From Brumimicrobium aurantiacum (GTDB taxonomy: Bacteria > Bacteroidota > Bacteroidia > Flavobacteriales_D > Crocinitomicaceae): DNA of 64,000 bases. The notes under the pieces are model-generated. The model made no database searches, was not told the origin of the DNA, and worked only from the letters and a program-made list of their open reading frames with translations. The position numbers and the translations under genes were made by a program. The stretch lies in assembly GCF_003402975.1 (NCBI RefSeq), contig NZ_QURB01000001.1, positions 248,001 through 312,000 on the forward strand. Reading direction: 5' to 3'. Every line of letters starts with the position of its first letter. The first letter of the stretch is position 1. Of this stretch, positions 1 through 64,000 are shown piece after piece.

Positions 1-1
1 T

Positions 2-2536
2 CCAAAAGTGGAGGAAGAAGTGAAAAAGGAGCCTTCAGAACAGCCGGCAGAAGAAGCCAAGGAAGTAGAAACTCCAAAAGCTGATGTTGAAGTTGAAAAG
101 GAAACTGAAAAACCAGTTGAAAAAGAAGACAAAGCACCAAAACTCATTAAAGAAGACGCCAAGTCAAAAGACGAAAAAAGTGGTGGACTTAATGTAATTG
201 GTAAAATTGACCTTTCTAACATCGACACAAGAACGCGTCCTGACAAAAAGAAAAAGGAGAAAAAAGAAAAGAAGAAAGAAGAAAAACCTGCTGCTAAAAA
301 GCAAGTGAAGGACACCCCTTCTACTTCTAAACCTGCTCCACAAAAACAGGAAAAACAAGCTGAAAAGCCTAAAGAAGCACAAACTCCGAAAAAAGAAGAG
401 AAGAAAACTGAATTCATCTCTGTTTCGAGTAAAAAACTTGCAGGGCCAACAGTTGTAGGTAAGATTGATCTACCAGAGAAAAAGACGCCTAAGAAAAAAG
501 AAAACGACAATAAAAGAAAGCGTAAACGCATCAAGAAAGTTGATGTTAAAAAACAGCCTTCGTCGAATACAGGAAAAGGTAAAACAAACAATAGAAGAGG
601 TCGAGGAAATAAAAAACCTGAGCCTAGAAAAGAGATTACCGAAAAGGACATTGAAAAAGAAATTAAGGAAACTTTAGCACGTTTATCGGGTGGAGGAAAA
701 TCAAAAGGTTCGAAAAACAGAAGAGCCAAGAGAGATTCTTATGCTGAAAAACGTGAAAAAGAAATCCAACAAGAAGAAAAAGAACAGTCAATTTTAAAAC
801 TTACTGAATTCGTTTCAGTATCAGAATTGGCCTCTATGATGAATGTTGGACCAACAGAAGTAGTTTCTGCATGTATGTCACTTGGTATTTTTGCATCGAT
901 TAACCAGCGTTTAGATGCTGAGACAATTCAAATCGTTGCGGAAGAGTTCGGTTTTGAAGCAGAATTTGTTTCTGCAGATGTTCAAGACTCTATTCCAGTT
1001 GAAGAAGATAAGCCAGAAGATTTAGAAGATCGACCACCAATTATTACGGTAATGGGTCACGTTGATCACGGTAAAACATCACTATTGGATTACATCCGTA
1101 AAGCAAAAATTGCTGATGGTGAGGCCGGAGGAATTACTCAGCACATTGGAGCTTATTCTGTAGATCTAAAAGGAAAACGTTTAACTTTCCTTGATACTCC
1201 AGGTCACGAGGCCTTTACTGCGATGAGAGCCCGTGGTGCTCAAGTTACCGATGTTGCCATCATTATTGTAGCAGCAGATGATGACGTGATGCCACAAACT
1301 AAAGAGGCAATTTCTCACGCTCAAGCAGCTGGTGTACCAATGGTATTCGCAATCAATAAAATTGACAAACCAGGAGCAAATCCTGATAAGATAAAGGAAC
1401 AATTATCTCAAATGAACATTCTAATTGAAGAATGGGGAGGTAAATTCCAATCACAAGAGATCTCAGCTAAACACGGTAAAAACATTGAAGAATTACTTGA
1501 AAAAGTAATGCTTGAAGCAGATTTACTTGAGTTAAAAGCTAACCCTAATAAAAATGCTATTGGTACGGTACTTGAATCTTCTCTTGATAAAGGAAAAGGT
1601 TACGTAACAAACATGCTTGTTGAAGCAGGTACTTTGAAAGTAGGTGATATTATATTGGCTGGTAAACATACAGGTAGAGTTCGTGCGATGTTGAATGAAA
1701 AAGGTCAAAACATGAAGGAAGTTCTTCCATCAAGACCAGTTTCTATCATTGGTATCAACGGTGCACCAAGTGCAGGTGATAAATTCTATGTAATGAATGA
1801 TGAACGTGAAGCAAGAAACATTGCAACACGAAGAGAACAACTTTACAGAGAACAAGGTTTACGTACACAGAAACACATTACACTTGATGAAATCGGTCGT
1901 CGTTTAGCGATTGGAGACTTTAAAGAATTAAACATTATTGTAAAAGGGGATGTGGATGGTTCGATTGAAGCACTTTCTGATTCATTATTGAAACTCTCAA
2001 CTGAAGAAATTCAAGTGAATATCGTACACAAAGCTGTTGGTGCAATTACCGAAGCAGATGTGAATTTAGCTTCTGCATCTGATGCAATCATTATTGGTTT
2101 CCAAGTTAGACCAACAGGAATGGCTAAGAAATTGGCTGATGATGAACAAATCGATATCAGATTGTACTCTGTAATCTACAAAGCAATCGACGAATTGAAG
2201 TCTGCAATGGAAGGAATGTTATCTCCAGACATTAAAGAAGAAATTGTTGGTACTGCAGATGTTAGAGAAACATTCGATATTACGAAAGTAGGAAGAATTG
2301 CAGGTTGTTTCGTAACTTCAGGTTATATCCAACGTAATTCTAAAATCCGTGTAATTAGAGACGGAATTGTAATTCACGAAGGTAAACTTGGTTCATTGAA
2401 ACGTTTCAAAGACGATGTGAAAGAAGTGAAAAACAACTATGAGTGTGGTTTAAATATCGATAAATTTAATGACATTAAAGAAGGAGATATTATCGAAGCA
2501 TACGAAGAAAAAGAAGTTGCAAGAAAACTAAAATAA
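2..2536 (+). CDS. infB: Translation initiation factor IF-2, 5'-truncated by the window edge
   Basis: This GTPase brings initiator fMet-tRNA to the 30S subunit and promotes subunit joining. The reading frame is open to the left edge (Pro-Lys codons precede the GTG at 8), so the true start lies outside. Numbering from that GTG, the first 230 residues are Lys/Glu/Pro-rich and low in complexity, with a twice-used GKIDL motif, as usual in Bacteroidota IF-2. An IF2_N-like segment lies near 265-330. The G domain follows: G1 GHVDHGKTS at 350, G3 DTPGHEAF at 396, G4 NKID at 450, then SAKHGKN. Domains II, III and the C-terminal fMet-tRNA-binding region complete the protein. A terminator lies 25 bases after the stop. 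Identification is secure. Confidence 0.97.
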
Positions 2537-2560
2537 CATAGTTTTTACACAATATTATAA

Positions 2561-2590
2561 GCTGTTCCTTAATTGGAGCAGCTTTTTTTT
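2561..2590 (+). terminator. Rho-independent terminator of infB
   Basis: GCTGTTCC pairs with GGAGCAGC (8 bp with one G-T wobble) across a 6-base loop TTAATT and is followed by eight T residues. It starts 25 bases after the infB stop codon and precedes the promoter-like element of the next gene. Confidence 0.88.
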
Positions 2591-2605
2591 GTACAATTTT
2601 TTGGC

Positions 2606-2636
2606 TTGTCAATCGTATTGTTTTTTCGTAAGTTTG
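2606..2636 (+). promoter_or_regulatory. Bacteroidota-type promoter for the lipoprotein/TPR pair
   Basis: TTG at 2606-2608, a 20-base spacer, then TAAGTTTG at 2629-2636. This fits the Bacteroidota primary sigma factor pattern TTG-N17-23-TAnnTTTG. It sits directly after the infB terminator and ends 18 bases before the chosen ATG at 2655. It is the best complete promoter match noticed in the window. Confidence 0.65.
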
Positions 2637-2654
2637 ACTCAAATTAAAAAATCA

Positions 2655-3218
2655 ATGAATATGAAATGGTATTTGATTACAGCAGCATTAATTTCTATAA
2701 CCTTTTCTAGCTGCAGCAATGGAGAAAAGAAAGAATTTTTAACTGACATTGAGCAAATGGAATCAAAGCTTGACAGTATGAAAGCGGTTGCCAATGACTC
2801 AACAATCCATTTTCCAAATCAAGTAAATATTTCTGTACGAAATACTATCTTGAAAATCAAAAACAATTATACTCCTGATACAATAGATTATAAGTTAGCC
2901 GAGAAAATAAACGGTTACAAAGAGATCAGAAAAGCAGTTTCTAAAAACTCTGGTAATCTTGCCAAAGTAAAGCAAACAATTCCTGAAGTAGAAAAGAAAT
3001 TAGCAGATTTAAAACATGATATTGAAAATAACGTTAACGATAGAGAGAAATATCAGGAGTTTATCAACTATGAACAAGCCAAGGTAAAAGAAATCGAAAC
3101 GGTTCTTTCCTATTATATAGAAACAACTGAAAAATATTACAATCGATATGATTCACTTCACCCAATTGTAAATCATATAGGAGACTCTTTAATTGAGCTT
3201 AAATCTTCAAAGCAATAA
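2655..3218 (+). CDS. Putative coiled-coil lipoprotein
   Basis: No family was recognised. The ATG at 2655 is preferred over an upstream in-frame start at 2589, because that extension would cross the promoter and the new start gives a clean lipoprotein signal: MNMKWY, a hydrophobic core, then a lipobox ending SSC. The mature 165 or so residues are strongly helical and charged, with heptad-like Leu/Ile spacing, suggesting a periplasmic coiled coil tethered to a membrane. The stop codon directly abuts the ATG of the following TPR gene, so the two are probably co-translated. An envelope role is inferred only from the signal. Confidence 0.75.
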   Translation: MNMKWYLITAALISITFSSCSNGEKKEFLTDIEQMESKLDSMKAVANDSTIHFPNQVNISVRNTILKIKNNYTPDTIDYKLAEKINGYKEIRKAVSKNSGNLAKVKQTIPEVEKKLADLKHDIENNVNDREKYQEFINYEQAKVKEIETVLSYYIETTEKYYNRYDSLHPIVNHIGDSLIELKSSKQ

Positions 3219-5021
3219 ATGATTAAACACTTTTTAAATATCATTTTCATTTTCATTTTTACGTTTGCGTTTAGTCAAAACACAGATGAAAAATTGGCAA
3301 TGTATTATTTCAATGAAGAGGACTGTGAAAAAGCAATTCCTTACTTTGAAAAAATCTACGACAATAATCCGTCAGAATTGATATTTAAACGTTATTTATC
3401 ATGTCTAAATGAATTAAATCAAGAAAAAGAAGCCATTAAACTGATTGAAAAGCAAATTGATTTTCATCCTTATAATCTAGACTATCAAGTAGCACTAGGA
3501 AATGAATACGAAAAACAATCCAATCAAAAGAAGGCAGACAAAACATTCCAAGACTTAATTGAGAACCTACCTTCAAATCCACGTACCATCATTGATTTGC
3601 AAAAATCATTTTCTGCATTAGGCAAACATCAATTGGCATTACAAACACTTGAAAAAGGAGACCAGTTACTGAATGGAAACTACCCTTTAAATGCACAATT
3701 TGCTGAAGTTTATGGTGCATTAAATCAAGATGAGAAAATGATTGCTTCATATATTGATCTCCTTGATTATAATCCAAGAATGATTTCATCCTTGAAGATA
3801 CTAATTCCAAGAATGATTGATTTTCAAGAGGAAGACAATTCACGATTTAAAATGTTTCAAACAGCATTAATTAAGAAGATTCAAAAGAACCCCAATGAAA
3901 CTATCTATTCAGAACTTTTGGTCTGGGCGCTTATTCAAAAAGGGAATTTTCCAGCCGCATTGGTCCAAGTAAAGGCTTTAGATAAAAGACTAGCAAACGA
4001 CGGAAAAGAAGTTTACAAATTAGGAAATCAAGCTATTCAAAACAAAGAATATAGTACTGCTAGATCGGCGTTTCAATACATTATTAATCTTGACGGTAAC
4101 ACTCCTTACCGTTACATGGCTGAACAACTACTTTTAAATACCCGTTTTAAAGAGCTTACAACATTCAGAAATTATTCCGATCAACAAGTCAATGAAACAA
4201 TCAAAGAATACCAAGAAGCTTTAGCTCGAATGCCTAAAAATGGTAAGTCCCTGCCTATCATTAGAGAAATGGCATACATTATGGCATATTTTGGTGATCA
4301 ACCAGATTCAGCAATTATAGTGTTAGAAGAAGCCCTTAAGTATCCAAAATACAATGAAGAAGAAGAGGCTAAAGTCAAAATATTAATCGCCGATATTTTG
4401 GTACTTCAAGATAATGTTTGGGACGCTTCACTTTATTATATGCAAGTTGAAAAGCAATTCAAATTTGAACCAATCGGTCAGGAAGCCAAATTTAAAAATG
4501 CACGTATCTTTTATTATGATGGTGACTTTCTATTTGCCCAATCCCAACTTAATGTTTTAAAAGAAGCCACTACCCGACTCATCGCCAATGATGCTATGAA
4601 TCTTTCAATTCTGATTACCGATAATTTAGGAATAGATTCAAATTTTGTCTCCATGGCTCAATTTGCAAAAGCAGATTTATTACTCGAACAACATAAATAT
4701 GAACAAGCTTTTATGCTTTATGATTCCATTACAGATATTTTTCCTGATCATAAATTAAAAGATGATATATTGATGAGAAAATCTTCTGCTTACCAATTCA
4801 AGGGAGAATGGAAGAAAGCAATTGAATTATTGGAACAAATAACAACAGAACATGGTGATGATATTTTAGCTGATGATGCACTTTTCCAAATTGGACAAAT
4901 CTATGATAATCATCTTTTTAACCATGAAAAAGCCGGTGAATATTACTTCAAATTAATGAGAGATTATCCAGGAAGCTTATTTGTTACAGAAGCAAGAAAG
5001 GCTTATAGAAAAATAAATTAA
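3219..5021 (+). CDS. Secreted tetratricopeptide-repeat protein
   Basis: The protein has 600 residues. An N-terminal signal peptide (MIKHFLNIIFIFIFTFAFSQ) is followed by helical repeats across nearly the whole length. TPR-like 34-residue units with conserved Ala, Gly and Tyr positions are clearest at about 24-130 and 340-590; the end resembles YbgF/tol-pal-type outer-membrane TPRs (DALFQIGQIYDNH, KAGEYYFKLMRDYPGS). TPRs form protein-binding scaffolds, so a periplasmic adaptor role is likely. It starts one base after the stop of the upstream lipoprotein gene and probably shares its promoter. The binding partner is unknown. Confidence 0.85.
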   Translation: MIKHFLNIIFIFIFTFAFSQNTDEKLAMYYFNEEDCEKAIPYFEKIYDNNPSELIFKRYLSCLNELNQEKEAIKLIEKQIDFHPYNLDYQVALGNEYEKQSNQKKADKTFQDLIENLPSNPRTIIDLQKSFSALGKHQLALQTLEKGDQLLNGNYPLNAQFAEVYGALNQDEKMIASYIDLLDYNPRMISSLKILIPRMIDFQEEDNSRFKMFQTALIKKIQKNPNETIYSELLVWALIQKGNFPAALVQVKALDKRLANDGKEVYKLGNQAIQNKEYSTARSAFQYIINLDGNTPYRYMAEQLLLNTRFKELTTFRNYSDQQVNETIKEYQEALARMPKNGKSLPIIREMAYIMAYFGDQPDSAIIVLEEALKYPKYNEEEEAKVKILIADILVLQDNVWDASLYYMQVEKQFKFEPIGQEAKFKNARIFYYDGDFLFAQSQLNVLKEATTRLIANDAMNLSILITDNLGIDSNFVSMAQFAKADLLLEQHKYEQAFMLYDSITDIFPDHKLKDDILMRKSSAYQFKGEWKKAIELLEQITTEHGDDILADDALFQIGQIYDNHLFNHEKAGEYYFKLMRDYPGSLFVTEARKAYRKIN

Positions 5022-5210
5022 TACAGTATATTGATTAGTATTTTTCGAAATCAATAATGGTCTTCATTCTTTTTAGAAAAATTGTCATTGATCATCATAT
5101 CCCTCCGTTCAATTCGAACTCCTGTACTTTAACAATTTGTAGCAAAATCAATTATAATTTTCTTGATTTTTTGTTGTGCATGCTTAATATTTTTTGTAGT
5201 TTTAACAACC

Positions 5211-5660
5211 ATGAAAAATACAAAAGCAGAAGACTACGTAGATTTTCATCTACGACACGCGTGGCATAAGGTATCACGCATGTACAACCAAAAAGCCAAA
5301 GCCCACGGATTAACGATGTCAATAGGATTTATTTTATTGATTGTTGACAAAGACGGAACACCTAGTACTCAACTTGGACCAAGAATGGGTATGGAACCTA
5401 CTAGCCTATCGAGAACCCTTAAAACGATGGAAACAAGGGGATACATTTACAGAGAAGTAGATAGAGATGACAAAAGAAAAGTACTTATTTTCTTAACAGA
5501 ACAAGGTGTTGCGTTGCGAAAAGAAGTAAAAGCAAATGTTATTCAATTCAATGAAAAACTTTTGAATTCTATCCCAACTAATAAATTACAAGCGTTTTTT
5601 GAGGTTATGGAAACCATAGATGAGCACGTTGAAGATGAGCTAAAAGCATTAATTATATAA
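5211..5660 (+). CDS. MarR-family transcriptional regulator of the beta-oxidation unit
   Basis: The protein has 149 residues from the ATG at 5211. An in-frame start at 5163 would add a hydrophobic stretch untypical of the family. A winged-helix domain covers roughly residues 45-115: the recognition region is GMEPTSLSRTLKTMETRGYI and the wing DRDDKRKVLIFLTEQG has the Asp and Arg typical of MarR proteins. These regulators bind DNA as dimers and often release it on binding a small ligand. The gene ends 16 bases before the hydroxyacyl-CoA dehydrogenase gene, so it probably senses acyl-CoA or fatty acid and controls this operon; the ligand is inference. Confidence 0.9.
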   Translation: MKNTKAEDYVDFHLRHAWHKVSRMYNQKAKAHGLTMSIGFILLIVDKDGTPSTQLGPRMGMEPTSLSRTLKTMETRGYIYREVDRDDKRKVLIFLTEQGVALRKEVKANVIQFNEKLLNSIPTNKLQAFFEVMETIDEHVEDELKALII

Positions 5661-5676
5661 TTTAAATCGCAATTAA

Positions 5677-8082
5677 ATGAAAAGAAAAATAAATAAAGTC
5701 GCCGTTTTAGGTTCGGGTGTAATGGGATCACAGATCGCTTGTCACTTTGCCAATATTGGTGTCGAAGTACTTCTTTTGGATATTGTTCCAAGAGAATTAG
5801 ATGAAAAAGAAGAAAAGAAAGGATTAAAATTAACTGATAAAGTAGTTCGAAATCGCATTGTTGATACTGCGCTTACCTCTGCTTTAAAGATGAAGCCTTC
5901 TCCAATCTATAAAAAAGAATTTGCTAGTCGAATTACGACAGGAAATATGGAGGATGACATGGCTAAAATCAGTGAAGTTGATTGGATCATTGAGGTTGTA
6001 ATTGAACGATTAGACATTAAAAAAACTGTTTTCGAAAATGTTGAAAAACACAGAAAACCAGGTACATTAATTACATCAAATACTTCAGGTATTCCGATCA
6101 ACATGATGCTTGAAGGACGTTCTGATGATTTCAAACAACATTTCTGTGGAACACACTTTTTTAATCCACCACGTTATTTACAATTGTTAGAAATTATTCC
6201 AACCAAAGAAACAAAACCTGAAATCGTTGATTTCTTTATGGAATATGGTAGTAAATTCTTAGGTAAGAAAACAGTGCTTGCTAAAGATACACCAGCTTTT
6301 ATCGCCAATAGAATTGGAGTTTATTCAATCATGTCGCTTTTCCACAGTGTGAAAGACCTTGGCTTAACAGTTGAAGAAATTGACAAATTAACGGGAACTG
6401 TTCTTGGAAGACAAAAATCTGCCACATTTAGAACTGCTGATGTTGTTGGTCTAGATACACTTGTATTGGTTGCCAACGGTGTTAAGGATAATTGTCCAGA
6501 TGATGAAGAAAACAAAGTATTTGAATTGCCAGACTTCATCAGTAAGATGGTTGACAATAAATGGCTTGGTTCTAAAACAGGACAAGGTTTTTATAAGAAA
6601 ACGAAGGATGAAAATGGTAAGAAAACAATTCTTTCATTGGATTTAGATACAATGGAATACACACCTCAAAAGCGTGTAAAATTCCCAACCTTAGATATGG
6701 CTAAGCCAGTTGATGATTTGGCAAAAAGAACTGCATTGTTGGTTCAAGGACAAGATAAAGCGGCTGAATTTTTCAAAACAATCTTTGGAGACTTATTCGC
6801 CTACTCTACTAATCGTGTTCCCGAAATTGCAGAAGATTTATACAAAATCGATGATGCCATTAAAGCTGGATTTGGTTGGTCATTAGGCCCATTCGAAACT
6901 TGGGATATTCTAGGATTTGAGAAAGGATTAGAATTGATTGAAAAGCAAGGAAAAAAAGCCGCTCAATGGGTTCACGACATGAAAGAAAGTGGAGCAACGA
7001 AGTTTTATAAAAAAGAAAATGGTCAAAAGCTTTACTTCGATCTTGCCAGCAAATCTTACAAAGTTATTCCAGGAACAGAAGACTTAGTAATGTTAGAAGC
7101 TTTACGTGATGACAATACAGTTTGGAAAAACACAGACACAACCATTGTTGACCTTGGAGATGGAATCTTAAACATTGAATTCCACACCAAAATGAACACA
7201 ATCGGAAGTGGTGTTATCGAAGGAATCAATAAGGCAATCGATTTAGCAGAAACGAAATACAAAGGATTGGTTATTTCAAATGATGGACAGAACTTCAGTG
7301 CTGGTGCCAACGTTGGAATGATCTTTATGATGGCTGCTGAACAAGACTTCGATGAATTGAATTTTGCAGTAAAAGCATTCCAAGATACAATGATGCGTGT
7401 ACGTTATTCTAAATCACCAGTAATTGTTGCGCCACACAACCTTACACTTGGAGGTGGATGTGAGTTATCAATGCATGCTGACAAAGTGGTTGCCCACGCA
7501 GAAACATACATTGGATTGGTTGAGTTTGGTGTTGGATTGATCCCTGGTGGTGGTGGTTCTAAGGAATTCGCTAAGCGTTTTTCAGATGAACTAAAATCTG
7601 GTGACATCAGAATTAACACATTACGTGAAAGATTCCTTACAATCGGACAAGCTAAAGTAGCTACTTCAGCACACGAAGCATTTGACTTAGGTTATTTACG
7701 CAAAGGAACTGATGAAGTAATTGTGAGTAAAGAACGTCAGTTGACACGTGCCAAAGCAGCCTGTTTAGAAATCTCAAACAAAGGCTATACTGCTCCACCA
7801 AAGGAGAAAAACATTACAATTTCAGGTCAAGAGGGATTAGGAATTGTATATGTTGGAGCACACTCAATGATGTCAGGAAACTATATGTCAGAGCATGATA
7901 GAGTGATTTCTGAGAAATTAGGTTATGTTCTTTGTGGAGGTGATATTTCAGAACGTGTACAGGTTTCAGAACAATATTTACTGGACCTGGAAAGAAAAGC
8001 ATTCTTAGAATTATGTGCAGAACGTAAGACTTTGGAACGTTTAGAAAGCATGGTGAAGAAAGGAAAAGTGTTGAGAAATTAG
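5677..8082 (+). CDS. fadN: 3-hydroxyacyl-CoA dehydrogenase / enoyl-CoA hydratase fusion (FadN type)
   Basis: The 801-residue bifunctional enzyme carries out the hydratase and NAD-dependent dehydrogenase steps of fatty acid beta-oxidation. The order is dehydrogenase first: a Rossmann dinucleotide site GSGVMGSQ at about 12-19, HAD C-terminal domains to about 470, then a crotonase domain with oxyanion-hole segments NFSAGANVG and LGGGCELS. This is the order of Bacillus FadN, the reverse of E. coli FadB. It sits between a MarR gene and a thiolase gene. Its TAG stop lies inside the first degenerate unit of a 15-bp repeat array, but the C-terminus (KGKVLRN) looks like a normal family end. Confidence 0.93.
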   Translation: MKRKINKVAVLGSGVMGSQIACHFANIGVEVLLLDIVPRELDEKEEKKGLKLTDKVVRNRIVDTALTSALKMKPSPIYKKEFASRITTGNMEDDMAKISEVDWIIEVVIERLDIKKTVFENVEKHRKPGTLITSNTSGIPINMMLEGRSDDFKQHFCGTHFFNPPRYLQLLEIIPTKETKPEIVDFFMEYGSKFLGKKTVLAKDTPAFIANRIGVYSIMSLFHSVKDLGLTVEEIDKLTGTVLGRQKSATFRTADVVGLDTLVLVANGVKDNCPDDEENKVFELPDFISKMVDNKWLGSKTGQGFYKKTKDENGKKTILSLDLDTMEYTPQKRVKFPTLDMAKPVDDLAKRTALLVQGQDKAAEFFKTIFGDLFAYSTNRVPEIAEDLYKIDDAIKAGFGWSLGPFETWDILGFEKGLELIEKQGKKAAQWVHDMKESGATKFYKKENGQKLYFDLASKSYKVIPGTEDLVMLEALRDDNTVWKNTDTTIVDLGDGILNIEFHTKMNTIGSGVIEGINKAIDLAETKYKGLVISNDGQNFSAGANVGMIFMMAAEQDFDELNFAVKAFQDTMMRVRYSKSPVIVAPHNLTLGGGCELSMHADKVVAHAETYIGLVEFGVGLIPGGGGSKEFAKRFSDELKSGDIRINTLRERFLTIGQAKVATSAHEAFDLGYLRKGTDEVIVSKERQLTRAKAACLEISNKGYTAPPKEKNITISGQEGLGIVYVGAHSMMSGNYMSEHDRVISEKLGYVLCGGDISERVQVSEQYLLDLERKAFLELCAERKTLERLESMVKKGKVLRN

Positions 8083-8195
8083 ACTTTCAGATGTTAGACA
8101 AGAAGACGTTAGACTAGGAGATGTTAGACTAGGAGATGTTAGACAAGAAGATGTTAGACAAGAAGACGTTAGACTAGGAGATGTTAGACTGAAAG
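8076..8195. repeat. 15-bp tandem array (7 clear units plus one degenerate unit)
   Basis: Seven contiguous 15-bp units run from 8091 to 8195. The types are ATGTTAGACAAGAAG, ACGTTAGACTAGGAG and ATGTTAGACTAGGAG, and the last is ATGTTAGACTGAAAG. The invariant core is GTTAGAC. The preceding 15 bases, 8076-8090, form a degenerate unit (core TTAGAC) that contains the stop codon of the upstream gene. The array is bounded by CTTTCAG at 8084-8090 and its inverse CTGAAAG at 8189-8195. It directly precedes the four-helix-bundle gene. Confidence 0.92.
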
Positions 8196-8242
8196 ATTTT
8201 ATGTTTTGAGAGATAGGATGTAGAAATTAAACAATAAAGAAT

Positions 8243-8605
8243 ATGAGAAATGCACATCATAATTTTAGGGAATTGAACATTTGGAAAAATGGGATGAAGA
8301 TTGTAAAATCAACTTACCAAATTTCTGAGGGACTTCCTAAAGATGAAAGATTTGGTCTTGTTTCTCAAATTCAACGTTGTTCAGTTTCTATTCCTTCTAA
8401 TATTGCTGAAGGCTCTGGTAGAGGAACCGTAAAAGATTTTACTAACTTTTTAAATATGAGTATTTCATCTTCCTATGAATTAGAAACTCAATTAATTCTC
8501 GTAAATGATTTATATAGCTTAGAAATAGAGGAATTAATTAAGGATATTAATGAATTACAAAAAATGATTATTGGATTCAAAAGAAGCTTGTTAACCAAAA
8601 AATAA
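8243..8605 (+). CDS. Four-helix-bundle protein, S23 (23S rRNA intervening-sequence) family
   Basis: The 120-residue protein has the hallmarks of the S23/TIGR02436 family: FRELNIWKNGMKIV near the start, FGLVSQIQRCSVSIPSNIAEG at about 45-65, then GSGRGTVKDFTNFLNMS and SSYELETQL. Members were first found as ORFs inside intervening sequences of Leptospira and Coxiella 23S rRNA genes and are common as isolated genes in Bacteroidota; their biochemical role is unknown. The fold is a bundle that assembles into pentamers. The gene interrupts a beta-oxidation operon and is flanked by a repeat array on the left and a palindrome on the right. It appears intact, with no frameshift. Confidence 0.93.
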   Translation: MRNAHHNFRELNIWKNGMKIVKSTYQISEGLPKDERFGLVSQIQRCSVSIPSNIAEGSGRGTVKDFTNFLNMSISSSYELETQLILVNDLYSLEIEELIKDINELQKMIIGFKRSLLTKK

Positions 8606-8625
8606 AATGAATTAAAAAAAACCAT

Positions 8626-8692
8626 AGATGTTAATTTTGACATTAGATTATGGACATACGTCTAAAATCCAATGTCTAAAAACCTAACATCT
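8626..8692. repeat. Imperfect palindrome made of GTTAGAC-type words, right flank of the S23 gene
   Basis: AGATGTTA at 8626-8633 pairs with TAACATCT at 8685-8692. Inside it, GACATTAGATT pairs with AATCCAATGTC with one mismatch. The right arm carries GTCTAAA words, the inverse orientation of the left array. CTAACATCTT at 8684-8693 is a perfect 10-base complement of AAGATGTTAG at 8148-8157 in that array, so the two flanks could also pair with each other around the S23 gene. Confidence 0.75.
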
Positions 8693-8709
8693 TAAAAACT
8701 CAAAATAAA

Positions 8710-9894
8710 ATGACAAATAAAAACGCATATATAGTTACAGGATATCGTACGGCAGTAGGGAAGTCTGGCCGTGGTGGTTTCCGTTTTTATCGTCCAGATG
8801 ACTTAGCAGCAAATGTAATTAAGCGCATCATGGAAGATGTTCCGAATTTGGACCCAAGTCGCATCGATGATGTAATCGTTGGAAATGCTAATCCAGAAGC
8901 AGAACAAGGTTTAAATATGGGACGTTTAGTTTCATTAATGGGATTAGACACGAATAAGGTTCCAGGAATGACTGTGAACCGTTACTGTTCATCAGGATTA
9001 GAAACAATTGCATTAGCGACTGCGAAAATCAATATGGGGATGGCCGATTGTGTTATCGCTGGAGGTGTCGAATCAATGTCTGCAATTCCAATGGGAGGTT
9101 GGAGAATTGTGCCAAATCCAAAAGTGGGTAAGGAAAATCCAACTTGGTATTGGGGAATGGGGTTAACGGCAGAAGCTGTAGCTCAACAATACGGTATTTC
9201 GCGTGAAGACCAAGATAGATTTGCTTTGCAATCGCATGAACGTGCTTTAAAAGCAATTGCTGAAGGTCGTTTCAAAGATGATATCGTTCCTGTAGAAGTT
9301 GAACACATTTACTTGGATGAAAATGAAAAACGTCAAGTAAAAAACTACACTGTAGATACAGATGAAGGACCAAGAAAAGGTTCTACTTATGAAGCATTGG
9401 CACGATTAAGACCTGTTTTTGATGCAAAAGGTTCAGTTACTGCTGGTAACTCTTCACAAACAAGTGACGGAGCAGCATTTACTTTAGTGATGTCTGAGAA
9501 AATGGTGAAAGAACTCGGATTAGAGCCTGTTGCTCGTTTAGCTTCTTACAATGTTGTTGGAGTTGAGCCACGCATCATGGGTATTGGTCCAGTAGACGCT
9601 ATTCCAGCGGCAATTAATTCCGCAGGATTAAAATTGAACGACATTAGTTTATTCGAATTAAACGAGGCTTTTGCATCTCAATCCTTAGCCGTAATTCGCG
9701 AAGCAGGATTAAATCCAGACATCGTAAATGTAAATGGTGGTGCGATTTCATTAGGTCACCCACTTGGATGTACTGGTGCGAAATTAACAGTTCAAATGAT
9801 GAATGAATTGAAGAAACGTAACGAACGCTATGGTGTTGTAACAATGTGTGTTGGTACAGGACAAGGTGCAGCAGGAGTTATTGAAAGATTGTAA
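8710..9894 (+). CDS. fadA: Acetyl-CoA C-acyltransferase (3-ketoacyl-CoA thiolase)
   Basis: The 394-residue enzyme performs the thiolytic final step of beta-oxidation, releasing acetyl-CoA. The nucleophile is Cys93 in NRYCSSGLE. The C-terminal active-site segments are NEAFASQ, NGGAISLGHPLGCTG and the CVGTGQGAAG loop carrying the second catalytic Cys. Length and motif order are normal for a degradative thiolase. It follows the dehydrogenase/hydratase gene after the S23 insertion and is closed by a strong terminator. No acyl-CoA dehydrogenase follows it, unlike the Bacillus fadNAE operon, so that step must be encoded elsewhere. Confidence 0.94.
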   Translation: MTNKNAYIVTGYRTAVGKSGRGGFRFYRPDDLAANVIKRIMEDVPNLDPSRIDDVIVGNANPEAEQGLNMGRLVSLMGLDTNKVPGMTVNRYCSSGLETIALATAKINMGMADCVIAGGVESMSAIPMGGWRIVPNPKVGKENPTWYWGMGLTAEAVAQQYGISREDQDRFALQSHERALKAIAEGRFKDDIVPVEVEHIYLDENEKRQVKNYTVDTDEGPRKGSTYEALARLRPVFDAKGSVTAGNSSQTSDGAAFTLVMSEKMVKELGLEPVARLASYNVVGVEPRIMGIGPVDAIPAAINSAGLKLNDISLFELNEAFASQSLAVIREAGLNPDIVNVNGGAISLGHPLGCTGAKLTVQMMNELKKRNERYGVVTMCVGTGQGAAGVIERL

Positions 9895-9950
9895 CTCACA
9901 AGCGACCAACAGTTCTAAACTTGTGACAACGTTTTAATTAACAAGATATA

Positions 9951-9992
9951 AAAACAAGCCTTCGAGTTAATTCTCGAAGGCTTGTTTTTTTT
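9951..9992 (+). terminator. Strong bidirectional terminator between convergent genes
   Basis: AAAACAAGCCTTCGAG pairs perfectly with CTCGAAGGCTTGTTTT across a TTAATT loop and runs into eight or more T residues. A-rich on one side and T-rich on the other, it can end both the thiolase transcript (plus) and the T9SS cargo gene (minus). Confidence 0.93.
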
Positions 9993-10022
9993 GAAGTTAT
10001 TGCATGCCTAAAAATTTCGGTA

Positions 10023-13000
10023 TTAATTCACCACTACTTTCTTTACTCCGCTACCTATATTTACAAAGTAAATTCCAGGCGATAAACCACTTATATCAAT
10101 CAACTTTTCATTTTCGTTTGCTGAAATAGGGATTGTATTAATGAGCAATCCTTGGAAAGAGAAAATCTTTATCTCATTACCACTTACATTATTCCAAACT
10201 ACATTCATTTGATTCGTTGCTGGATTTGGGTAAGCATTTATGGACGAAATTAGCATACTGCTTTGATTTGGAGGTCCAACTTGATCATAAGGAATTACAT
10301 CCCAAGAAAACATTGGTCTTCCTTCATTTTGATTAGAAAGCACCTTGGTTTTAAACTCCTTATTGATACGGATACTTAATCTTGCATCAGCTGCATTTAA
10401 TTGCGCTCCGGATTTTAAAAGTGGCTGCATTACCCAAGACAAATTTGCATATACATCTTTAAATGCTTGCTCTGTTTCCATAGACAGTTGCTGATGAATA
10501 AATGCTCCTTCGTCATAGTGAGGCATTCCAAATTCTTCACGACCAAAAACGTATATTACGTGTTGACCACCTAAAACAAAGTTTCCATTATTATCCATTA
10601 ACCTATCTGTTGGATTCCAAATCATGTCATCTCCATTATCATTCGTTAAAGATGAGTTTTCTCCAAAGGCAATATTTAATCTTCTTCCGGTTTCTACGTC
10701 AATAGCATAACCAGGAAACCACCCCATACCAGTTCCTGTACCATCTGGATTTCCTTGTTTATTTACAGAAGCACTCTTACGTAATAAACCTGCTTTTCCT
10801 CCTCCTACTGAACCTTGGTCAAAAGCATTAAGCTCAATCACTGGACTTCTTGTCCATTTTGAAGTATCAGCTGTAAACACTATATCAATACTTGGCTGAT
10901 AAACAACAGCTTGAGAAAGTGGTGTTATCGAACTAAAAACTTGACTATTTCCAATTGTTTCAGAAACAGCTATGGGAGTAAAATAACATTCGTTTACTCT
11001 AGTTAACCAAGCAGGTGCGACAATTCCATCGAGAAGTTTACTGTAAACATTTTGAGGATCAAAACCCCTTGAGGAATAACAATTAATATTATAGACACTG
11101 TCATTTGGTACACTCGTTAGGCTCGGAAAATAATCTCCAGAGGTTATCCAATTTAATGGAGAAGAAGCATTTGTATTCTTAACTCCAGTTAACCATTCCA
11201 CATTATTCTCAAAATTTAATGTAGCCTTTAAGGGTAAAGCATGCTTGTCTCTTTCGTCGCAATTTGTTCTATAATCGGGGCAAACATAGTTTTCTTGCTT
11301 GATTCTTATGGCCATTTCCCATTGTGGAAAAAACTGCTCATCTCCAATACTAATTGCCGAACTTGAAATCGCAGAATCCAATAAAGTTCCACCAATAGTA
11401 TCAAAATGATAAATTGTCCAGTTTGCCGAATCAACAGCGTTATACTCATGAAATTTGATAACAAAATGACCTAAAGCATGGTTTACTGTATCTGTTAATC
11501 GCGCTTCAATAGGTCCTTTACCTCTTTTATATTTTATGCTATCGACGGAATATGACGTTAAAATAGCTTGTTCAGAATTTTCATGTAAAGTAACAGCACG
11601 AGACATATTTCCTTCACCATCGAGACGTGTAATTTCAAAATTTACTTTTAAGTTTTCTTCATTTAAAATGAAATCATCTTGAACACCCGTTTCTTTTTGT
11701 ATACATTCTGAACTAAGGTTATCAAAATAATGTTGAACAGAATCGGCGTAACGAATTAAACCATCAACGTTTTCTAAATAACCACCTTGCTTATTGTATA
11801 TGATGGCATAATTATAGATTAAAGTATCTCCAGGATTAAAAACTTCTCCTCCACTCGTTCCAAAAAAACGTCGATCACCATTTGGATTTGAATTTCCGTT
11901 TCCATCATAATTTAATTCTGTCCTTCCTGTATCCAAATAAGGATTACCATCATAAATATGCTGAACCACATTTCCCGGACCATAGCCACCAGGTGCATCT
12001 GTCCAATATGTTCCATCCTTCCATTTACCGTTCATATAGTTCCAGAAGTCAGCATTCGTTTCAGGATCATCCGTAATTGGAGTTCCTAAATCCCCTCGTT
12101 GGAAATGCCATGAATATTCAAAATCTTTGTTCAAACTTACAAGTCCTACTGCTGGTGGACCAGAACCATATCCAGGCGCCCCATTTCCACCTTCATCATG
12201 AGGATCACCATTATAACAATAAACTAAATTTTTAACTGATGCAGAACCAATGTAGTCATCTTCAGCAAAACCAATATCAGGATCCATCGCGAAAGTTGTT
12301 TTAAAATCATTGAAAGAATTTGAACCTCTATTGATCAATTTAACATCGATAAAAGTTGTAGAATCTATATAGTTATTCGACTTAAACTGATAGGCCATTA
12401 GATGAATTTCAGCACCAACTTCAGTTCCATCAATATAAGCAGGTTCATGATTTTCATGAAAAATTTGATACGAAGCGGCATCTCCTTTTATACATGGATA
12501 ATCTCCTAGATAGGGTTCATAAACTCCATTTCCATTAATATCTATAAATGGCGCAAGCTGAGAAGCTACCCCAATTGCAGTGTTTCCATTTCCTGGCCAA
12601 TTTAATATGGCGTCAGGAGCAACGTAGCCTTGCTGATCATGGTTGTCAACATGATAAACAATTTCAGATTTAGTAACAGTCCACAATCCACTCTCATAAT
12701 TGTATATGTAAGCTGTGTCCAAGTAATCATTTGTTGATGAAATTGGGCCGCGATGGAATCTTCGATCTACCGCATAAATATCAGCAGAGAGTTTTAAGTC
12801 TCCGTTTTGATTTGTTCCTCCAAAACAAAGACTACCGCTAAAAACAAGGTTATTACCACTTCCAGCTGGAACTTCATAGCCTGGCATCCCAAGCCCATGT
12901 TTTTGGAACAATATCCCCTCATCACTAATCATCGCTGCAACACTGTTCCCATTTAAGGTATCCAATGTTTGTTGCGCATTTAAGAAATTAAAGAAAGAGA

Positions 13001-13037
13001 TCAAAAAAGATCCTAAAATAAATATTGAGTTTTTCAT
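10023..13037 (-). CDS. Large T9SS cargo protein with type A sorting domain
   Basis: The protein has 1004 residues. A signal peptide (ending NAQQ) sends it to the periplasm. The C-terminal 80 residues form a T9SS type A sorting domain (AYPNPATNQMNVVWNN, then GLSPGIYFVNIGSG, ending KKVVVN), directing secretion across the outer membrane. Residues 20-440 are closely related to the whole of the cargo protein at 14631-16235 (shared YEVPAGS, NWPGNG, LGDYPC, DDYIGSA, KWKDG). About 470 further residues sit between that region and the sorting domain and are not shared. The Asp/Asn/Gly-rich loops suggest a calcium-bound extracellular beta structure. No catalytic motif was recognised, so adhesion is only a guess. 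Confidence 0.9.
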   Translation of the reverse strand: MKNSIFILGSFLISFFNFLNAQQTLDTLNGNSVAAMISDEGILFQKHGLGMPGYEVPAGSGNNLVFSGSLCFGGTNQNGDLKLSADIYAVDRRFHRGPISSTNDYLDTAYIYNYESGLWTVTKSEIVYHVDNHDQQGYVAPDAILNWPGNGNTAIGVASQLAPFIDINGNGVYEPYLGDYPCIKGDAASYQIFHENHEPAYIDGTEVGAEIHLMAYQFKSNNYIDSTTFIDVKLINRGSNSFNDFKTTFAMDPDIGFAEDDYIGSASVKNLVYCYNGDPHDEGGNGAPGYGSGPPAVGLVSLNKDFEYSWHFQRGDLGTPITDDPETNADFWNYMNGKWKDGTYWTDAPGGYGPGNVVQHIYDGNPYLDTGRTELNYDGNGNSNPNGDRRFFGTSGGEVFNPGDTLIYNYAIIYNKQGGYLENVDGLIRYADSVQHYFDNLSSECIQKETGVQDDFILNEENLKVNFEITRLDGEGNMSRAVTLHENSEQAILTSYSVDSIKYKRGKGPIEARLTDTVNHALGHFVIKFHEYNAVDSANWTIYHFDTIGGTLLDSAISSSAISIGDEQFFPQWEMAIRIKQENYVCPDYRTNCDERDKHALPLKATLNFENNVEWLTGVKNTNASSPLNWITSGDYFPSLTSVPNDSVYNINCYSSRGFDPQNVYSKLLDGIVAPAWLTRVNECYFTPIAVSETIGNSQVFSSITPLSQAVVYQPSIDIVFTADTSKWTRSPVIELNAFDQGSVGGGKAGLLRKSASVNKQGNPDGTGTGMGWFPGYAIDVETGRRLNIAFGENSSLTNDNGDDMIWNPTDRLMDNNGNFVLGGQHVIYVFGREEFGMPHYDEGAFIHQQLSMETEQAFKDVYANLSWVMQPLLKSGAQLNAADARLSIRINKEFKTKVLSNQNEGRPMFSWDVIPYDQVGPPNQSSMLISSINAYPNPATNQMNVVWNNVSGNEIKIFSFQGLLINTIPISANENEKLIDISGLSPGIYFVNIGSGVKKVVVN

Positions 13038-13275
13038 ATCCGTAGTTTTATTGATTAATGGGAATTACTTTAACTCCACTTAAGATTAATACGGAATATT
13101 AGCTATAAAGGTTGGTAAATCAAACTCTTAACATCATCACATATAAGGATTATGATGAGAAATAAGAGGAGACATTGAAACGAAAAAATTTACCTTTATA
13201 AACCTTTGACTTTTCAAATCAATAGAAAATCAACAAACGTATAGTAAAACATAAGAAATGCTTCATTAATATTTA

Positions 13276-13311
13276 TAGTCTAATAGTATTGTTCACAACA
13301 TTATTAGACTA
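13276..13311 (-). terminator. Hairpin downstream of the small membrane protein gene
   Basis: TAGTCTAATA at 13276-13285 pairs perfectly with TATTAGACTA at 13302-13311, 9 bases past the stop of the minus-strand gene at 13320. The following minus-strand sequence is AT-rich but lacks a clean T run, so it may be a weak terminator or an mRNA-stabilising stem. Nothing else was recognised in 13038-13319. Confidence 0.45.
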
Positions 13312-13319
13312 ATAATGGA

Positions 13320-13544
13320 TTAACTAGAAGTTTCATGATTATCTTCTAATTCTTGAATTTTTTTGATTAACATGAGGTAATGAATCGCAGAGTTAACTAT
13401 ACCTAAACATAACCCCCCAAGTATGAATTTAGAACAAGAAGCGTAATCATTCAATTTTAAATAAGCACCGAACAAAATTATCAAAGTTGCAAGTGCGTAA
13501 ACAGTGTTAATAATTTTCATAGACATTATTTTTAAGCGTTTCAT
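13320..13544 (-). CDS. Small two-helix membrane protein
   Basis: The protein has 74 residues; starts at M7 or M9 are equally possible. Two hydrophobic helices (about residues 13-30 and 40-58) are separated by a short polar turn, and the tail is charged (KKIQELEDNHETSS). The segment LFGAYLKLNDY followed by a Gly-rich helix faintly recalls the N-terminal membrane part of GldL, a gliding/T9SS motor protein, but it is far too short to be GldL and the likeness may be chance. It lies between a DUF3050 gene and a T9SS cargo gene. The function is unknown. Confidence 0.65.
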   Translation of the reverse strand: MKRLKIMSMKIINTVYALATLIILFGAYLKLNDYASCSKFILGGLCLGIVNSAIHYLMLIKKIQELEDNHETSS

Positions 13545-13701
13545 ATAGTAGTAACAAATAAAAATAAGTGATTGGGCTTGAGTCTTAATGAATTATCGCT
13601 AACAATATATAAATAATAATTTAATTAACAGAGTATACTATTTATTTTTAACATTCCATTCAACTTATAAAAGCAACCATTCATTATTAAAAACACGTAA
13701 T

Positions 13702-14472
13702 TCACAGCATTTCAAGCTCTTTTTCAATTTCATCCCATAGTTCAACTCTTTTTTGAAGTGCAGCAATTGAAATTTGTACAACTTCGTCCCATTTTTGCTG
13801 ATCTTCACCACAAAGCTCTGAAATCATTTCTAATGATAAAGGACCGTGCTCATCTCCATCTAATTCAATGTGGCGTTTTAAATAGTACATCAACTTTGGG
13901 TAATCGACATTATGTTCATTATTTGATTTTTCAATAATTGCGATGAACATATCTGGTATTAAATCTTCTCTTCCAAAGGTAAATGCAGCTGCAATTTTAT
14001 GTATTTCATTGGATTGAATAACATCAAAAGTAAATTTGAGAAACTCCTTTTCTGCGGGTTTCAAATCAGCCTGATCCAAATATTCATTAACCGATGATAA
14101 ATCACCTACTTCTTCAACAAATTTAGAGATTCTAGAAGTATCTGCACCTACCTCATCCATAGCGTCAAGGTACATCTCATAATGACTTTTAGGAACTCCT
14201 TTTTCATTTACATCACTTTCTTCACCAAGTACAATTTCATTGATAAAGCGAGCCGTTTTTTCGTTCTTCACAGGTTTCCATGGTAATGAAACACAGGTCA
14301 AACTAATTTGTAAGGCTTTTAATAAAGACATGAAATCCCAGACTGCATAAACATGTTTTTCCATAAATAAACTTACGTCTTTAACAGCATTTAAATTTCT
14401 GTAAAGATTATGGTTCTTTAATTGCGATCGCAAATCTTGGGTTCTTTGTTCAATAAGTTCTAAATTATTCAT
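13702..14472 (-). CDS. DUF3050 domain protein (haem-oxygenase-like helical fold)
   Basis: The 256-residue, all-helical protein fits DUF3050. Telling segments are KHVYAVWDFMSLLKALQ near residue 40, VSLPWKPVKN at about 62, and MYYLKRHIELDGDEHGPLS near 205. His, Glu and Asp residues in HVYAVWDFM and RHIELDGDEHG are placed like the metal ligands of haem-oxygenase-like and TenA-type proteins, so a metal-dependent oxidase role is conceivable but unproven. There is no signal peptide, so it is cytoplasmic. It lies between two paralogous T9SS cargo genes with no obvious functional link to them. Confidence 0.82.
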   Translation of the reverse strand: MNNLELIEQRTQDLRSQLKNHNLYRNLNAVKDVSLFMEKHVYAVWDFMSLLKALQISLTCVSLPWKPVKNEKTARFINEIVLGEESDVNEKGVPKSHYEMYLDAMDEVGADTSRISKFVEEVGDLSSVNEYLDQADLKPAEKEFLKFTFDVIQSNEIHKIAAAFTFGREDLIPDMFIAIIEKSNNEHNVDYPKLMYYLKRHIELDGDEHGPLSLEMISELCGEDQQKWDEVVQISIAALQKRVELWDEIEKELEML

Positions 14473-14630
14473 TTTAAATTCGTTTAAATAAATATAATAT
14501 CAGCAGGTAAACTCCAAATTAAAACAATTTAACCTGTACCATCTAATAATGACACAGGTTAAATTAAGTTATGACAAATGTAATAATCGGATCATTAGAA
14601 TTACATTAACATCCGAAATAAATCTATAGT

Positions 14631-16235
14631 TTATTGAACAATTATTTTCTGTCTTTCCGTTCCAACTTCAACAAAATAAACACCTGGAGAAAGTGTTCCT
14701 AAATCAATCGTCTGAACACCTGTACTTTGGTTTACAGGAATCGATTTTATTGTTTTCCCTTGGAATGATATAATTTGTATCGATTTTACGTTTATTTCAG
14801 TCCATTTTACATGAACCTGATCTTTTGTTGGATTAGGATATAAACTGAAACTTGACAACTCACTTTCATTATCAATACTAAGACTGGTGTTTGACGCACA
14901 GTAGTTATTAATTGTGTCAAAGAAGGTTTGAATATTATTTGCGGTTGTGATCAAATTGTCAACATTGTTTAAATGATCATTTTCATTATTGTATACAATC
15001 GCATAATTATACATTAATTGTTCACCAGGCTGAAAAGTTTCTTCCTCACTTGTAAGTAGAAGTACACGGTCATCTCCTGGATTTACTGTTCCATTGCCAT
15101 CTATATTCATTTCAGACCAACTTGTATTTTGATTTGGGTTCCCATCATATAAGAATTGTGTGCTTCCATTGTTACCTCCATAACCTATTCCACCTTGTGT
15201 CCAATCACTTCCATCTTTCCATTTGGCATTCATATAATTCCAATATTCAGATGCAATTTGTGGATCCGTTATCGAAGGGTTTCCCATTGTAGTTCTATAA
15301 TAAGTACCTATGGAAGCTAGGTTTTTGTTTAATAAAACAACACCTACAGCAGGTGGATTTGCTCCATATCCAGACGAACCATTCCCTCCTGGATCATAAG
15401 CGCTTGCATTGTAGGAATATGCCATATTATTGGATGGCGCTGATCCGATATAATCATCCGTAGCAAAACCGATATCGGTATCTAAGAAAAAAGTTGCTTT
15501 AAAATCTTCAAAAGAATGTTGTCCCCTATTGATAACTTTCGTTTCGATAAATGTGGTATTATTAACATCACCAGTACCTACATATTGATAGGCCATAATG
15601 TGAATTTCTGCACCTATCTCCTCCCCTCCACTTTCGGTATGATTTCCATCATCATTCATGATTTGATAAATTGCTTTATCTCCATTTATACATGGATAAT
15701 CACCTAAATGTGGTTCATATACTCCATTGCTATCTACATCAACATAGGGTGCCAATTGATGTGCAACACCAACTGTTGTATCACCATTTCCTGGCCAATT
15801 CATTATTGAAGAAGGAGTAACATATCCTTGTTGGCCATGATTATTGATATGATTAATAATGTCTATACGTTCTACCCACCAAAGACCTGAATTGTATTTA
15901 TTAAAATATACAGGTTCCATATATTCTCCTGTACTCGAATATGGGCCGATTGAATAATCGTTATCCTCTCCATAGGCATGAGCAGCTAGTTTTAAGTCTC
16001 CATTTTCATTTGTGCCTCCAAACCAAAATGCTCCTTGAAAGATTAAATGATTATTACTTCCGGCCGGTACTTCATAACCCGCAGAACCAGCCATAATATC
16101 ATAAAACAAAGAGCCATTATTCATGATCATTGCACTAACGTTATTATAATCAAGGAAGGCCGAGTGGTTCTGACCATAACCATTTAAAGACAGCATAATT
16201 GAGGTAATAAATGTGGTAAATTTAAAGTTTTTCAT
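14631..16235 (-). CDS. T9SS cargo protein with type A sorting domain, paralogue of 10023-13037
   Basis: The protein has 534 residues. It has a signal peptide (ending NGYGQ), a single region of about 430 residues shared with the 1004-residue cargo encoded nearby, and a C-terminal T9SS type A sorting domain (LYPNPTKDQVHVKWTE, then LSPGVYFVEVG, ending KIIVQ). Shared blocks include FGGTNENGDLKL, NWPGNGDTTVGVAHQLAP, VYEPHLGDYPC and DIGFATDDYIGSAP. Asp/Asn/Gly-rich motifs such as DVDSNGVYEP could bind calcium. The pair looks like an old duplication in which one copy gained or lost the middle block. The activity is unknown; export to the cell surface or medium is expected. Confidence 0.9.
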   Translation of the reverse strand: MKNFKFTTFITSIMLSLNGYGQNHSAFLDYNNVSAMIMNNGSLFYDIMAGSAGYEVPAGSNNHLIFQGAFWFGGTNENGDLKLAAHAYGEDNDYSIGPYSSTGEYMEPVYFNKYNSGLWWVERIDIINHINNHGQQGYVTPSSIMNWPGNGDTTVGVAHQLAPYVDVDSNGVYEPHLGDYPCINGDKAIYQIMNDDGNHTESGGEEIGAEIHIMAYQYVGTGDVNNTTFIETKVINRGQHSFEDFKATFFLDTDIGFATDDYIGSAPSNNMAYSYNASAYDPGGNGSSGYGANPPAVGVVLLNKNLASIGTYYRTTMGNPSITDPQIASEYWNYMNAKWKDGSDWTQGGIGYGGNNGSTQFLYDGNPNQNTSWSEMNIDGNGTVNPGDDRVLLLTSEEETFQPGEQLMYNYAIVYNNENDHLNNVDNLITTANNIQTFFDTINNYCASNTSLSIDNESELSSFSLYPNPTKDQVHVKWTEINVKSIQIISFQGKTIKSIPVNQSTGVQTIDLGTLSPGVYFVEVGTERQKIIVQ

Positions 16236-16318
16236 AGTGTATTATTTTTTATGATTAAACCTTTAGTTTTCAAAAAGTTTAATCAAAGTACGTTAAAAAT
16301 TGAAAAAAGGTTGGCCAT

Positions 16319-18277
<1,959 letters not shown>

Positions 18278-18408
18278 TTTATTTGGTTTAGTTTGTTTTT
18301 TATAAATATAGAAAAATCCTATTCTATAAGAAACAATTTCCAAGCTGAAAATCAAATACTGAATTAGATAAAAAACGCAAGAAATGTGAGAATTTCATTT
18401 ATCAATAC

Positions 18409-18416
18409 TATTTTTG
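18409..18416 (+). promoter_or_regulatory. Promoter -7 box of tyrS
   Basis: TATTTTTG matches the Bacteroidota TAnnTTTG box and lies 16 bases before the tyrS ATG at 18433. No clear TTG is visible at the -33 position. Confidence 0.5.
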
Positions 18417-18432
18417 AAAAAAAATAAAGAAA

Positions 18433-19728
18433 ATGGACAAGAACTTCATCGAAGAGCTAAAATGGAGAGGCATGATTCACGACAGCATGCCAGGTGTAGA
18501 AGAGCATTTATTGGAAAAAATGCGCTCAGCCTATGTGGGAATAGACCCAACTGCAGATTCTTTACACATTGGACATTTAGTGAGTGTGATGATGTTACGT
18601 CACTTTCAGAAGGCAGGTCACAAACCCTACGCACTTCTTGGTGGAGCAACAGGAATGATTGGTGATCCATCTGGAAAGTCACAAGAAAGAAATTTACTTG
18701 ATGAAAAGGAGCTTAAACACAATCAAGATTCGATTAAAAAACAATTGAGTAAATTTCTAGCATTTGACACTGAAGATGAAAATGCAGCAGTTTTAGTAAA
18801 CAATTACGATTGGATGAAAAATTTTTCATTTCTTGATTTTATCCGTGACGTAGGAAAACACATCACTGTAAATTACATGATGGCTAAAGATTCAGTTAAG
18901 AAAAGATTAACTGGAGAAAATCCTGAAGGAATGTCTTTTACAGAATTTTCTTACCAATTGGTTCAAGGGAATGACTTTTTACATTTATATAAAGAAAACG
19001 AAGTAACTATTCAGATGGGAGGTTCTGACCAATGGGGAAATATAACCACTGGAACAGAAATGATACGTCGTGTGGAAAGCGGAAAAGCATTCGCCGTGAC
19101 TTGTCCATTAATTACAAAAGCAGATGGAACCAAATTTGGTAAAACTGAAGGAGGTAACATTTGGCTGGATGAAGAGAGAACTTCGCCATACGAATTTTAC
19201 CAGTATTGGCTAAACACTTCAGATGAAGATGCCGAAAAATTCATTAAGATATTTACATTTTTATCTAAAGAAGAAATTGAAACATTAGTAGCTGAACATA
19301 ACGAAGCTCCTCACCAACGTCAATTACAAAAGAAATTGGCAGAAGAAGTTACAATTATGGTTCATTCAGAAGAAGCGTTAAAAACAGCAATTGCAGCCTC
19401 TAATATTTTGTTTGGTAAATCAACGGAAGATGATCTAAGATCACTATCAACGAAAGACTTTTTATCTGTATTTGATGGAGTTCCTCAAGCAAAACTGAGT
19501 AAAGAAGAACTGAAAGAAGGTGTTGGAATTATTGATGCGTTATCAGCAAAAACAGGATTCTTAGCTTCAAATGGTCAAGCGAGAAGAGAGTTAAAAGGAA
19601 ATGCGATTAGCGTTAATAAAACGAAGGTAAAAGAAGATTTTGTTTTAACTGAGGAGCAATTGATCAACGATATGTTTATTCTTTTAGGTAAAGGTAAGAA
19701 AACAAACTACTTAATAATAGTTTCGTAA
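18433..19728 (+). CDS. tyrS: Tyrosine-tRNA ligase
   Basis: This class I aminoacyl-tRNA synthetase charges tRNA-Tyr. The 431 residues include the HIGH signature at 45-48 (DSLHIGHL), a tyrosine-binding region with [10 protein letters not shown], the KMSKS-equivalent KFGKT at 234-238, and a C-terminal S4-like RNA-binding domain from about 360 ([20 protein letters not shown]). Length and order are normal for the bacterial TyrS group. A terminator follows about 130 bases after the stop. Confidence 0.97.
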
Positions 19729-19860
19729 TAATATGTCCACTATCGGCGTTGCAATTATTTTTGAAAGCAGTCATTGACAAATGTCAACTCCTTAGGTTTC
19801 AAAATTAATCACGCCTTGCTATTGAACACATTATTACAAAACCAGAATAAGACAATATTG

Positions 19861-19891
19861 AAAGGAGTTCAAGAAATTGAGCTCCTTTTTT
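19861..19891 (+). terminator. Terminator downstream of tyrS
   Basis: AAAGGAGTTCA pairs with TGAGCTCCTTT (one wobble) across a short AGAAAT loop and runs into six T residues. It lies 133 bases after the tyrS stop codon. Confidence 0.8.
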
Positions 19892-19907
19892 GTTAGTGTG
19901 ATTTGAC

Positions 19908-20056
19908 ACCCTCTCCTCTGCCCTCTCCTTAGAAGGAGATGCTTCGGACCAAATCTTGCCCATTTAAGATTATGCTTAACAATCAAAATCATCAATCGCA
20001 TACATAAAAGTGAGTCTCTATGTTAACCCCTTTGGAGGGGGACTAAGGGGGAGGAT
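19908..20056. repeat. MITE-like element with degenerate C/G-rich terminal inverted repeats
   Basis: The left end, 19908-19938, is rich in CCCTCTCC words and holds the palindrome CTCCTTAGAAGGAG at 19925-19938. The right end, 20027-20056, holds CCCCTTTGGAGGGG followed by GGGGGA words and reads as an imperfect inverse of the left end. About 90 AT-rich bases without an ORF lie between. The GC-rich ends contrast with the AT-rich surroundings. The arrangement resembles a non-autonomous intergenic repeat; it fills most of the gap between tyrS and the next gene. Confidence 0.5.
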
Positions 20057-20077
20057 TTTAAATATCGAATTCAAGAT

Positions 20078-20746
20078 TTAATTAAGTTCCTTCATCTCGT
20101 TATAATGATAAACAGCAATTCCTTTTTTGCTATTTCGGGCAGCATTCACCATTGATTTAGCCACTTCTTCACCATAAATAGGCTTGAAATTCTGGGGTGT
20201 CAAAAATTTGAAAGCCTTCCCAACGAATTGCATCACCCCTTCACCAAATCTATTTTCAGAACGATTCCCCAACAACAATGAAGGCCTAAAAATGGACAAG
20301 GAAGTAAAACCTGTCTTCTCGTTCACTTTTGATTTAATAGCCTCTTCTACTTTTCCTTTTAATTTTAAATAAAAGCCTTTTTTTGAAGGATCAGCACCTA
20401 CAGAAGAAACAAGCAGAAACTGTTCACAATTGTGTTTCAGACAAAACGTGGCGGCATTAACGGGAATATCATAATCTATAGATTTATATTTCTCATTATC
20501 ACCTTTCACCTTCTTTTGGGTTGTACCAATGGCACAAAATACGACATCACTTCCTTTAATCGCTTCTTCAAATTGGGACATATCAGAGAAATCAATTACC
20601 ACAACATTTACTTTTGGATGATCAATTGAAAGTGGCCTTCTCGATACAACACGAATTTCATCGTAATCAGAGTTCTTCTTAAGGAATTCCAAAACATGAC
20701 TCCCAATTAGTCCTGTTGCTCCAAGTATAGTTGCTGTTTTATTCAT
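20078..20746 (-). CDS. Atypical short-chain dehydrogenase, TIP30/HTATIP2-like NAD(P)-binding protein
   Basis: The 222-residue Rossmann-fold protein has the nucleotide-binding motif GATGLIGSH at residues 9-17, RRPL after strand 2, and CAIGTTQKK after strand 4, then LLVSSVGADPSKKGFYLKLKGKVE with the Ser and Tyr/Lys pattern of atypical SDRs, and FRPSLLLGNR. Bacterial members are commonly annotated as NAD(P)H-binding oxidoreductase or nucleoside-diphosphate-sugar epimerase, but no substrate can be assigned. No signal peptide is visible, so it is probably cytoplasmic. Confidence 0.87.
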   Translation of the reverse strand: MNKTATILGATGLIGSHVLEFLKKNSDYDEIRVVSRRPLSIDHPKVNVVVIDFSDMSQFEEAIKGSDVVFCAIGTTQKKVKGDNEKYKSIDYDIPVNAATFCLKHNCEQFLLVSSVGADPSKKGFYLKLKGKVEEAIKSKVNEKTGFTSLSIFRPSLLLGNRSENRFGEGVMQFVGKAFKFLTPQNFKPIYGEEVAKSMVNAARNSKKGIAVYHYNEMKELN

Positions 20747-20818
20747 AATTAATTTAAAATTGCTTTGTAAAACAAATTTCTATAACACTTATATATTGCT
20801 AAATTTCTTTCTTTACAT

Positions 20819-21298
20819 TTAGCGAAAGTTTTGATCAAAAGTATGATAAGAAGCCACTAAAGAATCTACAATGTTATTGGCTATTTCGATGTTTTCAGCA
20901 TTCTGAAGGTCTTTTGTCAGCTTTAAATGAGGTGCTAACCACTCGTGTAATACATCATGATCTCCACCAGACATTGTACAACTTGAGATTAATTTTGAAT
21001 TCTGCTCTGCCAATTCATTTGCTAAATTCAAATAATCTTCATCACCAGTTTTCTCAAAACTTGTCACCAACAATTGTCCCTCCTTAATGAAAGGCATCAT
21101 TTCATCATTGACCTTCAATCTATTATTTTCAATACTTGGAAGTGAATCTTTCTCTGTTTCTAGTTCTTTTCCCACTTCAATTTCTGAACTTATAACAACT
21201 GCATCCTTTGAGTCACTGCTGATTTCTTCAGTGTTTTGAGAAGAGTTACAAGCTACTAAAAAGCCAAGGCAGATTAGCGCCAAATACGTAATTTTCAT
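20819..21298 (-). CDS. Putative helical lipoprotein
   Basis: From the ATG at 21298 the protein has 159 residues. A longer in-frame start 15 codons upstream is rejected because the shorter form gives a proper lipoprotein signal: MKITYLALICLGFLVAC with the acylated Cys at 17. A Ser/Glu/Asp-rich linker follows, then about 90 residues of predicted helix (DEMMPFIKEGQLLVTSFEK, SSCTMSGGDHDVLHEWLAP). The Cys, His and Asp residues of the last motif could bind metal, but no family was recognised. It may be co-transcribed with the lipoprotein gene at 21357-21887, 58 bases upstream on this strand. Confidence 0.72.
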   Translation of the reverse strand: MKITYLALICLGFLVACNSSQNTEEISSDSKDAVVISSEIEVGKELETEKDSLPSIENNRLKVNDEMMPFIKEGQLLVTSFEKTGDEDYLNLANELAEQNSKLISSCTMSGGDHDVLHEWLAPHLKLTKDLQNAENIEIANNIVDSLVASYHTFDQNFR

Positions 21299-21356
21299 AA
21301 TTCCTATTTTTAAATTAAGACAAAAAAAAGGAGCGTTAAACACTCCTTAATTAAAT

Positions 21357-21887
21357 TTATATTTTCATACCTTTTACTACACGGTCTTTTTGTTGATTCT
21401 TTTTCCAGTTTTTCAATTTCACCATTAAGTAGGCCGAAGCACTTTGTTTCACTGCGTAATATACAGATCCACCATAATCAAGTTCACCTTTACCGTTCTG
21501 CCATTGTGCAACAAGGTAGAAACGTCCATCTGAAATATTCTTTCTTTCAGCAAACCTTAAAACCCTTCCGTTACCTAATTCAAATCGAATTTGAACAGTT
21601 CCGTCTTCTTCCAATTCTTCAAAGATACATGGACGATTTGCTGGAATAACAATACGCTCAGAAGTTGAACGCTCAGAGGTTACCAATTCACCATCATCAC
21701 CAGTTGTAACAATTTTTGTTTGCTCATCACTTCTTTCTAAAATAATGATTTCTGAAGTATAGAACTGTACTTTCTTCAATTTGTCTGAAGTTAATTCGAA
21801 CTCCTCCTTAATCTTTGTCGTGTAGGCAACCTTTGTTGCACAACTTCCTAAAAACAATACTGTGATTAATGCAATAAGTATTTTCAT
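21357..21887 (-). CDS. Putative lipoprotein of unknown function
   Basis: The 176 residues begin with a short lipoprotein signal, MKILIALITVLFLGSCA, lipobox LGSC with Cys at 16. The mature part is mainly predicted beta strand: SEIIILERSDEQTKIVTTG, then a run of basic and acidic pairs and a Gly/Tyr-rich segment (GGSVYYAVKQS), ending in a basic tail KNQQKDRVVKGMKI. No enzymatic motif or known domain was recognised. It precedes the other lipoprotein gene on the same strand, and the LuxE-like gene ends 57 bases upstream of it. Confidence 0.7.
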   Translation of the reverse strand: MKILIALITVLFLGSCATKVAYTTKIKEEFELTSDKLKKVQFYTSEIIILERSDEQTKIVTTGDDGELVTSERSTSERIVIPANRPCIFEELEEDGTVQIRFELGNGRVLRFAERKNISDGRFYLVAQWQNGKGELDYGGSVYYAVKQSASAYLMVKLKNWKKNQQKDRVVKGMKI

Positions 21888-21944
21888 TCTCTTTATTTTT
21901 GATTCTAATGTTTATACGAAAATAAGAACAAATAACGTTCCACT

Positions 21945-22976
21945 CTACGAATTAACCAATAAATTACAACCTCTAATATCACTTTGATCAAAACGACCTA
22001 AAATTTTAAATTTATTGTGATTTTGAACACCTAAATCGTCGGTTGCAATAAATGAACAACTATATAAATTCGCCAAATCGATGATATTAACACCTCCTGT
22101 TTTTCCATCATTGCGAATATGAAGTGGATCATTAACATCACGAATCAAGACTTTCATCCATGGTGCTGGAGTAAAATATTCTGTACCATTTGTATAACCT
22201 TGAGACAGTAATTCAGTCATTCCGTATTCAGAGTAAATGTGTTTCAGATTTAATCCCTCACATAATACTTCATGAAGTTCCTCTTTGATCATTTCCTTTC
22301 TTCGGCCTTTCATTCCACCAGTCTCAAGGACAATTACACCTGACAAATCAATTTTCTTTTCTGCTAAATCAAGTAAAGCATAAGAAACTCCGAAAAGAAC
22401 CACCTTTTTCTTTGTTCGCTTCGCTTGCTCAATCACCTCGATCAGAGAATCTATATCTGATAAATAAAATCCTGACAAATCATCTTCACTTTGTTGAATT
22501 AAAGCATCTACCATATAAACCAAAGAAGATTCTCCTTGCTCAATATAGTTGGGCAGTAAAGCCAAAATAATAGCAGACTTTGGTTCAGTAATTTGATTGG
22601 CAAAAGTTTTATTGAACGAATCTTCATATAAATTCACATCAGCAATATAATGATGACTACGAATACTTTTTGTTGTTCCAGAACTTTTAAAAAGTAGCAC
22701 ATCTTCCTTTGAGAATTCATCTGATAAAATTTGATGGGTCTTAAAAAATGAAATTGGAAGAAAAGGAATTTCGGAATAATGCTGAGGAGCCGGTCTATTC
22801 AATGTATCACAAAACTGTTTATATAATGATACATGATTGTACTGATAATTATAAACTTCTAGAGCTAACCGATTAAAATCTGATTCTGTTTTAACTTTAA
22901 AGATATTTTCTGAAAGAGTGTTTTTATCGATCACCTTGCTTGAGTATTGTGGAATGTAGTCAACAAAAATAAACAA
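21945..22976 (-). CDS. LuxE-like acyl-protein synthetase / AMP-binding family protein
   Basis: The 343-residue protein fits the LuxE acyl-protein synthetase family (PF04443), which activates fatty acids with ATP. Family-like segments are PFLPISFFKTHQILS at about 70-85, the nucleotide-loop FKSSGTTKSIRSHHY, GYTN/SEYGMTELLSQGY in the centre, and FIATDDLGVQ near the end. In luminous bacteria LuxE works with the reductase LuxC; no LuxC or LuxD homologue is seen nearby, so this copy is an orphan that may feed an envelope lipid or ladderane-like pathway. The start codon lies 10 bases after a terminator-like hairpin, suggesting attenuation or an upstream sRNA. Confidence 0.83.
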   Translation of the reverse strand: MFIFVDYIPQYSSKVIDKNTLSENIFKVKTESDFNRLALEVYNYQYNHVSLYKQFCDTLNRPAPQHYSEIPFLPISFFKTHQILSDEFSKEDVLLFKSSGTTKSIRSHHYIADVNLYEDSFNKTFANQITEPKSAIILALLPNYIEQGESSLVYMVDALIQQSEDDLSGFYLSDIDSLIEVIEQAKRTKKKVVLFGVSYALLDLAEKKIDLSGVIVLETGGMKGRRKEMIKEELHEVLCEGLNLKHIYSEYGMTELLSQGYTNGTEYFTPAPWMKVLIRDVNDPLHIRNDGKTGGVNIIDLANLYSCSFIATDDLGVQNHNKFKILGRFDQSDIRGCNLLVNS

Positions 22977-22986
22977 ACTATTCTAC

Positions 22987-23029
22987 AAAAAAAGAATAGG
23001 AGCCCAGAACTGGCGTTCTAAGCTCCTAT
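22987..23029 (-). terminator. Intrinsic terminator hairpin of the candidate sRNA
   Basis: The stem is 22996-23003 with 23022-23029 (8 bp, perfect), and a second stem is 23006-23010 with 23015-23019. On the minus strand it is followed by TC and then seven T residues at 22993-22987. Confidence 0.75.
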
Positions 23030-23058
23030 CACACTAATCAACCTAACCTACTACTACT
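22987..23058 (-). ncRNA. Candidate small RNA or transcription attenuator upstream of the LuxE-like gene
   Basis: On the minus strand, a Bacteroidota-type box TACTTTTG (23070-23063) is followed, at about the expected start site, by a 30-base stretch almost free of C (AGTAGTAGTAGGTTAGG then TTGATTAGTG). A long hairpin comes next: ATAGGAGC pairs with GCTCCTAT, and inside it AGAAC pairs with GTTCT across a 4-base loop. Seven T residues follow. This gives a compact unit of about 70 nucleotides with promoter and terminator and no ORF. It is either a free sRNA or a leader that ends transcription 10 bases before the LuxE-like start codon. No known RNA family could be assigned. Confidence 0.5.
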
Positions 23059-23062
23059 GGTA

Positions 23063-23070
23063 CAAAAGTA
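23063..23070 (-). promoter_or_regulatory. Promoter -7 box for the candidate sRNA
   Basis: TACTTTTG is a perfect TAnnTTTG box on the minus strand. The -33 element is not clear. The rest of the 22977-23472 gap is AT-rich, with no ORF noticed; the element TACCTTTA near 23433-23440 on the plus strand could serve the next gene. Confidence 0.5.
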
Positions 23071-23472
23071 TAAATAAAATAGTTATTTTTTTGAGATAAG
23101 CATTTTTAATTTCGAAACGTAGCCTTGCAAGAAAACCGCATGTGAACTTTGTCACAAACAAAACAAATTAATCGGTTAAATTCCTAAATACATGGGATTT
23201 ATTGATATACTCGTCGATTAAAAACAGCCATTAAGCGACAAATGTCGGATAATCGTCCAACAATTATTTTTTAGCTTTCCAATAATAGATAAAAAAATAA
23301 AGAGGTACAAGACTAATAATTAAGACTATAAGATGGTTCCTAAGACAAAACCACCATAATTTAAGTCATTCTTGTCACAAAATATCGGTACTAAAACCAA
23401 AAACATATTTTTTTCGACAAATTTTAAAATATACCTTTAAAAACAACTAATATTGTTGTCAAAGAATCATTT

Positions 23473-24153
23473 ATGCATAAAATACTCAGAATTTTACTAC
23501 TCTCTTTCATTCTTTTCAGCTTTACAAGTTGTTTTGAACTCATTGAAGATACAACACTAAAAAGTGATGGTAGTGGAACTTATAAATTAACTGTCAATTT
23601 AAGTGCAAGCACCCCCAAAATCAATTCAATTATGGTGATGGACAGCATTCAAGGAAAAAAAGTTCCTAGTAAAAAAGAATTACAAGCAGAACTAAATCAA
23701 TACACCCATTTATTAAAGGAAAACGATGGAATATCAAACATCACTTCTTCTCTTGACACTGATTCTTGGGTGTTGAAACTGAGTTTAGACTTCAAATCTT
23801 TAACACATTTAAAGGATGCTATTATTCAAGTTTCTGAAAAAATCAGCAAGGAACCAGCCAATGATGATGTAAAGGCAATTGTTTTAGTTCATTCTAATAA
23901 TCTGTACAAAAGAAAAATTGGAGCATTAATGCCTAATCAATGGAAAGAGAAAGTAAAATCAGAAGAAGCATATCAAAAACTTCATGAAGGAAAATGCGTT
24001 TTTATTCAACGATTTGAAAATGAAATATCGACAGCCAGCTCAGATTTATTAAAAATCTCAAAAAACAGGAAGGCTGCCATGCTTCAATTAACACCTAAAC
24101 AAATCATCGATCAACCATCATTAATTGATTATTGCATCACAACTAAAAAATAA
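23473..24153 (+). CDS. Putative lipoprotein of unknown function
   Basis: The 226 residues begin with a lipoprotein signal (MHKILRILLLSFILFSFTSC, Cys at 20). The start of the mature part, DTTLKSDGSGTYKLTVNLS, alternates strand-like residues around an SDGSG turn, a pattern seen in several uncharacterised bacterial lipoproteins that report on bulk secreted strands; the remainder is mixed helix and strand. It opens a three-gene plus-strand group with the two larger proteins that follow (45 and 9 base gaps). No catalytic motif was seen. An envelope location is expected. Confidence 0.72.
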   Translation: MHKILRILLLSFILFSFTSCFELIEDTTLKSDGSGTYKLTVNLSASTPKINSIMVMDSIQGKKVPSKKELQAELNQYTHLLKENDGISNITSSLDTDSWVLKLSLDFKSLTHLKDAIIQVSEKISKEPANDDVKAIVLVHSNNLYKRKIGALMPNQWKEKVKSEEAYQKLHEGKCVFIQRFENEISTASSDLLKISKNRKAAMLQLTPKQIIDQPSLIDYCITTKK

Positions 24154-24198
24154 TACATCGTATTTTTATTAAATTTACACCTTATATATAATAAACTT

Positions 24199-26103
24199 AT
24201 GAAAAACATATTCTGTTCACTATTTGCCCTACTAATTACATTCTCAACATTTAGTCAGGTTGAGAAAATGATTTCAGATTCAGCCTACTTCGTAATGGAG
24301 GTAGACTTAGGAAAAATTGCTAAATCAGTTCCAATTGAAGAAATCAATCAATTAGAATTTGTAAAAAAAACCTTAAGGACTATTTCAACAGATGAAAATA
24401 AGATTCAAAATCTATACGATTTAGGTGTCAACTTTTCTTCTAAATTAATTGTATTCAACATTGAGAAAAGTGGATTCAAATCGATGAATGTGATTATCCC
24501 AATTGATGACCAAGAAAAAGTCCTTCAATTATTTGATCAATACGATCAAGCAGAATTAAGACTCAAAGGCTTTGTAAAATCAAACAAAGGAGTAATTTCA
24601 CTTGAAAAATCAACTTTACTCATTAGCCTAATTGATTATAACAATTATGTTTATCGTGACAAAACAAATGCATTATATGCAAGAAAAGGTTGGGAAAAAC
24701 CAAAGAACATCTATGCTTACAATGACTATTATTATGAAAGTCAAGCATACGAACCTGTAGAGGAAACTATTGTATATGAAGAGCCTTATTTGGAAGAAGA
24801 ATCTGTAGAGATGCCTCCATCGGAAATTTACGAAGAAGAAGAAATAGTGGAAGAGGAAATCATTTCTGATGAGGAGCTAAAACAAATTGCCTTAAAGAAA
24901 AGATATGATGAGGTCCTTGATTCTATTACAAATGCTGAGCAATTGAATATTGAAAACATGCATTTAAACTTCGTAAAAAGTCCAGCCAACAACCTTTATG
25001 ATAATGATGAAGAATTTAGAAAAGTAAGTAAACAATCTTCTGATGCGAAAATGTATATCAATCCAATAATGAACCTTGACATGGTTAATGTTCTAAGACA
25101 TTATCCTGTGAAAGAATATATTTATGATGAGGTTAAAGATATGCGTCAATTTGCCTACATCAATTTCTCTCCTACAGGTATTGAAATGGATTGGAATATA
25201 AAAGTATCTGATAATTTTGCTGAAATCATTGCTGAAGGATCATCAGGTAAAATAGATAAAGATCTTTTTAAATATGTACCTGACAATGCACAAGGCTTAG
25301 CTATTTATAATTTGAATACTTTCGGGGCATATGAGAAGTTGAAAGAGATTTACATGCCTAAACTTGACGCTTCTGATGATGGTGAAATGGTTTTAGCATC
25401 TGCGGTTTGGTCTACTATTGATGAATTTATAGACATAGAAGCAGTAACATCGGTTTACCCTCCAAAGGTTTTGGTTTCTTATGCTGGATTTAAGGAAGTT
25501 TTACTGTCAAAAACATCTTACGAATATGATAGCGAAACATTCGAATACACAGAAGTTGATACAACTTACTTAGAGAAAATTCCGATGTTTACCTTTGCTC
25601 TTTCTAATGAACGTGCTTATTTACTAGAGAAGTATTTAAAGGCTTTCAATAAATTAGGAGAAGAAAAAGTGACGAAAAATGAGTACTATTATACCGTTGA
25701 ACAAGGTCCATTCGATTTAGGTATACCTTTCCATATTGCTATTGTTGATGATATTCTAATTGTAACAAATGACGAAAGTGTGGTAAAAGATCATTTGAAT
25801 GGTTTTGATCAAAACGCATTTAATAAAGACATTTATAAAAAAGCTAGAAAGTCTACAATGGTTTATGCTCACATGGACTTCAGCACCATTACTCCAGATA
25901 TTTTAGATTTAGGATTAATGAAAAACGAGGAAAAATTCATTCGTTTGTTTGGAGACAAAACAGGAAAAGTTGATGTGGAGTTAACACCTATCAAAGACAA
26001 CCGAATGAGTTACCAAATCAATATGATTACAAATGGAGCCTACAAAAATGGTGGTTACTTCTTATTCGAATTGATCAACTCAGTTTTTTTATTCAATGAC
26101 TAA
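24199..26103 (+). CDS. Large secreted protein, possibly DUF4836/DUF3352-like
   Basis: The 634 residues have a cleavable signal peptide (MKNIFCSLFALLITFSTFSQ). Residues 20-150 and 290-620 look like two related alpha/beta halves with phrases such as DSAYFVMEVDLGKIA, YVPDNAQGLAIYNLNTFG and HIAIVDDILIVTNDESVV, recalling DUF4836/DUF3352-type envelope proteins; this is an impression, not a secure match. Residues 185-240 are a very acidic insert (VEEPYLEEESVEMPPSEIYE-like, many Glu) with Tyr and Pro. It is probably periplasmic or surface-associated. It lies in one unit with the lipoprotein upstream and the anchored protein downstream. Confidence 0.72.
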   Translation: MKNIFCSLFALLITFSTFSQVEKMISDSAYFVMEVDLGKIAKSVPIEEINQLEFVKKTLRTISTDENKIQNLYDLGVNFSSKLIVFNIEKSGFKSMNVIIPIDDQEKVLQLFDQYDQAELRLKGFVKSNKGVISLEKSTLLISLIDYNNYVYRDKTNALYARKGWEKPKNIYAYNDYYYESQAYEPVEETIVYEEPYLEEESVEMPPSEIYEEEEIVEEEIISDEELKQIALKKRYDEVLDSITNAEQLNIENMHLNFVKSPANNLYDNDEEFRKVSKQSSDAKMYINPIMNLDMVNVLRHYPVKEYIYDEVKDMRQFAYINFSPTGIEMDWNIKVSDNFAEIIAEGSSGKIDKDLFKYVPDNAQGLAIYNLNTFGAYEKLKEIYMPKLDASDDGEMVLASAVWSTIDEFIDIEAVTSVYPPKVLVSYAGFKEVLLSKTSYEYDSETFEYTEVDTTYLEKIPMFTFALSNERAYLLEKYLKAFNKLGEEKVTKNEYYYTVEQGPFDLGIPFHIAIVDDILIVTNDESVVKDHLNGFDQNAFNKDIYKKARKSTMVYAHMDFSTITPDILDLGLMKNEEKFIRLFGDKTGKVDVELTPIKDNRMSYQINMITNGAYKNGGYFLFELINSVFLFND

Positions 26104-26112
26104 ACTCTTTTT

Positions 26113-27438
26113 ATGCGCAAAAGCACTACAGTAAAATTTATCTCTGCAGTTATTATTACAAGCGCTGTAGTTGCTTTTTTCGTCTATTTCCTAAAAAACA
26201 AAAATGATCGTCCTTTTCAACTTATCAATCAAGTTGAACAAGCAAATATTATTTACCATGCTAATCTTGAAGAAATGGTTGACGAAGCCATATTGTTCAA
26301 TAATAATGTTACGAAGAAAATAGGTCTAGGTATATTATTGGGAAAAATAAAAAACACACTTGAAACATCAGGAATCAAATCTGAAAATGCTTTTCTCACC
26401 CATGATTTCTACCAAGGAAATGCGACAACATTGTATGCTGAAATTACGGATCAAAAAGCTTTTGAAAAGTCATTTGAACTTTTAGCGACTTTATTCCAAC
26501 TTGATACATTTAATCAAAATCCATCGCTATTCCTTTCTAAAAACCTCCCTATTAGTGCTGTCGTTAAAGAAAGATATATTAAACTAACTTATGGCAACAC
26601 TCTTCCTGAATCAATAGCGATAAATCAAAATCCTTTAAATTCGTTTTTTAAAAATACCCTAAGCACTCAAGGCATTGGAATTATTAATACTGCCAATAAA
26701 TCTACACTCGATTCAACAGACTTTGCAACATTCTCGTACACAAGCAATGATGATTTTCAATTATTCATTGATTGGCAAACGAAAGGCCCACATCCATTAA
26801 AAAAACATCAGGATAGTGTACTCATCTATAATTCTGAAAAAAATGTCATCCAAAGCTTTTTCAATGTTGATTCAAAACATTTTAAACGATATTCAAATTC
26901 ATATTTAAGCGATTTGGGATATCAATTCATTGATAATTTTGATTCAAAATGGGCCGAACTTCTCTCACAATGGACAGGAAATGCTTCGATTCAACTAGGA
27001 GGCAGAGAAGTCAAGAAAAAAGTTCAATACATCACAGAGTTTGACGACAATTTTAATCAGATTGAAAAAGAAGTCATAACCATCGACAGTGTCCTAGACA
27101 TTGGGATTTTCTGGGAAAGTAAAGAGATTGAATCAGCTTTAAACACAGTATTTAAACTTCCAAATGTCAACCAAGAAAAAGACAAACTACATATTGCCTT
27201 GCTTCCTCCTTTAGAAACAGAAATTTCAGCAAAGAATGTAAAAGCAGCGATTAATCTTAATAAATTCAAGAAGTTCTCTTCACCAAACATATTACAGCTC
27301 TCGATAACCTCACCGGAGCTAAATGGTGAAATCACCTTGCACCAACAATCAGTAAATAAGGTTCTGTTAAAAGTCGAAATCAAAGATTGGTTAACGCTTG
27401 ATAACCCTAAAGAATTGATATTATCAAATTTATGGTAA
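26113..27438 (+). CDS. Membrane-anchored protein, probable relative of its upstream neighbour
   Basis: The protein has 441 residues. One N-terminal transmembrane helix (about residues 8-27, then KNKNDRP) without an obvious cleavage site suggests a bitopic inner-membrane protein with a large periplasmic part. The domain has the same feel as the preceding gene product: NIIYHANLEEMVDEAILF near the start, LYAEITDQKAFEKSFELL, and a duplicated later half. The gene starts 9 bases after the stop of 24199-26103, so they are almost certainly co-transcribed. The 3' end converges on the thioesterase gene with only 8 bases between stops. The function is unknown. Confidence 0.72.
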   Translation: MRKSTTVKFISAVIITSAVVAFFVYFLKNKNDRPFQLINQVEQANIIYHANLEEMVDEAILFNNNVTKKIGLGILLGKIKNTLETSGIKSENAFLTHDFYQGNATTLYAEITDQKAFEKSFELLATLFQLDTFNQNPSLFLSKNLPISAVVKERYIKLTYGNTLPESIAINQNPLNSFFKNTLSTQGIGIINTANKSTLDSTDFATFSYTSNDDFQLFIDWQTKGPHPLKKHQDSVLIYNSEKNVIQSFFNVDSKHFKRYSNSYLSDLGYQFIDNFDSKWAELLSQWTGNASIQLGGREVKKKVQYITEFDDNFNQIEKEVITIDSVLDIGIFWESKEIESALNTVFKLPNVNQEKDKLHIALLPPLETEISAKNVKAAINLNKFKKFSSPNILQLSITSPELNGEITLHQQSVNKVLLKVEIKDWLTLDNPKELILSNLW

Positions 27439-27446
27439 TTGAAAAA

Positions 27447-27971
27447 CTACTCTTCTTCTGGCAAGAATAATCTTTTCAATTCTGTTGCATCTTGAGGATT
27501 CATTTTCCCTGCTAGAATAAGACTTAATTGTTTTCTTCTTAATGCCCCATCATATCTTTCAATTTCTTCTTTTGTTTCTGGAGTAATCGGGGGAACGCTA
27601 ATTGGACCACCGTTTTGATCAACCGCAACAAAAGTATAAATTGCTTCATTGTGTTTAGAACGGACACCTGACACTTGATTTTCAACAAATACATCGATAA
27701 AAACTTCCATTGAACTGTTGAATGCTCTCGAAACTTTAGCTTCAAGCGTTACCACATCCGACTCTCTAATTGGAGAACCAAACGAAACGTTATTTACAGA
27801 AGCAGTTACAACGACTCTTCGACAGTGACGTTGAGCAGAAATCGCTGCTGTGACATCCATCCAACCCAATAGTTGTCCTCCAAATAAATTCCCATGTGGA
27901 TTTGTGTCGTTAGGCAATACAATTTTAGTTGTTATAGTAGTCGATTCCTTTGCTGCTTTTGCTTTCATCAT
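27447..27971 (-). CDS. Hotdog-fold acyl-CoA thioesterase
   Basis: The 174-residue enzyme hydrolyses acyl-CoA to free acid and CoA. It has the YciA/BACH-type signature: LPNDTNPHGNLFGGQLLGWMD at about residues 19-39, with the catalytic Asn/Asp positions, followed by AQRHCRRVVVTASVNNVSFG and the long strand VVTLEAKVSRAFNSSMEVF. The second Met is an equally good start. In the cell it may balance the CoA pool with the beta-oxidation and Acs enzymes encoded nearby. It converges tail to tail with 26113-27438. Confidence 0.92.
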   Translation of the reverse strand: MMKAKAAKESTTITTKIVLPNDTNPHGNLFGGQLLGWMDVTAAISAQRHCRRVVVTASVNNVSFGSPIRESDVVTLEAKVSRAFNSSMEVFIDVFVENQVSGVRSKHNEAIYTFVAVDQNGGPISVPPITPETKEEIERYDGALRRKQLSLILAGKMNPQDATELKRLFLPEEE

Positions 27972-28188
27972 CTTGATTTTTCTACAAAATTAATACAAGC
28001 AGGAGACAATTAAGTTAAAGAAAGGTAAATAATGATTTATATTTAGTAGTTGGTTTTATTTTTCATCAAAAAATCCAAAGTTAAGTTAACCTTGATCTCA
28101 TTATAAAAGGATAGTTCTTTTACATCTCTTTTTGGATAACTTGTCCAGTAAAAATCGGGAGGGACCAAGGAAGAAGACTTAACAATCC

Positions 28189-29052
28189 TCATTCTTTCCT
28201 AAAAAGGATAGGAATATCATACTTTACACCAAGCCAGAAATAATAACCTTGTGCAGTAATTCTGGATTCATGAAGTTCCTCCTCTTCAAAAGTTGTAGAG
28301 TGTATGAAACCACTTTCTGTGTATTTAAAACGATAATTCTCGGGTGTTTCCCAAAATTGGCAACGAAAACCTAGGTTTAACAACAAATTTGGAACAAGTT
28401 CATAATCTAAACTGATTTCTGGAAGGAAAATTGGTTTGGATTTTTGTTCTTCATACATTACTTTGGTTTTTGTGGTAACTGTTTGCAAACCTTCTGGAGT
28501 CATTAGTTCATAAGTATATTGAAAGCTGTCATTATCTTTATGATATGACGCCTGATTATGTATACCATAATATTGAATTCTTGACTTCCGTGTGACCGAA
28601 AAATAAGCATTCACACCAAAATTTATTCGGAATCGTTCAAATGGACTAAACCCTACACCTCCTTTAAATCCAACAAAGTTTGAAGTCAACTTCTTCAACT
28701 TAAATTTATTTTCCAACGCATAATCACTTTCATATTCCTCATAGGGATTTGGATATGTGCTTCTCATAACATGATGTTGGTTCATAAATGAAAATCCCAA
28801 ACTCCACGCACATTTCTCGGATGAAATGACATAGTTTATTCCAGATTCAAAAATAAAGGGAGTGGCGTACTCTACATCTACACGTTCATTGGACAATGAA
28901 GCGTACTGCCTAGAAAGATTACCTGCTTTTAATATAAAAGGAGTATAGAAAGGTTGAATTGTATGTTCTAATTCAGTATTCTGGCTCTTTGAAAATTGAG
29001 AAGTACACAAAAACACCAAAATCATTGTAAAAATATGGAACTGATTTTTCAT
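28189..29052 (-). CDS. Outer-membrane beta-barrel-like protein (tandem paralogue 2)
   Basis: The 287 residues begin with a signal peptide (ending SKSQ). The mature protein is a series of amphipathic strands with aromatic ends: FIFESGINYVISSEKCAW, SLGFSFMNQ, RFRINFGVNAYF, LLNLGFRCQFWE and a last strand GYYFWLGVKYDIPILF, the pattern of a porin-like barrel. It is clearly related to the protein of the neighbouring gene at 29077-29913 (shared PFIFETG/PFIFESG, HESRI/HESKI, GIKYDIPI). The gap between the two genes is 24 bases, so they form one unit. No substrate can be named. Confidence 0.78.
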   Translation of the reverse strand: MKNQFHIFTMILVFLCTSQFSKSQNTELEHTIQPFYTPFILKAGNLSRQYASLSNERVDVEYATPFIFESGINYVISSEKCAWSLGFSFMNQHHVMRSTYPNPYEEYESDYALENKFKLKKLTSNFVGFKGGVGFSPFERFRINFGVNAYFSVTRKSRIQYYGIHNQASYHKDNDSFQYTYELMTPEGLQTVTTKTKVMYEEQKSKPIFLPEISLDYELVPNLLLNLGFRCQFWETPENYRFKYTESGFIHSTTFEEEELHESRITAQGYYFWLGVKYDIPILFRKE

Positions 29053-29076
29053 ATTAAAATAAATTAAGCTTTAAAA

Positions 29077-29913
29077 TTATTTTGAAGTCCATCTTTCTAT
29101 TGGAATATCATATTTAATCCCAATATAGGTGTACAATCCTTGACTTTTAATTTTGGACTCATGAAAAGTTTGATGTATTTGATTTGTTTCGTCAAGATAG
29201 CCATCTACTTTTGCAATAAACCTATAATCAAATTTTCCTGTCCAAAATTTAGATCGAACTCCGAAAGCTAGGCAAACATCCTTAAAGACCTCATAATCTA
29301 TTCGTAACTCTGGGATAAAGTAAGTAGAGTACGGAGTACCATCATGTATTTCAATATTGTAATGGGCTATTAGGAGTTCTTCTGGAGGATGTGGGCCTGG
29401 GTCTGCATTAGGTTCGTATTTGTATCCCATTGATAAATCACTTTTGTGTCCAGGGAAATTGTACCAAGGAGCAATTTGATCATAAATACTAATACCTAAA
29501 TTTAACTGAATCTTTGATGTTAATGAATAATTTACCCCAGCTTTATAACTGATAAAGTAGGAATCAAAATTATATTGAAATATGCGTGTTGGTCTATAAA
29601 CATAATACTCTGCAGGAGCGTAGAATTCCAATGAAAAAGTTTGTTGTTCCATCATAAAAGAAAGCCCAGCATACCATCCCCACTTTTCTTTTTGTGAAAC
29701 ATAGTTTAATCCTGTTTCAAAAATATAAGGCACTTGATACTCTCCTACAACATATTTATGGTCTACTGTTGTGAATTGATTGTTTACATTGCCTCGATAA
29801 ACAAATGGATTATTGTAAATTTCAATTTTTCTAGTTTTTTGTCCATAGATTATAGACGAAAAAAATATTACCAAAAAAAACAATAAAGAAGAATTGGGAA
29901 GATTAGTTTTCAT
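29077..29913 (-). CDS. Outer-membrane beta-barrel-like protein (tandem paralogue 1)
   Basis: The 278 residues have a signal peptide ending in IIYGQ. Strand-rich sequence with alternating hydrophobic and polar residues (VPYIFETGLNYVSQKEKWGW, YAGLSFMMEQQ, LAFGVRSKFWTGKFDYRF, TYIGIKYDIPIERW) points to an outer-membrane barrel. It is a tandem paralogue of 28189-29052. Its ATG lies 24 bases past the base of the perfect hairpin that follows the upstream 577-residue gene, so either it has its own promoter overlapping the hairpin or it depends on read-through. The function is unknown. Confidence 0.78.
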   Translation of the reverse strand: MKTNLPNSSLLFFLVIFFSSIIYGQKTRKIEIYNNPFVYRGNVNNQFTTVDHKYVVGEYQVPYIFETGLNYVSQKEKWGWYAGLSFMMEQQTFSLEFYAPAEYYVYRPTRIFQYNFDSYFISYKAGVNYSLTSKIQLNLGISIYDQIAPWYNFPGHKSDLSMGYKYEPNADPGPHPPEELLIAHYNIEIHDGTPYSTYFIPELRIDYEVFKDVCLAFGVRSKFWTGKFDYRFIAKVDGYLDETNQIHQTFHESKIKSQGLYTYIGIKYDIPIERWTSK

Positions 29914-29924
29914 AAGTTATGTAT

Positions 29925-29970
29925 CTAAAATAAAAACATGTTCAGACAGATACGATATCTGTCTGAACAT
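29925..29970 (-). terminator. Terminator hairpin between the Asp-rich secreted protein and the OMP pair
   Basis: ATGTTCAGACAGATA at 29938-29952 pairs perfectly with TATCTGTCTGAACAT at 29956-29970 across a 3-base loop. On the minus strand GTTTTTATTTTAG follows. It is the longest perfect stem noticed in the window. It ends only about 25 bases before the downstream start codon. Confidence 0.85.
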
Positions 29971-29989
29971 TATTATAAAGTTAAAAAAA

Positions 29990-31723
29990 TTATTCACATA
30001 AATTCAATATCATATTATGGAGTATTGTAGTTCCACCATTGAAAAAATAATGATATGAATATATATCCTCGTTTCCAATTGCCCATTTACTATCATCAAA
30101 TACCTTGCTTTTCGATTTTCTTGCTTCTTTTTTATTTGATCTTGTTTTGCTTCCTGATTTGGTTGTATTTACGGTACAATCTTGATCATTTCGAAAGGTA
30201 CCTATTATATTCACCACAATAGCATCTGCTTTTTTATTATTAAAATTACCGAACGCATTCTTTTTCCACATTTGTGTATAGGCTCCAAAATGTTTACCAA
30301 AAAAATTGTTATTTACCCATATTTTAGTTCGTAATCTATAATCACCATCTTCTTTATGATTCCATCTTTGTTTTTCAGCGTTTGAGCATAATAAGCCATT
30401 ATTAACAAATGTAAAATGATCAGCATCAGTGTTTGGAGCGTTTGTTCCATCAACAAAAGTAACGGCTTGATTCTCCTCTGGAATGAACAGAGTTAATGTT
30501 GTTGTCGGATAATAAGTACCAAGGTTAGAATAAAAGTGGTACTTACCTTCTCCATATGAATAGTTTTGGAATACCTCTATCGCTGATCCATCATCCCAAT
30601 CTACTGTTAATTCCGCATTATTACTCGCATCAAAATAATAAGGTAAATCAACCCAATCATATTGGTCTAAATGATCAACATTACCATCTCCGTTTGAGTC
30701 CCAATACTCTCTTTCACCCCTTTTTAAAATCACCGAAAGAACCTTAGTGTTTGGATCACAGTCATTTGGCGCATTATCAGTTATTACATACGAGGTATAG
30801 CGAATTTGATTCGGATCATCGAATCCAACATAAACAATTGAGGCAAGTGGAGAATCACCATCATCGTTGCCATCACCATCGCCAGGAACACGATCATCAT
30901 ATGGAGTAGGTAAATTATTAAACGGAAAATATTCATAATGGTATGGCAATTCAAAATCAGCATTGTTTAGAACAGTGCTAAAAGGGTCATAAATATCAAA
31001 GTCTTCCAATTCACTAACTGAATCCAAAAATTCAATTGCAGCATAGTTATCAAACTCTGTACTTACTATTTGGTTTAAATCATTATAATAAAATACCCTA
31101 TCATCAATTCTCACTAATCTTTTATCAGAAACGAGTAGTTGTTGCACTGGGTCTGAAATAAATTCTTCCTCTTCTAATGCAAGAAATGTATCATAATCCA
31201 AACCATCATCATCATTATGATATTTCGCATCTAGATACATCCAAAAAGAAACATAATCTGAATAATGTTCATGAAAAGCCAATGCAATTGAATCAAAATC
31301 TGATTGATTATAATGAGAAAAAATACTATCAAGCTGAATAAAAAAGTTAACCGCATGTAAACTGTCATCAAAATGCAGCATATTATTTGAAAATGCTGGC
31401 ATATCAAGATCTTCCCAATAAATTTCTGAGACTGGAGGGGTGGATCCGCTTTCTAGTGATGCCGTTCCTTGATGATCCAATTCAGGAATTGTTATGTCGT
31501 AAGTTTCCTTATCTGAATTATACCTTAACTCCACGTACTGCGAAATAGCTAAAACATCATCAGGGAATGCAGATGTTTTATAAATATCGTCCGTATTTGA
31601 TTCAAGGAAATAATAGGTGTAAGTACCAAAATGCACTTTTGAAGCAACATTTGTACTAATTACTTGTGCTTTTAGAGCACTAACTAAGCACAATGCAATA
31701 GTCATCAATAAAATTTTTTTCAT
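29990..31723 (-). CDS. Secreted Asp-rich protein with calcium-loop-like motifs
   Basis: The 577 residues have a signal peptide (MKKILLMTIALCLVSALKAQ). The protein is rich in Asp, Tyr and Asn and has two probable calcium-binding stretches: PGDGDGNDDGDSP near residue 280 and DSNGDGNVDHLDQYDW near 345, the latter like an EF-hand or dockerin loop. The C-terminal region is basic (KSGSKTRSNKKEARKSKSK) before a final aromatic block, and there is no T9SS sorting domain. No enzyme motif was found. It lies upstream of the two outer-membrane barrel genes on the same strand, so a role at the surface with them is possible but unproven. Confidence 0.75.
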   Translation of the reverse strand: MKKILLMTIALCLVSALKAQVISTNVASKVHFGTYTYYFLESNTDDIYKTSAFPDDVLAISQYVELRYNSDKETYDITIPELDHQGTASLESGSTPPVSEIYWEDLDMPAFSNNMLHFDDSLHAVNFFIQLDSIFSHYNQSDFDSIALAFHEHYSDYVSFWMYLDAKYHNDDDGLDYDTFLALEEEEFISDPVQQLLVSDKRLVRIDDRVFYYNDLNQIVSTEFDNYAAIEFLDSVSELEDFDIYDPFSTVLNNADFELPYHYEYFPFNNLPTPYDDRVPGDGDGNDDGDSPLASIVYVGFDDPNQIRYTSYVITDNAPNDCDPNTKVLSVILKRGEREYWDSNGDGNVDHLDQYDWVDLPYYFDASNNAELTVDWDDGSAIEVFQNYSYGEGKYHFYSNLGTYYPTTTLTLFIPEENQAVTFVDGTNAPNTDADHFTFVNNGLLCSNAEKQRWNHKEDGDYRLRTKIWVNNNFFGKHFGAYTQMWKKNAFGNFNNKKADAIVVNIIGTFRNDQDCTVNTTKSGSKTRSNKKEARKSKSKVFDDSKWAIGNEDIYSYHYFFNGGTTILHNMILNLCE

Positions 31724-31819
31724 AAATTTAAATGTGTTAAATTATTAATTATTACAAATTTATTTTCAAACTTTGAATTTAATTCACTTAAAAAGTTCAA
31801 TTAAATGAATATTTTATTC

Positions 31820-31827
31820 TAATTTTG
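31820..31827 (+). promoter_or_regulatory. Promoter -7 box of the XRE gene, very close to ATG
   Basis: TAATTTTG fits TAnnTTTG and ends only 5 bases before the ATG at 31833. Transcription would start at or next to the start codon, implying a leaderless mRNA. Confidence 0.45.
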
Positions 31828-31832
31828 AAATA

Positions 31833-32183
31833 ATGATACTAGATGCCAATAATAAAATCAAAAAAATTAGAGAGTTAAAAAATTTAACACAGGAATTCTT
31901 AGCTCAAGAAATTGGAATAAGTACAAGGGCTTATTCCAAAATTGAAACAGGTGAAACAAAAATCACTATAGATAGATTAAATCAAATTGGTGAAATATTA
32001 GAAATACCAGCTATTGAAATCCTTGGATTTAATGAGAAACAAATTTTCAATAACTGCAGACAAGAAGGGAATATAGGAATAAACCACAACTATTCTTCAA
32101 AAGAATTGAATTCCCAATTTGAAAACCAAATTAATCACCTTAAAAGCGAAATAGTTTTTCTTCGAAGTCTTTTGAAAAAGTAA
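31833..32183 (+). CDS. XRE/Cro-type transcriptional regulator
   Basis: The protein has 116 residues. An HTH_3 domain covers residues 8-62: KIRELKNLTQEFLAQEIGIS with the conserved Gln and Ala, then TRAYSKIETGETKITIDRL. The C-terminal part (about 85-116, QFENQINHLKSEIVFLRSLL) is a short coiled coil likely to dimerise it. It is divergent from the gene for the Asp-rich secreted protein, with 109 AT-rich bases between them, so it may control that gene or itself. No partner toxin gene is adjacent. Confidence 0.88.
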   Translation: MILDANNKIKKIRELKNLTQEFLAQEIGISTRAYSKIETGETKITIDRLNQIGEILEIPAIEILGFNEKQIFNNCRQEGNIGINHNYSSKELNSQFENQINHLKSEIVFLRSLLKK

Positions 32184-32409
32184 TTATTACCAACATCAAT
32201 ACACGAATTATCAAGAGTTTTTTTTAGCTTCAATCTAGAATTGATTTACCTTGTACCTAAATTGATGAACATAAACCCAAAGTAAAACCTAGATTATAAC
32301 AACTCTCAATCTCTTCATTTAGTTTGTTAATCAACTCCAATTATAGCCGATGGTTTATTACTGATTTTCAAATCCCTCACTATTTTTCATATATATTAAA
32401 GAATCCCCT

Positions 32410-32417
32410 TAACTTTG
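32410..32417 (+). promoter_or_regulatory. Promoter -7 box of hemJ, very close to ATG
   Basis: TAACTTTG fits TAnnTTTG, with 6 bases between it and the ATG at 32424. This again suggests a leaderless or near-leaderless transcript for the hemJ-tatD-ansA operon. Nothing else was seen in the 230 bases since the XRE stop. Confidence 0.5.
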
Positions 32418-32423
32418 CTTTTT

Positions 32424-32957
32424 ATGAGCTATACCGTTTTTAAAGCATTGCATATCATTTTTATGGTCAGCTGGTTTGCTGGACTATTCTACATTGTGCG
32501 TCTATTTATTTATCATACAGAAGCACAGGAAAAGGATGAAGTTGAGAAAAACATTTTGAGTAAGCAATTTGTCGAAATGGAAAAAAAACTATGGTGGATC
32601 ATTACCACACCGGCGATGATATTAACAGTGATTTTTGGCGTCTCTATGTTGATTTACAATCCTGCATTACTTAAAATGGATTGGATGCATCTCAAATTGG
32701 CATTTGTTTTACTGCTTTTAATTTATCATTTCACTTGTCAGAAAATCATGTTTAAATTGAAAAACAATGAGTTTACTTGGACATCCAACAAGCTTAGACT
32801 TTGGAACGAAGTAGCTACTTTAGCACTTGTTGCAATTGTTTTCTTAGTGATCATGAAAAACAGCTTAAACTGGATTTATGGAACAATTGGTTTCTTCGCA
32901 GTAGCCATTGCCTTAATGATTGGAATAAAAATTTACAAACGCATTAGAAATAAGTAA
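32424..32957 (+). CDS. hemJ: Protoporphyrinogen oxidase HemJ / CopD-family membrane protein
   Basis: The protein has 177 residues from the ATG at 32424; the TTG three codons upstream lies inside the promoter box and is rejected. Four hydrophobic helices carry the HemJ hallmarks: FKALHIIFMVSWFAGLFYI with the invariant His at 10, WMHLKLAFVLLLLIYH in the middle, and RLWNEVATLALVAIVFLV near the end. HemJ oxidises protoporphyrinogen IX in haem synthesis in bacteria lacking HemG or HemY. It starts an operon: tatD begins 1 base after its stop, then ansA. Whether the genome has another protoporphyrinogen oxidase cannot be seen here. Confidence 0.87.
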   Translation: MSYTVFKALHIIFMVSWFAGLFYIVRLFIYHTEAQEKDEVEKNILSKQFVEMEKKLWWIITTPAMILTVIFGVSMLIYNPALLKMDWMHLKLAFVLLLLIYHFTCQKIMFKLKNNEFTWTSNKLRLWNEVATLALVAIVFLVIMKNSLNWIYGTIGFFAVAIALMIGIKIYKRIRNK

Positions 32958-32958
32958 T

Positions 32959-33735
32959 ATGACATACATTGATACACACGCGCATTTATACGCAGAACAG
33001 TTTGATGAAGACAGAGCTGAAATGATTCAGCGTGCGATTGACAGCGGAGTTAAAAAACTATTTCTACCGAATATTGACTTGGCTTCAATTCCCAAAATGG
33101 AGCAATTGGTTGAAGATTATCCTGGTATTTGCTATTCAATGATGGGAATTCACCCTTGTGATGTAGCCAAAGATTGGGAGAAACAGCTAGAAGAAACAAA
33201 GAAACACTACAAAAAAGGACGTCATATTGCCATAGGAGAAATTGGTATTGATTTGTATTGGGACAAAACATTACAAGCAGAGCAAACGGCTTCTTTTCGT
33301 GCGCAAATCAATTGGGCGAAAGAAGAAGAGTTACCAATTGTGATTCACTGTAGAGATGCTTTTGATGAAATTTTTGAAGTTTTAGATCAAGAAAATGATG
33401 AGCGTCTTTTTGGAGTTTTTCACTGTTTCACTGGAACGGAAGAACAGGCTAAACGCATTTTGAATTATGGTGGTTTTAAATTGGGAATTGGCGGAGTTGT
33501 TACTTTTAAAAATAGTGGTGTAGATAAAGCCATTCAGAATATAGCTTTAGAAGACCTCGTTTTAGAAACCGATGCACCTTACCTCTCTCCTACACCTTTC
33601 AGAGGAAAAAGAAATGAAAGTTCATACATTCCTTTGATTGCTAAAAAACTATCGGACATATATGGTATCAGCGAAGAGAAAGTGGGTGAAATCACCACTA
33701 AAAATGCCTTAGAAGTATTCACAATAAAAGCATAA
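32959..33735 (+). CDS. TatD-family metal-dependent hydrolase / DNase
   Basis: The 258-residue TIM-barrel hydrolase has the metal site of the TatD family: HxH at residues 7-9 (DTHAHLY), a Glu in IAIGEIGIDLYW, His in LPIVIHCRDAF and in GVFHCFTG, and the Asp of LETDAPYLSP. E. coli TatD and relatives act as 3'-5' exonucleases in DNA repair or RNA quality control. It starts 1 base after the hemJ stop and is followed after 4 bases by ansA. Confidence 0.94.
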   Translation: MTYIDTHAHLYAEQFDEDRAEMIQRAIDSGVKKLFLPNIDLASIPKMEQLVEDYPGICYSMMGIHPCDVAKDWEKQLEETKKHYKKGRHIAIGEIGIDLYWDKTLQAEQTASFRAQINWAKEEELPIVIHCRDAFDEIFEVLDQENDERLFGVFHCFTGTEEQAKRILNYGGFKLGIGGVVTFKNSGVDKAIQNIALEDLVLETDAPYLSPTPFRGKRNESSYIPLIAKKLSDIYGISEEKVGEITTKNALEVFTIKA

Positions 33736-33739
33736 GCTA

Positions 33740-34780
33740 ATGGAGAAATCGAAAGTTTTATTGATCTACACCGGAGGAACAATTGGAATGATTGAAGATC
33801 CAGAAACTGGAGCCTTGATGGCCTTTGATTTCGATCATTTAAGCGACCAAATACCAGAATTATCACGCATTAATGCTGATTTAAAAGTGGTTTCATTAGG
33901 AATGCCCATTGATTCTTCTGATATGAATCCAGATATCTGGCAAGACATCGCTCAAAAAGTGGTAGATAACTATGAAGACTTTGATGGATTTGTGGTTTTA
34001 CACGGTTCAGATACAATGGCATACACGGCAAGTGCATTGAGCTTTTTGTTGCAAGGATTACAAAAACCTGTGATTTTAACAGGATCTCAATTGCCTATTG
34101 GAACAATTAGAACTGATGGAAAAGAGAATTTAATTACTTCTATTGAGATTGCAGCGAGTAAAGACCAACAAGGTGAGTCTATCATTCAAGAAGTTGCGAT
34201 TTATTTTGAGTATTCGCTTTATAGAGGAAACAGAACAACCAAAATCTCTGCCCATGCGTTTGAGGCCTTTATTTCGCCAAATTACCTAGACTTGGCATTA
34301 GCGGGTGTTGATATTCGATACAATACTTCTGCTTTTTATAGGAGTAACTTACCCCAGCTTGAACCAAAATTCAAAATGGATCGACGTGTGGCATTAATGA
34401 AAATCTTCCCAGGATTCTCAACGGAAGTGTATAGAAGCATGTTCAATACAGATCATGCCAAGGCAATTGTTTTAGAATCCTTTGGTTCTGGAAACACACC
34501 AAACAACTCACTATTCTTCGAATTGATTAAAGAATATATAGAGAAAGGAGGAATCGTGATCAACGTTACACAATGTACATCAGGAAGTGTGGCGCAAGGA
34601 AAATATGCAAATTCGACAATGCTCAATAGAATTGGTGTTGTGAGTGGTGGTGACATGACCACAGAGTCTGCAATTACGAAGATCATGTACCTTTTAGGCA
34701 ATTACTCAGACACCAAGGAAATATGCCGTTTAATGCAGGTTTCTATCGTTGGAGAAATTAGTTCATTTAATCCTTTGTAG
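33740..34780 (+). CDS. ansA: Type I asparaginase
   Basis: The 346-residue enzyme hydrolyses L-asparagine to aspartate and ammonia. Both catalytic Thr motifs are present: TGGTIG at 11-16 and HGSDTMAYTA near 90. The cytoplasmic type I form is supported by the absence of a signal peptide and by segments such as ILTGSQLPIGTIRTDGKEN and QCTSGSVAQGKYA. It closes the hemJ-tatD-ansA operon and is followed by a bidirectional terminator. Confidence 0.94.
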   Translation: MEKSKVLLIYTGGTIGMIEDPETGALMAFDFDHLSDQIPELSRINADLKVVSLGMPIDSSDMNPDIWQDIAQKVVDNYEDFDGFVVLHGSDTMAYTASALSFLLQGLQKPVILTGSQLPIGTIRTDGKENLITSIEIAASKDQQGESIIQEVAIYFEYSLYRGNRTTKISAHAFEAFISPNYLDLALAGVDIRYNTSAFYRSNLPQLEPKFKMDRRVALMKIFPGFSTEVYRSMFNTDHAKAIVLESFGSGNTPNNSLFFELIKEYIEKGGIVINVTQCTSGSVAQGKYANSTMLNRIGVVSGGDMTTESAITKIMYLLGNYSDTKEICRLMQVSIVGEISSFNPL

Positions 34781-34867
34781 GTAAGCATATACTGCTTATA
34801 GGGTTTGATACAAAAACTAAAAAACCATCCTTTATAAAACTAGGGTACACTTTAAATTTATAGTCAC

Positions 34868-34904
34868 AAAAAAACCGTCTACGATTGCTCGAGACGGTTT
34901 TTTT
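34868..34904 (+). terminator. Bidirectional terminator between ansA and the ppiD-like gene
   Basis: AAAAAAACCGTCT at 34868-34880 pairs perfectly with AGACGGTTTTTTT at 34892-34904 across an 11-base loop. It sits between two convergent genes and can end both transcripts. Confidence 0.9.
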
Positions 34905-34922
34905 AATATCTAGAATATCGGA

Positions 34923-37121
34923 TTATCTAATTCCGTATCTTCTTAATTTTCTATTGTCAATAACCTTCGCTGATTCAATTAAAGCTGTTCTAAATTGATT
35001 CTTAATTGTTGTTTCTCTTTGCGATTTGATTTGCTCTTTTTCAGCAGAGAAATCTGTTGTTTCTGGAGCTGGAGTTGTTTGGTCTACTCTTAAAACAAAT
35101 ACTCCATTTGTTCCTTTTACAGGTACAGAAGTTTCTCCATCCATTAATCCAGAGAATGCTGTTCCAATAATTTGCGGCTCACGTCCTACAGCAACATTAC
35201 TTGCAGAGAATGTCAATCCTTCAGATTCTAACTTAGCACCCAACTCAGTTGACAATGCTTGTAGATCTTTACGGTCTATCATTTGATCAATCAAGTAATT
35301 CGCTTGTTTCTCTTTACGCAGATCAGCACGCATTACATCTTTAACCGTTTCAAATTTTGGTGTACCTTCTTCCACGATATCAGAAATGAAAGCAACAATA
35401 ATTCTGTTTTTATCACGAATTGGTGAAGAACTAATTGTACCAGCTTTACTATCTTCTTCGTAAGCCATTCTCAAGATTCTTCCTTCTGCAATTTCATTGA
35501 AAGCTGTAACACTTGGCTCTTCATCAAGAATCGTCGCTGAACGCACTGTGTATCCGTTTTCAACTGCGTATTCCTTAAAGATTGTGTTTTTTTCTTCTAA
35601 TGATTTACCTTGGAATTTTTCATCTAAGTCATAAATATAGTTTGAAGCTTCACTATTCACTTGGTCAGCTGTAGTTTTTGTTGCTTCTACATTTAAAATG
35701 ATATTTGCTAGGATTGGACGCTTTGTAGCTTCACGATCTAATACTTCAACAATGTGAATTCCATAAGACGTTTTCACTGTTCCAATTGTTCCTATAGGCT
35801 TATAGAAAGAGAAATCATTAAACTCAGGCACCATTTGTCCTTTAGGGAACTTTTCATATTTACCTCCGTTGTTTACTGATCCTGGATCTTCACTAAATTC
35901 AGTAACCATCTCTTCGAAATTATTTTTCGACTTGATTACTTTGATAAGACTATCAGCTTTAGCTTGTGCTGCCTCAACTTCTTCTGGCAATTTTGCATTC
36001 AATAAGATATGGCGTACAGTTGCAGTTTCTTCTTCACCGAAACCAATAACTTTAGAAATCATTGCACCACCTCTTCCAACATAAGGTCCAACCACTTCAC
36101 CTTCTTTCGCATTCTCCATTTCTGAAGCTACAGAAGCTGGGTAAGTCAACCCTTGATTTGCAGAACCTTCTGGCTTAGCCATAGCAGTTGAATCATTCGC
36201 ATATTTCTTAACATCACTAAAACGTAGAACAAAAGCCGAATCATTCTTCGTTGCTTCAAATTTAGGTTTTAACTTATTCAAACGATCAAAAGAAGAAGTA
36301 GAATCTTCTTTACTTGGTTTTACATCTATTGCGAAATAAGCAATTTTACGACTTGCTTTTTGCTGGTACTTGCTCTCATTTTTATGCTCTTCGAAATAAG
36401 TTTTTAACTCTTCTTCTGTTGGCTCTCCAATTGCATCGTTAGGAACCTGAGAAAAACTTTGGTAAACGTAAGTTACATTTTTTACCGTTTTCTTAGCATC
36501 GAATTCATTTTTCGCTTCCAATGTTGTAGCATGAACACCTGAAGAGATTAAAGTATTGTACTTTTCCTCCATTCTCATTTGTCTCACATACTCCATTAAA
36601 TCGTTGTACTGTTGTGCAGCACCTGGTTCAGGAGAAGCTTGCAAATCTTCTAAAGCTTGACGTAATTGATCCGGTGCAAATTCACCAGTTACTGAGTCTT
36701 TAAATTGCTCTGAAAGTACAGATGGAGTGTAACCATTAGAACCGTAAAGAACATTTTCCAATTCGTATTCATCCACTACAAGACCAACTTCTTGGTATTC
36801 TTTTGCCATCAATTCGTTGATCAATGATGTTTGCCAAGCTTGTCGAATTGCTCTTTGATCATCAGCGTCAGTAAATCTTACTTGCTCTGTAGGGTTTTGT
36901 TGCTGTTTACTTTGCATAATGCTATTACGTGCATTATTTAAGAACTGGTTATATTGTTCTTCATCAACTTTCTCCCCATTTACAGTACCTATACCATATA
37001 CATCTTCTTGAGGACCACTTCCGATAGAATCTAGGTCACCAATAATAAATGCAAGCATTGCAATACCTATTACTGCAATCAATAGCCACGATTTCTCGCG
37101 TATTTTTCCAATTAATGCCAT
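34923..37121 (-). CDS. PpiD-like membrane-anchored peptidyl-prolyl isomerase / chaperone
   Basis: The 732 residues begin MALIGKIREKSWLLIAVIG, a single transmembrane anchor at about 11-30, then a SurA/PpiD-type chaperone N-domain (FNGEKVDEEQYNQFLN-like, with RQAWQTSLINELMAKEY). A parvulin domain lies at about 350-450 (ATVRHILLNAK, FSEDPGSVNNGGKYEKFPKG, IHIVEVLDRE), and a second more divergent parvulin-like region follows. Such proteins assist folding of exported proteins at the periplasmic face of the inner membrane, relevant in a genome with many T9SS and outer-membrane proteins. The CorC-type gene lies 80 bases upstream on the same strand. Confidence 0.9.
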   Translation of the reverse strand: MALIGKIREKSWLLIAVIGIAMLAFIIGDLDSIGSGPQEDVYGIGTVNGEKVDEEQYNQFLNNARNSIMQSKQQQNPTEQVRFTDADDQRAIRQAWQTSLINELMAKEYQEVGLVVDEYELENVLYGSNGYTPSVLSEQFKDSVTGEFAPDQLRQALEDLQASPEPGAAQQYNDLMEYVRQMRMEEKYNTLISSGVHATTLEAKNEFDAKKTVKNVTYVYQSFSQVPNDAIGEPTEEELKTYFEEHKNESKYQQKASRKIAYFAIDVKPSKEDSTSSFDRLNKLKPKFEATKNDSAFVLRFSDVKKYANDSTAMAKPEGSANQGLTYPASVASEMENAKEGEVVGPYVGRGGAMISKVIGFGEEETATVRHILLNAKLPEEVEAAQAKADSLIKVIKSKNNFEEMVTEFSEDPGSVNNGGKYEKFPKGQMVPEFNDFSFYKPIGTIGTVKTSYGIHIVEVLDREATKRPILANIILNVEATKTTADQVNSEASNYIYDLDEKFQGKSLEEKNTIFKEYAVENGYTVRSATILDEEPSVTAFNEIAEGRILRMAYEEDSKAGTISSSPIRDKNRIIVAFISDIVEEGTPKFETVKDVMRADLRKEKQANYLIDQMIDRKDLQALSTELGAKLESEGLTFSASNVAVGREPQIIGTAFSGLMDGETSVPVKGTNGVFVLRVDQTTPAPETTDFSAEKEQIKSQRETTIKNQFRTALIESAKVIDNRKLRRYGIR

Positions 37122-37201
37122 TTTCTCTGTTTAATTTAAGGTTGCGAATATAATATTATGATTCAAAATATGAAAGGATAAAGACGACTAAAAATAGAAT
37201 C

Positions 37202-38467
37202 TTAATTATTTGTATGTTTCTTTAAACGAATAACTTCTATTCTTCGATCGGAAACGGCTTCTATTCTCATACTGAAATCTTCCAACTCTAGGACCGTTCC
37301 TTCTTCAGGAATTGACTCTAAATAATGCAAGACAAGACCTCCCAAAGTTTCGTATTCACTAGACTCTTCTAATTCAAATCCATAAGTTTCATTTATATGA
37401 TCGATATCTTGTCGAGCAGAAAACAAATAAGTAGTTTCATCGATTTGCTGTTCCAACAGCTGATCCATATCGTGTTCATCTTCAATATCTCCAAAAATTT
37501 CTTCTACTACATCTTCAATTGTGATTAAACCAGATGTTCCTCCATATTCATCTACAACTACGGCAATATTTCCATGTTGTTTGGCGAATAATTCCAATAA
37601 ATTTTTGGCTAAAACTGCTTCTGGAACAAAACCAATCGGTATCAAAACCTCTTTAATTCTTTTCGGTTTTTTGAACAATTCAAAACTATGGACATAACCA
37701 ATAATATTATCAATGGTATCTCTATAAATCAAGATTTTGGATAAACCTGTTTCAATAAATCGTATCCTTAATTCGTCAATTGAAGATTCAATATCTAAGG
37801 CAACAATTTCTGTTCGAGGAATCATACAATCTCTTGCTTTTACATCTGAAAAGCCAATTGCATTTTGTAGAATTTGCATCTCATTATCCAGCTCGTTTTC
37901 ATCTTCCATTCGTTCATTGAGGTCACGAACATAATCATCCAAATCAATCTTTGAAAAGACCAATTCCCCACTTTTGGTATCCATTCCAAACAAATTCAAC
38001 AAGCCATTACTGATGGTCATTGTGAAAATCGTTAACGGATAAAGCAATCCATAAATCAACGCTAATGGAAAAGACAGAAATTGGAGCACACGATTTGGAT
38101 TAATTTGAAAAGTGGCTTTCGGAATAAATTCTGCTGTCACCAATATTAACAAAGTAGACAAAATGGTTTGAACTAGCAATACCGCCGCTTCGCTTCCACC
38201 AACCCATGGCTCAATCCAAGGCTGCATAATTTTCGCCATCCAAATCCCATAAACAACTAGTGCGATATTATTTCCTAACAACATTGTAGCAATAAATCGA
38301 CTGTCATTTTTAACGAAATTCGCGAGAACACGACCAGAAAAAGAGCCTTTTTGGCTATCCAATTCTATTTTCAATCGATTCGCAGTAATGAATGCAATCT
38401 CCATACCTGAGAAAAACGCAGATGCACAGATAGCGATAACGATAACGATTAAACTCGATGGATCCAT
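37202..38467 (-). CDS. CorC/HlyC-family membrane protein (DUF21, CBS pair, CorC domain)
   Basis: The 421 residues have a DUF21 membrane domain with three or four helices (about 1-150; FFSGMEIAFITANRLKIELD is the family signature), two CBS domains (about 205-325; MIPRTEIVALDI, GNIAVVVDEYGGTSGLITIEDVVEEIFGDI), and a C-terminal CorC_HlyC domain. This family is linked to magnesium/cobalt homeostasis; Bacteroidota also use a relative, GldE, in gliding, but nothing here ties this copy to gldD. purD lies upstream and the ppiD-like gene downstream on the same strand. Confidence 0.92.
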   Translation of the reverse strand: MDPSSLIVIVIAICASAFFSGMEIAFITANRLKIELDSQKGSFSGRVLANFVKNDSRFIATMLLGNNIALVVYGIWMAKIMQPWIEPWVGGSEAAVLLVQTILSTLLILVTAEFIPKATFQINPNRVLQFLSFPLALIYGLLYPLTIFTMTISNGLLNLFGMDTKSGELVFSKIDLDDYVRDLNERMEDENELDNEMQILQNAIGFSDVKARDCMIPRTEIVALDIESSIDELRIRFIETGLSKILIYRDTIDNIIGYVHSFELFKKPKRIKEVLIPIGFVPEAVLAKNLLELFAKQHGNIAVVVDEYGGTSGLITIEDVVEEIFGDIEDEHDMDQLLEQQIDETTYLFSARQDIDHINETYGFELEESSEYETLGGLVLHYLESIPEEGTVLELEDFSMRIEAVSDRRIEVIRLKKHTNN

Positions 38468-38504
38468 ATAATATATTGGGTACTAATGTAGAAAAAAAAT
38501 TATG

Positions 38505-39779
38505 CTATATTAAATCTTGCCCTATATCTTTTCTATAGTATGCTCCTTCAAACTCAATATTTTCGATTGTAGCATAAGAAGTTTCTAATGCATCCTCAAT
38601 GTCTTTTCCAAATGATGTTACAGCTAAAACTCTACCTCCAGCAGTTGTAACCGCAGGACCGTCAGAAGCTGTTCCCGCATGGAAAATCAAACTATTGTTG
38701 GCTGCATTTAATCCGTAAATCATTTTTCCTTTTTGATAAGCCTCAGGATAACCACCCGAAACCATCATTACTGTTGTAGCAGTTCTCGGATCAAATTCAA
38801 TATCGCGTTCTGATAAAGTTTGCGTTGCTACACCTTCAAATAAGTCAACCAAATCTGATTTTAATCGAGGAAGAATCACCTCTGTTTCTGGATCACCTAA
38901 ACGACAGTTATATTCAATAACATATGGTTCACCAGCTACTTCTATAATACCAATAAAGATAAATCCATTGTATTCAATTCCATCTGCTTTCAACCCTTTT
39001 ATTGTAGGAACAATAATTTGATTGTAAACTTTATCTGAGAATTTACCTTCAGCAAATGGCACTGGAGAAACTGCTCCCATTCCACCGGTGTTTAAACCTG
39101 TATCTCCTTCTCCAATTCTTTTATAATCTTTAGCTTCTGGTAAAACCTTGAATCCATCTCCATCTGTTAATACAAATGTTGACATCTCTGTTCCTTTCAA
39201 GAATTCTTCGATCACAACTCTTGCGCCTGCTCCTCCAAATTTATTGTCCAATAACATTGAAGAAAATTCTTTTTTAGCTTCGTGTAAATCCTCTAAGATT
39301 AAAACACCTTTTCCTGCTGCTAAACCATCAGCTTTTAAAACGTAAGGAGCTTTTAAACGTTCTAAAAACGCAAAACCTTCCTTGATGGTGTCTTTTGTAA
39401 ATGTTTTATGTTTTGCTGTGGGAATGTTATGACGATTCATAAAATCCTTTGCAAAATCTTTACTTCCTTCTAATTGTGAAGCTTCTTTGTTTGGTCCAAT
39501 TACAGACACATTCTTCAAATCTTCGTCGGCCTTAAAAAAGTCTGAAATACCAGCTACTAATGGCGCTTCAGGACCAACAACAACCATATCAATTCCTTTT
39601 TCTAAAACAACTTTCTTCACCGCCTCAAAATCACAAGGATCAACTGAAATATTGTCTCCAAACTCTCTTGTCCCTGCGTTTCCAGGTGCAATAAATAATG
39701 CGTCTAAGGTACTGCTTCTTGATAATTTCCAAGCCAATGCATGTTCTCGTCCTCCTGAACCTAAAAGTAATATCTTCAT
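38505..39779 (-). CDS. purD: Phosphoribosylamine-glycine ligase
   Basis: This enzyme makes glycinamide ribonucleotide, step two of purine synthesis. From the ATG at 39779 it has 424 residues, the family's usual length; the frame runs 20 codons further up but crosses the promoter box. Motifs: MKILLLGSGGREHALAWKL at the N-terminus, ATP-grasp KADGLAAGKGV and GTEMSTFVLTDG, TGGMGAVSP, and EYNCRLGDPETEVILPRL. The minus strand carries TAACTTTG 18 bases upstream. It is followed by the CorC-family gene after 37 bases. Confidence 0.96.
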   Translation of the reverse strand: MKILLLGSGGREHALAWKLSRSSTLDALFIAPGNAGTREFGDNISVDPCDFEAVKKVVLEKGIDMVVVGPEAPLVAGISDFFKADEDLKNVSVIGPNKEASQLEGSKDFAKDFMNRHNIPTAKHKTFTKDTIKEGFAFLERLKAPYVLKADGLAAGKGVLILEDLHEAKKEFSSMLLDNKFGGAGARVVIEEFLKGTEMSTFVLTDGDGFKVLPEAKDYKRIGEGDTGLNTGGMGAVSPVPFAEGKFSDKVYNQIIVPTIKGLKADGIEYNGFIFIGIIEVAGEPYVIEYNCRLGDPETEVILPRLKSDLVDLFEGVATQTLSERDIEFDPRTATTVMMVSGGYPEAYQKGKMIYGLNAANNSLIFHAGTASDGPAVTTAGGRVLAVTSFGKDIEDALETSYATIENIEFEGAYYRKDIGQDLI

Positions 39780-39797
39780 TGTTATAAATTTGAACTG

Positions 39798-39805
39798 CAA
39801 AGTTA
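39798..39805 (-). promoter_or_regulatory. Promoter -7 box of purD
   Basis: On the minus strand TAACTTTG fits TAnnTTTG and lies 18 bases upstream of the chosen purD ATG; this supports the shorter purD start. Confidence 0.55.
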
Positions 39806-39975
39806 ATATTTCGTTAGAATAGAAGAGAATAAGTTTCAAATTTTAGCGTTAATTCCTTCGATAAACTACCTAAAGTCATTAAATTTGGACATAAATTTTA
39901 AAGCAAAGATCGCTAATTAATTCACTAACAGCGCGTTAACCAATCTTTGCAACATATAAAGTAGCTTTAGTCGTT

Positions 39976-41274
39976 ATGAAAAGTTTTCATTTTGCATTCT
40001 TGTTTTTCACACTCTTATTCTTCACAAATTCTTGCAGCCAATCTAAAAAGGTTGAAGTTGAAGACATCACTTTGGAAGACACTGTTTTTGTAGAGGAGGA
40101 TTTGACATTCGGCTTCGATCTCGACGAGTATATTGTAAAATATGACACTGTTGAACAAGGTTGGACATGGAATAATCTTTTTGAAGATTTCGACATCAAT
40201 CAATACACCATCAACACTACAGCAGAAAGGTTGAAAGACAGTTTAATCGACATGAAATATATCCTTGCTGGAAAACCTTTCATGACTTTAAAATCGAAAA
40301 AAGATACAAGCAACGCACCAAAATACTTAGTGTATGAACCTGATGTATTTTCTTATGTAACTTTTGATTTCAACTCAGATTCAGTAGGCATTCGCAAAGA
40401 AGAACGACCTATTGAAATACAAGAAAAGATGGTGAGTGGTAGAATTGAAAAAAATTCAAATCTTTCTGTGGAACTTGGAAAAAACTTTGACAATTACATG
40501 ATGACTGCTGCAATTTCTGATGCAATTGAAGGCGTTTATGCATGGAGTGTTGACTTCTTTAAATTACAGGCTGGAGATAAGTTTGTTGTTTATTACGATG
40601 AAAAAAGCGTTGATGGAGTTCCCTACTCAGTAGATAAAATCAAATATGTTTGGTTTGAACATGCCAACGAAGGATTATATGCTTTTAATTTTACAGATTC
40701 GACTGGAGAGGTTTCTGGCTATTATGACGACAAAGCCAACGAAATGAAACGCCCTTTCTTAATGTCTCCAGTAAAGTTCTCTCGTATCAGTTCGTCTTTT
40801 AACATGAATAGACTACATCCAATATACAAAACGAGAAGGCCTCATTTAGGGACAGATTATGCAGCACCAACAGGAACTCCAATCTTAGCGACAGCAGACG
40901 GTACAATTTCAAAAGCTTCTCGCAGCCGTGGAAATGGAATTTATGTAAAGATCCGTCACAACAAAACATACGACACTCAGTATTTGCATATGAGCAAAAT
41001 TGCCAACGGAATTCGTCCAGGTGTTAGGGTAAAACAAGGAGATGTAATTGGTTATGTAGGTTCAACGGGAGCCGCAACAGGTCCACACGTTTGTTACCGA
41101 TTCTGGAAAAATGGTCGTCAAATTAATCATCGATCAGAAAAATTCCCAAAATCAGAACCAATGAAAGAAGAGGTTAAACCTGAATTTTTTGAATACATCA
41201 AACCATTGAAAGAAAAGTTAGATTTAGAAAGACTAAAACTTACTGTCACACCTGCTTTAGAACCTGAAGTGTAA
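39976..41274 (+). CDS. M23-family peptidoglycan endopeptidase-like lipoprotein
   Basis: The 432 residues have a lipoprotein-type signal (MKSFHFAFLFFTLLFFTNSC, Cys at 20). Acidic residues follow, then an N-terminal beta-rich domain, and the LytM/M23 domain at about 275-400. Zinc ligands: His290 and Asp294 in HLGTDYAA. His338 is in QYLHMS, and the last motif, normally HxH, reads GPHVCYRFW with His371 and Cys373. M23 proteins cut peptide cross-links in peptidoglycan; members with altered sites can act as amidase activators. The Cys could still bind zinc. It stands alone between purD (divergent) and the oxidoreductase gene 13 bases downstream. Confidence 0.92.
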   Translation: MKSFHFAFLFFTLLFFTNSCSQSKKVEVEDITLEDTVFVEEDLTFGFDLDEYIVKYDTVEQGWTWNNLFEDFDINQYTINTTAERLKDSLIDMKYILAGKPFMTLKSKKDTSNAPKYLVYEPDVFSYVTFDFNSDSVGIRKEERPIEIQEKMVSGRIEKNSNLSVELGKNFDNYMMTAAISDAIEGVYAWSVDFFKLQAGDKFVVYYDEKSVDGVPYSVDKIKYVWFEHANEGLYAFNFTDSTGEVSGYYDDKANEMKRPFLMSPVKFSRISSSFNMNRLHPIYKTRRPHLGTDYAAPTGTPILATADGTISKASRSRGNGIYVKIRHNKTYDTQYLHMSKIANGIRPGVRVKQGDVIGYVGSTGAATGPHVCYRFWKNGRQINHRSEKFPKSEPMKEEVKPEFFEYIKPLKEKLDLERLKLTVTPALEPEV

Positions 41275-41287
41275 ACATCATTAAAAC

Positions 41288-42343
41288 GTGAAAGTAATTA
41301 TCGTTGGAGGTGGCCTTTCTGGAATTTGTCTGGCCCATCAATTAGAAAAGAATAATATTTCGTTTAGAATCATCGACCAAGGCATCAATCACAGTTCTAA
41401 GGTTGCTGCAGGGATGATCAATCCAATGACTTTCCGTAGAATGATTAAAACGTGGCGTGGTGATGACCTCATTCCTTGTTTGCAAAAATTTTATTCAGAA
41501 ATTGAAAATAAAATTAATGCTCGTTTTTTCTTTCAGCGAAAACTCAGACGCGCTTTTGCCTCTCAACACGAACGAGATTTATGGATGGAACGTCTGGAGG
41601 ACGATGCTTACAACAACTACATCAATTCACCTGAAAAAGACGCCCCTGAATTCTTAAATGCTCCTTTTGGAAATGGCTTTATCAATACACCTGGCTACAT
41701 CGATGCAAAAGCATTTATGGAGTCTAATCACCAGTATTTCCAAGAGAAACAGCTTCTCGAATACGCACAATTTGATTTTGACAAATTAGATATTTCAGCT
41801 AAAACGTATAATGGCGAGCAATACACTCACCTCATCTTTTGTGAAGGCTTTAAAGGAGAAGACAACCCCTATTTTGGTTATCTTCCTTTTAAAAATGCGA
41901 AAGGAGAAGTTCTTAATATAGAATCTGAAACCTTTAACAAATCTGAAATACTCAATAAAAAATGCTTTATTCTTCCAACCGAATATGGTGATTTTAAATT
42001 AGGTTCTACTTATGCTTGGAACACTAAAGACCCTTCACCCACTGAAAAAGCAAAAACGGATATTCTCGAAAATTACAAATTATTAAGTTCGGCAAAAATT
42101 AAAGTCACTGGACACGAAGCAGGAATTAGACCTGCAGTTGCAGACAGAAGACCTTTAATAGGCGAACATCCAACGCAAAAAGGCCTCTATATTTTCAACG
42201 GACTTGGCGCTAAAGGATACATGATCGCTCCTTACTTTGCTATTGCATTTATTGAGAACTTGTTAAATGGTAAAGAATTAGACAAAGAAGTCGACATTCA
42301 ACGATTTTACAAGAAGTACTTCCTGCCCAAAAATTCAATTTAA
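41288..42343 (+). CDS. FAD-dependent oxidoreductase (D-amino-acid oxidase fold)
   Basis: The 351-residue protein has an N-terminal FAD-binding Rossmann motif (IVGGGLSGICLAHQLE, Gly triad at 7-12) and SKVAAGMINPMTFRRM, as in DAO-type enzymes. The C-terminal part has the second FAD contact VTGHEAGIRPAVADRRPLIG and GLYIFNGLGAKGYMIAPYFA. These proteins oxidise amines or amino acids; the substrate cannot be read from the sequence. It starts 13 bases after the M23 gene. The gene's GTG at 41288 is a minor start codon. Confidence 0.88.
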   Translation: MKVIIVGGGLSGICLAHQLEKNNISFRIIDQGINHSSKVAAGMINPMTFRRMIKTWRGDDLIPCLQKFYSEIENKINARFFFQRKLRRAFASQHERDLWMERLEDDAYNNYINSPEKDAPEFLNAPFGNGFINTPGYIDAKAFMESNHQYFQEKQLLEYAQFDFDKLDISAKTYNGEQYTHLIFCEGFKGEDNPYFGYLPFKNAKGEVLNIESETFNKSEILNKKCFILPTEYGDFKLGSTYAWNTKDPSPTEKAKTDILENYKLLSSAKIKVTGHEAGIRPAVADRRPLIGEHPTQKGLYIFNGLGAKGYMIAPYFAIAFIENLLNGKELDKEVDIQRFYKKYFLPKNSI

Positions 42344-42387
42344 GTTAAAATAAAGTTTAAAAAATCTTTTATTCAAACTTTGCTTAT

Positions 42388-42395
42388 TAACTTTG
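42388..42395 (+). promoter_or_regulatory. Promoter -7 box of the bacilliredoxin gene
   Basis: TAACTTTG is a perfect TAnnTTTG match 28 bases before the ATG at 42424. Confidence 0.5.
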
Positions 42396-42423
42396 TCCAA
42401 ACGAAATTTTAAAAATTAGATAT

Positions 42424-42837
42424 ATGTATCCACCAGAACTAGTTGCTCCAATGAAGGAAGATTTAACTTCAGTAGGATTCAAGGACTTAACATCACCAGA
42501 AGATGTTGACAACATGATCAAGGATTCTAAAGGAACCTTATTAATGGTTGTAAACAGTGTATGTGGTTGTGCTGCTGGAAATATGCGTCCAGGTGTAAAA
42601 CACTCACTTACAGGAGAGGTAAAACCAGATGCAATGGCAACAGTTTTTGCTGGTGTTGACGGTGAAGCGACAAACCAAGCAAGAAAATACTTTTTGCCTT
42701 ACCCTCCATCTTCTCCATCTGTTGCTTTATTTAAAGATGGAAAATTAGTACACTTCTTAGAGCGTCATCATATTGAGGGTGTTACGGCTCAAATGATTTC
42801 TGACAATCTACAAGAAGCATACAAAGAATTTAAGTAG
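42424..42837 (+). CDS. BrxA/BrxB-family bacilliredoxin (YphP/YqiW, DUF1094)
   Basis: The 137-residue thioredoxin-like protein belongs to the bacilliredoxin family. The CGC active site is at residues 47-49 (NSVCGCAAGNMRPGV), followed by FLPYPPSSPSVALFKDG with the cis-Pro region. In Bacillus these proteins remove bacillithiol from mixed disulfides; whether this organism makes bacillithiol cannot be seen here, but Bacteroidota are known to carry both. It has its own promoter box and a GAAA-loop terminator. Confidence 0.94.
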   Translation: MYPPELVAPMKEDLTSVGFKDLTSPEDVDNMIKDSKGTLLMVVNSVCGCAAGNMRPGVKHSLTGEVKPDAMATVFAGVDGEATNQARKYFLPYPPSSPSVALFKDGKLVHFLERHHIEGVTAQMISDNLQEAYKEFK

Positions 42838-42883
42838 TTTTGATTATAATTCAAAACTGAAGTACAAAGCTTTATAACTTTAG

Positions 42884-42922
42884 AGAGCAATAAGAGAAAT
42901 CTTGTTGCTCTTCTTGTTTTTA
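42884..42922 (+). terminator. Terminator of the bacilliredoxin gene, GAAA tetraloop
   Basis: AGAGCAATAAGA at 42884-42895 pairs with TCTTGTTGCTCT at 42900-42911 (12 bp, one wobble) across a GAAA tetraloop. TCTTGTTTTT follows. It lies 46 bases after the stop. Confidence 0.75.
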
Positions 42923-43011
42923 GGCAATTCAATGAACACTAAAGCCAAATAAACAATATAAGATAATTTAGCCCGTTCATTTCTTTTTGAGAAATGTCTG
43001 ATTAAATTCGC

Positions 43012-43728
43012 ATGACAATGCAAACATCACAGTCTTTTACAATTGTTTTACCTTGCTACAACCCTATCATTGGTTGGGAAGAAACAGTTGTTGATGTTTA
43101 CCAAGAATTAAAAAAGAGACTAGCGATAGAAATTGATTTAGTAATCGTCAATGATGGTTCTACAAAAAATGTTTCTCGAAAGGAAATTGACTATTTGGAA
43201 TCAAAAATTCCACTTTTAAAATACATTTCCTATGCAGAAAATCGTGGTAAAGGATATGCTTTGAGGAAAGGAGTAGAAAATGTTCAAAATTTCCCAGTTG
43301 TCTATACAGATATTGACTTTCCTTATACTACAGAGAGCTTTCTTTCCATCTACAAAACGGTCAATCAAGGAAAGGTGGATGTCGCTTTAGGAAATAGGGA
43401 CCAGTCTTACTACGAAAACACACCTTTGGTTCGCAAGCTAATATCACAAACCTTAAGAGCTTCTTTTAAATTCTTTTTAAAACTCCCAACTGATGACACA
43501 CAATGTGGAATAAAAGGATTCAATGAAAAAGGAGCCTTGTTATTTTTGACCACCACAATTGATCGATTTTTATTTGATCTAGAGTTTGTAAAACTGATTG
43601 GAAAAAGAAAATTAAAGTATTCAACTGTTCATGTTGATTTAAAACCAAACATTGTGTTCAGCAAGGTAAACCCAAAAATTCTAGCAAAGGAATCATTTAA
43701 TTTCTTGAAAGTTTTAATGCGAAAATGA
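43012..43728 (+). CDS. Family 2 glycosyltransferase (dolichyl/polyprenyl-phosphate type)
   Basis: The 238-residue GT-A enzyme has the family start TIVLPCYNPIIGWEE, IVNDGST at about 45 and the metal-binding TDIDFPY near 102. DTQCGIKGF at about 165 and FLFDLEFV are typical of polyprenyl-phosphate mannosyl/glucosyl transferases. These enzymes move a sugar from a nucleotide donor to a lipid carrier, which GT-C membrane enzymes then use. The neighbouring convergent gene encodes a large polytopic membrane protein of GT-C appearance, whose last 15 bases overlap this gene's 3' end. Confidence 0.9.
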   Translation: MTMQTSQSFTIVLPCYNPIIGWEETVVDVYQELKKRLAIEIDLVIVNDGSTKNVSRKEIDYLESKIPLLKYISYAENRGKGYALRKGVENVQNFPVVYTDIDFPYTTESFLSIYKTVNQGKVDVALGNRDQSYYENTPLVRKLISQTLRASFKFFLKLPTDDTQCGIKGFNEKGALLFLTTTIDRFLFDLEFVKLIGKRKLKYSTVHVDLKPNIVFSKVNPKILAKESFNFLKVLMRK

Positions 43729-45993
43729 TTTAACCGAAATCCAATCATTATTATAAACAACAAATTCCTCCCCATCTTTTAACTCTTCCTTAAACAAGGA
43801 TGGATCTCCTACTTTCTGAATCAGTATTTCATCAATCACAAAAGTAGCATCGGAAGCTTTTGTTGATAGAACAAAACGAGAAGTCTTTACATTTTCATCA
43901 ACTTCAAAATCAAAGCTTGCACGAATCCAATCTCCAACAATTAAATTACTCTCTCGAATTTTAACAATATCTGACCAAACCGATTTCCTTACTGCATAAT
44001 CATGTTCTATAAATCCAAACTGATTCACACGATCAACTTTCATATTATACCAAAAGCTACAACGATAAGTACCAGGAGTAGGAAAATCTAAACTGTCTAA
44101 TATTATATCATATTCATGTTTTACTGATTCAAAAGCTCCTTCACCAGCCATGGCAAGATCACTTTTTTGATTCTCAAAACCTTCGTAGAAAAACCATACT
44201 TCATTGGTATCTGCTCTCCAATTATTAGACAAGATATGATTGGCAGCTTCATTCTGAGTAAGTACCGCATCAAAAGCTTTGGAATTGTTCCAATTTTCTT
44301 TTGAAAAGTGATATACCTTAAACTCGTCATTTTCGTAACGTAATTCACTGGTATTGACGATGCGTTTTTCATTAGGGTTTAGCTCCTCCTTATTCATCAT
44401 CACAACTATTTCACTTTCTTCAGGGATATGATCAAAAATGTGTTTTTCAATATAATCTGGAGCAAACAAATTATGCATCAAAACAGCCTCTTGTACCGAT
44501 GTTCGCGATGTCACCGTATTCAGCAAAGGGGTTTGTGTATGAAAACTCAACATCATCGCTTCAAAACTTGCTTTTTCTGAACCTTGAAGAACAATATTTT
44601 CACTAGATAAATGTGTAAAAGGTAAAAATAAGACCGCATCATAATTTTGCTGATTTGTCCATTCAACCAGTTCACTCAATTCTTCAGAAAGATGTTCTTT
44701 TTTAAAGGTATTTTGATGTTCAGAAATTGAATTCGAAACGTCTTGATGTGCTGGGATTATTTCTAAGAAAGTAGCTGTAATTCCAAGTATATAAAACGCT
44801 TTAATAGGTGTTTTAAAACGTTTTGAAACAGAAAATAAATATTGTAGAAAAACAACCATAGACACTGTTAACACATAGAAATAAACCCATGTAAAACGTC
44901 CCAACACTCTAAATTGCTTAAGCGGAGTTAACAGATCAACAATTGGCTTAAAAAATTCATACTTAAATGGAATACAAAATGAAAAAAGCAACACTAAAAA
45001 ACCCGCTAAGTGGACTTTAAAAATGGATTGAGAAAATATCTCCTTTCTATCCAGTTTCCAGAAGTTGAAGATTAAAAACAACAATGCTAAAACCATCAAA
45101 ACGATGGTAAAAAACCCAAGGTAAGACCACGTTTCCCATTTTACTGCACCCAAAGAAAACAAATCAATCATAAATGAAAAAGGCCCATGATGAGGAAAAA
45201 GCAAGGAATTCCAATCTGCATAGTAATCAAAGAACCCAACAGGAGTTTTCATCCGGTCACTGTGTGAATCGGTGAAAGCCACTATGACTTGAAACAAAAC
45301 GATGATGAACAAAATTGGAGCTCCAATTTTTATTAAATAAAGCTTCCATTCTTTCGTATTGAATAACCAAAAAACAAAACCATAACTCAGTCCAAAAACT
45401 GAAATAATTAGACCCAAATACGGATGAGTAAAAAATGTCCAAATCAAAAGTAACACATAAAGCGCAAGCCATAATCGACGATTAGAATGGGTTAACTGGA
45501 TTAACAGCCACCACATTAAAGGAATCGCGAATGAATAAGAGAGTGACAAATGTCCAGACATTCGAAACAATTGTGGAGTCATAAATGCAATAGTGATACT
45601 TGACAAAAAGCACCAGAAACGCTGAACCCCATAATGTTTCAATATTTTAAAGAGGAAAAATACCGCAATCGGGATTGAAATAAGCATAAGGAAATTGAGT
45701 ATTCCAATTCCATAATTCGAGAGTCCAAGAAGGTTGATACAATAAGACAATAAAGGATGTCCATCAGTATATACAATATGTTCATTGAAAGGGTAATTCA
45801 TTCCAGTAAAACCCCAAAATGAATCATCGTGTTTTGCATGATATAAGTAGGTATAATAATTCTTTATACCATCTCCATCACCTGCAAATAAAACATCATT
45901 AAGTCGAAAGAAAATGGAATGATTAAATCCGTAGACAATCAATAATGCTACCAAGAAAACTACTGTTTCCAATTTAAAAAAAAGTTTCCTCAT
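43714..45993 (-). CDS. Large polytopic membrane protein, GT-C-like, with C-terminal beta domain
   Basis: The 759 residues have about ten transmembrane helices in residues 1-420. The first loop carries the acidic motif FAGDGDGIKNYYTYLY, as in GT-C lipid-linked-sugar transferases and YfhO-type proteins; DGHPLLSYCINLL follows. Residues 430-560 form a soluble segment. The last 160 residues look like a carbohydrate-binding jelly roll (GTYRCSFWYNMKVDRV, VGDWIRASFDFEV, TFVIDEILIQ). The 3' end overlaps that of the family 2 glycosyltransferase gene by 15 bases in the opposite direction. Together they may modify a surface glycan; this is inference. Confidence 0.78.
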   Translation of the reverse strand: MRKLFFKLETVVFLVALLIVYGFNHSIFFRLNDVLFAGDGDGIKNYYTYLYHAKHDDSFWGFTGMNYPFNEHIVYTDGHPLLSYCINLLGLSNYGIGILNFLMLISIPIAVFFLFKILKHYGVQRFWCFLSSITIAFMTPQLFRMSGHLSLSYSFAIPLMWWLLIQLTHSNRRLWLALYVLLLIWTFFTHPYLGLIISVFGLSYGFVFWLFNTKEWKLYLIKIGAPILFIIVLFQVIVAFTDSHSDRMKTPVGFFDYYADWNSLLFPHHGPFSFMIDLFSLGAVKWETWSYLGFFTIVLMVLALLFLIFNFWKLDRKEIFSQSIFKVHLAGFLVLLFSFCIPFKYEFFKPIVDLLTPLKQFRVLGRFTWVYFYVLTVSMVVFLQYLFSVSKRFKTPIKAFYILGITATFLEIIPAHQDVSNSISEHQNTFKKEHLSEELSELVEWTNQQNYDAVLFLPFTHLSSENIVLQGSEKASFEAMMLSFHTQTPLLNTVTSRTSVQEAVLMHNLFAPDYIEKHIFDHIPEESEIVVMMNKEELNPNEKRIVNTSELRYENDEFKVYHFSKENWNNSKAFDAVLTQNEAANHILSNNWRADTNEVWFFYEGFENQKSDLAMAGEGAFESVKHEYDIILDSLDFPTPGTYRCSFWYNMKVDRVNQFGFIEHDYAVRKSVWSDIVKIRESNLIVGDWIRASFDFEVDENVKTSRFVLSTKASDATFVIDEILIQKVGDPSLFKEELKDGEEFVVYNNDWISVKSFSH

Positions 45994-46120
45994 GTACAGT
46001 TACTTAATGTTTTCATAGCAATCAGTTTGGTCATACCACTTTCCAGTTTTACAAATATATAAAATCGATTGAGCACGACTGTTTTAAAAATAATATAAAC
46101 TTGCGGAATCAAAACACTTC

Positions 46121-47236
46121 TCAACACAAACGACTCAAGGTATATTTCTTTCCAGGTAAAGTCATCACCACACCACGTAGTTCTAAACCAAGCAAGAGAC
46201 TACTTAAAAAGTTTACTGGCTTTTTCAATCGGACAGACAATACATCCAATGAAATTTTCTCAAATTCCTTAATTGTTTTTACTACTGATTTTTCGTCTCC
46301 ATTCAATCCTTCAAACAAATCCGTTTGCACCACTGCCTCTTTGTCTTCAACCTTCCAGTCCATCAATCGGATCAAATCTTTACCATTTGTAATGAGATGA
46401 GCCTTACTTTCACTGATCAAACGATTACAGCCTTTTGAAAAAGGACGATCCACATTTCCTGGGAAAGCAAAAACATCTCTACTGTATCCATTGGCAATAT
46501 AAGCTGTAATTAAAGAACCTCCTTTTGCTCCACTTTCAATTACGATTGTTGCATCAGTCATTCCTGCAACTATTCTATTTCGTTGTGGGAAATTCTCTCT
46601 ATCAGGTTTGGTATTGTGTGGAAATTCTGTTAACAAACCACATCCTTTAGTTTCAATCATTTTTCGTGCAATGTTTTTATGAGCACTTGGATAAACCCTA
46701 TCTAAACCGTGTCCTAAAACTCCGATGGTCGGGATGCCATGCTCCAAACATTTTTCGTGGGTATAACCATCCACGCCATAAGCTAATCCAGAAACTACTT
46801 GAACGTTATAAGGTGCAATGGCAGCAATCAATTCATTTATCAATTGCTTTCCATAGCTGGTCATGTTTCTTGTTCCGACAATTGCTATGGTTTTGGGTGG
46901 ATTAAAATCAAAGTTTCCTTGGTGATACAACAAAATTGGGCCATCAGAACATTCTTTTAATCTCCTAGGATAGTCCTTATGGGTAAAAAATGTTGAATCG
47001 ATATTGTGCTTTTCAACATAATCGACAATAGACTTCGCTTCATTTAAGGCTTTTGCACGATTAAGTTTACGAAAGCGTTCTTTAGCAAAACCAGGAATTG
47101 CCGTTCGCAGATTTATTTTATCCTCAAATAATTTGGATTCACTACCGAGATAGGCCAATAAAACTTTTGCTTTTCGCGCTCCGACTCCTTCTAATCGGGT
47201 TAACGCCACTTGGTGATTAAGGTGGTTAACTTTCAA
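46121..47236 (-). CDS. dprA: DNA processing protein DprA
   Basis: The 371-residue protein loads RecA on incoming single-stranded DNA during natural transformation and recombination. An N-terminal helix-hairpin-helix region (LTRLEGVGARKAKVLLAYLG) precedes the Rossmann domain at about 95-300, with IVGTRNMTSYGKQ, VVSGLAYGVDGYTHE, GHGLDRVYPSAHKN, TEFPHNTKPDRENFPQRNR and ESGAKGGSLITA. A C-terminal winged helix ends the protein (FEKISLDVLSVRLKKPVN). It is divergent from kdsB with 229 bases between. Confidence 0.95.
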   Translation of the reverse strand: MKVNHLNHQVALTRLEGVGARKAKVLLAYLGSESKLFEDKINLRTAIPGFAKERFRKLNRAKALNEAKSIVDYVEKHNIDSTFFTHKDYPRRLKECSDGPILLYHQGNFDFNPPKTIAIVGTRNMTSYGKQLINELIAAIAPYNVQVVSGLAYGVDGYTHEKCLEHGIPTIGVLGHGLDRVYPSAHKNIARKMIETKGCGLLTEFPHNTKPDRENFPQRNRIVAGMTDATIVIESGAKGGSLITAYIANGYSRDVFAFPGNVDRPFSKGCNRLISESKAHLITNGKDLIRLMDWKVEDKEAVVQTDLFEGLNGDEKSVVKTIKEFEKISLDVLSVRLKKPVNFLSSLLLGLELRGVVMTLPGKKYTLSRLC

Positions 47237-47465
47237 ATCTTTACTTTTTAATTTAGGTTAAATACTGCTTGACGTAAACACACATAATCAGCGATTTACA
47301 TCAAAACACTATCTAAGATAAGAGAATTTATTCCAATTAAAAAACTCTTTTCCATTTTTTATTTAAAAAATAATCTGCCTATCTCTAAGCTAAAATCTAG
47401 TGCATATCGATCAATTTTTTATTATAAATAATATCTTTAAGCAGAATTAAAATCTTCTCAAAACA

Positions 47466-48188
47466 ATGAAAAAACTCGCAATTATTCCTGCCAGATATGC
47501 TTCAACACGTTTTCCTGGAAAACCACTTATTGATTTAGCCGGAAAAACGATGATTCAACGTGTTTGGGAAGGTGTTTACAATTCAAATCAATTTGATGAT
47601 TTAGTCGTTGCAACAGACCATGAAAAAATCGCAGATCATGTAAAAGAATTTGGAGGAAAAGTAATCCTTACAAAATCTACACATGAAAGCGGAACTGATC
47701 GTTGTGGTGAAGTTATTGAGCATTTTTCAGACTTCGATATTGTTGTCAACATCCAAGGTGATGAACCGCTTGTTGATGCAGAACAATTGCGTTTATTACT
47801 CTCTGCGTTTGAAAATTCTGAGGTTGAAATTGCCACACTAGGCTCACCTAAAATCAATGTTGCTGATGTAAAGGATTCCAACAGAATTAAAGTGGTCGTC
47901 AATCATCAATCTGATGCATTATATTTCTCTAGAAGTCCTATTCCATTTGAAAGAAACGATGAAGGTTATCCTTTCTTAAAACACATTGGTTTGTACGGAT
48001 TTAGAACCAAAACATTAAAGCAACTGGTAAAACTAACTCCAACAACTTTAGAAAAAACAGAAAGTTTAGAACAACTAAGATGGATGTATTATGGGTATAA
48101 AATCAGGGTTGTTGAGACCTCAATTGAGACGCCAAATATAGATACGCCAGAAGATGTTGAGCTTGTTTTAGCAAAATTAAAAAGTTAA
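47466..48188 (+). CDS. kdsB: 3-deoxy-manno-octulosonate cytidylyltransferase
   Basis: This enzyme activates Kdo with CTP to CMP-Kdo for the inner core of lipopolysaccharide. The 240 residues hold IPARYASTRFPGKPL at 6-20, VVATDHEKIADHV at about 46, SGTDRCGE near 77, NIQGDEPLV near 95, and YFSRSPIPFERN with HIGLYGFRTKTL. Length and motifs are standard. A possible box TATCTTTA lies in the leader. It confirms a Gram-negative outer membrane with LPS. Confidence 0.96.
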   Translation: MKKLAIIPARYASTRFPGKPLIDLAGKTMIQRVWEGVYNSNQFDDLVVATDHEKIADHVKEFGGKVILTKSTHESGTDRCGEVIEHFSDFDIVVNIQGDEPLVDAEQLRLLLSAFENSEVEIATLGSPKINVADVKDSNRIKVVVNHQSDALYFSRSPIPFERNDEGYPFLKHIGLYGFRTKTLKQLVKLTPTTLEKTESLEQLRWMYYGYKIRVVETSIETPNIDTPEDVELVLAKLKS

Positions 48189-48299
48189 AATACACAGATT
48201 ATCAAACACTTGAAAACTTAATTCAATATAAGTGCAATTATCCGTCTCATTTTTGAAACATTTAAGACGGCTTTCAGTATACTTAAAACTTTAAATTTG

Positions 48300-48307
48300 T
48301 ATATTTG
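48300..48307 (+). promoter_or_regulatory. Promoter -7 box of the HU-CCDC81/SPOR gene, very close to ATG
   Basis: TATATTTG is a perfect TAnnTTTG match with only 5 bases before the ATG at 48313, suggesting a leaderless mRNA. A small inverted repeat CCGTCT/AGACGG (48242-48270) lies just upstream and could be an operator. Confidence 0.5.
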
Positions 48308-48312
48308 TTACT

Positions 48313-49461
48313 ATGACACATTTGGACGCCATTCTCGGAACATTACTTTTACGCAATAATTGCGTTGTAATCCCTTCATTTGGAGGTTTTGTAGCCAATA
48401 ATGTATCTGCAAAAGTAGATGTAAAAAATGGGTTAATTACTCCACCAAGTAAAGCTTTAAGTTTCAATAAAAACTTGAGTAATAATGACGGATTAATTAT
48501 AAGTCAACTTGCAAGTGACCGCCAAATATCTTTTGATGATGCACAAAGCATTATTTCAAAAGAAGTTCAACAAATCAAAGCACAGTTAAACGAAGGAAAA
48601 AGAGTTCATTTCCACAATGTTGGTTTTTTATACACCAATACTGCTGGAAAAATAGCATTTGAACAAGATCGTTTTTTCAATCTTTTACTTTCTTCATATG
48701 GAATGAGCAGTGTTCAATTCATTAGCGAAGAAGAAAAGATAGAAACAGTTCAAACCGTTGAAACGATAACTCCATCATTTACTGCAGAAGCAGCGATTGA
48801 AGAGGAGCATATTCAGGAACAAAACACTGATGATGCAAAAGAAATTGAGCACCCAGCTGTTGGTACAAAATCTTCGAGCAATATTCTTCGAAAACTTGTC
48901 AAATACGCAGCTGTTGCGGCCTTGGTTCCTGTTGCGTTTTATAGCTTCTGGATTCCAATGAAAACAGATGTTCTACAATCAGGAGTTGTTTACACAGAAG
49001 ATTTCAATCCATTCAATGGGAAGTCAGACACTAAATACCAACCAGATGTACAAGCAGAATCCTTAACGATAGACGAAGTTAAACCATCAACGGAACTTAC
49101 TTCAATTACTGAGAATCTTAATTCCTCGACACCTATCTTTACCTATCCATTGGATGAGGATTTGTTTATCCCTGTTTGGAGAAAGGTTGAAACAACAACC
49201 AAAGCTGAAGTTAAAGAAGAAATCATCAATGCAATTCCATCCAATAGTTATCATGCTATTGTAGGATGTTTTAGTGACCCTTCAAATGCTAGTGATTTAA
49301 TTACAAAATTAAAATCAAAAGGATTTAACGCCTACAAAGTTGATGTTAAAGGTGGTTTACACCGTGTTTCTGCTGGAAACGTTACGAAGAGATCTGAGAT
49401 TTCTTCATTGAAACAACAACTTATACCAACAGAATTACCTGTTTGGATTCTTAAAAAATAA
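48313..49461 (+). CDS. HU-CCDC81 and SPOR domain protein
   Basis: The 382-residue membrane protein has three parts. Residues 1-130 form an HU-like CCDC81-type domain (LGTLLLRNNCVVIPSFGGFV, then SNNDGLIISQLA and INKEVQQIK-like helices). A transmembrane helix follows at about 200-220 (KLVKYAAVAALVPVAFYSFW). The C-terminal SPOR domain is at about 312-382 (YHAIVGCFSDPSNASDLITK, YKVDVKGGLHRVSAG). SPOR domains bind peptidoglycan strands at the septum, so it may link the cytoplasmic HU-like domain to the cell wall during division. This architecture is characteristic of Bacteroidota. Confidence 0.93.
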   Translation: MTHLDAILGTLLLRNNCVVIPSFGGFVANNVSAKVDVKNGLITPPSKALSFNKNLSNNDGLIISQLASDRQISFDDAQSIISKEVQQIKAQLNEGKRVHFHNVGFLYTNTAGKIAFEQDRFFNLLLSSYGMSSVQFISEEEKIETVQTVETITPSFTAEAAIEEEHIQEQNTDDAKEIEHPAVGTKSSSNILRKLVKYAAVAALVPVAFYSFWIPMKTDVLQSGVVYTEDFNPFNGKSDTKYQPDVQAESLTIDEVKPSTELTSITENLNSSTPIFTYPLDEDLFIPVWRKVETTTKAEVKEEIINAIPSNSYHAIVGCFSDPSNASDLITKLKSKGFNAYKVDVKGGLHRVSAGNVTKRSEISSLKQQLIPTELPVWILKK

Positions 49462-49484
49462 TATATTTTAAATTTATTAATGTT

Positions 49485-50684
49485 ATGAAAAAAATTATTC
49501 TTTCTCTTGCGGTATTTTCTGCGGGATTAATTGCCTATGCGCAAAACACAAATACTGAAGGATCAAGTTACTCTTTTACTGAAGTAGCTCACCATGATGC
49601 AACACCAGTATTATCTCAAGGATACACAGGAACGTGTTGGAGTTTTTCTGCTTTGTCATTTTTTGAATCAGAAATGATCAGAAAAGGAGTTGAGAATCCA
49701 CCAATTTTATCTCAGATGTATATCGCTAGAAAGGCATACGAAGGAAAAGCAGAGAACTATATCAGAATGGATGGTAAAAGCAACTTCTCTCAAGGTGGAG
49801 CTTTCCATGATATTCCTTACGTTTTTGAAAGATATGGAATTGTTCCAATCGAAGCGTATGAAGGTTTGAACTACGGAACAGACAAACACAACCATAAAGA
49901 AGTGTACAGTGTATTGAATGGATACATGGGTGGTGTTCTGAATTATGTTGACAACAAAGGGGATGCTGCATTATCTAAAAACTGGAAAGCTGGATTGAGT
50001 GGTATTTTAGACGCATATCTTGGTGAAGACCCTACAACATTTACTTATGAAGGGAAGGAATATACACCAAAATCTTTTGCAGAGTCTACAAAGTTGAACA
50101 TGGATGACTACGTTTCTTTGACTTCATTTACACATTTCCCAATGCATGAAGAAGTACAATTGTTAATTCCTGACAACTGGTCAAACGGAACAAGTTACAA
50201 TGTTTCAATGGATGAATTATTGGAAGCTACAGTAAGCGCTTTAGAAAACGGATATACTGTTGCCTGGGGAGCTGATGTTTCTGAAAAAGGATTTAACTTT
50301 GGAAAAGGTTTAGCGATTGTTCCTGAAGACGAAAGTACAATTAAGGTACGTGGAAGAGACAATTCAAACTTCTCTGATGCTGGTGCTTCAAAAGAGTCAA
50401 ATGCATTTTTAACGCCAGTTAAAGAAATCACTGTTACACCTGAAATGCGTCAAGAAGGTTATGATAACAAAACAACAACTGACGATCATGGAATGCACAT
50501 TACAGGGCTTTATGAAGAAGCAAACGGAACAAGATATTTCTTAGTAAAGAATTCTTGGGGAACAGGAAATTACCCAGAAGGATATCTTTATGTTTCTGAA
50601 AACTACTTCAAATTGAAAACCATCAATGTTTATTTACACAAGGATGGTATTCCAAAAGGAATCTCGAAAAAAATCATGAAATAA
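49485..50684 (+). CDS. C1-family cysteine peptidase (aminopeptidase C/bleomycin hydrolase type)
   Basis: The 399 residues have a signal peptide (MKKIILSLAVFSAGLIAYAQ), so this form is exported. The papain-type triad is complete: Gln45 and Cys51 in LSQGYTGTCWSF, His in DDHGMHITGLYEE near 339, and Asn in LVKNSWGTG near 357. Such enzymes trim N-terminal residues from peptides. Export fits a role in extracellular or periplasmic peptide use. It has its own strong terminator and follows the SPOR gene by 23 bases. Confidence 0.92.
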   Translation: MKKIILSLAVFSAGLIAYAQNTNTEGSSYSFTEVAHHDATPVLSQGYTGTCWSFSALSFFESEMIRKGVENPPILSQMYIARKAYEGKAENYIRMDGKSNFSQGGAFHDIPYVFERYGIVPIEAYEGLNYGTDKHNHKEVYSVLNGYMGGVLNYVDNKGDAALSKNWKAGLSGILDAYLGEDPTTFTYEGKEYTPKSFAESTKLNMDDYVSLTSFTHFPMHEEVQLLIPDNWSNGTSYNVSMDELLEATVSALENGYTVAWGADVSEKGFNFGKGLAIVPEDESTIKVRGRDNSNFSDAGASKESNAFLTPVKEITVTPEMRQEGYDNKTTTDDHGMHITGLYEEANGTRYFLVKNSWGTGNYPEGYLYVSENYFKLKTINVYLHKDGIPKGISKKIMK

Positions 50685-50692
50685 ATTAATTT

Positions 50693-50718
50693 AAGGGGAA
50701 GCAATTCCCCTTTTTTTT
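50693..50718 (+). terminator. Terminator of the C1 peptidase gene
   Basis: AAGGGGAA pairs perfectly with TTCCCCTT across the 4-base loop GCAA, followed by T residues, 8 bases after the stop codon. Confidence 0.9.
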
Positions 50719-50749
50719 GCCTTATATCAATTGACTCATTTTACAACTC

Positions 50750-51838
50750 ATGACAATTAAAAATTTACTTTACTTCGCCATCGCTTCATCAATTCTTGTA
50801 GCCTGTGGAAATGGTGAAAAGCGACAAGATTCAAAGCAAAACACAACAGTTAAAGAAGACAGTGTTTATCCTCATGAATTATTGAAAACGTATGAAGATC
50901 ATCCTTTTTTCTTCTACAATGTTGAGAATCTTTTTGACACTATTGACGATCCAGAAACTATTGACGAAGCATTTTTGCCGGAAAGCGAAAAAGAATGGAC
51001 AGGAGAAAGGTTTGAAGACAAACTAGAAAAGTTGGCAGAAGTGTTAACACATCCTTCTGAGAACAACCCATTATTTATTGGATTGGCTGAAATCGAAAAT
51101 CGTTTTGTGGTTTTAGATTTAGTAAAAAAAGGAAGATTAGCACAGAGTAATTACAGAGTTGTTCATTCTGATGCACCTGATGTACGAGGAATTGACGTTG
51201 CGTTTGTTTATGACAATGAACGTTTCAAAATTCAATACAACGAAGCCATTGACTTGTCAATACCAAACGAACCAGATTATAAAACACGTGACATTCTTTA
51301 TGTTAAAGGTTTGCTGAAAGATAGTGTTGACCTTCATGTTTTTGTAAACCACTGGTCTTCGCGAAGAGGTGGTGCAGAGGAAAGTGAATATAAGAGAATT
51401 AATGCAGCAAAAGCATTGGTTTATAAAACTGATTCTATCAGAAATACAGATGCGGAGGCTAGAATCATTATTATGGGAGACTTCAACGATTACCCAACAA
51501 ATAAATCAATTCGTGAGGTTTTAGGCGCAGATATTGCCTCAAACGCATCTAATTTTGTGAATTTAACATTGCCAATGCACGAAGAAGGAATAGGAAGTTA
51601 CAATTATCGTGGCGACTGGGGAATGTTGGATCAATTTATTGTTTCTCCAAGCTTAGTTGCTCCAGAGAAAGGTTTACATATTCAAGAAAGTAAAGCGTAT
51701 TTAGTTGACGATGATAAATTCATGTATTTCAACAAAAAAGGAGAGAAATCACCAAGTAGAACATATGGAGGTCCTAATTATTATGGAGGTTATTCAGATC
51801 ATTTAGCGATTTACGGGTATCTAAAAATGAATCAATAA
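50750..51838 (+). CDS. Secreted endonuclease/exonuclease/phosphatase-family lipoprotein
   Basis: The 362 residues have a lipoprotein signal, MTIKNLLYFAIASSILVAC, Cys at 19. The EEP fold follows from residue 40: FYNVENLFDTIDD, IGLAEIENR with the catalytic Glu, FVNHWSSRRGG, the metal-binding IMGDFNDYP, and the final YSDHLAIYGY with Asp-His. Members hydrolyse DNA, lipids or phosphate esters; an outer-membrane or periplasmic form could scavenge phosphate from extracellular DNA. The gene lies between the C1 peptidase and the hydrolase-ankyrin fusion. Confidence 0.9.
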   Translation: MTIKNLLYFAIASSILVACGNGEKRQDSKQNTTVKEDSVYPHELLKTYEDHPFFFYNVENLFDTIDDPETIDEAFLPESEKEWTGERFEDKLEKLAEVLTHPSENNPLFIGLAEIENRFVVLDLVKKGRLAQSNYRVVHSDAPDVRGIDVAFVYDNERFKIQYNEAIDLSIPNEPDYKTRDILYVKGLLKDSVDLHVFVNHWSSRRGGAEESEYKRINAAKALVYKTDSIRNTDAEARIIIMGDFNDYPTNKSIREVLGADIASNASNFVNLTLPMHEEGIGSYNYRGDWGMLDQFIVSPSLVAPEKGLHIQESKAYLVDDDKFMYFNKKGEKSPSRTYGGPNYYGGYSDHLAIYGYLKMNQ

Positions 51839-51870
51839 AGTTTTTTACAAGAAACAACACAACTAAAGTC

Positions 51871-53556
51871 GTGAAAAAAAAGCTAGTCAAATTAGCATCT
51901 GTTCTCTTTCCTACTACAATCACAAAGTTTGCTTTTGATCAATTGATGAATCCTCAAGTGCGAAAATTACGTCAAAATGAATTGGAAGTTTTGGACAAAG
52001 CAGAAAAAGAAACATTCAAGTTTAATGACTTTGATATTCAACTTTACACTTGGAAAGGAGGAGGTAAAACAGTCTTTTTAATTCATGGATGGGAAGGTCA
52101 AGCAGGAAATTTTTCAGATTTTATAGCTCCACTTTTAAAAGACGGTTACACAATCTACGCTTTTGACGGACCATCTCACGGCTTTAGTAGCAAAGGAGAA
52201 ACTAGCTTGCTTGAATTTGCGAATCTTGTTGGTGTTTTAATTGATAAATACAAGGTCAACAATTTAATCAGCCACTCTTTTGGTGGAGTTGCGACAACTT
52301 ATGCCTTACACAACAATCCTGATTTAGAAATTGACAAATATGCTTTAATCACTACTCCAGACAAATTTGAAGAACGAATCGACGATGTTGCTGAAATGGT
52401 AGGCATCAACGAAAAGGTAAAAAGTAAGTTAATCACTAAATTAGAGAAAGAGACGAACATGGATGTCCTATCACTTAATGTTAGTGATTTTGTTAAAAAT
52501 GTAAACGTAAAAAATGCAATTATTTTCCATGACAAAAATGATAAGGTGATTCCTATTGAACGCTCACGCAACGTTCAAAAAAACTGGAATGTTTGCGATT
52601 TTAAAGAAGTTGAAGGAACAGGACATTTTCGTATATTGAGAACGAAAGAGGTGATTGAGGGAGTTGTTGAGTATTTGGCAAAGAAAAATAAACCTTCAAG
52701 ACCTAAGAAACTTACAAAGAAACTAGAAAGAGAATTCTTCAAACTCATCATCGATGAAGAATTTGACTATTCAACTAAAATCCAGGAGTATTTAATTCAA
52801 TTTCCAGCTTTGGCTAATTCTGTTGTTACGGGAATGTCAAAAGGAATTGATGGATTTTCATCTTTGATGCTCGCAGTAAGATTTTACAATTTTAATGCAG
52901 CAAAAATTCTGGTTCAGAATGGAGCAAATGTGAATTTTATAGATTCATCTGATGTTAGAGAAAGGCATTATCCAATTTTCATTGATTATATTGAAATGAT
53001 GAGGAATCTAATTGAAGGCAAGCAACCAAAATTGATAGAAAGCGGATTTGAATTATGGGATTTGTTTGACGAAAATGGCTTAGATTACTCCATAAAATCA
53101 ATAAGTAATGACGGATGCAATACGCCTGACAGCTATATTGAAGCTTTTATTCGATTAATAGGTGTGAAATACAAAAACAAGCATTTAGTTCACAATGAAT
53201 ATAAATATGACCCTCCAAATCCTTCAATAAATATATATCGATTTAGCAATGAAAGTCAGGATAAGTCTAAAGAAAGTTTCTATAAAAGAATGGCAATACG
53301 CTTATTAGAAAAAATAAGTGTTCAACAATTGAAAGAGGTGGATGCGAGCAATTATCGATCATTTTCAAGCGCTATTTTACCTTTTTACATAGAAAACGGA
53401 TATGTTGATAACTATGTATTATCATTAGTAAATCACCTCATCAAAAAGAAACATGGTTTTGAATTGAAGAACATAAAAAGTTTAGAATCATTCAAAATGA
53501 GATCAGTAGAAATTGGAATAGAAAGATTTTCAACCATTGAATATCAATATGATTAA
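51871..53556 (+). CDS. Alpha/beta hydrolase fused to an ankyrin-like C-terminal region
   Basis: The 561-residue protein starts with GTG at 51871. Residues 60-265 form an alpha/beta hydrolase: FLIHGWEGQAGNF oxyanion loop, nucleophile Ser136 in SHSFGG, probable acid Asp221 or Asp224 in FHDKNDKVIP, and His252 in GTGHFRIL. After a basic linker (SRPKKLTKKLEREF), residues 280-561 form a helical region with at least one clear ankyrin repeat (GFSSLMLAVRFYNFNAAK, ILVQNGANVNFIDSS). Ankyrins bind proteins. This combination is unusual; the usual hydrolase ends near residue 270. No frameshift is visible at the junction. Confidence 0.83.
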   Translation: MKKKLVKLASVLFPTTITKFAFDQLMNPQVRKLRQNELEVLDKAEKETFKFNDFDIQLYTWKGGGKTVFLIHGWEGQAGNFSDFIAPLLKDGYTIYAFDGPSHGFSSKGETSLLEFANLVGVLIDKYKVNNLISHSFGGVATTYALHNNPDLEIDKYALITTPDKFEERIDDVAEMVGINEKVKSKLITKLEKETNMDVLSLNVSDFVKNVNVKNAIIFHDKNDKVIPIERSRNVQKNWNVCDFKEVEGTGHFRILRTKEVIEGVVEYLAKKNKPSRPKKLTKKLEREFFKLIIDEEFDYSTKIQEYLIQFPALANSVVTGMSKGIDGFSSLMLAVRFYNFNAAKILVQNGANVNFIDSSDVRERHYPIFIDYIEMMRNLIEGKQPKLIESGFELWDLFDENGLDYSIKSISNDGCNTPDSYIEAFIRLIGVKYKNKHLVHNEYKYDPPNPSINIYRFSNESQDKSKESFYKRMAIRLLEKISVQQLKEVDASNYRSFSSAILPFYIENGYVDNYVLSLVNHLIKKKHGFELKNIKSLESFKMRSVEIGIERFSTIEYQYD

Positions 53557-53638
53557 AGTGAAATCTTTAGAGATAGGTGTATTTGGGAGATAAATAGTAT
53601 TCCTTGAATTCCCTTTAAAATAATTCGATCTGATTTAC

Positions 53639-53646
53639 TAATTTTG
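53639..53646 (+). promoter_or_regulatory. Promoter -7 box overlapping the alkB start
   Basis: TAATTTTG fits TAnnTTTG and ends 3 bases before the ATG at 53650. The expected start site would fall at or just after the ATG, which either implies a leaderless mRNA or means this box is not used. Confidence 0.4.
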
Positions 53647-53649
53647 AAT

Positions 53650-54249
53650 ATGGACTTATTCAATACCAAACTCAACATCCTTCCATTTGACGGTGAAGTA
53701 GATTACTATGGACCTGTGCTCTCACAATCTCAAGCGCAAGAGTATTTTGAAAAGTTAATGTCGAAAATTGAATGGAAAAACGATAAAGCCATTATCTACG
53801 GAAAACTAATCGTTACGAAAAGAAAGGTAGCTTGGTACGGAGACGAACCCTTCGAATACACCTATTCAAAAACAACAAAATCAGCATTGCCTTGGACCAA
53901 AGAACTTTTAGAATTAAAGGAAATTATCGAAGAAAAATCTGGTGAAACTTACAATTCTTGTTTGCTGAATCTCTACCACAGTGGAGAAGAAGGAATGGCG
54001 TGGCACAGCGATGCAGAAAAAGATTTAAAGAAAAACGGTGCAATAGCATCACTTAGTTTTGGAGCTGAACGAAAATTCCTATTCAAACATAAAGAAACTA
54101 AACAAAACGTTTCTGTAATTTTAGAAAAAGGCAGTTTGCTCGTAATGAAAGGTACAACACAAACGAATTGGCTACATCGATTACCGCCCACCAAAAAGGT
54201 AAAAACTCCAAGAATTAACCTAACTTTCAGGACGATAGTTGAGGAATAG
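53650..54249 (+). CDS. alkB: AlkB-family alpha-ketoglutarate-dependent dioxygenase
   Basis: The protein has 199 residues from the ATG at 53650 (a TTG two codons earlier lies inside the promoter box). AlkB repairs N-alkylated bases in DNA or RNA by iron-dependent oxidative demethylation. The iron ligands are His119 and Asp121 in WHSDAE and His176 in WLHRLPP; the 2-oxoglutarate ligands are Arg188 and Arg194 in PRINLTFR. LLNLYHSGEEGM and SLSFGAERKF are also typical. Length and motifs fit the bacterial ALKBH2/3-like branch. No ada gene is adjacent. Confidence 0.93.
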   Translation: MDLFNTKLNILPFDGEVDYYGPVLSQSQAQEYFEKLMSKIEWKNDKAIIYGKLIVTKRKVAWYGDEPFEYTYSKTTKSALPWTKELLELKEIIEEKSGETYNSCLLNLYHSGEEGMAWHSDAEKDLKKNGAIASLSFGAERKFLFKHKETKQNVSVILEKGSLLVMKGTTQTNWLHRLPPTKKVKTPRINLTFRTIVEE

Positions 54250-54292
54250 ATAAATAAGTAAAATTCCATCCCTATTTCTAAAGAACCGTTTA

Positions 54293-54305
54293 ATCCCAAC
54301 GGGAT
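54293..54305. repeat. Short palindrome ATCCC-AAC-GGGAT
   Basis: The 13-base hairpin lies between alkB and the UbiA-like gene and resembles the CG-rich intergenic palindromes elsewhere in the window. No T run follows, so it is not an obvious terminator for either convergent gene. Confidence 0.5.
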
Positions 54306-54383
54306 GTTATAATTTAATTTAGAACGATAGGCCTAAAGGAAAGTAAACAATATCCCGAAGTCTTAAAAGAACCATAGATCTAC

Positions 54384-55235
54384 TCACAACACATAAATCA
54401 ACAAAGCAAAAACGATAATCCATCCATCGATAATTCCCGAATAAAACATCTCATGTCGCTTCGTTGCGCTGAGGAGGACTAAGATTGCCAACCCCAAATA
54501 ACTTACTCCAAACCACAAAAGGTGATTGATAACAGGAAAGTAAAAATAAAGACAGATTGCACTTATACTTAAAAATAACAAGGCTATGATTTTAGCACCA
54601 AATGCTCCAAAAACTTGTGGAATCGTTGATTTCTGTTTTTTGTCATACACCAAATCTCGAATATCAAAAGGAACTGTTGCCGCAAGAATAAAAAAGAAAA
54701 TGGCCAAACCCAATCCTTTTGGAAAGTCTGTTGAACTAGCAATTCTCATATAAGGCCAATAAACGCAAACAAGTGCCCATTGCGCAGCAATCAAATAGAT
54801 TTTTGCATGTGGAATGTCGCGTAATGCCATCGATTTTGGATGAATTTTCATGGCATAAAGCACACCGATTATGGCACTAAAAGCCAAGAACCAAAAATCG
54901 ATATTCCAACCCAAAACTAAAAAGTAAATGAGTACCGCACCAACAATTCCAACACCAGCAAGGATTTTTATAAAAAGGGTGTGATTTTCTATCCAATGGT
55001 GACGAGCCGAAGACTTCACTTTGATTTCTCCTAATCGCAAAATACGCTGAATGTTATAAATGAAAAGTGTGGCAAAGAAAACCGTAAATCCAATTCCAAC
55101 ATCATGCGGATTACCAAGCTGCACAGCGCAAGCATAAGCCAAAGACCCAGCAGAAGTACTTACTAGCAGGTTACTGTATATTAGATATTGAAGAAATCGC
55201 ATCATTAATCGCAAAATTACGTAAACCGAGTTCAA
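54384..55235 (-). CDS. UbiA-like polytopic membrane protein with incomplete active site
   Basis: The 283 residues have eight or nine predicted helices, the arrangement of the UbiA prenyltransferase family; starts at M11 or M12 are also possible. The second family motif is visible as FDIRDLVYDKKQKST (Asp-rich, near 195). The usual first motif NxxxDxxxD is not: the equivalent helix end reads FIYNIQRILRL with no Asp. UbiA enzymes attach prenyl chains to aromatic rings; loss of one Asp motif suggests a different substrate or a non-enzymatic role. It is isolated, with alkB convergent and a lipoprotein gene divergent. Confidence 0.75.
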   Translation of the reverse strand: MNSVYVILRLMMRFLQYLIYSNLLVSTSAGSLAYACAVQLGNPHDVGIGFTVFFATLFIYNIQRILRLGEIKVKSSARHHWIENHTLFIKILAGVGIVGAVLIYFLVLGWNIDFWFLAFSAIIGVLYAMKIHPKSMALRDIPHAKIYLIAAQWALVCVYWPYMRIASSTDFPKGLGLAIFFFILAATVPFDIRDLVYDKKQKSTIPQVFGAFGAKIIALLFLSISAICLYFYFPVINHLLWFGVSYLGLAILVLLSATKRHEMFYSGIIDGWIIVFALLIYVL

Positions 55236-55357
55236 CGAAGTTAGTATATTGAAAATAACATTTCAAAATCAACCGGTTTTTCTTTTTATATTTATGCTAA
55301 CGTATGATTTTTCTTTTAGCACATTATGGCAAATAGTAGAATTATAATACTGATGTT

Positions 55358-55861
55358 ATGAGAAGGTTGATTTTTTATATAGTACTTTCCTTGTGTTTAT
55401 TTGGCCATACCCATTGTGCTTTAAATTCAAAATCTATGATTACGCAAAAGATACAGCATAGCAAGTTTAAAATTAACATCAATTATCCAGAGCATGATAT
55501 TTATAGAAATAAGGTCGAAATTGTGATAGAAAATACATCGGACGAAGTTTGGGAAATAAGCTCTCCTCGATGCTATATTAATACCATTCCTTTTTTGAAT
55601 GATATCAATGGCAAACACATTTCTCCAGTCAAGATAAAATTGGATTCAGATTGTTTAGATGATTTTACATTGATTAACAATGGGGAAATTAAAAAGGTCA
55701 TTTATAACTATTCAATTGCTGATTTATACCCAAACTTAGACTCTGGGAAATATAATATTCATTTTTCCTATCAAGGAGAAATAAAAAACCAAAATGGTGT
55801 AGTCTTTAAACTTGATGAAAGTTTAAATAGCTCAAAAGAACAAATAGAAATTGTAAAATAG
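55358..55861 (+). CDS. Secreted or lipoprotein-like protein, unknown function
   Basis: The 167 residues begin with a hydrophobic signal (MRRLIFYIVLSLCLFGHTHC; a lipobox would put Cys at 20). The mature part is predicted beta strand with a motif VEIVIENTSDEVWEISSPRC, the kind of N-terminal strand pattern found in immunoglobulin-like DUF families. No known domain was recognised. It opens a run of small, poorly conserved envelope genes that continues to 57723. AT-rich leader; no clear promoter box. Confidence 0.65.
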   Translation: MRRLIFYIVLSLCLFGHTHCALNSKSMITQKIQHSKFKININYPEHDIYRNKVEIVIENTSDEVWEISSPRCYINTIPFLNDINGKHISPVKIKLDSDCLDDFTLINNGEIKKVIYNYSIADLYPNLDSGKYNIHFSYQGEIKNQNGVVFKLDESLNSSKEQIEIVK

Positions 55862-55925
55862 AAACCTGTAAAGATCAAATATTATGATAAAAAAATATTT
55901 TCTATCCATCTTTAACTATCCAACG

Positions 55926-56450
55926 ATGAGAATAAACGCAATAATTTCAATCCTTTTAACTTCATTCTTATTTGGAAGTTGTATAGTTTATGAAAACACC
56001 TCCAGAGTTAAAGAATGTTATAAATCTCAAACAGACTGTAAAGAAATATGTTTTCAAATTAGAAAACCTGAGAGAGTGATTCCTTTACTAGTTATGTTGT
56101 ATAGTTTTCAATTGAGTAATGATCCATATATGATAGAAATGAAGACCTCATGTAATAATGATTCCATTAATTTGATAAGTTTCAATTATGAAGTTTATAA
56201 TATTTTAGGAGAACTAGTCATTAAAGATTCAATTTACAATGACTTTACGTCAAAAAAAATCTCACCATATTACACTTTGATTAAGTGCAAGGTTGAGCTA
56301 CCTGTGTTATCAAAAAAGTTTCATGAGGATAGTCTTTACTTAAATTTTGAAGGCAAATTTTTAGAAACTAATGGAGATACTTCTACTCTAAAAGTTCAAG
56401 AATTATATTTGGAGCCTACTAAAATTAATGATTTTTGGCGGGTGTTTTAA
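55926..56450 (+). CDS. Putative lipoprotein of unknown function
   Basis: From the ATG at 55926 the protein has 174 residues; an in-frame start at 55884 would precede the signal by 14 residues and is less likely. The signal MRINAIISILLTSFLFGSC gives a lipobox FGSC with Cys at 19. The mature part has several Cys (VKECYKSQTDCKEICFQ) and a beta-rich body. It belongs to the same small-gene run as its neighbours. No family was recognised. Confidence 0.65.
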   Translation: MRINAIISILLTSFLFGSCIVYENTSRVKECYKSQTDCKEICFQIRKPERVIPLLVMLYSFQLSNDPYMIEMKTSCNNDSINLISFNYEVYNILGELVIKDSIYNDFTSKKISPYYTLIKCKVELPVLSKKFHEDSLYLNFEGKFLETNGDTSTLKVQELYLEPTKINDFWRVF

Positions 56451-56510
56451 GAATAAAAATTAATTTTATCTTTAATGAAAGGCTTATTTAATTAATGTAA
56501 TTAAAACTTT

Positions 56511-56801
56511 ATGAAAGCAACACTATTATTAACATTACTCCTGATATCTATATCTTGCAAAAAAGATGAGCCTATCAAAAATTATCTTTCTGAACCACCC
56601 GTTTTAAAAGGTTTTAACATCAGGGACGGCAATGGGGTTTTAATGCAAAAAATAGGAATACCGAACGTTAAATATTCAGAAGATCCAGAGAGCGGAAAGC
56701 AAACTTTTGTTTTAAATTCTAATCTAAATTCAACTACTAATTTTTCTTCAGTTAGTTTAGTATTAACATTAGTTATATTTTTTAGATATGAAAAAAAGTA
56801 A
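56511..56801 (+). CDS. Small lipoprotein, possibly truncated
   Basis: The 96 residues begin MKATLLLTLLLISISCKKDEP, a lipoprotein signal with Cys at 16. Residues 30-75 (GFNIRDGNGVLMQKIGIPNVK) are compact and Gly-rich. The last 20 residues turn hydrophobic (SLVLTLVIFFRYEKK) and overlap the start of the next gene by 14 bases in another frame, which is unusual and suggests the original C-terminus was lost. VLNSNLNSTTNF faintly resembles the start of a T9SS sorting domain, but this is weak. It may be a decaying gene. Confidence 0.45.
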   Translation: MKATLLLTLLLISISCKKDEPIKNYLSEPPVLKGFNIRDGNGVLMQKIGIPNVKYSEDPESGKQTFVLNSNLNSTTNFSSVSLVLTLVIFFRYEKK

Positions 56802-57414
56802 ATTTATTTTAATTATTAGTGTTATAGTGATAACGACTAATGCTATGGGCCAATGGGAGAACTTGGTTTCGAATTATAGTTTTGAAAAAGCGACTAATGA
56901 TTTTAATAGAAATGCAACCAAATTAAAAGATGATACCGTTCCTAAAATAAAATCCCATGGTATATATTTAGAGTTACTTGGCAGAAATGGAGCATACTCG
57001 TTGGGATACGAGACTGTAGGAAATTATGGTGTAGGATTAGGAATTGGAACTTCAGTAAACCAGCATTCAGTTCCTGAAGTTAAATTTTTAAACTACAGTT
57101 TTAATGTATCTCCATTTTACGAATTTGGAGAGAACATAGGAGTTAGAGTTGGTTTTAACACTACTTTTAGCATAAATCCAATTACATTTACAAGCAATCT
57201 AGATTTTTTACACCCAGCAGATAAACCTCCAATTTATAGAGTTGTTCCAGCTAATTCTTTAGGCGTTTATTATAAAACGAAAAATCAAAAATATCAGTTT
57301 TTAGTCAACTCTTATCTTTTATATCAAATCTCAATTTATGAGAATCGAAATAGTTCACAAATTTTGCCTTGGTTTGGGGTTCAATTTAAGTATAATATTA
57401 AAAACAATAATTAA
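56788..57414 (+). CDS. Probable outer-membrane beta-barrel protein
   Basis: The 208 residues begin with a signal peptide (MKKSKFILIISVIVITTNAMGQ). The mature protein is made of amphipathic strands ending in aromatic residues: SHGIYLELLGRNGAYSLGYE, NYGVGLGIGTSVNQ, FNVSPFYEFGENIGVRVGFN and a last strand LPWFGVQFKYNIK, the pattern of a small outer-membrane barrel. The gene overlaps the preceding small ORF by 14 bases. The substrate or role is unknown. Confidence 0.75.
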   Translation: MKKSKFILIISVIVITTNAMGQWENLVSNYSFEKATNDFNRNATKLKDDTVPKIKSHGIYLELLGRNGAYSLGYETVGNYGVGLGIGTSVNQHSVPEVKFLNYSFNVSPFYEFGENIGVRVGFNTTFSINPITFTSNLDFLHPADKPPIYRVVPANSLGVYYKTKNQKYQFLVNSYLLYQISIYENRNSSQILPWFGVQFKYNIKNNN

Positions 57415-57483
57415 TGAGAAAATTCATAATTTATTTATTATTTCTATTTCAAGTTTTATGTTAAATAGACTAAATCCAGCACC

Positions 57484-57803
57484 ATGAAAACAACAATCTT
57501 TACAACATTTATATTCCTCACAGGAATAACATTCGCTCAGAACGAGGTAGCCTACACCTACGATGATGCTGGCAACCGCATCAAAAGAGAAAGTACGGGC
57601 AGTAGTATTATCATTCAACCCAGCAACAATGAAACTACAGCATTGGAAAACTTATCTACAGCGGAATTGATTTACAAGCACAGCCCAATCCAGCATCCAA
57701 AGAAACTAAAGTTTCCGTGTTAATGGATCAAGAAACAGTTAATGAAGAACATAAAAATGCAATAGAATCAGGCATAATTATGCAATTGATTGTTGTACTC
57801 TAA
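57484..57803 (+). pseudogene. Frameshifted YD-repeat/T9SS small protein remnant
   Basis: Reading from the ATG at 57484, a signal peptide (MKTTIFTTFIFLTGITFAQ) is followed by EVAYTYDDAGNRIKRES, the core of a YD (RHS-type) repeat, then the frame runs out to a stop at 57723. In the next frame, from 57672, the reading continues as LQAQPNPASKETKVSV up to a stop at 57801-57803: the first residues of a T9SS type A sorting domain. Joining both gives the usual layout of the small secreted proteins that accompany RHS genes. One indel near 57665-57675, and an early stop, make it a broken gene. Confidence 0.65.
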
Positions 57804-57825
57804 ATATATATTTATTATCCATGAT

Positions 57826-57921
57826 TTATTTTTTTAATACTCCTGTTAATATTAATAATATTGCTGCTCCTCCTACAATTACATGCGCCCAGAATAAAAT
57901 GTACTGAATGAAACCTACCAT
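57826..57921 (-). CDS. Candidate 31-residue single-helix membrane peptide
   Basis: The minus-strand ORF ATG to TAA encodes 31 residues: MVGFIQYILFWAHVIVGGAA at the start, then a hydrophobic run ending TGVLKK. One transmembrane helix spans nearly the whole length with a basic C-terminal end, the shape of known small membrane peptides. It starts 14 bases after the stop of a 49-residue ORF on the same strand; the gap is A/G-rich and could serve as a ribosome-binding site. Without homologues this stays a candidate. Confidence 0.4.
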   Translation of the reverse strand: MVGFIQYILFWAHVIVGGAAILLILTGVLKK

Positions 57922-57935
57922 AATCTATTTCTCTT

Positions 57936-58085
57936 TTATTTCGTTACTAAACATCGACATGAGCTATCCCCTAAAATAAAAATCATATAACTTGAATATT
58001 CCCAATCTACCATCTTGATCACTGAAAGCCAATTTCGAAGGGCAGTTTTACTTTGTGTATTCTTCTTAATCAGATAAACACTCAT
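57936..58085 (-). CDS. Candidate 49-residue ORF upstream of the membrane peptide
   Basis: The minus-strand ORF reads MSVYLIKKNTQSKTALRNWL and continues to a segment WEYSSYMIFILGDSSCRC before the final LVTK. There is no stop in 49 codons; two Trp and paired Cys give it a protein-like composition. The box TACCTTTA lies just upstream, close to TAnnTTTG. Together with the 31-residue ORF it may form a tiny transcription unit in a 750-base gap that holds no other gene. The function is unknown and the call is tentative. Confidence 0.3.
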   Translation of the reverse strand: MSVYLIKKNTQSKTALRNWLSVIKMVDWEYSSYMIFILGDSSCRCLVTK

Positions 58086-58440
58086 TTATTTAGGTTAAAG
58101 GTATAACATTTGTTTCACGAAAGGAAACTTTTATAGGTAATCTTAAAAAAAACTTTATTTAAGTTAATAAAAAATGTAGAATTAAAAAACAACGTCCTCG
58201 ATGATTCTTACTCTACTTCTTTATTCTTCATACCAGTAGACAATCCCTAGTTCTTATGAAACCTCCCTCTTTTTTTCATCTTAACTGAAAACTCTACAAC
58301 TAATTGCACCGCTTACAACTCTTCTGGTTTTTTCGATGTATTCTTGTTACATCTTCTTAGAAAAATCAACAGCATAAACAGAAAACAATTTACATGTATC
58401 ATATTAACTTAAAAAATTCTATTCTCAATACTATATATCT

Positions 58441-58448
58441 TATATTTG
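58441..58448 (+). promoter_or_regulatory. Promoter -7 box of gcvP
   Basis: TATATTTG is a perfect TAnnTTTG match 23 bases before the gcvP ATG at 58472. The region 58086-58440 is AT-rich and shows no other feature. Confidence 0.55.
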
Positions 58449-58471
58449 CAGTCTCAAATAAACTGTAATAA

Positions 58472-61357
58472 ATGAGCGCATTTTCTAAACGACACATTGG
58501 TCCTTCACAGGATGAGAAATCGGCAATGTTAGCTGAGATCGGAGTAAATTCAATTGACGAATTAATGGAGCTAACGGTTCCTAAGGACATTCGATTGAAA
58601 GAAGAATTAAAAATCGATACTGCCTTAACAGAAAAGCAGTATTTAGATCACATTGGTGATTTGGCAGTAAAAAACAAAGTTTTCAAATCTTATATTGGAT
58701 TGGGATACAGTGAAACAAATGTACCGCCAGTTATCCAACGAAATATTTTAGAAAATCCAGGATGGTACACGGCTTACACGCCATACCAAGCTGAGATCGC
58801 GCAAGGTCGTTTGGAAGCATTATTGAATTTCCAAACCATGATTAGCGATTTAACTGGTTTAGAGATCGCAAATGCATCTTTACTCGATGAATCAACAGCT
58901 GCTGCAGAAGCAATGATTATGTTCTTTAATGCAAGAGCACGTGCGGACGTAAAAGCTGGAAAAAATAAGTTTTTCGTTTCAGAATATGCTTATCCACAAA
59001 CGATTGATGTAATCAAAGGAAGAGCCGTTCATTTAGGAATCGAATTGATTTTTGGAGACCCAACAAATTACGACTTAACAGATGACAAAATTTTTGGTGC
59101 TTTAGTTCAATATCCTGATGCTTATGGTCGTGTAAAAGACTTGAGAGGGTTTGTTGAAAAAGCAACCCAACAAGATATAAAAGTTGCTGTAGCAGCAGAT
59201 ATCATGTCATTGGTTTTATTAGAAGCTCCAGGAAAAATGGGGGTTGATGTGGTTTGTGGTTCTACACAAAGATTTGGTGTTCCAATGGGATACGGTGGAC
59301 CTCACGCAGCTTATTTTGCAACAAGAGAAGAATACAAAAGACACATACCAGGAAGAATCATTGGTGTATCAAAAGATGCAGATGGAAACATCGCTTATCG
59401 AATGGCACTTCAAACACGTGAGCAACATATTAAAAGAGCAAAAGCGACTTCAAACATTTGTACAGCACAAGCGTTATTGGCTGTAATGGCAGGAATGTAC
59501 GCTGTTTATCACGGTCCAGAAGGATTGAGATACATTGCTCAGAACATTCACAACCAAACGGCAACAATTCATCAATCGATTGAAAAAGCAGGGTACAACG
59601 TATTGCACAACGACTATTTCGATACTTTATGGGTTGAAACTCCAGCCGGATTATCTTGTGAACAATTAAAAGAGGTTGCGGAAGAACACCACATTAATCT
59701 ACGTTACATCAACGAAAATCAATTTTCTATTAGTGTTGGTGAAAGAACAAACGATGCAGAGGTTATAGGTTTAGTGGGCGTTTTAGAATTGGCTGCTAAA
59801 GCAAAAGGTATCGAGGTTGAATTTATTTCATCGGAAGTAAACCAAGAATTAGCGCGTAAGACTGAAATTTTAACACACGAAGTATTTAATACGTATCATT
59901 CTGAAACAAAAATGATGCGTTACATGAAGTGGTTGGAAAATAAAGACCTTTCATTGGTTCATTCCATGATTGCTTTAGGTTCTTGTACAATGAAATTGAA
60001 TGCCGCAGCGCAATTGATGCCAATTACATGGCCAGAATTTTCAAATTTACATCCATTTGCTCCAGTAAATCAAGCCACAGGTTATCATGAAATGATCAAA
60101 GGTCTCGAAAAAGATTTATGTGAAATCACTGGTTTCCATGCGATGTCTATGCAGCCTAACTCAGGTGCGCAAGGAGAATATGCTGGATTGATGGTGATCA
60201 AAGCATACCATGAAGCGAATGGAGATATGGATAGAAACATTTGTTTAATTCCTTCTTCTGCGCACGGAACAAACCCAGCTTCTGCGGTAATGGCAGGGTT
60301 TAAAGTGGTAGTGACGAAATGTGACGACGCCGGAAATATCGATATTGACGATTTAAGAAAGAATGCTGAAAAATACAGCGACAAACTTGGTGCAGTAATG
60401 GTAACTTACCCTTCTACACACGGAGTTTTTGAAGCTGGTATTAGAGAAATTACACAAATCATTCACGATCACGGTGGACAGGTTTATATGGATGGTGCAA
60501 ACATGAATGCCCAAGTAGGATTAACAAATCCTGGAAATATTGGAGCTGATGTTTGTCACTTGAACTTACACAAAACATTTGCAATTCCTCACGGAGGTGG
60601 TGGACCAGGAATGGGTCCAATTGGAGTTGCTAAACACTTGGCACCATTTATCCCAGGAAGTCCAATTATTGACGGAGTTGGTGGTGACAAAGCGATTCAT
60701 TCTGTATCTGCAGCGCCTTACGGAAGTGCTTTAATTTTATTGGTTTCTTACGCTTACATCAAGATGTTAGGAACAAAAGGATTGAAGCATTCAACAGAAA
60801 TGGCAATTGTAAATGCAAACTATATCAAAGCAAGATTGAGCAAACACTTCCCAATTTTATATTCTGGAGAAAACAATACCGTTGGTCACGAAATGATCTT
60901 AGATTGTCGTGAATTTAAACGTACAGCAGGTGTTGAAGTTGGAGATATTGCCAAACGATTAATCGATTACGGATTCCACTCTCCTACTGTATCTTTCCCT
61001 GTTGCTGGAACATTAATGATTGAGCCAACAGAGTCTGAAGACAAAGCAGAATTGGACCGTTTTTGTGATGCGATGATTAGTATCCGTAAGGAGATTCAAG
61101 ACATTGAAGATGGAAAAGCAGATCAAGTTTCAAATTTATTGAAAAATGCTCCGCACACCGCTGAGTGTATGATCAACCAGGATTGGAAATATGATTACAC
61201 GCCACAAGAGGCGGCTTATCCATTACCTTACCTTGTACGTAACAAGTTCTGGGTTCCAGTTCGTCGTATTGATGATGCTTTTGGAGACCGTAACTTAATG
61301 TGTTCTTGTCCTGCGGTTTCTTCTTATGATAGTGAGGAGGAAGAGGCATTTGCATAA
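58472..61357 (+). CDS. gcvP: Glycine dehydrogenase (decarboxylating), P protein
   Basis: This is the PLP enzyme of the glycine cleavage system, which decarboxylates glycine and passes the methylamine to the H protein. The 961 residues are the single-chain form (both halves fused). The PLP lysine is Lys701 in LNLHKTFAIPHGGGGPG. Other family segments are YTPYQAEIAQGRLEALLNFQ, STAAAEAM, MQPNSGAQGEYAGL, SSAHGTNPASA and the start AFSKRHIGPS. gcvT and gcvH are not in this window. A promoter box precedes it and a terminator follows after 150 bases. Confidence 0.97.
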   Translation: MSAFSKRHIGPSQDEKSAMLAEIGVNSIDELMELTVPKDIRLKEELKIDTALTEKQYLDHIGDLAVKNKVFKSYIGLGYSETNVPPVIQRNILENPGWYTAYTPYQAEIAQGRLEALLNFQTMISDLTGLEIANASLLDESTAAAEAMIMFFNARARADVKAGKNKFFVSEYAYPQTIDVIKGRAVHLGIELIFGDPTNYDLTDDKIFGALVQYPDAYGRVKDLRGFVEKATQQDIKVAVAADIMSLVLLEAPGKMGVDVVCGSTQRFGVPMGYGGPHAAYFATREEYKRHIPGRIIGVSKDADGNIAYRMALQTREQHIKRAKATSNICTAQALLAVMAGMYAVYHGPEGLRYIAQNIHNQTATIHQSIEKAGYNVLHNDYFDTLWVETPAGLSCEQLKEVAEEHHINLRYINENQFSISVGERTNDAEVIGLVGVLELAAKAKGIEVEFISSEVNQELARKTEILTHEVFNTYHSETKMMRYMKWLENKDLSLVHSMIALGSCTMKLNAAAQLMPITWPEFSNLHPFAPVNQATGYHEMIKGLEKDLCEITGFHAMSMQPNSGAQGEYAGLMVIKAYHEANGDMDRNICLIPSSAHGTNPASAVMAGFKVVVTKCDDAGNIDIDDLRKNAEKYSDKLGAVMVTYPSTHGVFEAGIREITQIIHDHGGQVYMDGANMNAQVGLTNPGNIGADVCHLNLHKTFAIPHGGGGPGMGPIGVAKHLAPFIPGSPIIDGVGGDKAIHSVSAAPYGSALILLVSYAYIKMLGTKGLKHSTEMAIVNANYIKARLSKHFPILYSGENNTVGHEMILDCREFKRTAGVEVGDIAKRLIDYGFHSPTVSFPVAGTLMIEPTESEDKAELDRFCDAMISIRKEIQDIEDGKADQVSNLLKNAPHTAECMINQDWKYDYTPQEAAYPLPYLVRNKFWVPVRRIDDAFGDRNLMCSCPAVSSYDSEEEEAFA

Positions 61358-61400
61358 TGTTTTTTTTGATTTTAAGGCTCTAAATCTTGCGTTATATTCA

Positions 61401-61451
61401 TATTAAATCTCGGTCATTTATTAATATAAACTCTCGAGAATTTAATATTAC
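61401..61451. repeat. Imperfect inverted repeat in the gcvP 3' region
   Basis: TATTAAATCTCG near 61401-61412 is nearly complementary to CGAGAATTTAATA near 61436-61449, about 23 bases apart, with one extra base. It could form a stem in the 3' untranslated region. There is no T run, so the later hairpin at 61509 is the likelier terminator. Confidence 0.4.
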
Positions 61452-61508
61452 ATATGCCTTATCTTTAAAGCTTAATAATCAAAAAACAGAACTAGAAATA
61501 ATTATACA

Positions 61509-61541
61509 GCGAGGAGGGAATTTTATCCCTCTTCGTTTTTT
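61509..61541 (+). terminator. Terminator after gcvP, directly before the next start codon
   Basis: GCGAGGAGGGA at 61509-61519 pairs with TCCCTCTTCGT at 61525-61535 (one wobble) across the loop ATTTTA region, with T residues to 61541. It ends 14 bases before the ATG at 61556, so the next gene needs a promoter overlapping it or depends on read-through. Confidence 0.75.
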
Positions 61542-61555
61542 AACATAAGATTGAA

Positions 61556-61951
61556 ATGGATTACGCGATAGAAATAAAATTTAAGGAACTACTTGCTGAA
61601 CTTAATGAAAGATTTGGTGGAGGTCTTGATGTGCAATCTATTCTATTTTTGATTGGTGTTCAAGAATTAGGGAAAGGACATCAAAAATTCAGTAAACGTC
61701 AAAAGACCGAATTGATGCACGTTGCTGTATGTACAGTTTTAGAGCCTTATGGTTTTTACAAAACTATAGGTAGAGACAAGGACAATTGGCCACATTTTGA
61801 GTTTTTAAAAGAACTTCCACCACTAGATGAACGTCAGCAACAACACTTGATGAAAGAGGCAATTTTGACCTATTTCCAGGCGGAAAACAACGAGAATATA
61901 GACAATATTGAAATACCTGAGGTTTTGAGGTATTTTGAAGAGGAAGAATAG
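61556..61951 (+). CDS. Conserved small protein of unknown function
   Basis: The 131 residues contain no signal peptide or transmembrane helix and are mainly helical: SILFLIGVQELGKGHQKFSK, RQKTELMHVAVCTVLEPYGF, then DNWPHFEFLKELPPL and a very acidic tail (EVLRYFEEEE). The composition and clean start suggest a real cytoplasmic protein of a Bacteroidota-restricted family, but I recognise no named domain. It follows gcvP; a terminator hairpin lies between them, 14 bases before its ATG. Confidence 0.75.
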   Translation: MDYAIEIKFKELLAELNERFGGGLDVQSILFLIGVQELGKGHQKFSKRQKTELMHVAVCTVLEPYGFYKTIGRDKDNWPHFEFLKELPPLDERQQQHLMKEAILTYFQAENNENIDNIEIPEVLRYFEEEE

Positions 61952-61996
61952 GGAGAGATTAATCCCAATATAAAACTTCAGTTCTCGATTCTTAAA

Positions 61997-62190
61997 GCCG
62001 TTGAAACGGCAAGCAAAATTAGATCTATTTACCTCTCTTTCATGCGGGATGAATCCCACATCGAAAGTAAATAGCACTAGAATTTAAACTTATATTTCTT
62101 TAAAATGAAACTATCTTTACATGCTATTGATGCGGGGTTTATCCCGCATACAATAGATTTCCGAGTTTCAGCCTAGTGGTTTCAACCACT
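61997..62190. repeat. Cluster of short palindromic repeats, two with a GTTGAAAC core
   Basis: Four hairpins lie in a 285-base gap: GCCGTTGAAACGGC (61997-62010), TGCGGGATGAATCCCACA (62043-62060), TGCGGGGTTTATCCCGCA (62131-62148) and AGTGGTTTCAACCACT (62175-62190). Two share the 8-base core GTTGAAAC (or its inverse), with different but matching flanks, so stems are kept while bases change. No ORF lies in 61952-62236. The set looks like a REP-type family. Confidence 0.65.
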
Positions 62191-62236
62191 TTAAAACATC
62201 TATAAAAAGCAATCTATTTCAGGATTTTTTGACTAA

Positions 62237-62938
62237 TTAACCTTGTTTCTTCACTTCTTTTCCCGCCTCCCAATTACTTGAAAAACTTAAGAATCCACTA
62301 ATTAAAGGATGTGGAATTTCGGAAGTACTACAAACTTGCGGCAGACTCATAGATGCCACACAAAACGGTCGGGTTTTTAAACTGATAATTTCAGGTTCAT
62401 TGAATTGATTGACGGCTTCGATATCTAAAACCTCTGCTTTTAAAACTTCATAAATATGAGGATAGATAGAGAATCGTGCATTGGTTAGTTCAGCACGACT
62501 TTGGTTTTGATATAGCCCCTTCAATGCTTCAGAGATCGGCGTTACCTCCACCTTTTCAAATGAATTTTGAACCACTAAATTTTCAGACAAAACTTTTTCT
62601 TGATCTGGGTTAAGGTGATACATTTTAATAATTAAATTAAGGAAGCTACGGAAAGATTCTCCTGTGACCAATAGTGCAATTTGGGAAGCCAATACTGATT
62701 TTAGAATTTCTTCGATAAAGAAAGCGTTATCGTAAGGACCTGGAGCGACAATTACGCCATCAAACTGTGTGAATTTGTTAGGTTTTAATTTACTGGCTTC
62801 ATGCGTTCTCATCCAGTAATAATTAACACTTAACCCCAATAATTCAGCTGAATGCTCTACAGCTAAATTAGTTGCATGATGTGCATTAAAAGTGAAGTTA
62901 AAATCACCTATTATTACAATTTTTATCGATTCAGTCAT
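62237..62938 (-). CDS. CTP-synthase-type glutamine amidotransferase relative, catalytic Cys missing
   Basis: The 233-residue protein resembles the C-terminal amidotransferase domain of CTP synthase and the family named CTP synthase C-terminal region-related (seleno)protein. Family-like blocks are IVIIGDFNFTFNAHHATNLA at 6-25, FDGVIVAPGPYDNA near 70, and PQVCSTSEIPHPLISGFLSF near 200. Where active members have a Cys or Sec in the nucleophile elbow (TCGGF type), this protein reads LLVTGESFRSF with Gly. The catalytic His-Glu pair is also unclear. It is probably not a glutaminase and may bind a ligand or partner instead. Confidence 0.75.
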   Translation of the reverse strand: MTESIKIVIIGDFNFTFNAHHATNLAVEHSAELLGLSVNYYWMRTHEASKLKPNKFTQFDGVIVAPGPYDNAFFIEEILKSVLASQIALLVTGESFRSFLNLIIKMYHLNPDQEKVLSENLVVQNSFEKVEVTPISEALKGLYQNQSRAELTNARFSIYPHIYEVLKAEVLDIEAVNQFNEPEIISLKTRPFCVASMSLPQVCSTSEIPHPLISGFLSFSSNWEAGKEVKKQG

Positions 62939-62969
62939 ACTCTAAAACACTGATAATAGGGAAATATAT

Positions 62970-63005
62970 AAAAAAAAGTGGTCATTCCGTTATGAAATGA
63001 CCACT
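62970..63005 (-). terminator. Terminator of the lipoprotein gene at 63027
   Basis: AGTGGTCATT at 62977-62986 pairs perfectly with AATGACCACT at 62996-63005. On the minus strand seven T residues follow (62976-62970). It lies 22 bases after the stop of the lipoprotein gene. Confidence 0.9.
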
Positions 63006-63026
63006 AAATATAATTTTTATGATTTT

Positions 63027-63668
63027 CTATCTTTCAAAATAACCTTGAAAGACAGCATCTTGAATTTCTAATGTATCAGATAAAGTAAGATCTGAAGGAT
63101 TGGTAAACACTGTTACGTTAAATCTTGCAACGAATGATAGGTAATCTCCTTGTTCATCTGTATCTTCCTCTAGATCTGTAAATTCAAAACTTTCAGGAAA
63201 TCCAGAATTTTCTTTACTTAACCAAGTTCTACCACTTCCGTCCACAAAATAAAATTCAACACCATCTTCGGCGTCATCTTTAAACTGAATCGGTTGAGTA
63301 ATTCCATTATAGAAAAAGTCATAAAAGTTCTCAACTGAAGGAGTTTCAGTATTGTTAGAACTAAATAAAAGTTTCCCCATTCTCAATTCCACAACATCTG
63401 TTTTTTGTGAACTACTAAAGGTAGAATTATATGTTATTGCAGAGGCTTGAGGAGAAGGATTAATTTCTTTAGACTGAGTAGCCTCATGAGAAAACCCTTT
63501 AATATCTTCAATGATTTCGTAGGATGCGCCATCCATTCTTGCTTGAAAAGAAACGGATAAGTCAGATTCATAAGTTGGTTTTGGAACCACCTCATGCTTT
63601 ACACAAGAACTGAGTAAAGCTACTCCTAAAAAAATTGATATCGTATTTATATATTTCATAACATTCAT
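63027..63668 (-). CDS. Putative lipoprotein of unknown function
   Basis: The protein has 213 residues; M4 is an alternative start. The signal MKYINTISIFLGVALLSSC gives a lipobox LSSC with Cys at 22. The mature part is mainly predicted beta strand with an acidic surface: SDLSVSFQARMDGASYEI, ELRMGKLLFSS, VEFYFVDGSGRTWLS, then FVARFNVTVFTN. The pattern suits a beta-sandwich protein on the outer or inner membrane. No named family was recognised. Its strong terminator separates it from the amidotransferase-like gene. Confidence 0.72.
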   Translation of the reverse strand: MNVMKYINTISIFLGVALLSSCVKHEVVPKPTYESDLSVSFQARMDGASYEIIEDIKGFSHEATQSKEINPSPQASAITYNSTFSSSQKTDVVELRMGKLLFSSNNTETPSVENFYDFFYNGITQPIQFKDDAEDGVEFYFVDGSGRTWLSKENSGFPESFEFTDLEEDTDEQGDYLSFVARFNVTVFTNPSDLTLSDTLEIQDAVFQGYFER

Positions 63669-63857
63669 GTTTCTTCGCTAAATATACGTAAACAACATAA
63701 AAAAGGTTGTCATTTATTGCATTTAATTCAACACTATTTGTGTTTACTTGTCAAATTTATAACTTTTAAATGAATCAAAAGAATTAGAAGGAAATAAAAT
63801 TAGAATGAGATGGATTTTGATAATTTAATAATTAGAAGCTTTCTTCTTTCTAATCTA

Positions 63858-63889
63858 CTATTAACACGGGTTGAAACCCGTGCCAATAG
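63858..63889. repeat. 32-bp palindrome with a GTTGAAAC core
   Basis: CACGGGTTGAAACCCGTG at 63865-63882 is a perfect 18-base palindrome-like hairpin with the same GTTGAAAC core as the cluster at 61997-62190. The outer arms CTATT and AATAG (63858-63862 and 63885-63889) extend the stem. The rest of 63669-63944 is AT-rich with no other feature. Confidence 0.7.
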
Positions 63890-63944
63890 TCTATCCTAAA
63901 ATAGTTGTGTTAGAAAAATGCATCAATACTAAGGTTTATATTCC

Positions 63945-64000
63945 TTACTCAATCACAAGTTTTTGGGTATATCGCTGTTCATGGTTATTGAATGTAACGG
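63945..64000 (-). CDS. 3' tip of a T9SS cargo gene, cut by the window edge
   Basis: On the minus strand the frame entering from the right edge reads VTFNNHEQRYTQKLVIE and stops at 63945-63947. The pattern (aromatic, basic, then KLVIE at the very end) is the usual last strand of a T9SS type A sorting domain. The rest of the gene is outside the window. Confidence 0.65.
   Translation of the reverse strand, partial: VTFNNHEQRYTQKLVIE

Follow-up and report, generated by a model that had tools for sequence, protein, structure and literature searches.

The S23 gene in the fadN/fadA gap

The window, a stretch of 64,000 nucleotides from Brumimicrobium aurantiacum, harbors a gene of the S23 family in the gap between a fadN-type and a fadA-type cistron, outside any 23S rRNA gene (Table 1). 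The preliminary description of an intact 120-residue S23 gene separating the two cistrons was confirmed, the protein scoring 113.1 bits against PF05635 (cut-off 33.8) and 107.3 bits against TIGR02436. Since dN/dS values against two congeners were 0.22 and 0.16, the gene is not decaying and is under purifying selection.

Table 1. Genes and sequence features around the S23 gene (positions in the window)
Feature	Position	Strand	Remark
MarR-type regulator ORF	5163..5660	+	ahead of fadN
fadN-type 3-hydroxyacyl-CoA dehydrogenase/enoyl-CoA hydratase, 801 aa	5677..8082	+	upstream host cistron
Left array	8074..8200	+	17 AG-led units, strict 7/8-nt alternation, seven GTTAGAC
S23 / 23S_rRNA_IVP / four helix bundle protein gene, 120 aa	8243..8605	+	PF05635, TIGR02436
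Right palindrome	8626..8692	+	3' half, inverse (CT-phase) word; 5' half, AG-phase copy
Ten-base segment	8684..8693	+	exact complement of 8148-8157
fadA-type thiolase, 394 aa	8710..9894	+	downstream host cistron

In the left array, AG first occurs at 8074 and last at 8194. Two units at its start lie within the 3' end of fadN, and an ATTAGAC at 8078 covers the fadN stop codon. The eight 15-bp units with a GTTAGAC core that had been described initially were recovered as eight copies at 15-nt spacing, each composed of one 7-nt and one 8-nt unit; seven contain exact GTTAGAC (starts 8093 to 8183), in addition to the ATTAGAC. TRF placed 7.5 copies at 8089-8201 (score 149). The exact pattern GTTAGAC-N8-GTTAGAC occurs six times in the whole genome, every time in this array.

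The right palindrome with the inverse word and the perfect ten-base complement was likewise found as described, the complement being exact, yet weak taken alone. None of 200 dinucleotide shuffles reached the score of the whole left/right inverted alignment (z 4.9); for the RNA duplex predicted between left and right (-35.8, shuffles -23.7 ± 3.8), one in 200 did so. The palindrome forms a hairpin of its own (8620-8698, z -7.1), CT at 7/8-nt spacing occurs only four times on this side, exactly 7 nt apart twice, and the minimum free energy (MFE) fold contains only five left-right pairs and prefers the right self-hairpin. A related palindrome is kept without S23 in two congeners, in one over the whole gap (L048, z -7.1) and in the other in a less stable form (L051, z -1.6). 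Because its right palindrome self-pairs and persists without S23 in these congeners, this locus is regarded as a derived example. An Rfam search over 7700-9000 gave two matches with E-values up to 1, far under the gathering scores and neither of them rRNA. A consensus scan of 7900-8900 revealed no intrinsic terminator.

Inverted heptad arrays at S23 loci

From 182 S23 hits, 160 distinct loci with sufficient flank formed the main set; a replication set was reduced from 118 to 91 non-redundant loci (alignment score ratio under 0.75). Eighty S23 loci and the replication loci were the best-scoring matches and thus not a random sample. Of 257 control genes, 157 were excluded as too near to S23, leaving 100 clean controls. 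Left and right flanks were complementary beyond dinucleotide shuffles (p<0.05) at 125 of 160 loci (median z 5.3), 97 of them above all 200 shuffles; same-strand likeness reached these levels at 38 and 27 loci. The replication set gave 65/91 for inverted and 15/91 for same-strand flanks, and the clean controls 9/100 for inverted flanks. Bracketing of S23 genes by inverted arrays is real and general, and the concern raised beforehand that related S23 genes might lack such flanks was not borne out. The remaining 35/160 and 26/91 loci stayed below this level, among them that of a congener (G003, z 0.1). At the other three S23 genes of the genome, the inverted arrays were no stronger than those on the same strand (z same-strand/inverted 11.6/8.2, 11.9/2.9 and 15.3/0.4 for L002, L003 and L004).

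The arms of one locus match base by base and in order. Shuffling the order of heptads was beaten (p<0.05) at 113/160 S23 loci versus 25/257 controls. An arm scored on average 31.1 with its own partner and 18.3 with foreign ones (160 loci); the own partner surpassed all 40 foreign partners at 63 loci and at least 38 of them at 110. Across S23 identity classes from 0.5 to 1.0 the own-arm score stayed at 34-38, while the cross-locus score dropped from 35 to 18.5. In 29 disjoint locus pairs, the own-arm score was higher in 19, lower in 8 and equal in 2 (p 8e-4). MFE folds contained a median of 25 left-right pairs in 80 of the 160 loci (every second one), compared to 5.5 in 72 control genes. Chance or base composition as a cause is ruled out by dinucleotide shuffles, permuted partners, the same-strand comparison and control genes.

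GxxExxY genes (PF13366) of the same genomes, 24 usable of 31 loci, also have inverted flanks (17/24 at p<0.05; same-strand 11/24). Such flanks are therefore not exclusive to S23, although the GxxExxY words lack a period of 7.

Among lags of 5-12, period 7 was the best at 117/160 and 60/91 S23 loci, whereas the window array alternates between 7 and 8 nt. Typically, AG recurs at 7-nt intervals upstream of S23 and CT at the same interval downstream, with the remaining bases private to each locus. The preliminary description had suggested testing S23 genes of Flavobacteriales for flanks of GTTAGAC-type repeats; as a fixed S23 site this word is ruled out, since other loci have other words. The AG/CT code amounted to 2.15 bits versus 1.63 ± 0.03 (115 left arms). 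In 183 loci, five AG at exact 7-nt spacing were found 69 times upstream and 6 times downstream of S23, five CT 67 times downstream and 6 times upstream; elsewhere in these loci, 36 such five-unit chains occurred in 579 kb. Clean controls showed faint periodicity (lag 7, z 1.7 and 1.8; lag 14, z 2.0 and 2.7; right lag 6, z 4.0).

The upstream arm was G-rich at 104, C-rich at 7 and equal at 4 of 115 loci (replication: 52, 3 and 1 of 56). At 14 loci with S23 antisense to both neighbors, AG was longer upstream in 10, CT in 2, and both were equal in 2. The pattern thus needs no co-transcription with the host, as the polarity tracks S23 even there. Within the heptad, mismatch rates were 0.075 for A, 0.048 for G and 0.084 for the next base, and highest at the two middle positions (0.24 and 0.31). 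Chains of 3, 4, 5 and 6 units numbered 31, 29, 49 and 16 on the left and 38, 25, 38 and 10 on the right (n=251); in the replication set, chains of 4, 5 and 6 units numbered 13, 15 and 7 on the left and 9, 11 and 1 on the right. The arm precedes the S23 ATG by a median of 23 nt (115 loci). The idea that the arrays act as stop-codon traps for every frame proved weak, with 1.95 frames closed versus 1.68 in shuffles (139 arms).

Placement in operon gaps

S23 genes occur mainly in co-directional intercistronic gaps, e.g. fadN|fadA, sdhA|sdhB, cysD|cysN, mutA|mutB and hemL|hemE. They were co-directional with both neighbors in 136/154 and, in a second count, 91/118 cases. This applied to 76/77 genes at the fad site; outside of it, the proportion (57/74) was not clearly above that of control genes (112/159).

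The fadN survey matched 103 of 155 genomes (G016 was left out) and yielded 106 rows, 16 of them without an adjacent fadA in the stretch; one stretch (L125) ends at a contig end. In the 90 rows with adjacent fadA, the gap contained S23 in 44 and lacked it in 46, which rules out an insertion that is recent and confined to this genome. Two rows (L018 and L059) represent one locus, so that S23 occupies 43/89 distinct gaps. Three of the 44 filled gaps (L025, L027 and L035) belong to other families of the order. Hairpins were present in 11 of 27 S23-less gaps of 45-300 nt. Close species have arrays that differ from each other in word and in length, and S23 proteins labelled fad do not form one tree group: 26 changes were counted, at least 7 of them forced by well supported branches. 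The search for empty sites between fadN and fadA in relatives, as suggested beforehand, was successful insofar as S23-less gaps exist; filled and empty gaps were unalignable by eye outside the genes. A filled/empty pair of another genus (L308 and L364) showed no clean border indicative of a target-site duplication.

Interpretation of bracketed S23 genes

S23 genes have the appearance of intervening-sequence-type elements set in the gaps of mRNAs: their inverted arrays, heptads included, resemble the situation in Coxiella. According to the available portion of PMC4990558, the 23S rRNA intervening sequence of Coxiella has complementary ends, is cut by RNase III and contains an S23 ORF, directly preceded by tandem GACAGAT heptads with one AG per 7 nt. 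S23-bearing intervening sequences of 23S rRNA are described there also for Leptospira and Brucella. The host in Coxiella is rRNA, whereas here it is a gap between protein-coding cistrons, and the Coxiella ORF is described as in reductive evolution, in contrast to the purifying selection on the window gene. Heptads before the ORF are not known to be a defining trait of such intervening sequences. For CPR rRNA genes, the accessible sections of PMC11270868 report insertions with 23S_rRNA_IVP ORFs at several sites, and common sites for ORF-bearing and ORF-less insertions, the latter stated for LAGLIDADG insertions. Similarly, the fad gap has S23-bearing and S23-less hairpins; unlike these, the CPR insertions have rRNA hosts and mostly encode homing endonucleases.

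The best explanation, favored tentatively, is that S23 and its two arrays may constitute one intervening-sequence-type element, located between two operon cistrons in place of the interior of a 23S rRNA gene. Upon transcription of the operon, the arms would pair imperfectly over about 30 bp, and the resulting stem would enclose the S23 cistron and end near the start codon of the following gene. Such a stem would be a substrate for a double-strand RNase, the role played by RNase III in rRNA, and its cleavage would set free the S23 message and part the host cistrons from each other. More weakly, the S23 protein might recognize AG heptads, either in the message that encodes it or in the corresponding DNA. 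We infer the pairing and cutting of RNA at S23 loci; the reading of heptads by the protein is a guess. In the window, the left array has expanded to 17 units and the arm on the right has turned into a self-pairing hairpin; therefore this hairpin and the putative stem around S23 are alternative structures. The initial proposal of an intervening-sequence-like insertion in an mRNA is borne out in part, by the inverted flanks and the rRNA-like heptads, while the self-pairing of the right palindrome in the window and the lack of a G.U excess in arm mismatches spoke against it. Other points against the intervening-sequence reading are the polarity kept at antisense loci, the loci without significant inverted flanks, the 7/8-nt alternation of the window array, the co-directional proportion outside the fad site and the strong same-strand arrays at the other three S23 genes of the genome.

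This last result bears on a DNA-level origin as well. G.U and A.C mismatches were similarly frequent (100 v 115; replication 55 v 48; pooled 121 v 114), as would be expected if the arms were kept alike at the DNA level. The arrays possibly form, with a lower probability than the intervening-sequence reading, the inverted termini of a small DNA unit that moves or recombines. Its arms would be kept alike by copying (template switching or gene conversion), AG/CT every 7 bp would perhaps be bound by a protein, and RNA pairing would be a by-product. The polarity fixed to the gene and kept in antisense copies, the fad gap filled in some species and empty in others, and the scattered positions of fad-labelled proteins in the tree fit this explanation. 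It has to account for words that differ per locus (own 31.1, foreign 18.3), unlike the terminal inverted repeats of a DNA transposon, which are read by one transposase, for the fact that no transposase was noticed incidentally, for the failure to identify a target duplication in the fad gaps or the one pair elsewhere, and for the co-directionality at the fad site.

A wider reading, rather unlikely as a whole, sees S23 as a ring-shaped reader of a heptad code. About five AG heptads upstream and their downstream mirror image would be its landing track. The free bases, which are locus-private, would be copied from one arm to the other, making every genomic copy a self-addressed unit. The rRNA intervening sequence would then be the best-known case of a phylum-wide class in metabolic-operon gaps that sets where messages are cut or joined. 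A solved S23 relative is a homopentamer (Lin et al., 2006, as cited in the available parts of PMC4990558 and PMC10053308). The accessory protein Avd of diversity-generating retroelements is related to PF05635, as stated in the accessible part of PMC10053308. None of five scanned window proteins is a reverse transcriptase.

Improbable, and more so than this wider reading, is a heptad-reading autoregulator, in which an S23 ring would bind AG heptads before its own start codon. The stem would present or hide them, controlling translation of S23 and the next cistron. The TRAP ring binds (G/U)AG repeats. Both systems combine an oligomer in the form of a ring with AG-type words that recur regularly close to a start codon, binding by S23 being putative; unlike TRAP targets, S23 arrays have a spacing of 7, a second inverted array and locus-specific remaining bases. 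The low mismatch of A and G against the variable middle positions, the position of the arms shortly before the ATG and the number of five units, the commonest among arrays of four or more and equal to the subunit number of the solved pentamer, are in accordance with such a regulator. Left chains of three are numerous and right ones as common as five, five stands out less as the mode in the replication set, the same mode could result from a preferred length of the stem, and binding alone leaves the order-specific complementarity unexplained. Neutral microsatellites flanking S23 by chance are very improbable: array length and word do vary between close species, but the replicated inverted orientation, period, polarity and co-variation contradict them.

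Seven-nucleotide units are also known from the P6b stem of the Nostoc trnL intron, on both sides of the stem (PMC4476775), and from TAACTGA heptad repeats (PMC4679880); unlike S23 arrays, both use few shared words and not one per locus, as far as the available portions of these articles show. Neither 'S23' nor 'four helix' appears in the text of PMC4679880. Heptad-bracketed S23 genes in mRNA gaps were not found among the titles and abstracts listed by searches of open-access PMC.

S23 genes, annotated as 'four helix bundle', are widespread: of 118 genomes drawn from the phylum, 87 carry S23 above the family cut-off, with up to 16 copies per genome. The articles consulted describe these genes as of unknown function. 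S23 gains a cis partner in the AG-heptad array, whose phase and polarity are defined, together with the mirror image of this array on the opposite side, and the old puzzle of ribosomal intervening sequences is now linked to mRNA gaps. If the intervening-sequence reading is true, many operons of the phylum carry an unrecognized processing or regulatory site between subunit genes, as in sdhA|sdhB, cysD|cysN, mutA|mutB and fadN|fadA.

Complementary flanks of S23 genes

S23 genes (PF05635) were collected from the window's own genome (4), from 59 genomes of relatives including it (37 matched), from the fadN survey and from 80 named records, Bacteroidota almost throughout. The loci represent best-scoring family matches, for the most part from Bacteroidota, with start codons picked by rule. 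Flanks of 200 nt were compared at 160 distinct loci having sufficient flank (first set). Inverted complementarity between left and right flank reached p<0.05 at 125/160 loci and exceeded all 200 dinucleotide shuffles at 97/160; same-strand comparison yielded 38/160 and 27/160, respectively. As controls, other genes of these loci and of the window had inverted flanks at p<0.05 in 28/257 cases, and in 9/100 once genes near S23 were taken out (clean controls). A second set, collected later from 118 genomes of the phylum, comprised 91 non-redundant of 118 S23 genes, with inverted flanks in 65 and same-strand likeness in 15. The preliminary description had suggested testing whether inverse GTTAGAC-type repeats flank related S23 genes more often than random genes; inverted flanks did prove commoner at S23 loci, with words that differ between loci.

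Features of the S23 locus in the window
Feature	Position	Strand	Remarks
fadN-type gene		+	before the S23 gene; preceded by a MarR-type ORF
Left array	8074 to 8194		left of S23; 17 AG-led units, 7 and 8 nt in strict alternation
S23 gene	8243-8605	+	120 aa, intact; PF05635, 113.1 bits
Right palindrome	8626-8692		right of S23; 67 nt, bears the inverse word
Self-folding segment of right palindrome	8620-8698		z -7.1
fadA-type gene		+	after the S23 gene

In the window, left-right complementarity exceeded 200/200 shuffles (z 4.9). Repeat finders report the left array as 15-mers, which resolve into 7/8-nt AG units; the exact tandem GTTAGAC-N8-GTTAGAC was not found beyond this array in the whole genome. 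Here the left array has grown and the right arm folds into a separate hairpin, which would allow two mutually exclusive structures.

The other three S23 genes of this genome are flanked left and right by strong same-strand arrays (L002, z 11.6; L003, z 11.9; L004, z 15.3), inverted likeness being strong only in L002 (z 8.2). GxxExxY genes (PF13366; 24 usable of 31 loci, L044-L046 and L237-L264) have inverted words at their flanks in 17/24 cases at p<0.05 and same-strand words in 11/24. A period of 7 was not found in these 24 loci.

Shuffling the heptad order reduced complementarity at p<0.05 in 113/160 S23 loci and 25/257 controls. The arms therefore match base by base, beyond the sharing of a word family. 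The match is visible by eye in four related gaps (L280, L307, L271, L273). As S23 proteins diverge between paired loci, own-arm complementarity remains at 34-38, while cross-locus complementarity (left arm of one, right arm of the other) drops from 35 to 18.5. Among 29 disjoint pairs of 0.6-0.92 S23 identity, drawn only from loci with an own score of at least 26, own exceeded cross in 19, fell below it in 8 and tied in 2 (p 8e-4). Arm mismatches are rare in the AG core (0.075, 0.048) and frequent at the two middle heptad positions (0.24, 0.31). The S23 gene and both arms thus co-vary as a single unit, the arms drifting yet staying matched. The protein is conserved: dN/dS is 0.06-0.22 in 10/12 pairs, a further pair having 0.49 and a near-identical pair 1.01.

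Period, polarity and number of the heptads

Lag 7 was the best of lags 5-12 in 117/160 loci (lag 8 in 21) and in 60/91 of the second set (lag 8 in 18). The lag-7 signal was absent from 49 window control genes (z 0.6, -0.2) and faint at most in the 100 clean controls (z 1.7, 1.8). Left arms reaching z 3 or above, 115 in all, have in common the circular consensus [T/A]-A-G-[A/T]-N-N-T (A 0.71, G 0.82), holding 2.15 bits against 1.63 +/- 0.03 in a column-permuted null. The upstream arm is the G-rich one in 104 of these loci (opposite 7, equal 4) and in 52/56 of the second set (opposite 3, equal 1). Even among S23 genes with both neighbours on the opposite strand, polarity goes with S23 in 10/14 cases (opposite 2, equal 2).

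Five AG at exact 7-nt spacing occur 69 times upstream and 6 times downstream of S23; five CT occur 67 times downstream, 6 times upstream and 6 times within the gene. Elsewhere in the same 183 loci, 36 five-unit arrays were counted in 579 kb. Four AG on the left were found in 0/100 clean controls, four CT on the right in 1/100. With both sets pooled (n 251), chains of at least four units have their mode at five (left 4:29, 5:49, 6:16; right 4:25, 5:38, 6:10), a peak that stands out in the first set and is less marked in the second; three-unit chains number 31 left and 38 right. A preferred stem length may account for the five. The number is of interest because the Xanthomonas S23 protein forms homopentamers, according to PMC4990558 and PMC10053308, both citing Lin et al. 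(2006).

Genomic sites and history of the fad gap

Recurrent gaps were identified by clustering neighbour proteins. Linked beta-oxidation genes form the main sites, fadN|fadA foremost (one cluster, 77 loci), followed by sdhA|sdhB (7), cysD|cysN and linked genes (7) and mutA|mutB (4). Gaps at hemL|hemE, carA|eno, atpD|atpC and a his operon were found twice each, and 49 gaps once. For sdhA, sdhB, mutB, cysD, cysN, hemL, hemE and atpD, a single example apiece was verified with NCBIfam. The mutA neighbour matched mutA best, below its cut-off; the atpC neighbour had no match at the 1e-60 limit. Remaining names were assigned by eye. One locus (L308, one genus) contains four S23 genes inside 9 kb of a single gene run. 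At one gap of the L308/L325/L298/L364 group, the L325 S23 copy lacks ~150 nt and L364 lacks S23.

S23 is co-directional with both neighbours in 136/154 first-set loci (fad 76/77, other 57/74, half-fad 3/3; 3 more loci lie at contig edges) and in 91/118 of the second set. Control genes reach 112/159, so an excess outside fad is unclear.

Empty fadN|fadA sites, suggested earlier as a check, do exist: S23 was present in 44/90 rows (43/89 distinct) and absent from 46. Within the genus, the own genome and 2/9 congeners are occupied. In a phylogeny of 146 S23 proteins, poorly resolved with 66/143 inner branches open, the fad label (69 rows; both fad genes in the stretch examined) changes 26 times against a shuffled mean of 48.9, at least 7 changes being forced. 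These changes indicate that S23 entered or left the gap more than once. Two congeners (G001, L048; G002, L051) keep the right palindrome without S23 or left array. Hairpins with z <= -3 occur in 11/27 S23-less gaps of 45-300 nt, some with heptad-like and others with wholly different words.

Heptad-like words build the hairpins in the S23-less fadN|fadA gaps of L110, L071, L062 and L079, the L110 gap resembling both arms minus the S23 gene. Other hairpins occupy L069, L082, L090, L097 and L140, as well as L085 and L113, with CCCCCTTT/AAAGGGGG-like or TTCGACT...CGCTCAGC-like words. Another stretch of ~626 nt, without S23 match, fills the gaps of L122 and L124.

RNA or DNA as the level of arm matching

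Selection on an RNA stem predicts G.U mismatches in excess of A.C. No such excess was found in the first set (100 v 115), the second set (55 v 48) or pooled (121 v 114). Either DNA-level copying from arm to arm outpaces the build-up of wobble pairs, or the likeness that counts is that of DNA. An RNA mechanism is accordingly held with less than even confidence. In minimum free energy folds, 80 loci have a median of 25 left-right arm pairs, against 5.5 in 72 control genes.

The Coxiella 23S rRNA intervening sequence comprises an S23 ORF and complementary ends, is cut by RNase III, and has two or three tandem GACAGAT heptamers plus a degenerate one immediately 5' of the ORF (PMC4990558). GACAGAT places AG once per 7 nt upstream of the ORF, as do the arms here; this likeness to the heptamers so described is the strongest external link. 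Unlike that element, the window unit lies in an mRNA gap. It is thus kept out of the rRNA family and described as possibly working like an intervening sequence, with a putative stem and putative excision. By analogy, the arms would pair within the transcript and cutting would follow as in rRNA. More tentatively, S23 may bind the AG heptads; solved relatives found by sequence are 2gsc and 2rld. In 38 loci the right array has its final CT a median of 7 nt ahead of the fadA start, so the putative arm stem would affect access to the next cistron.
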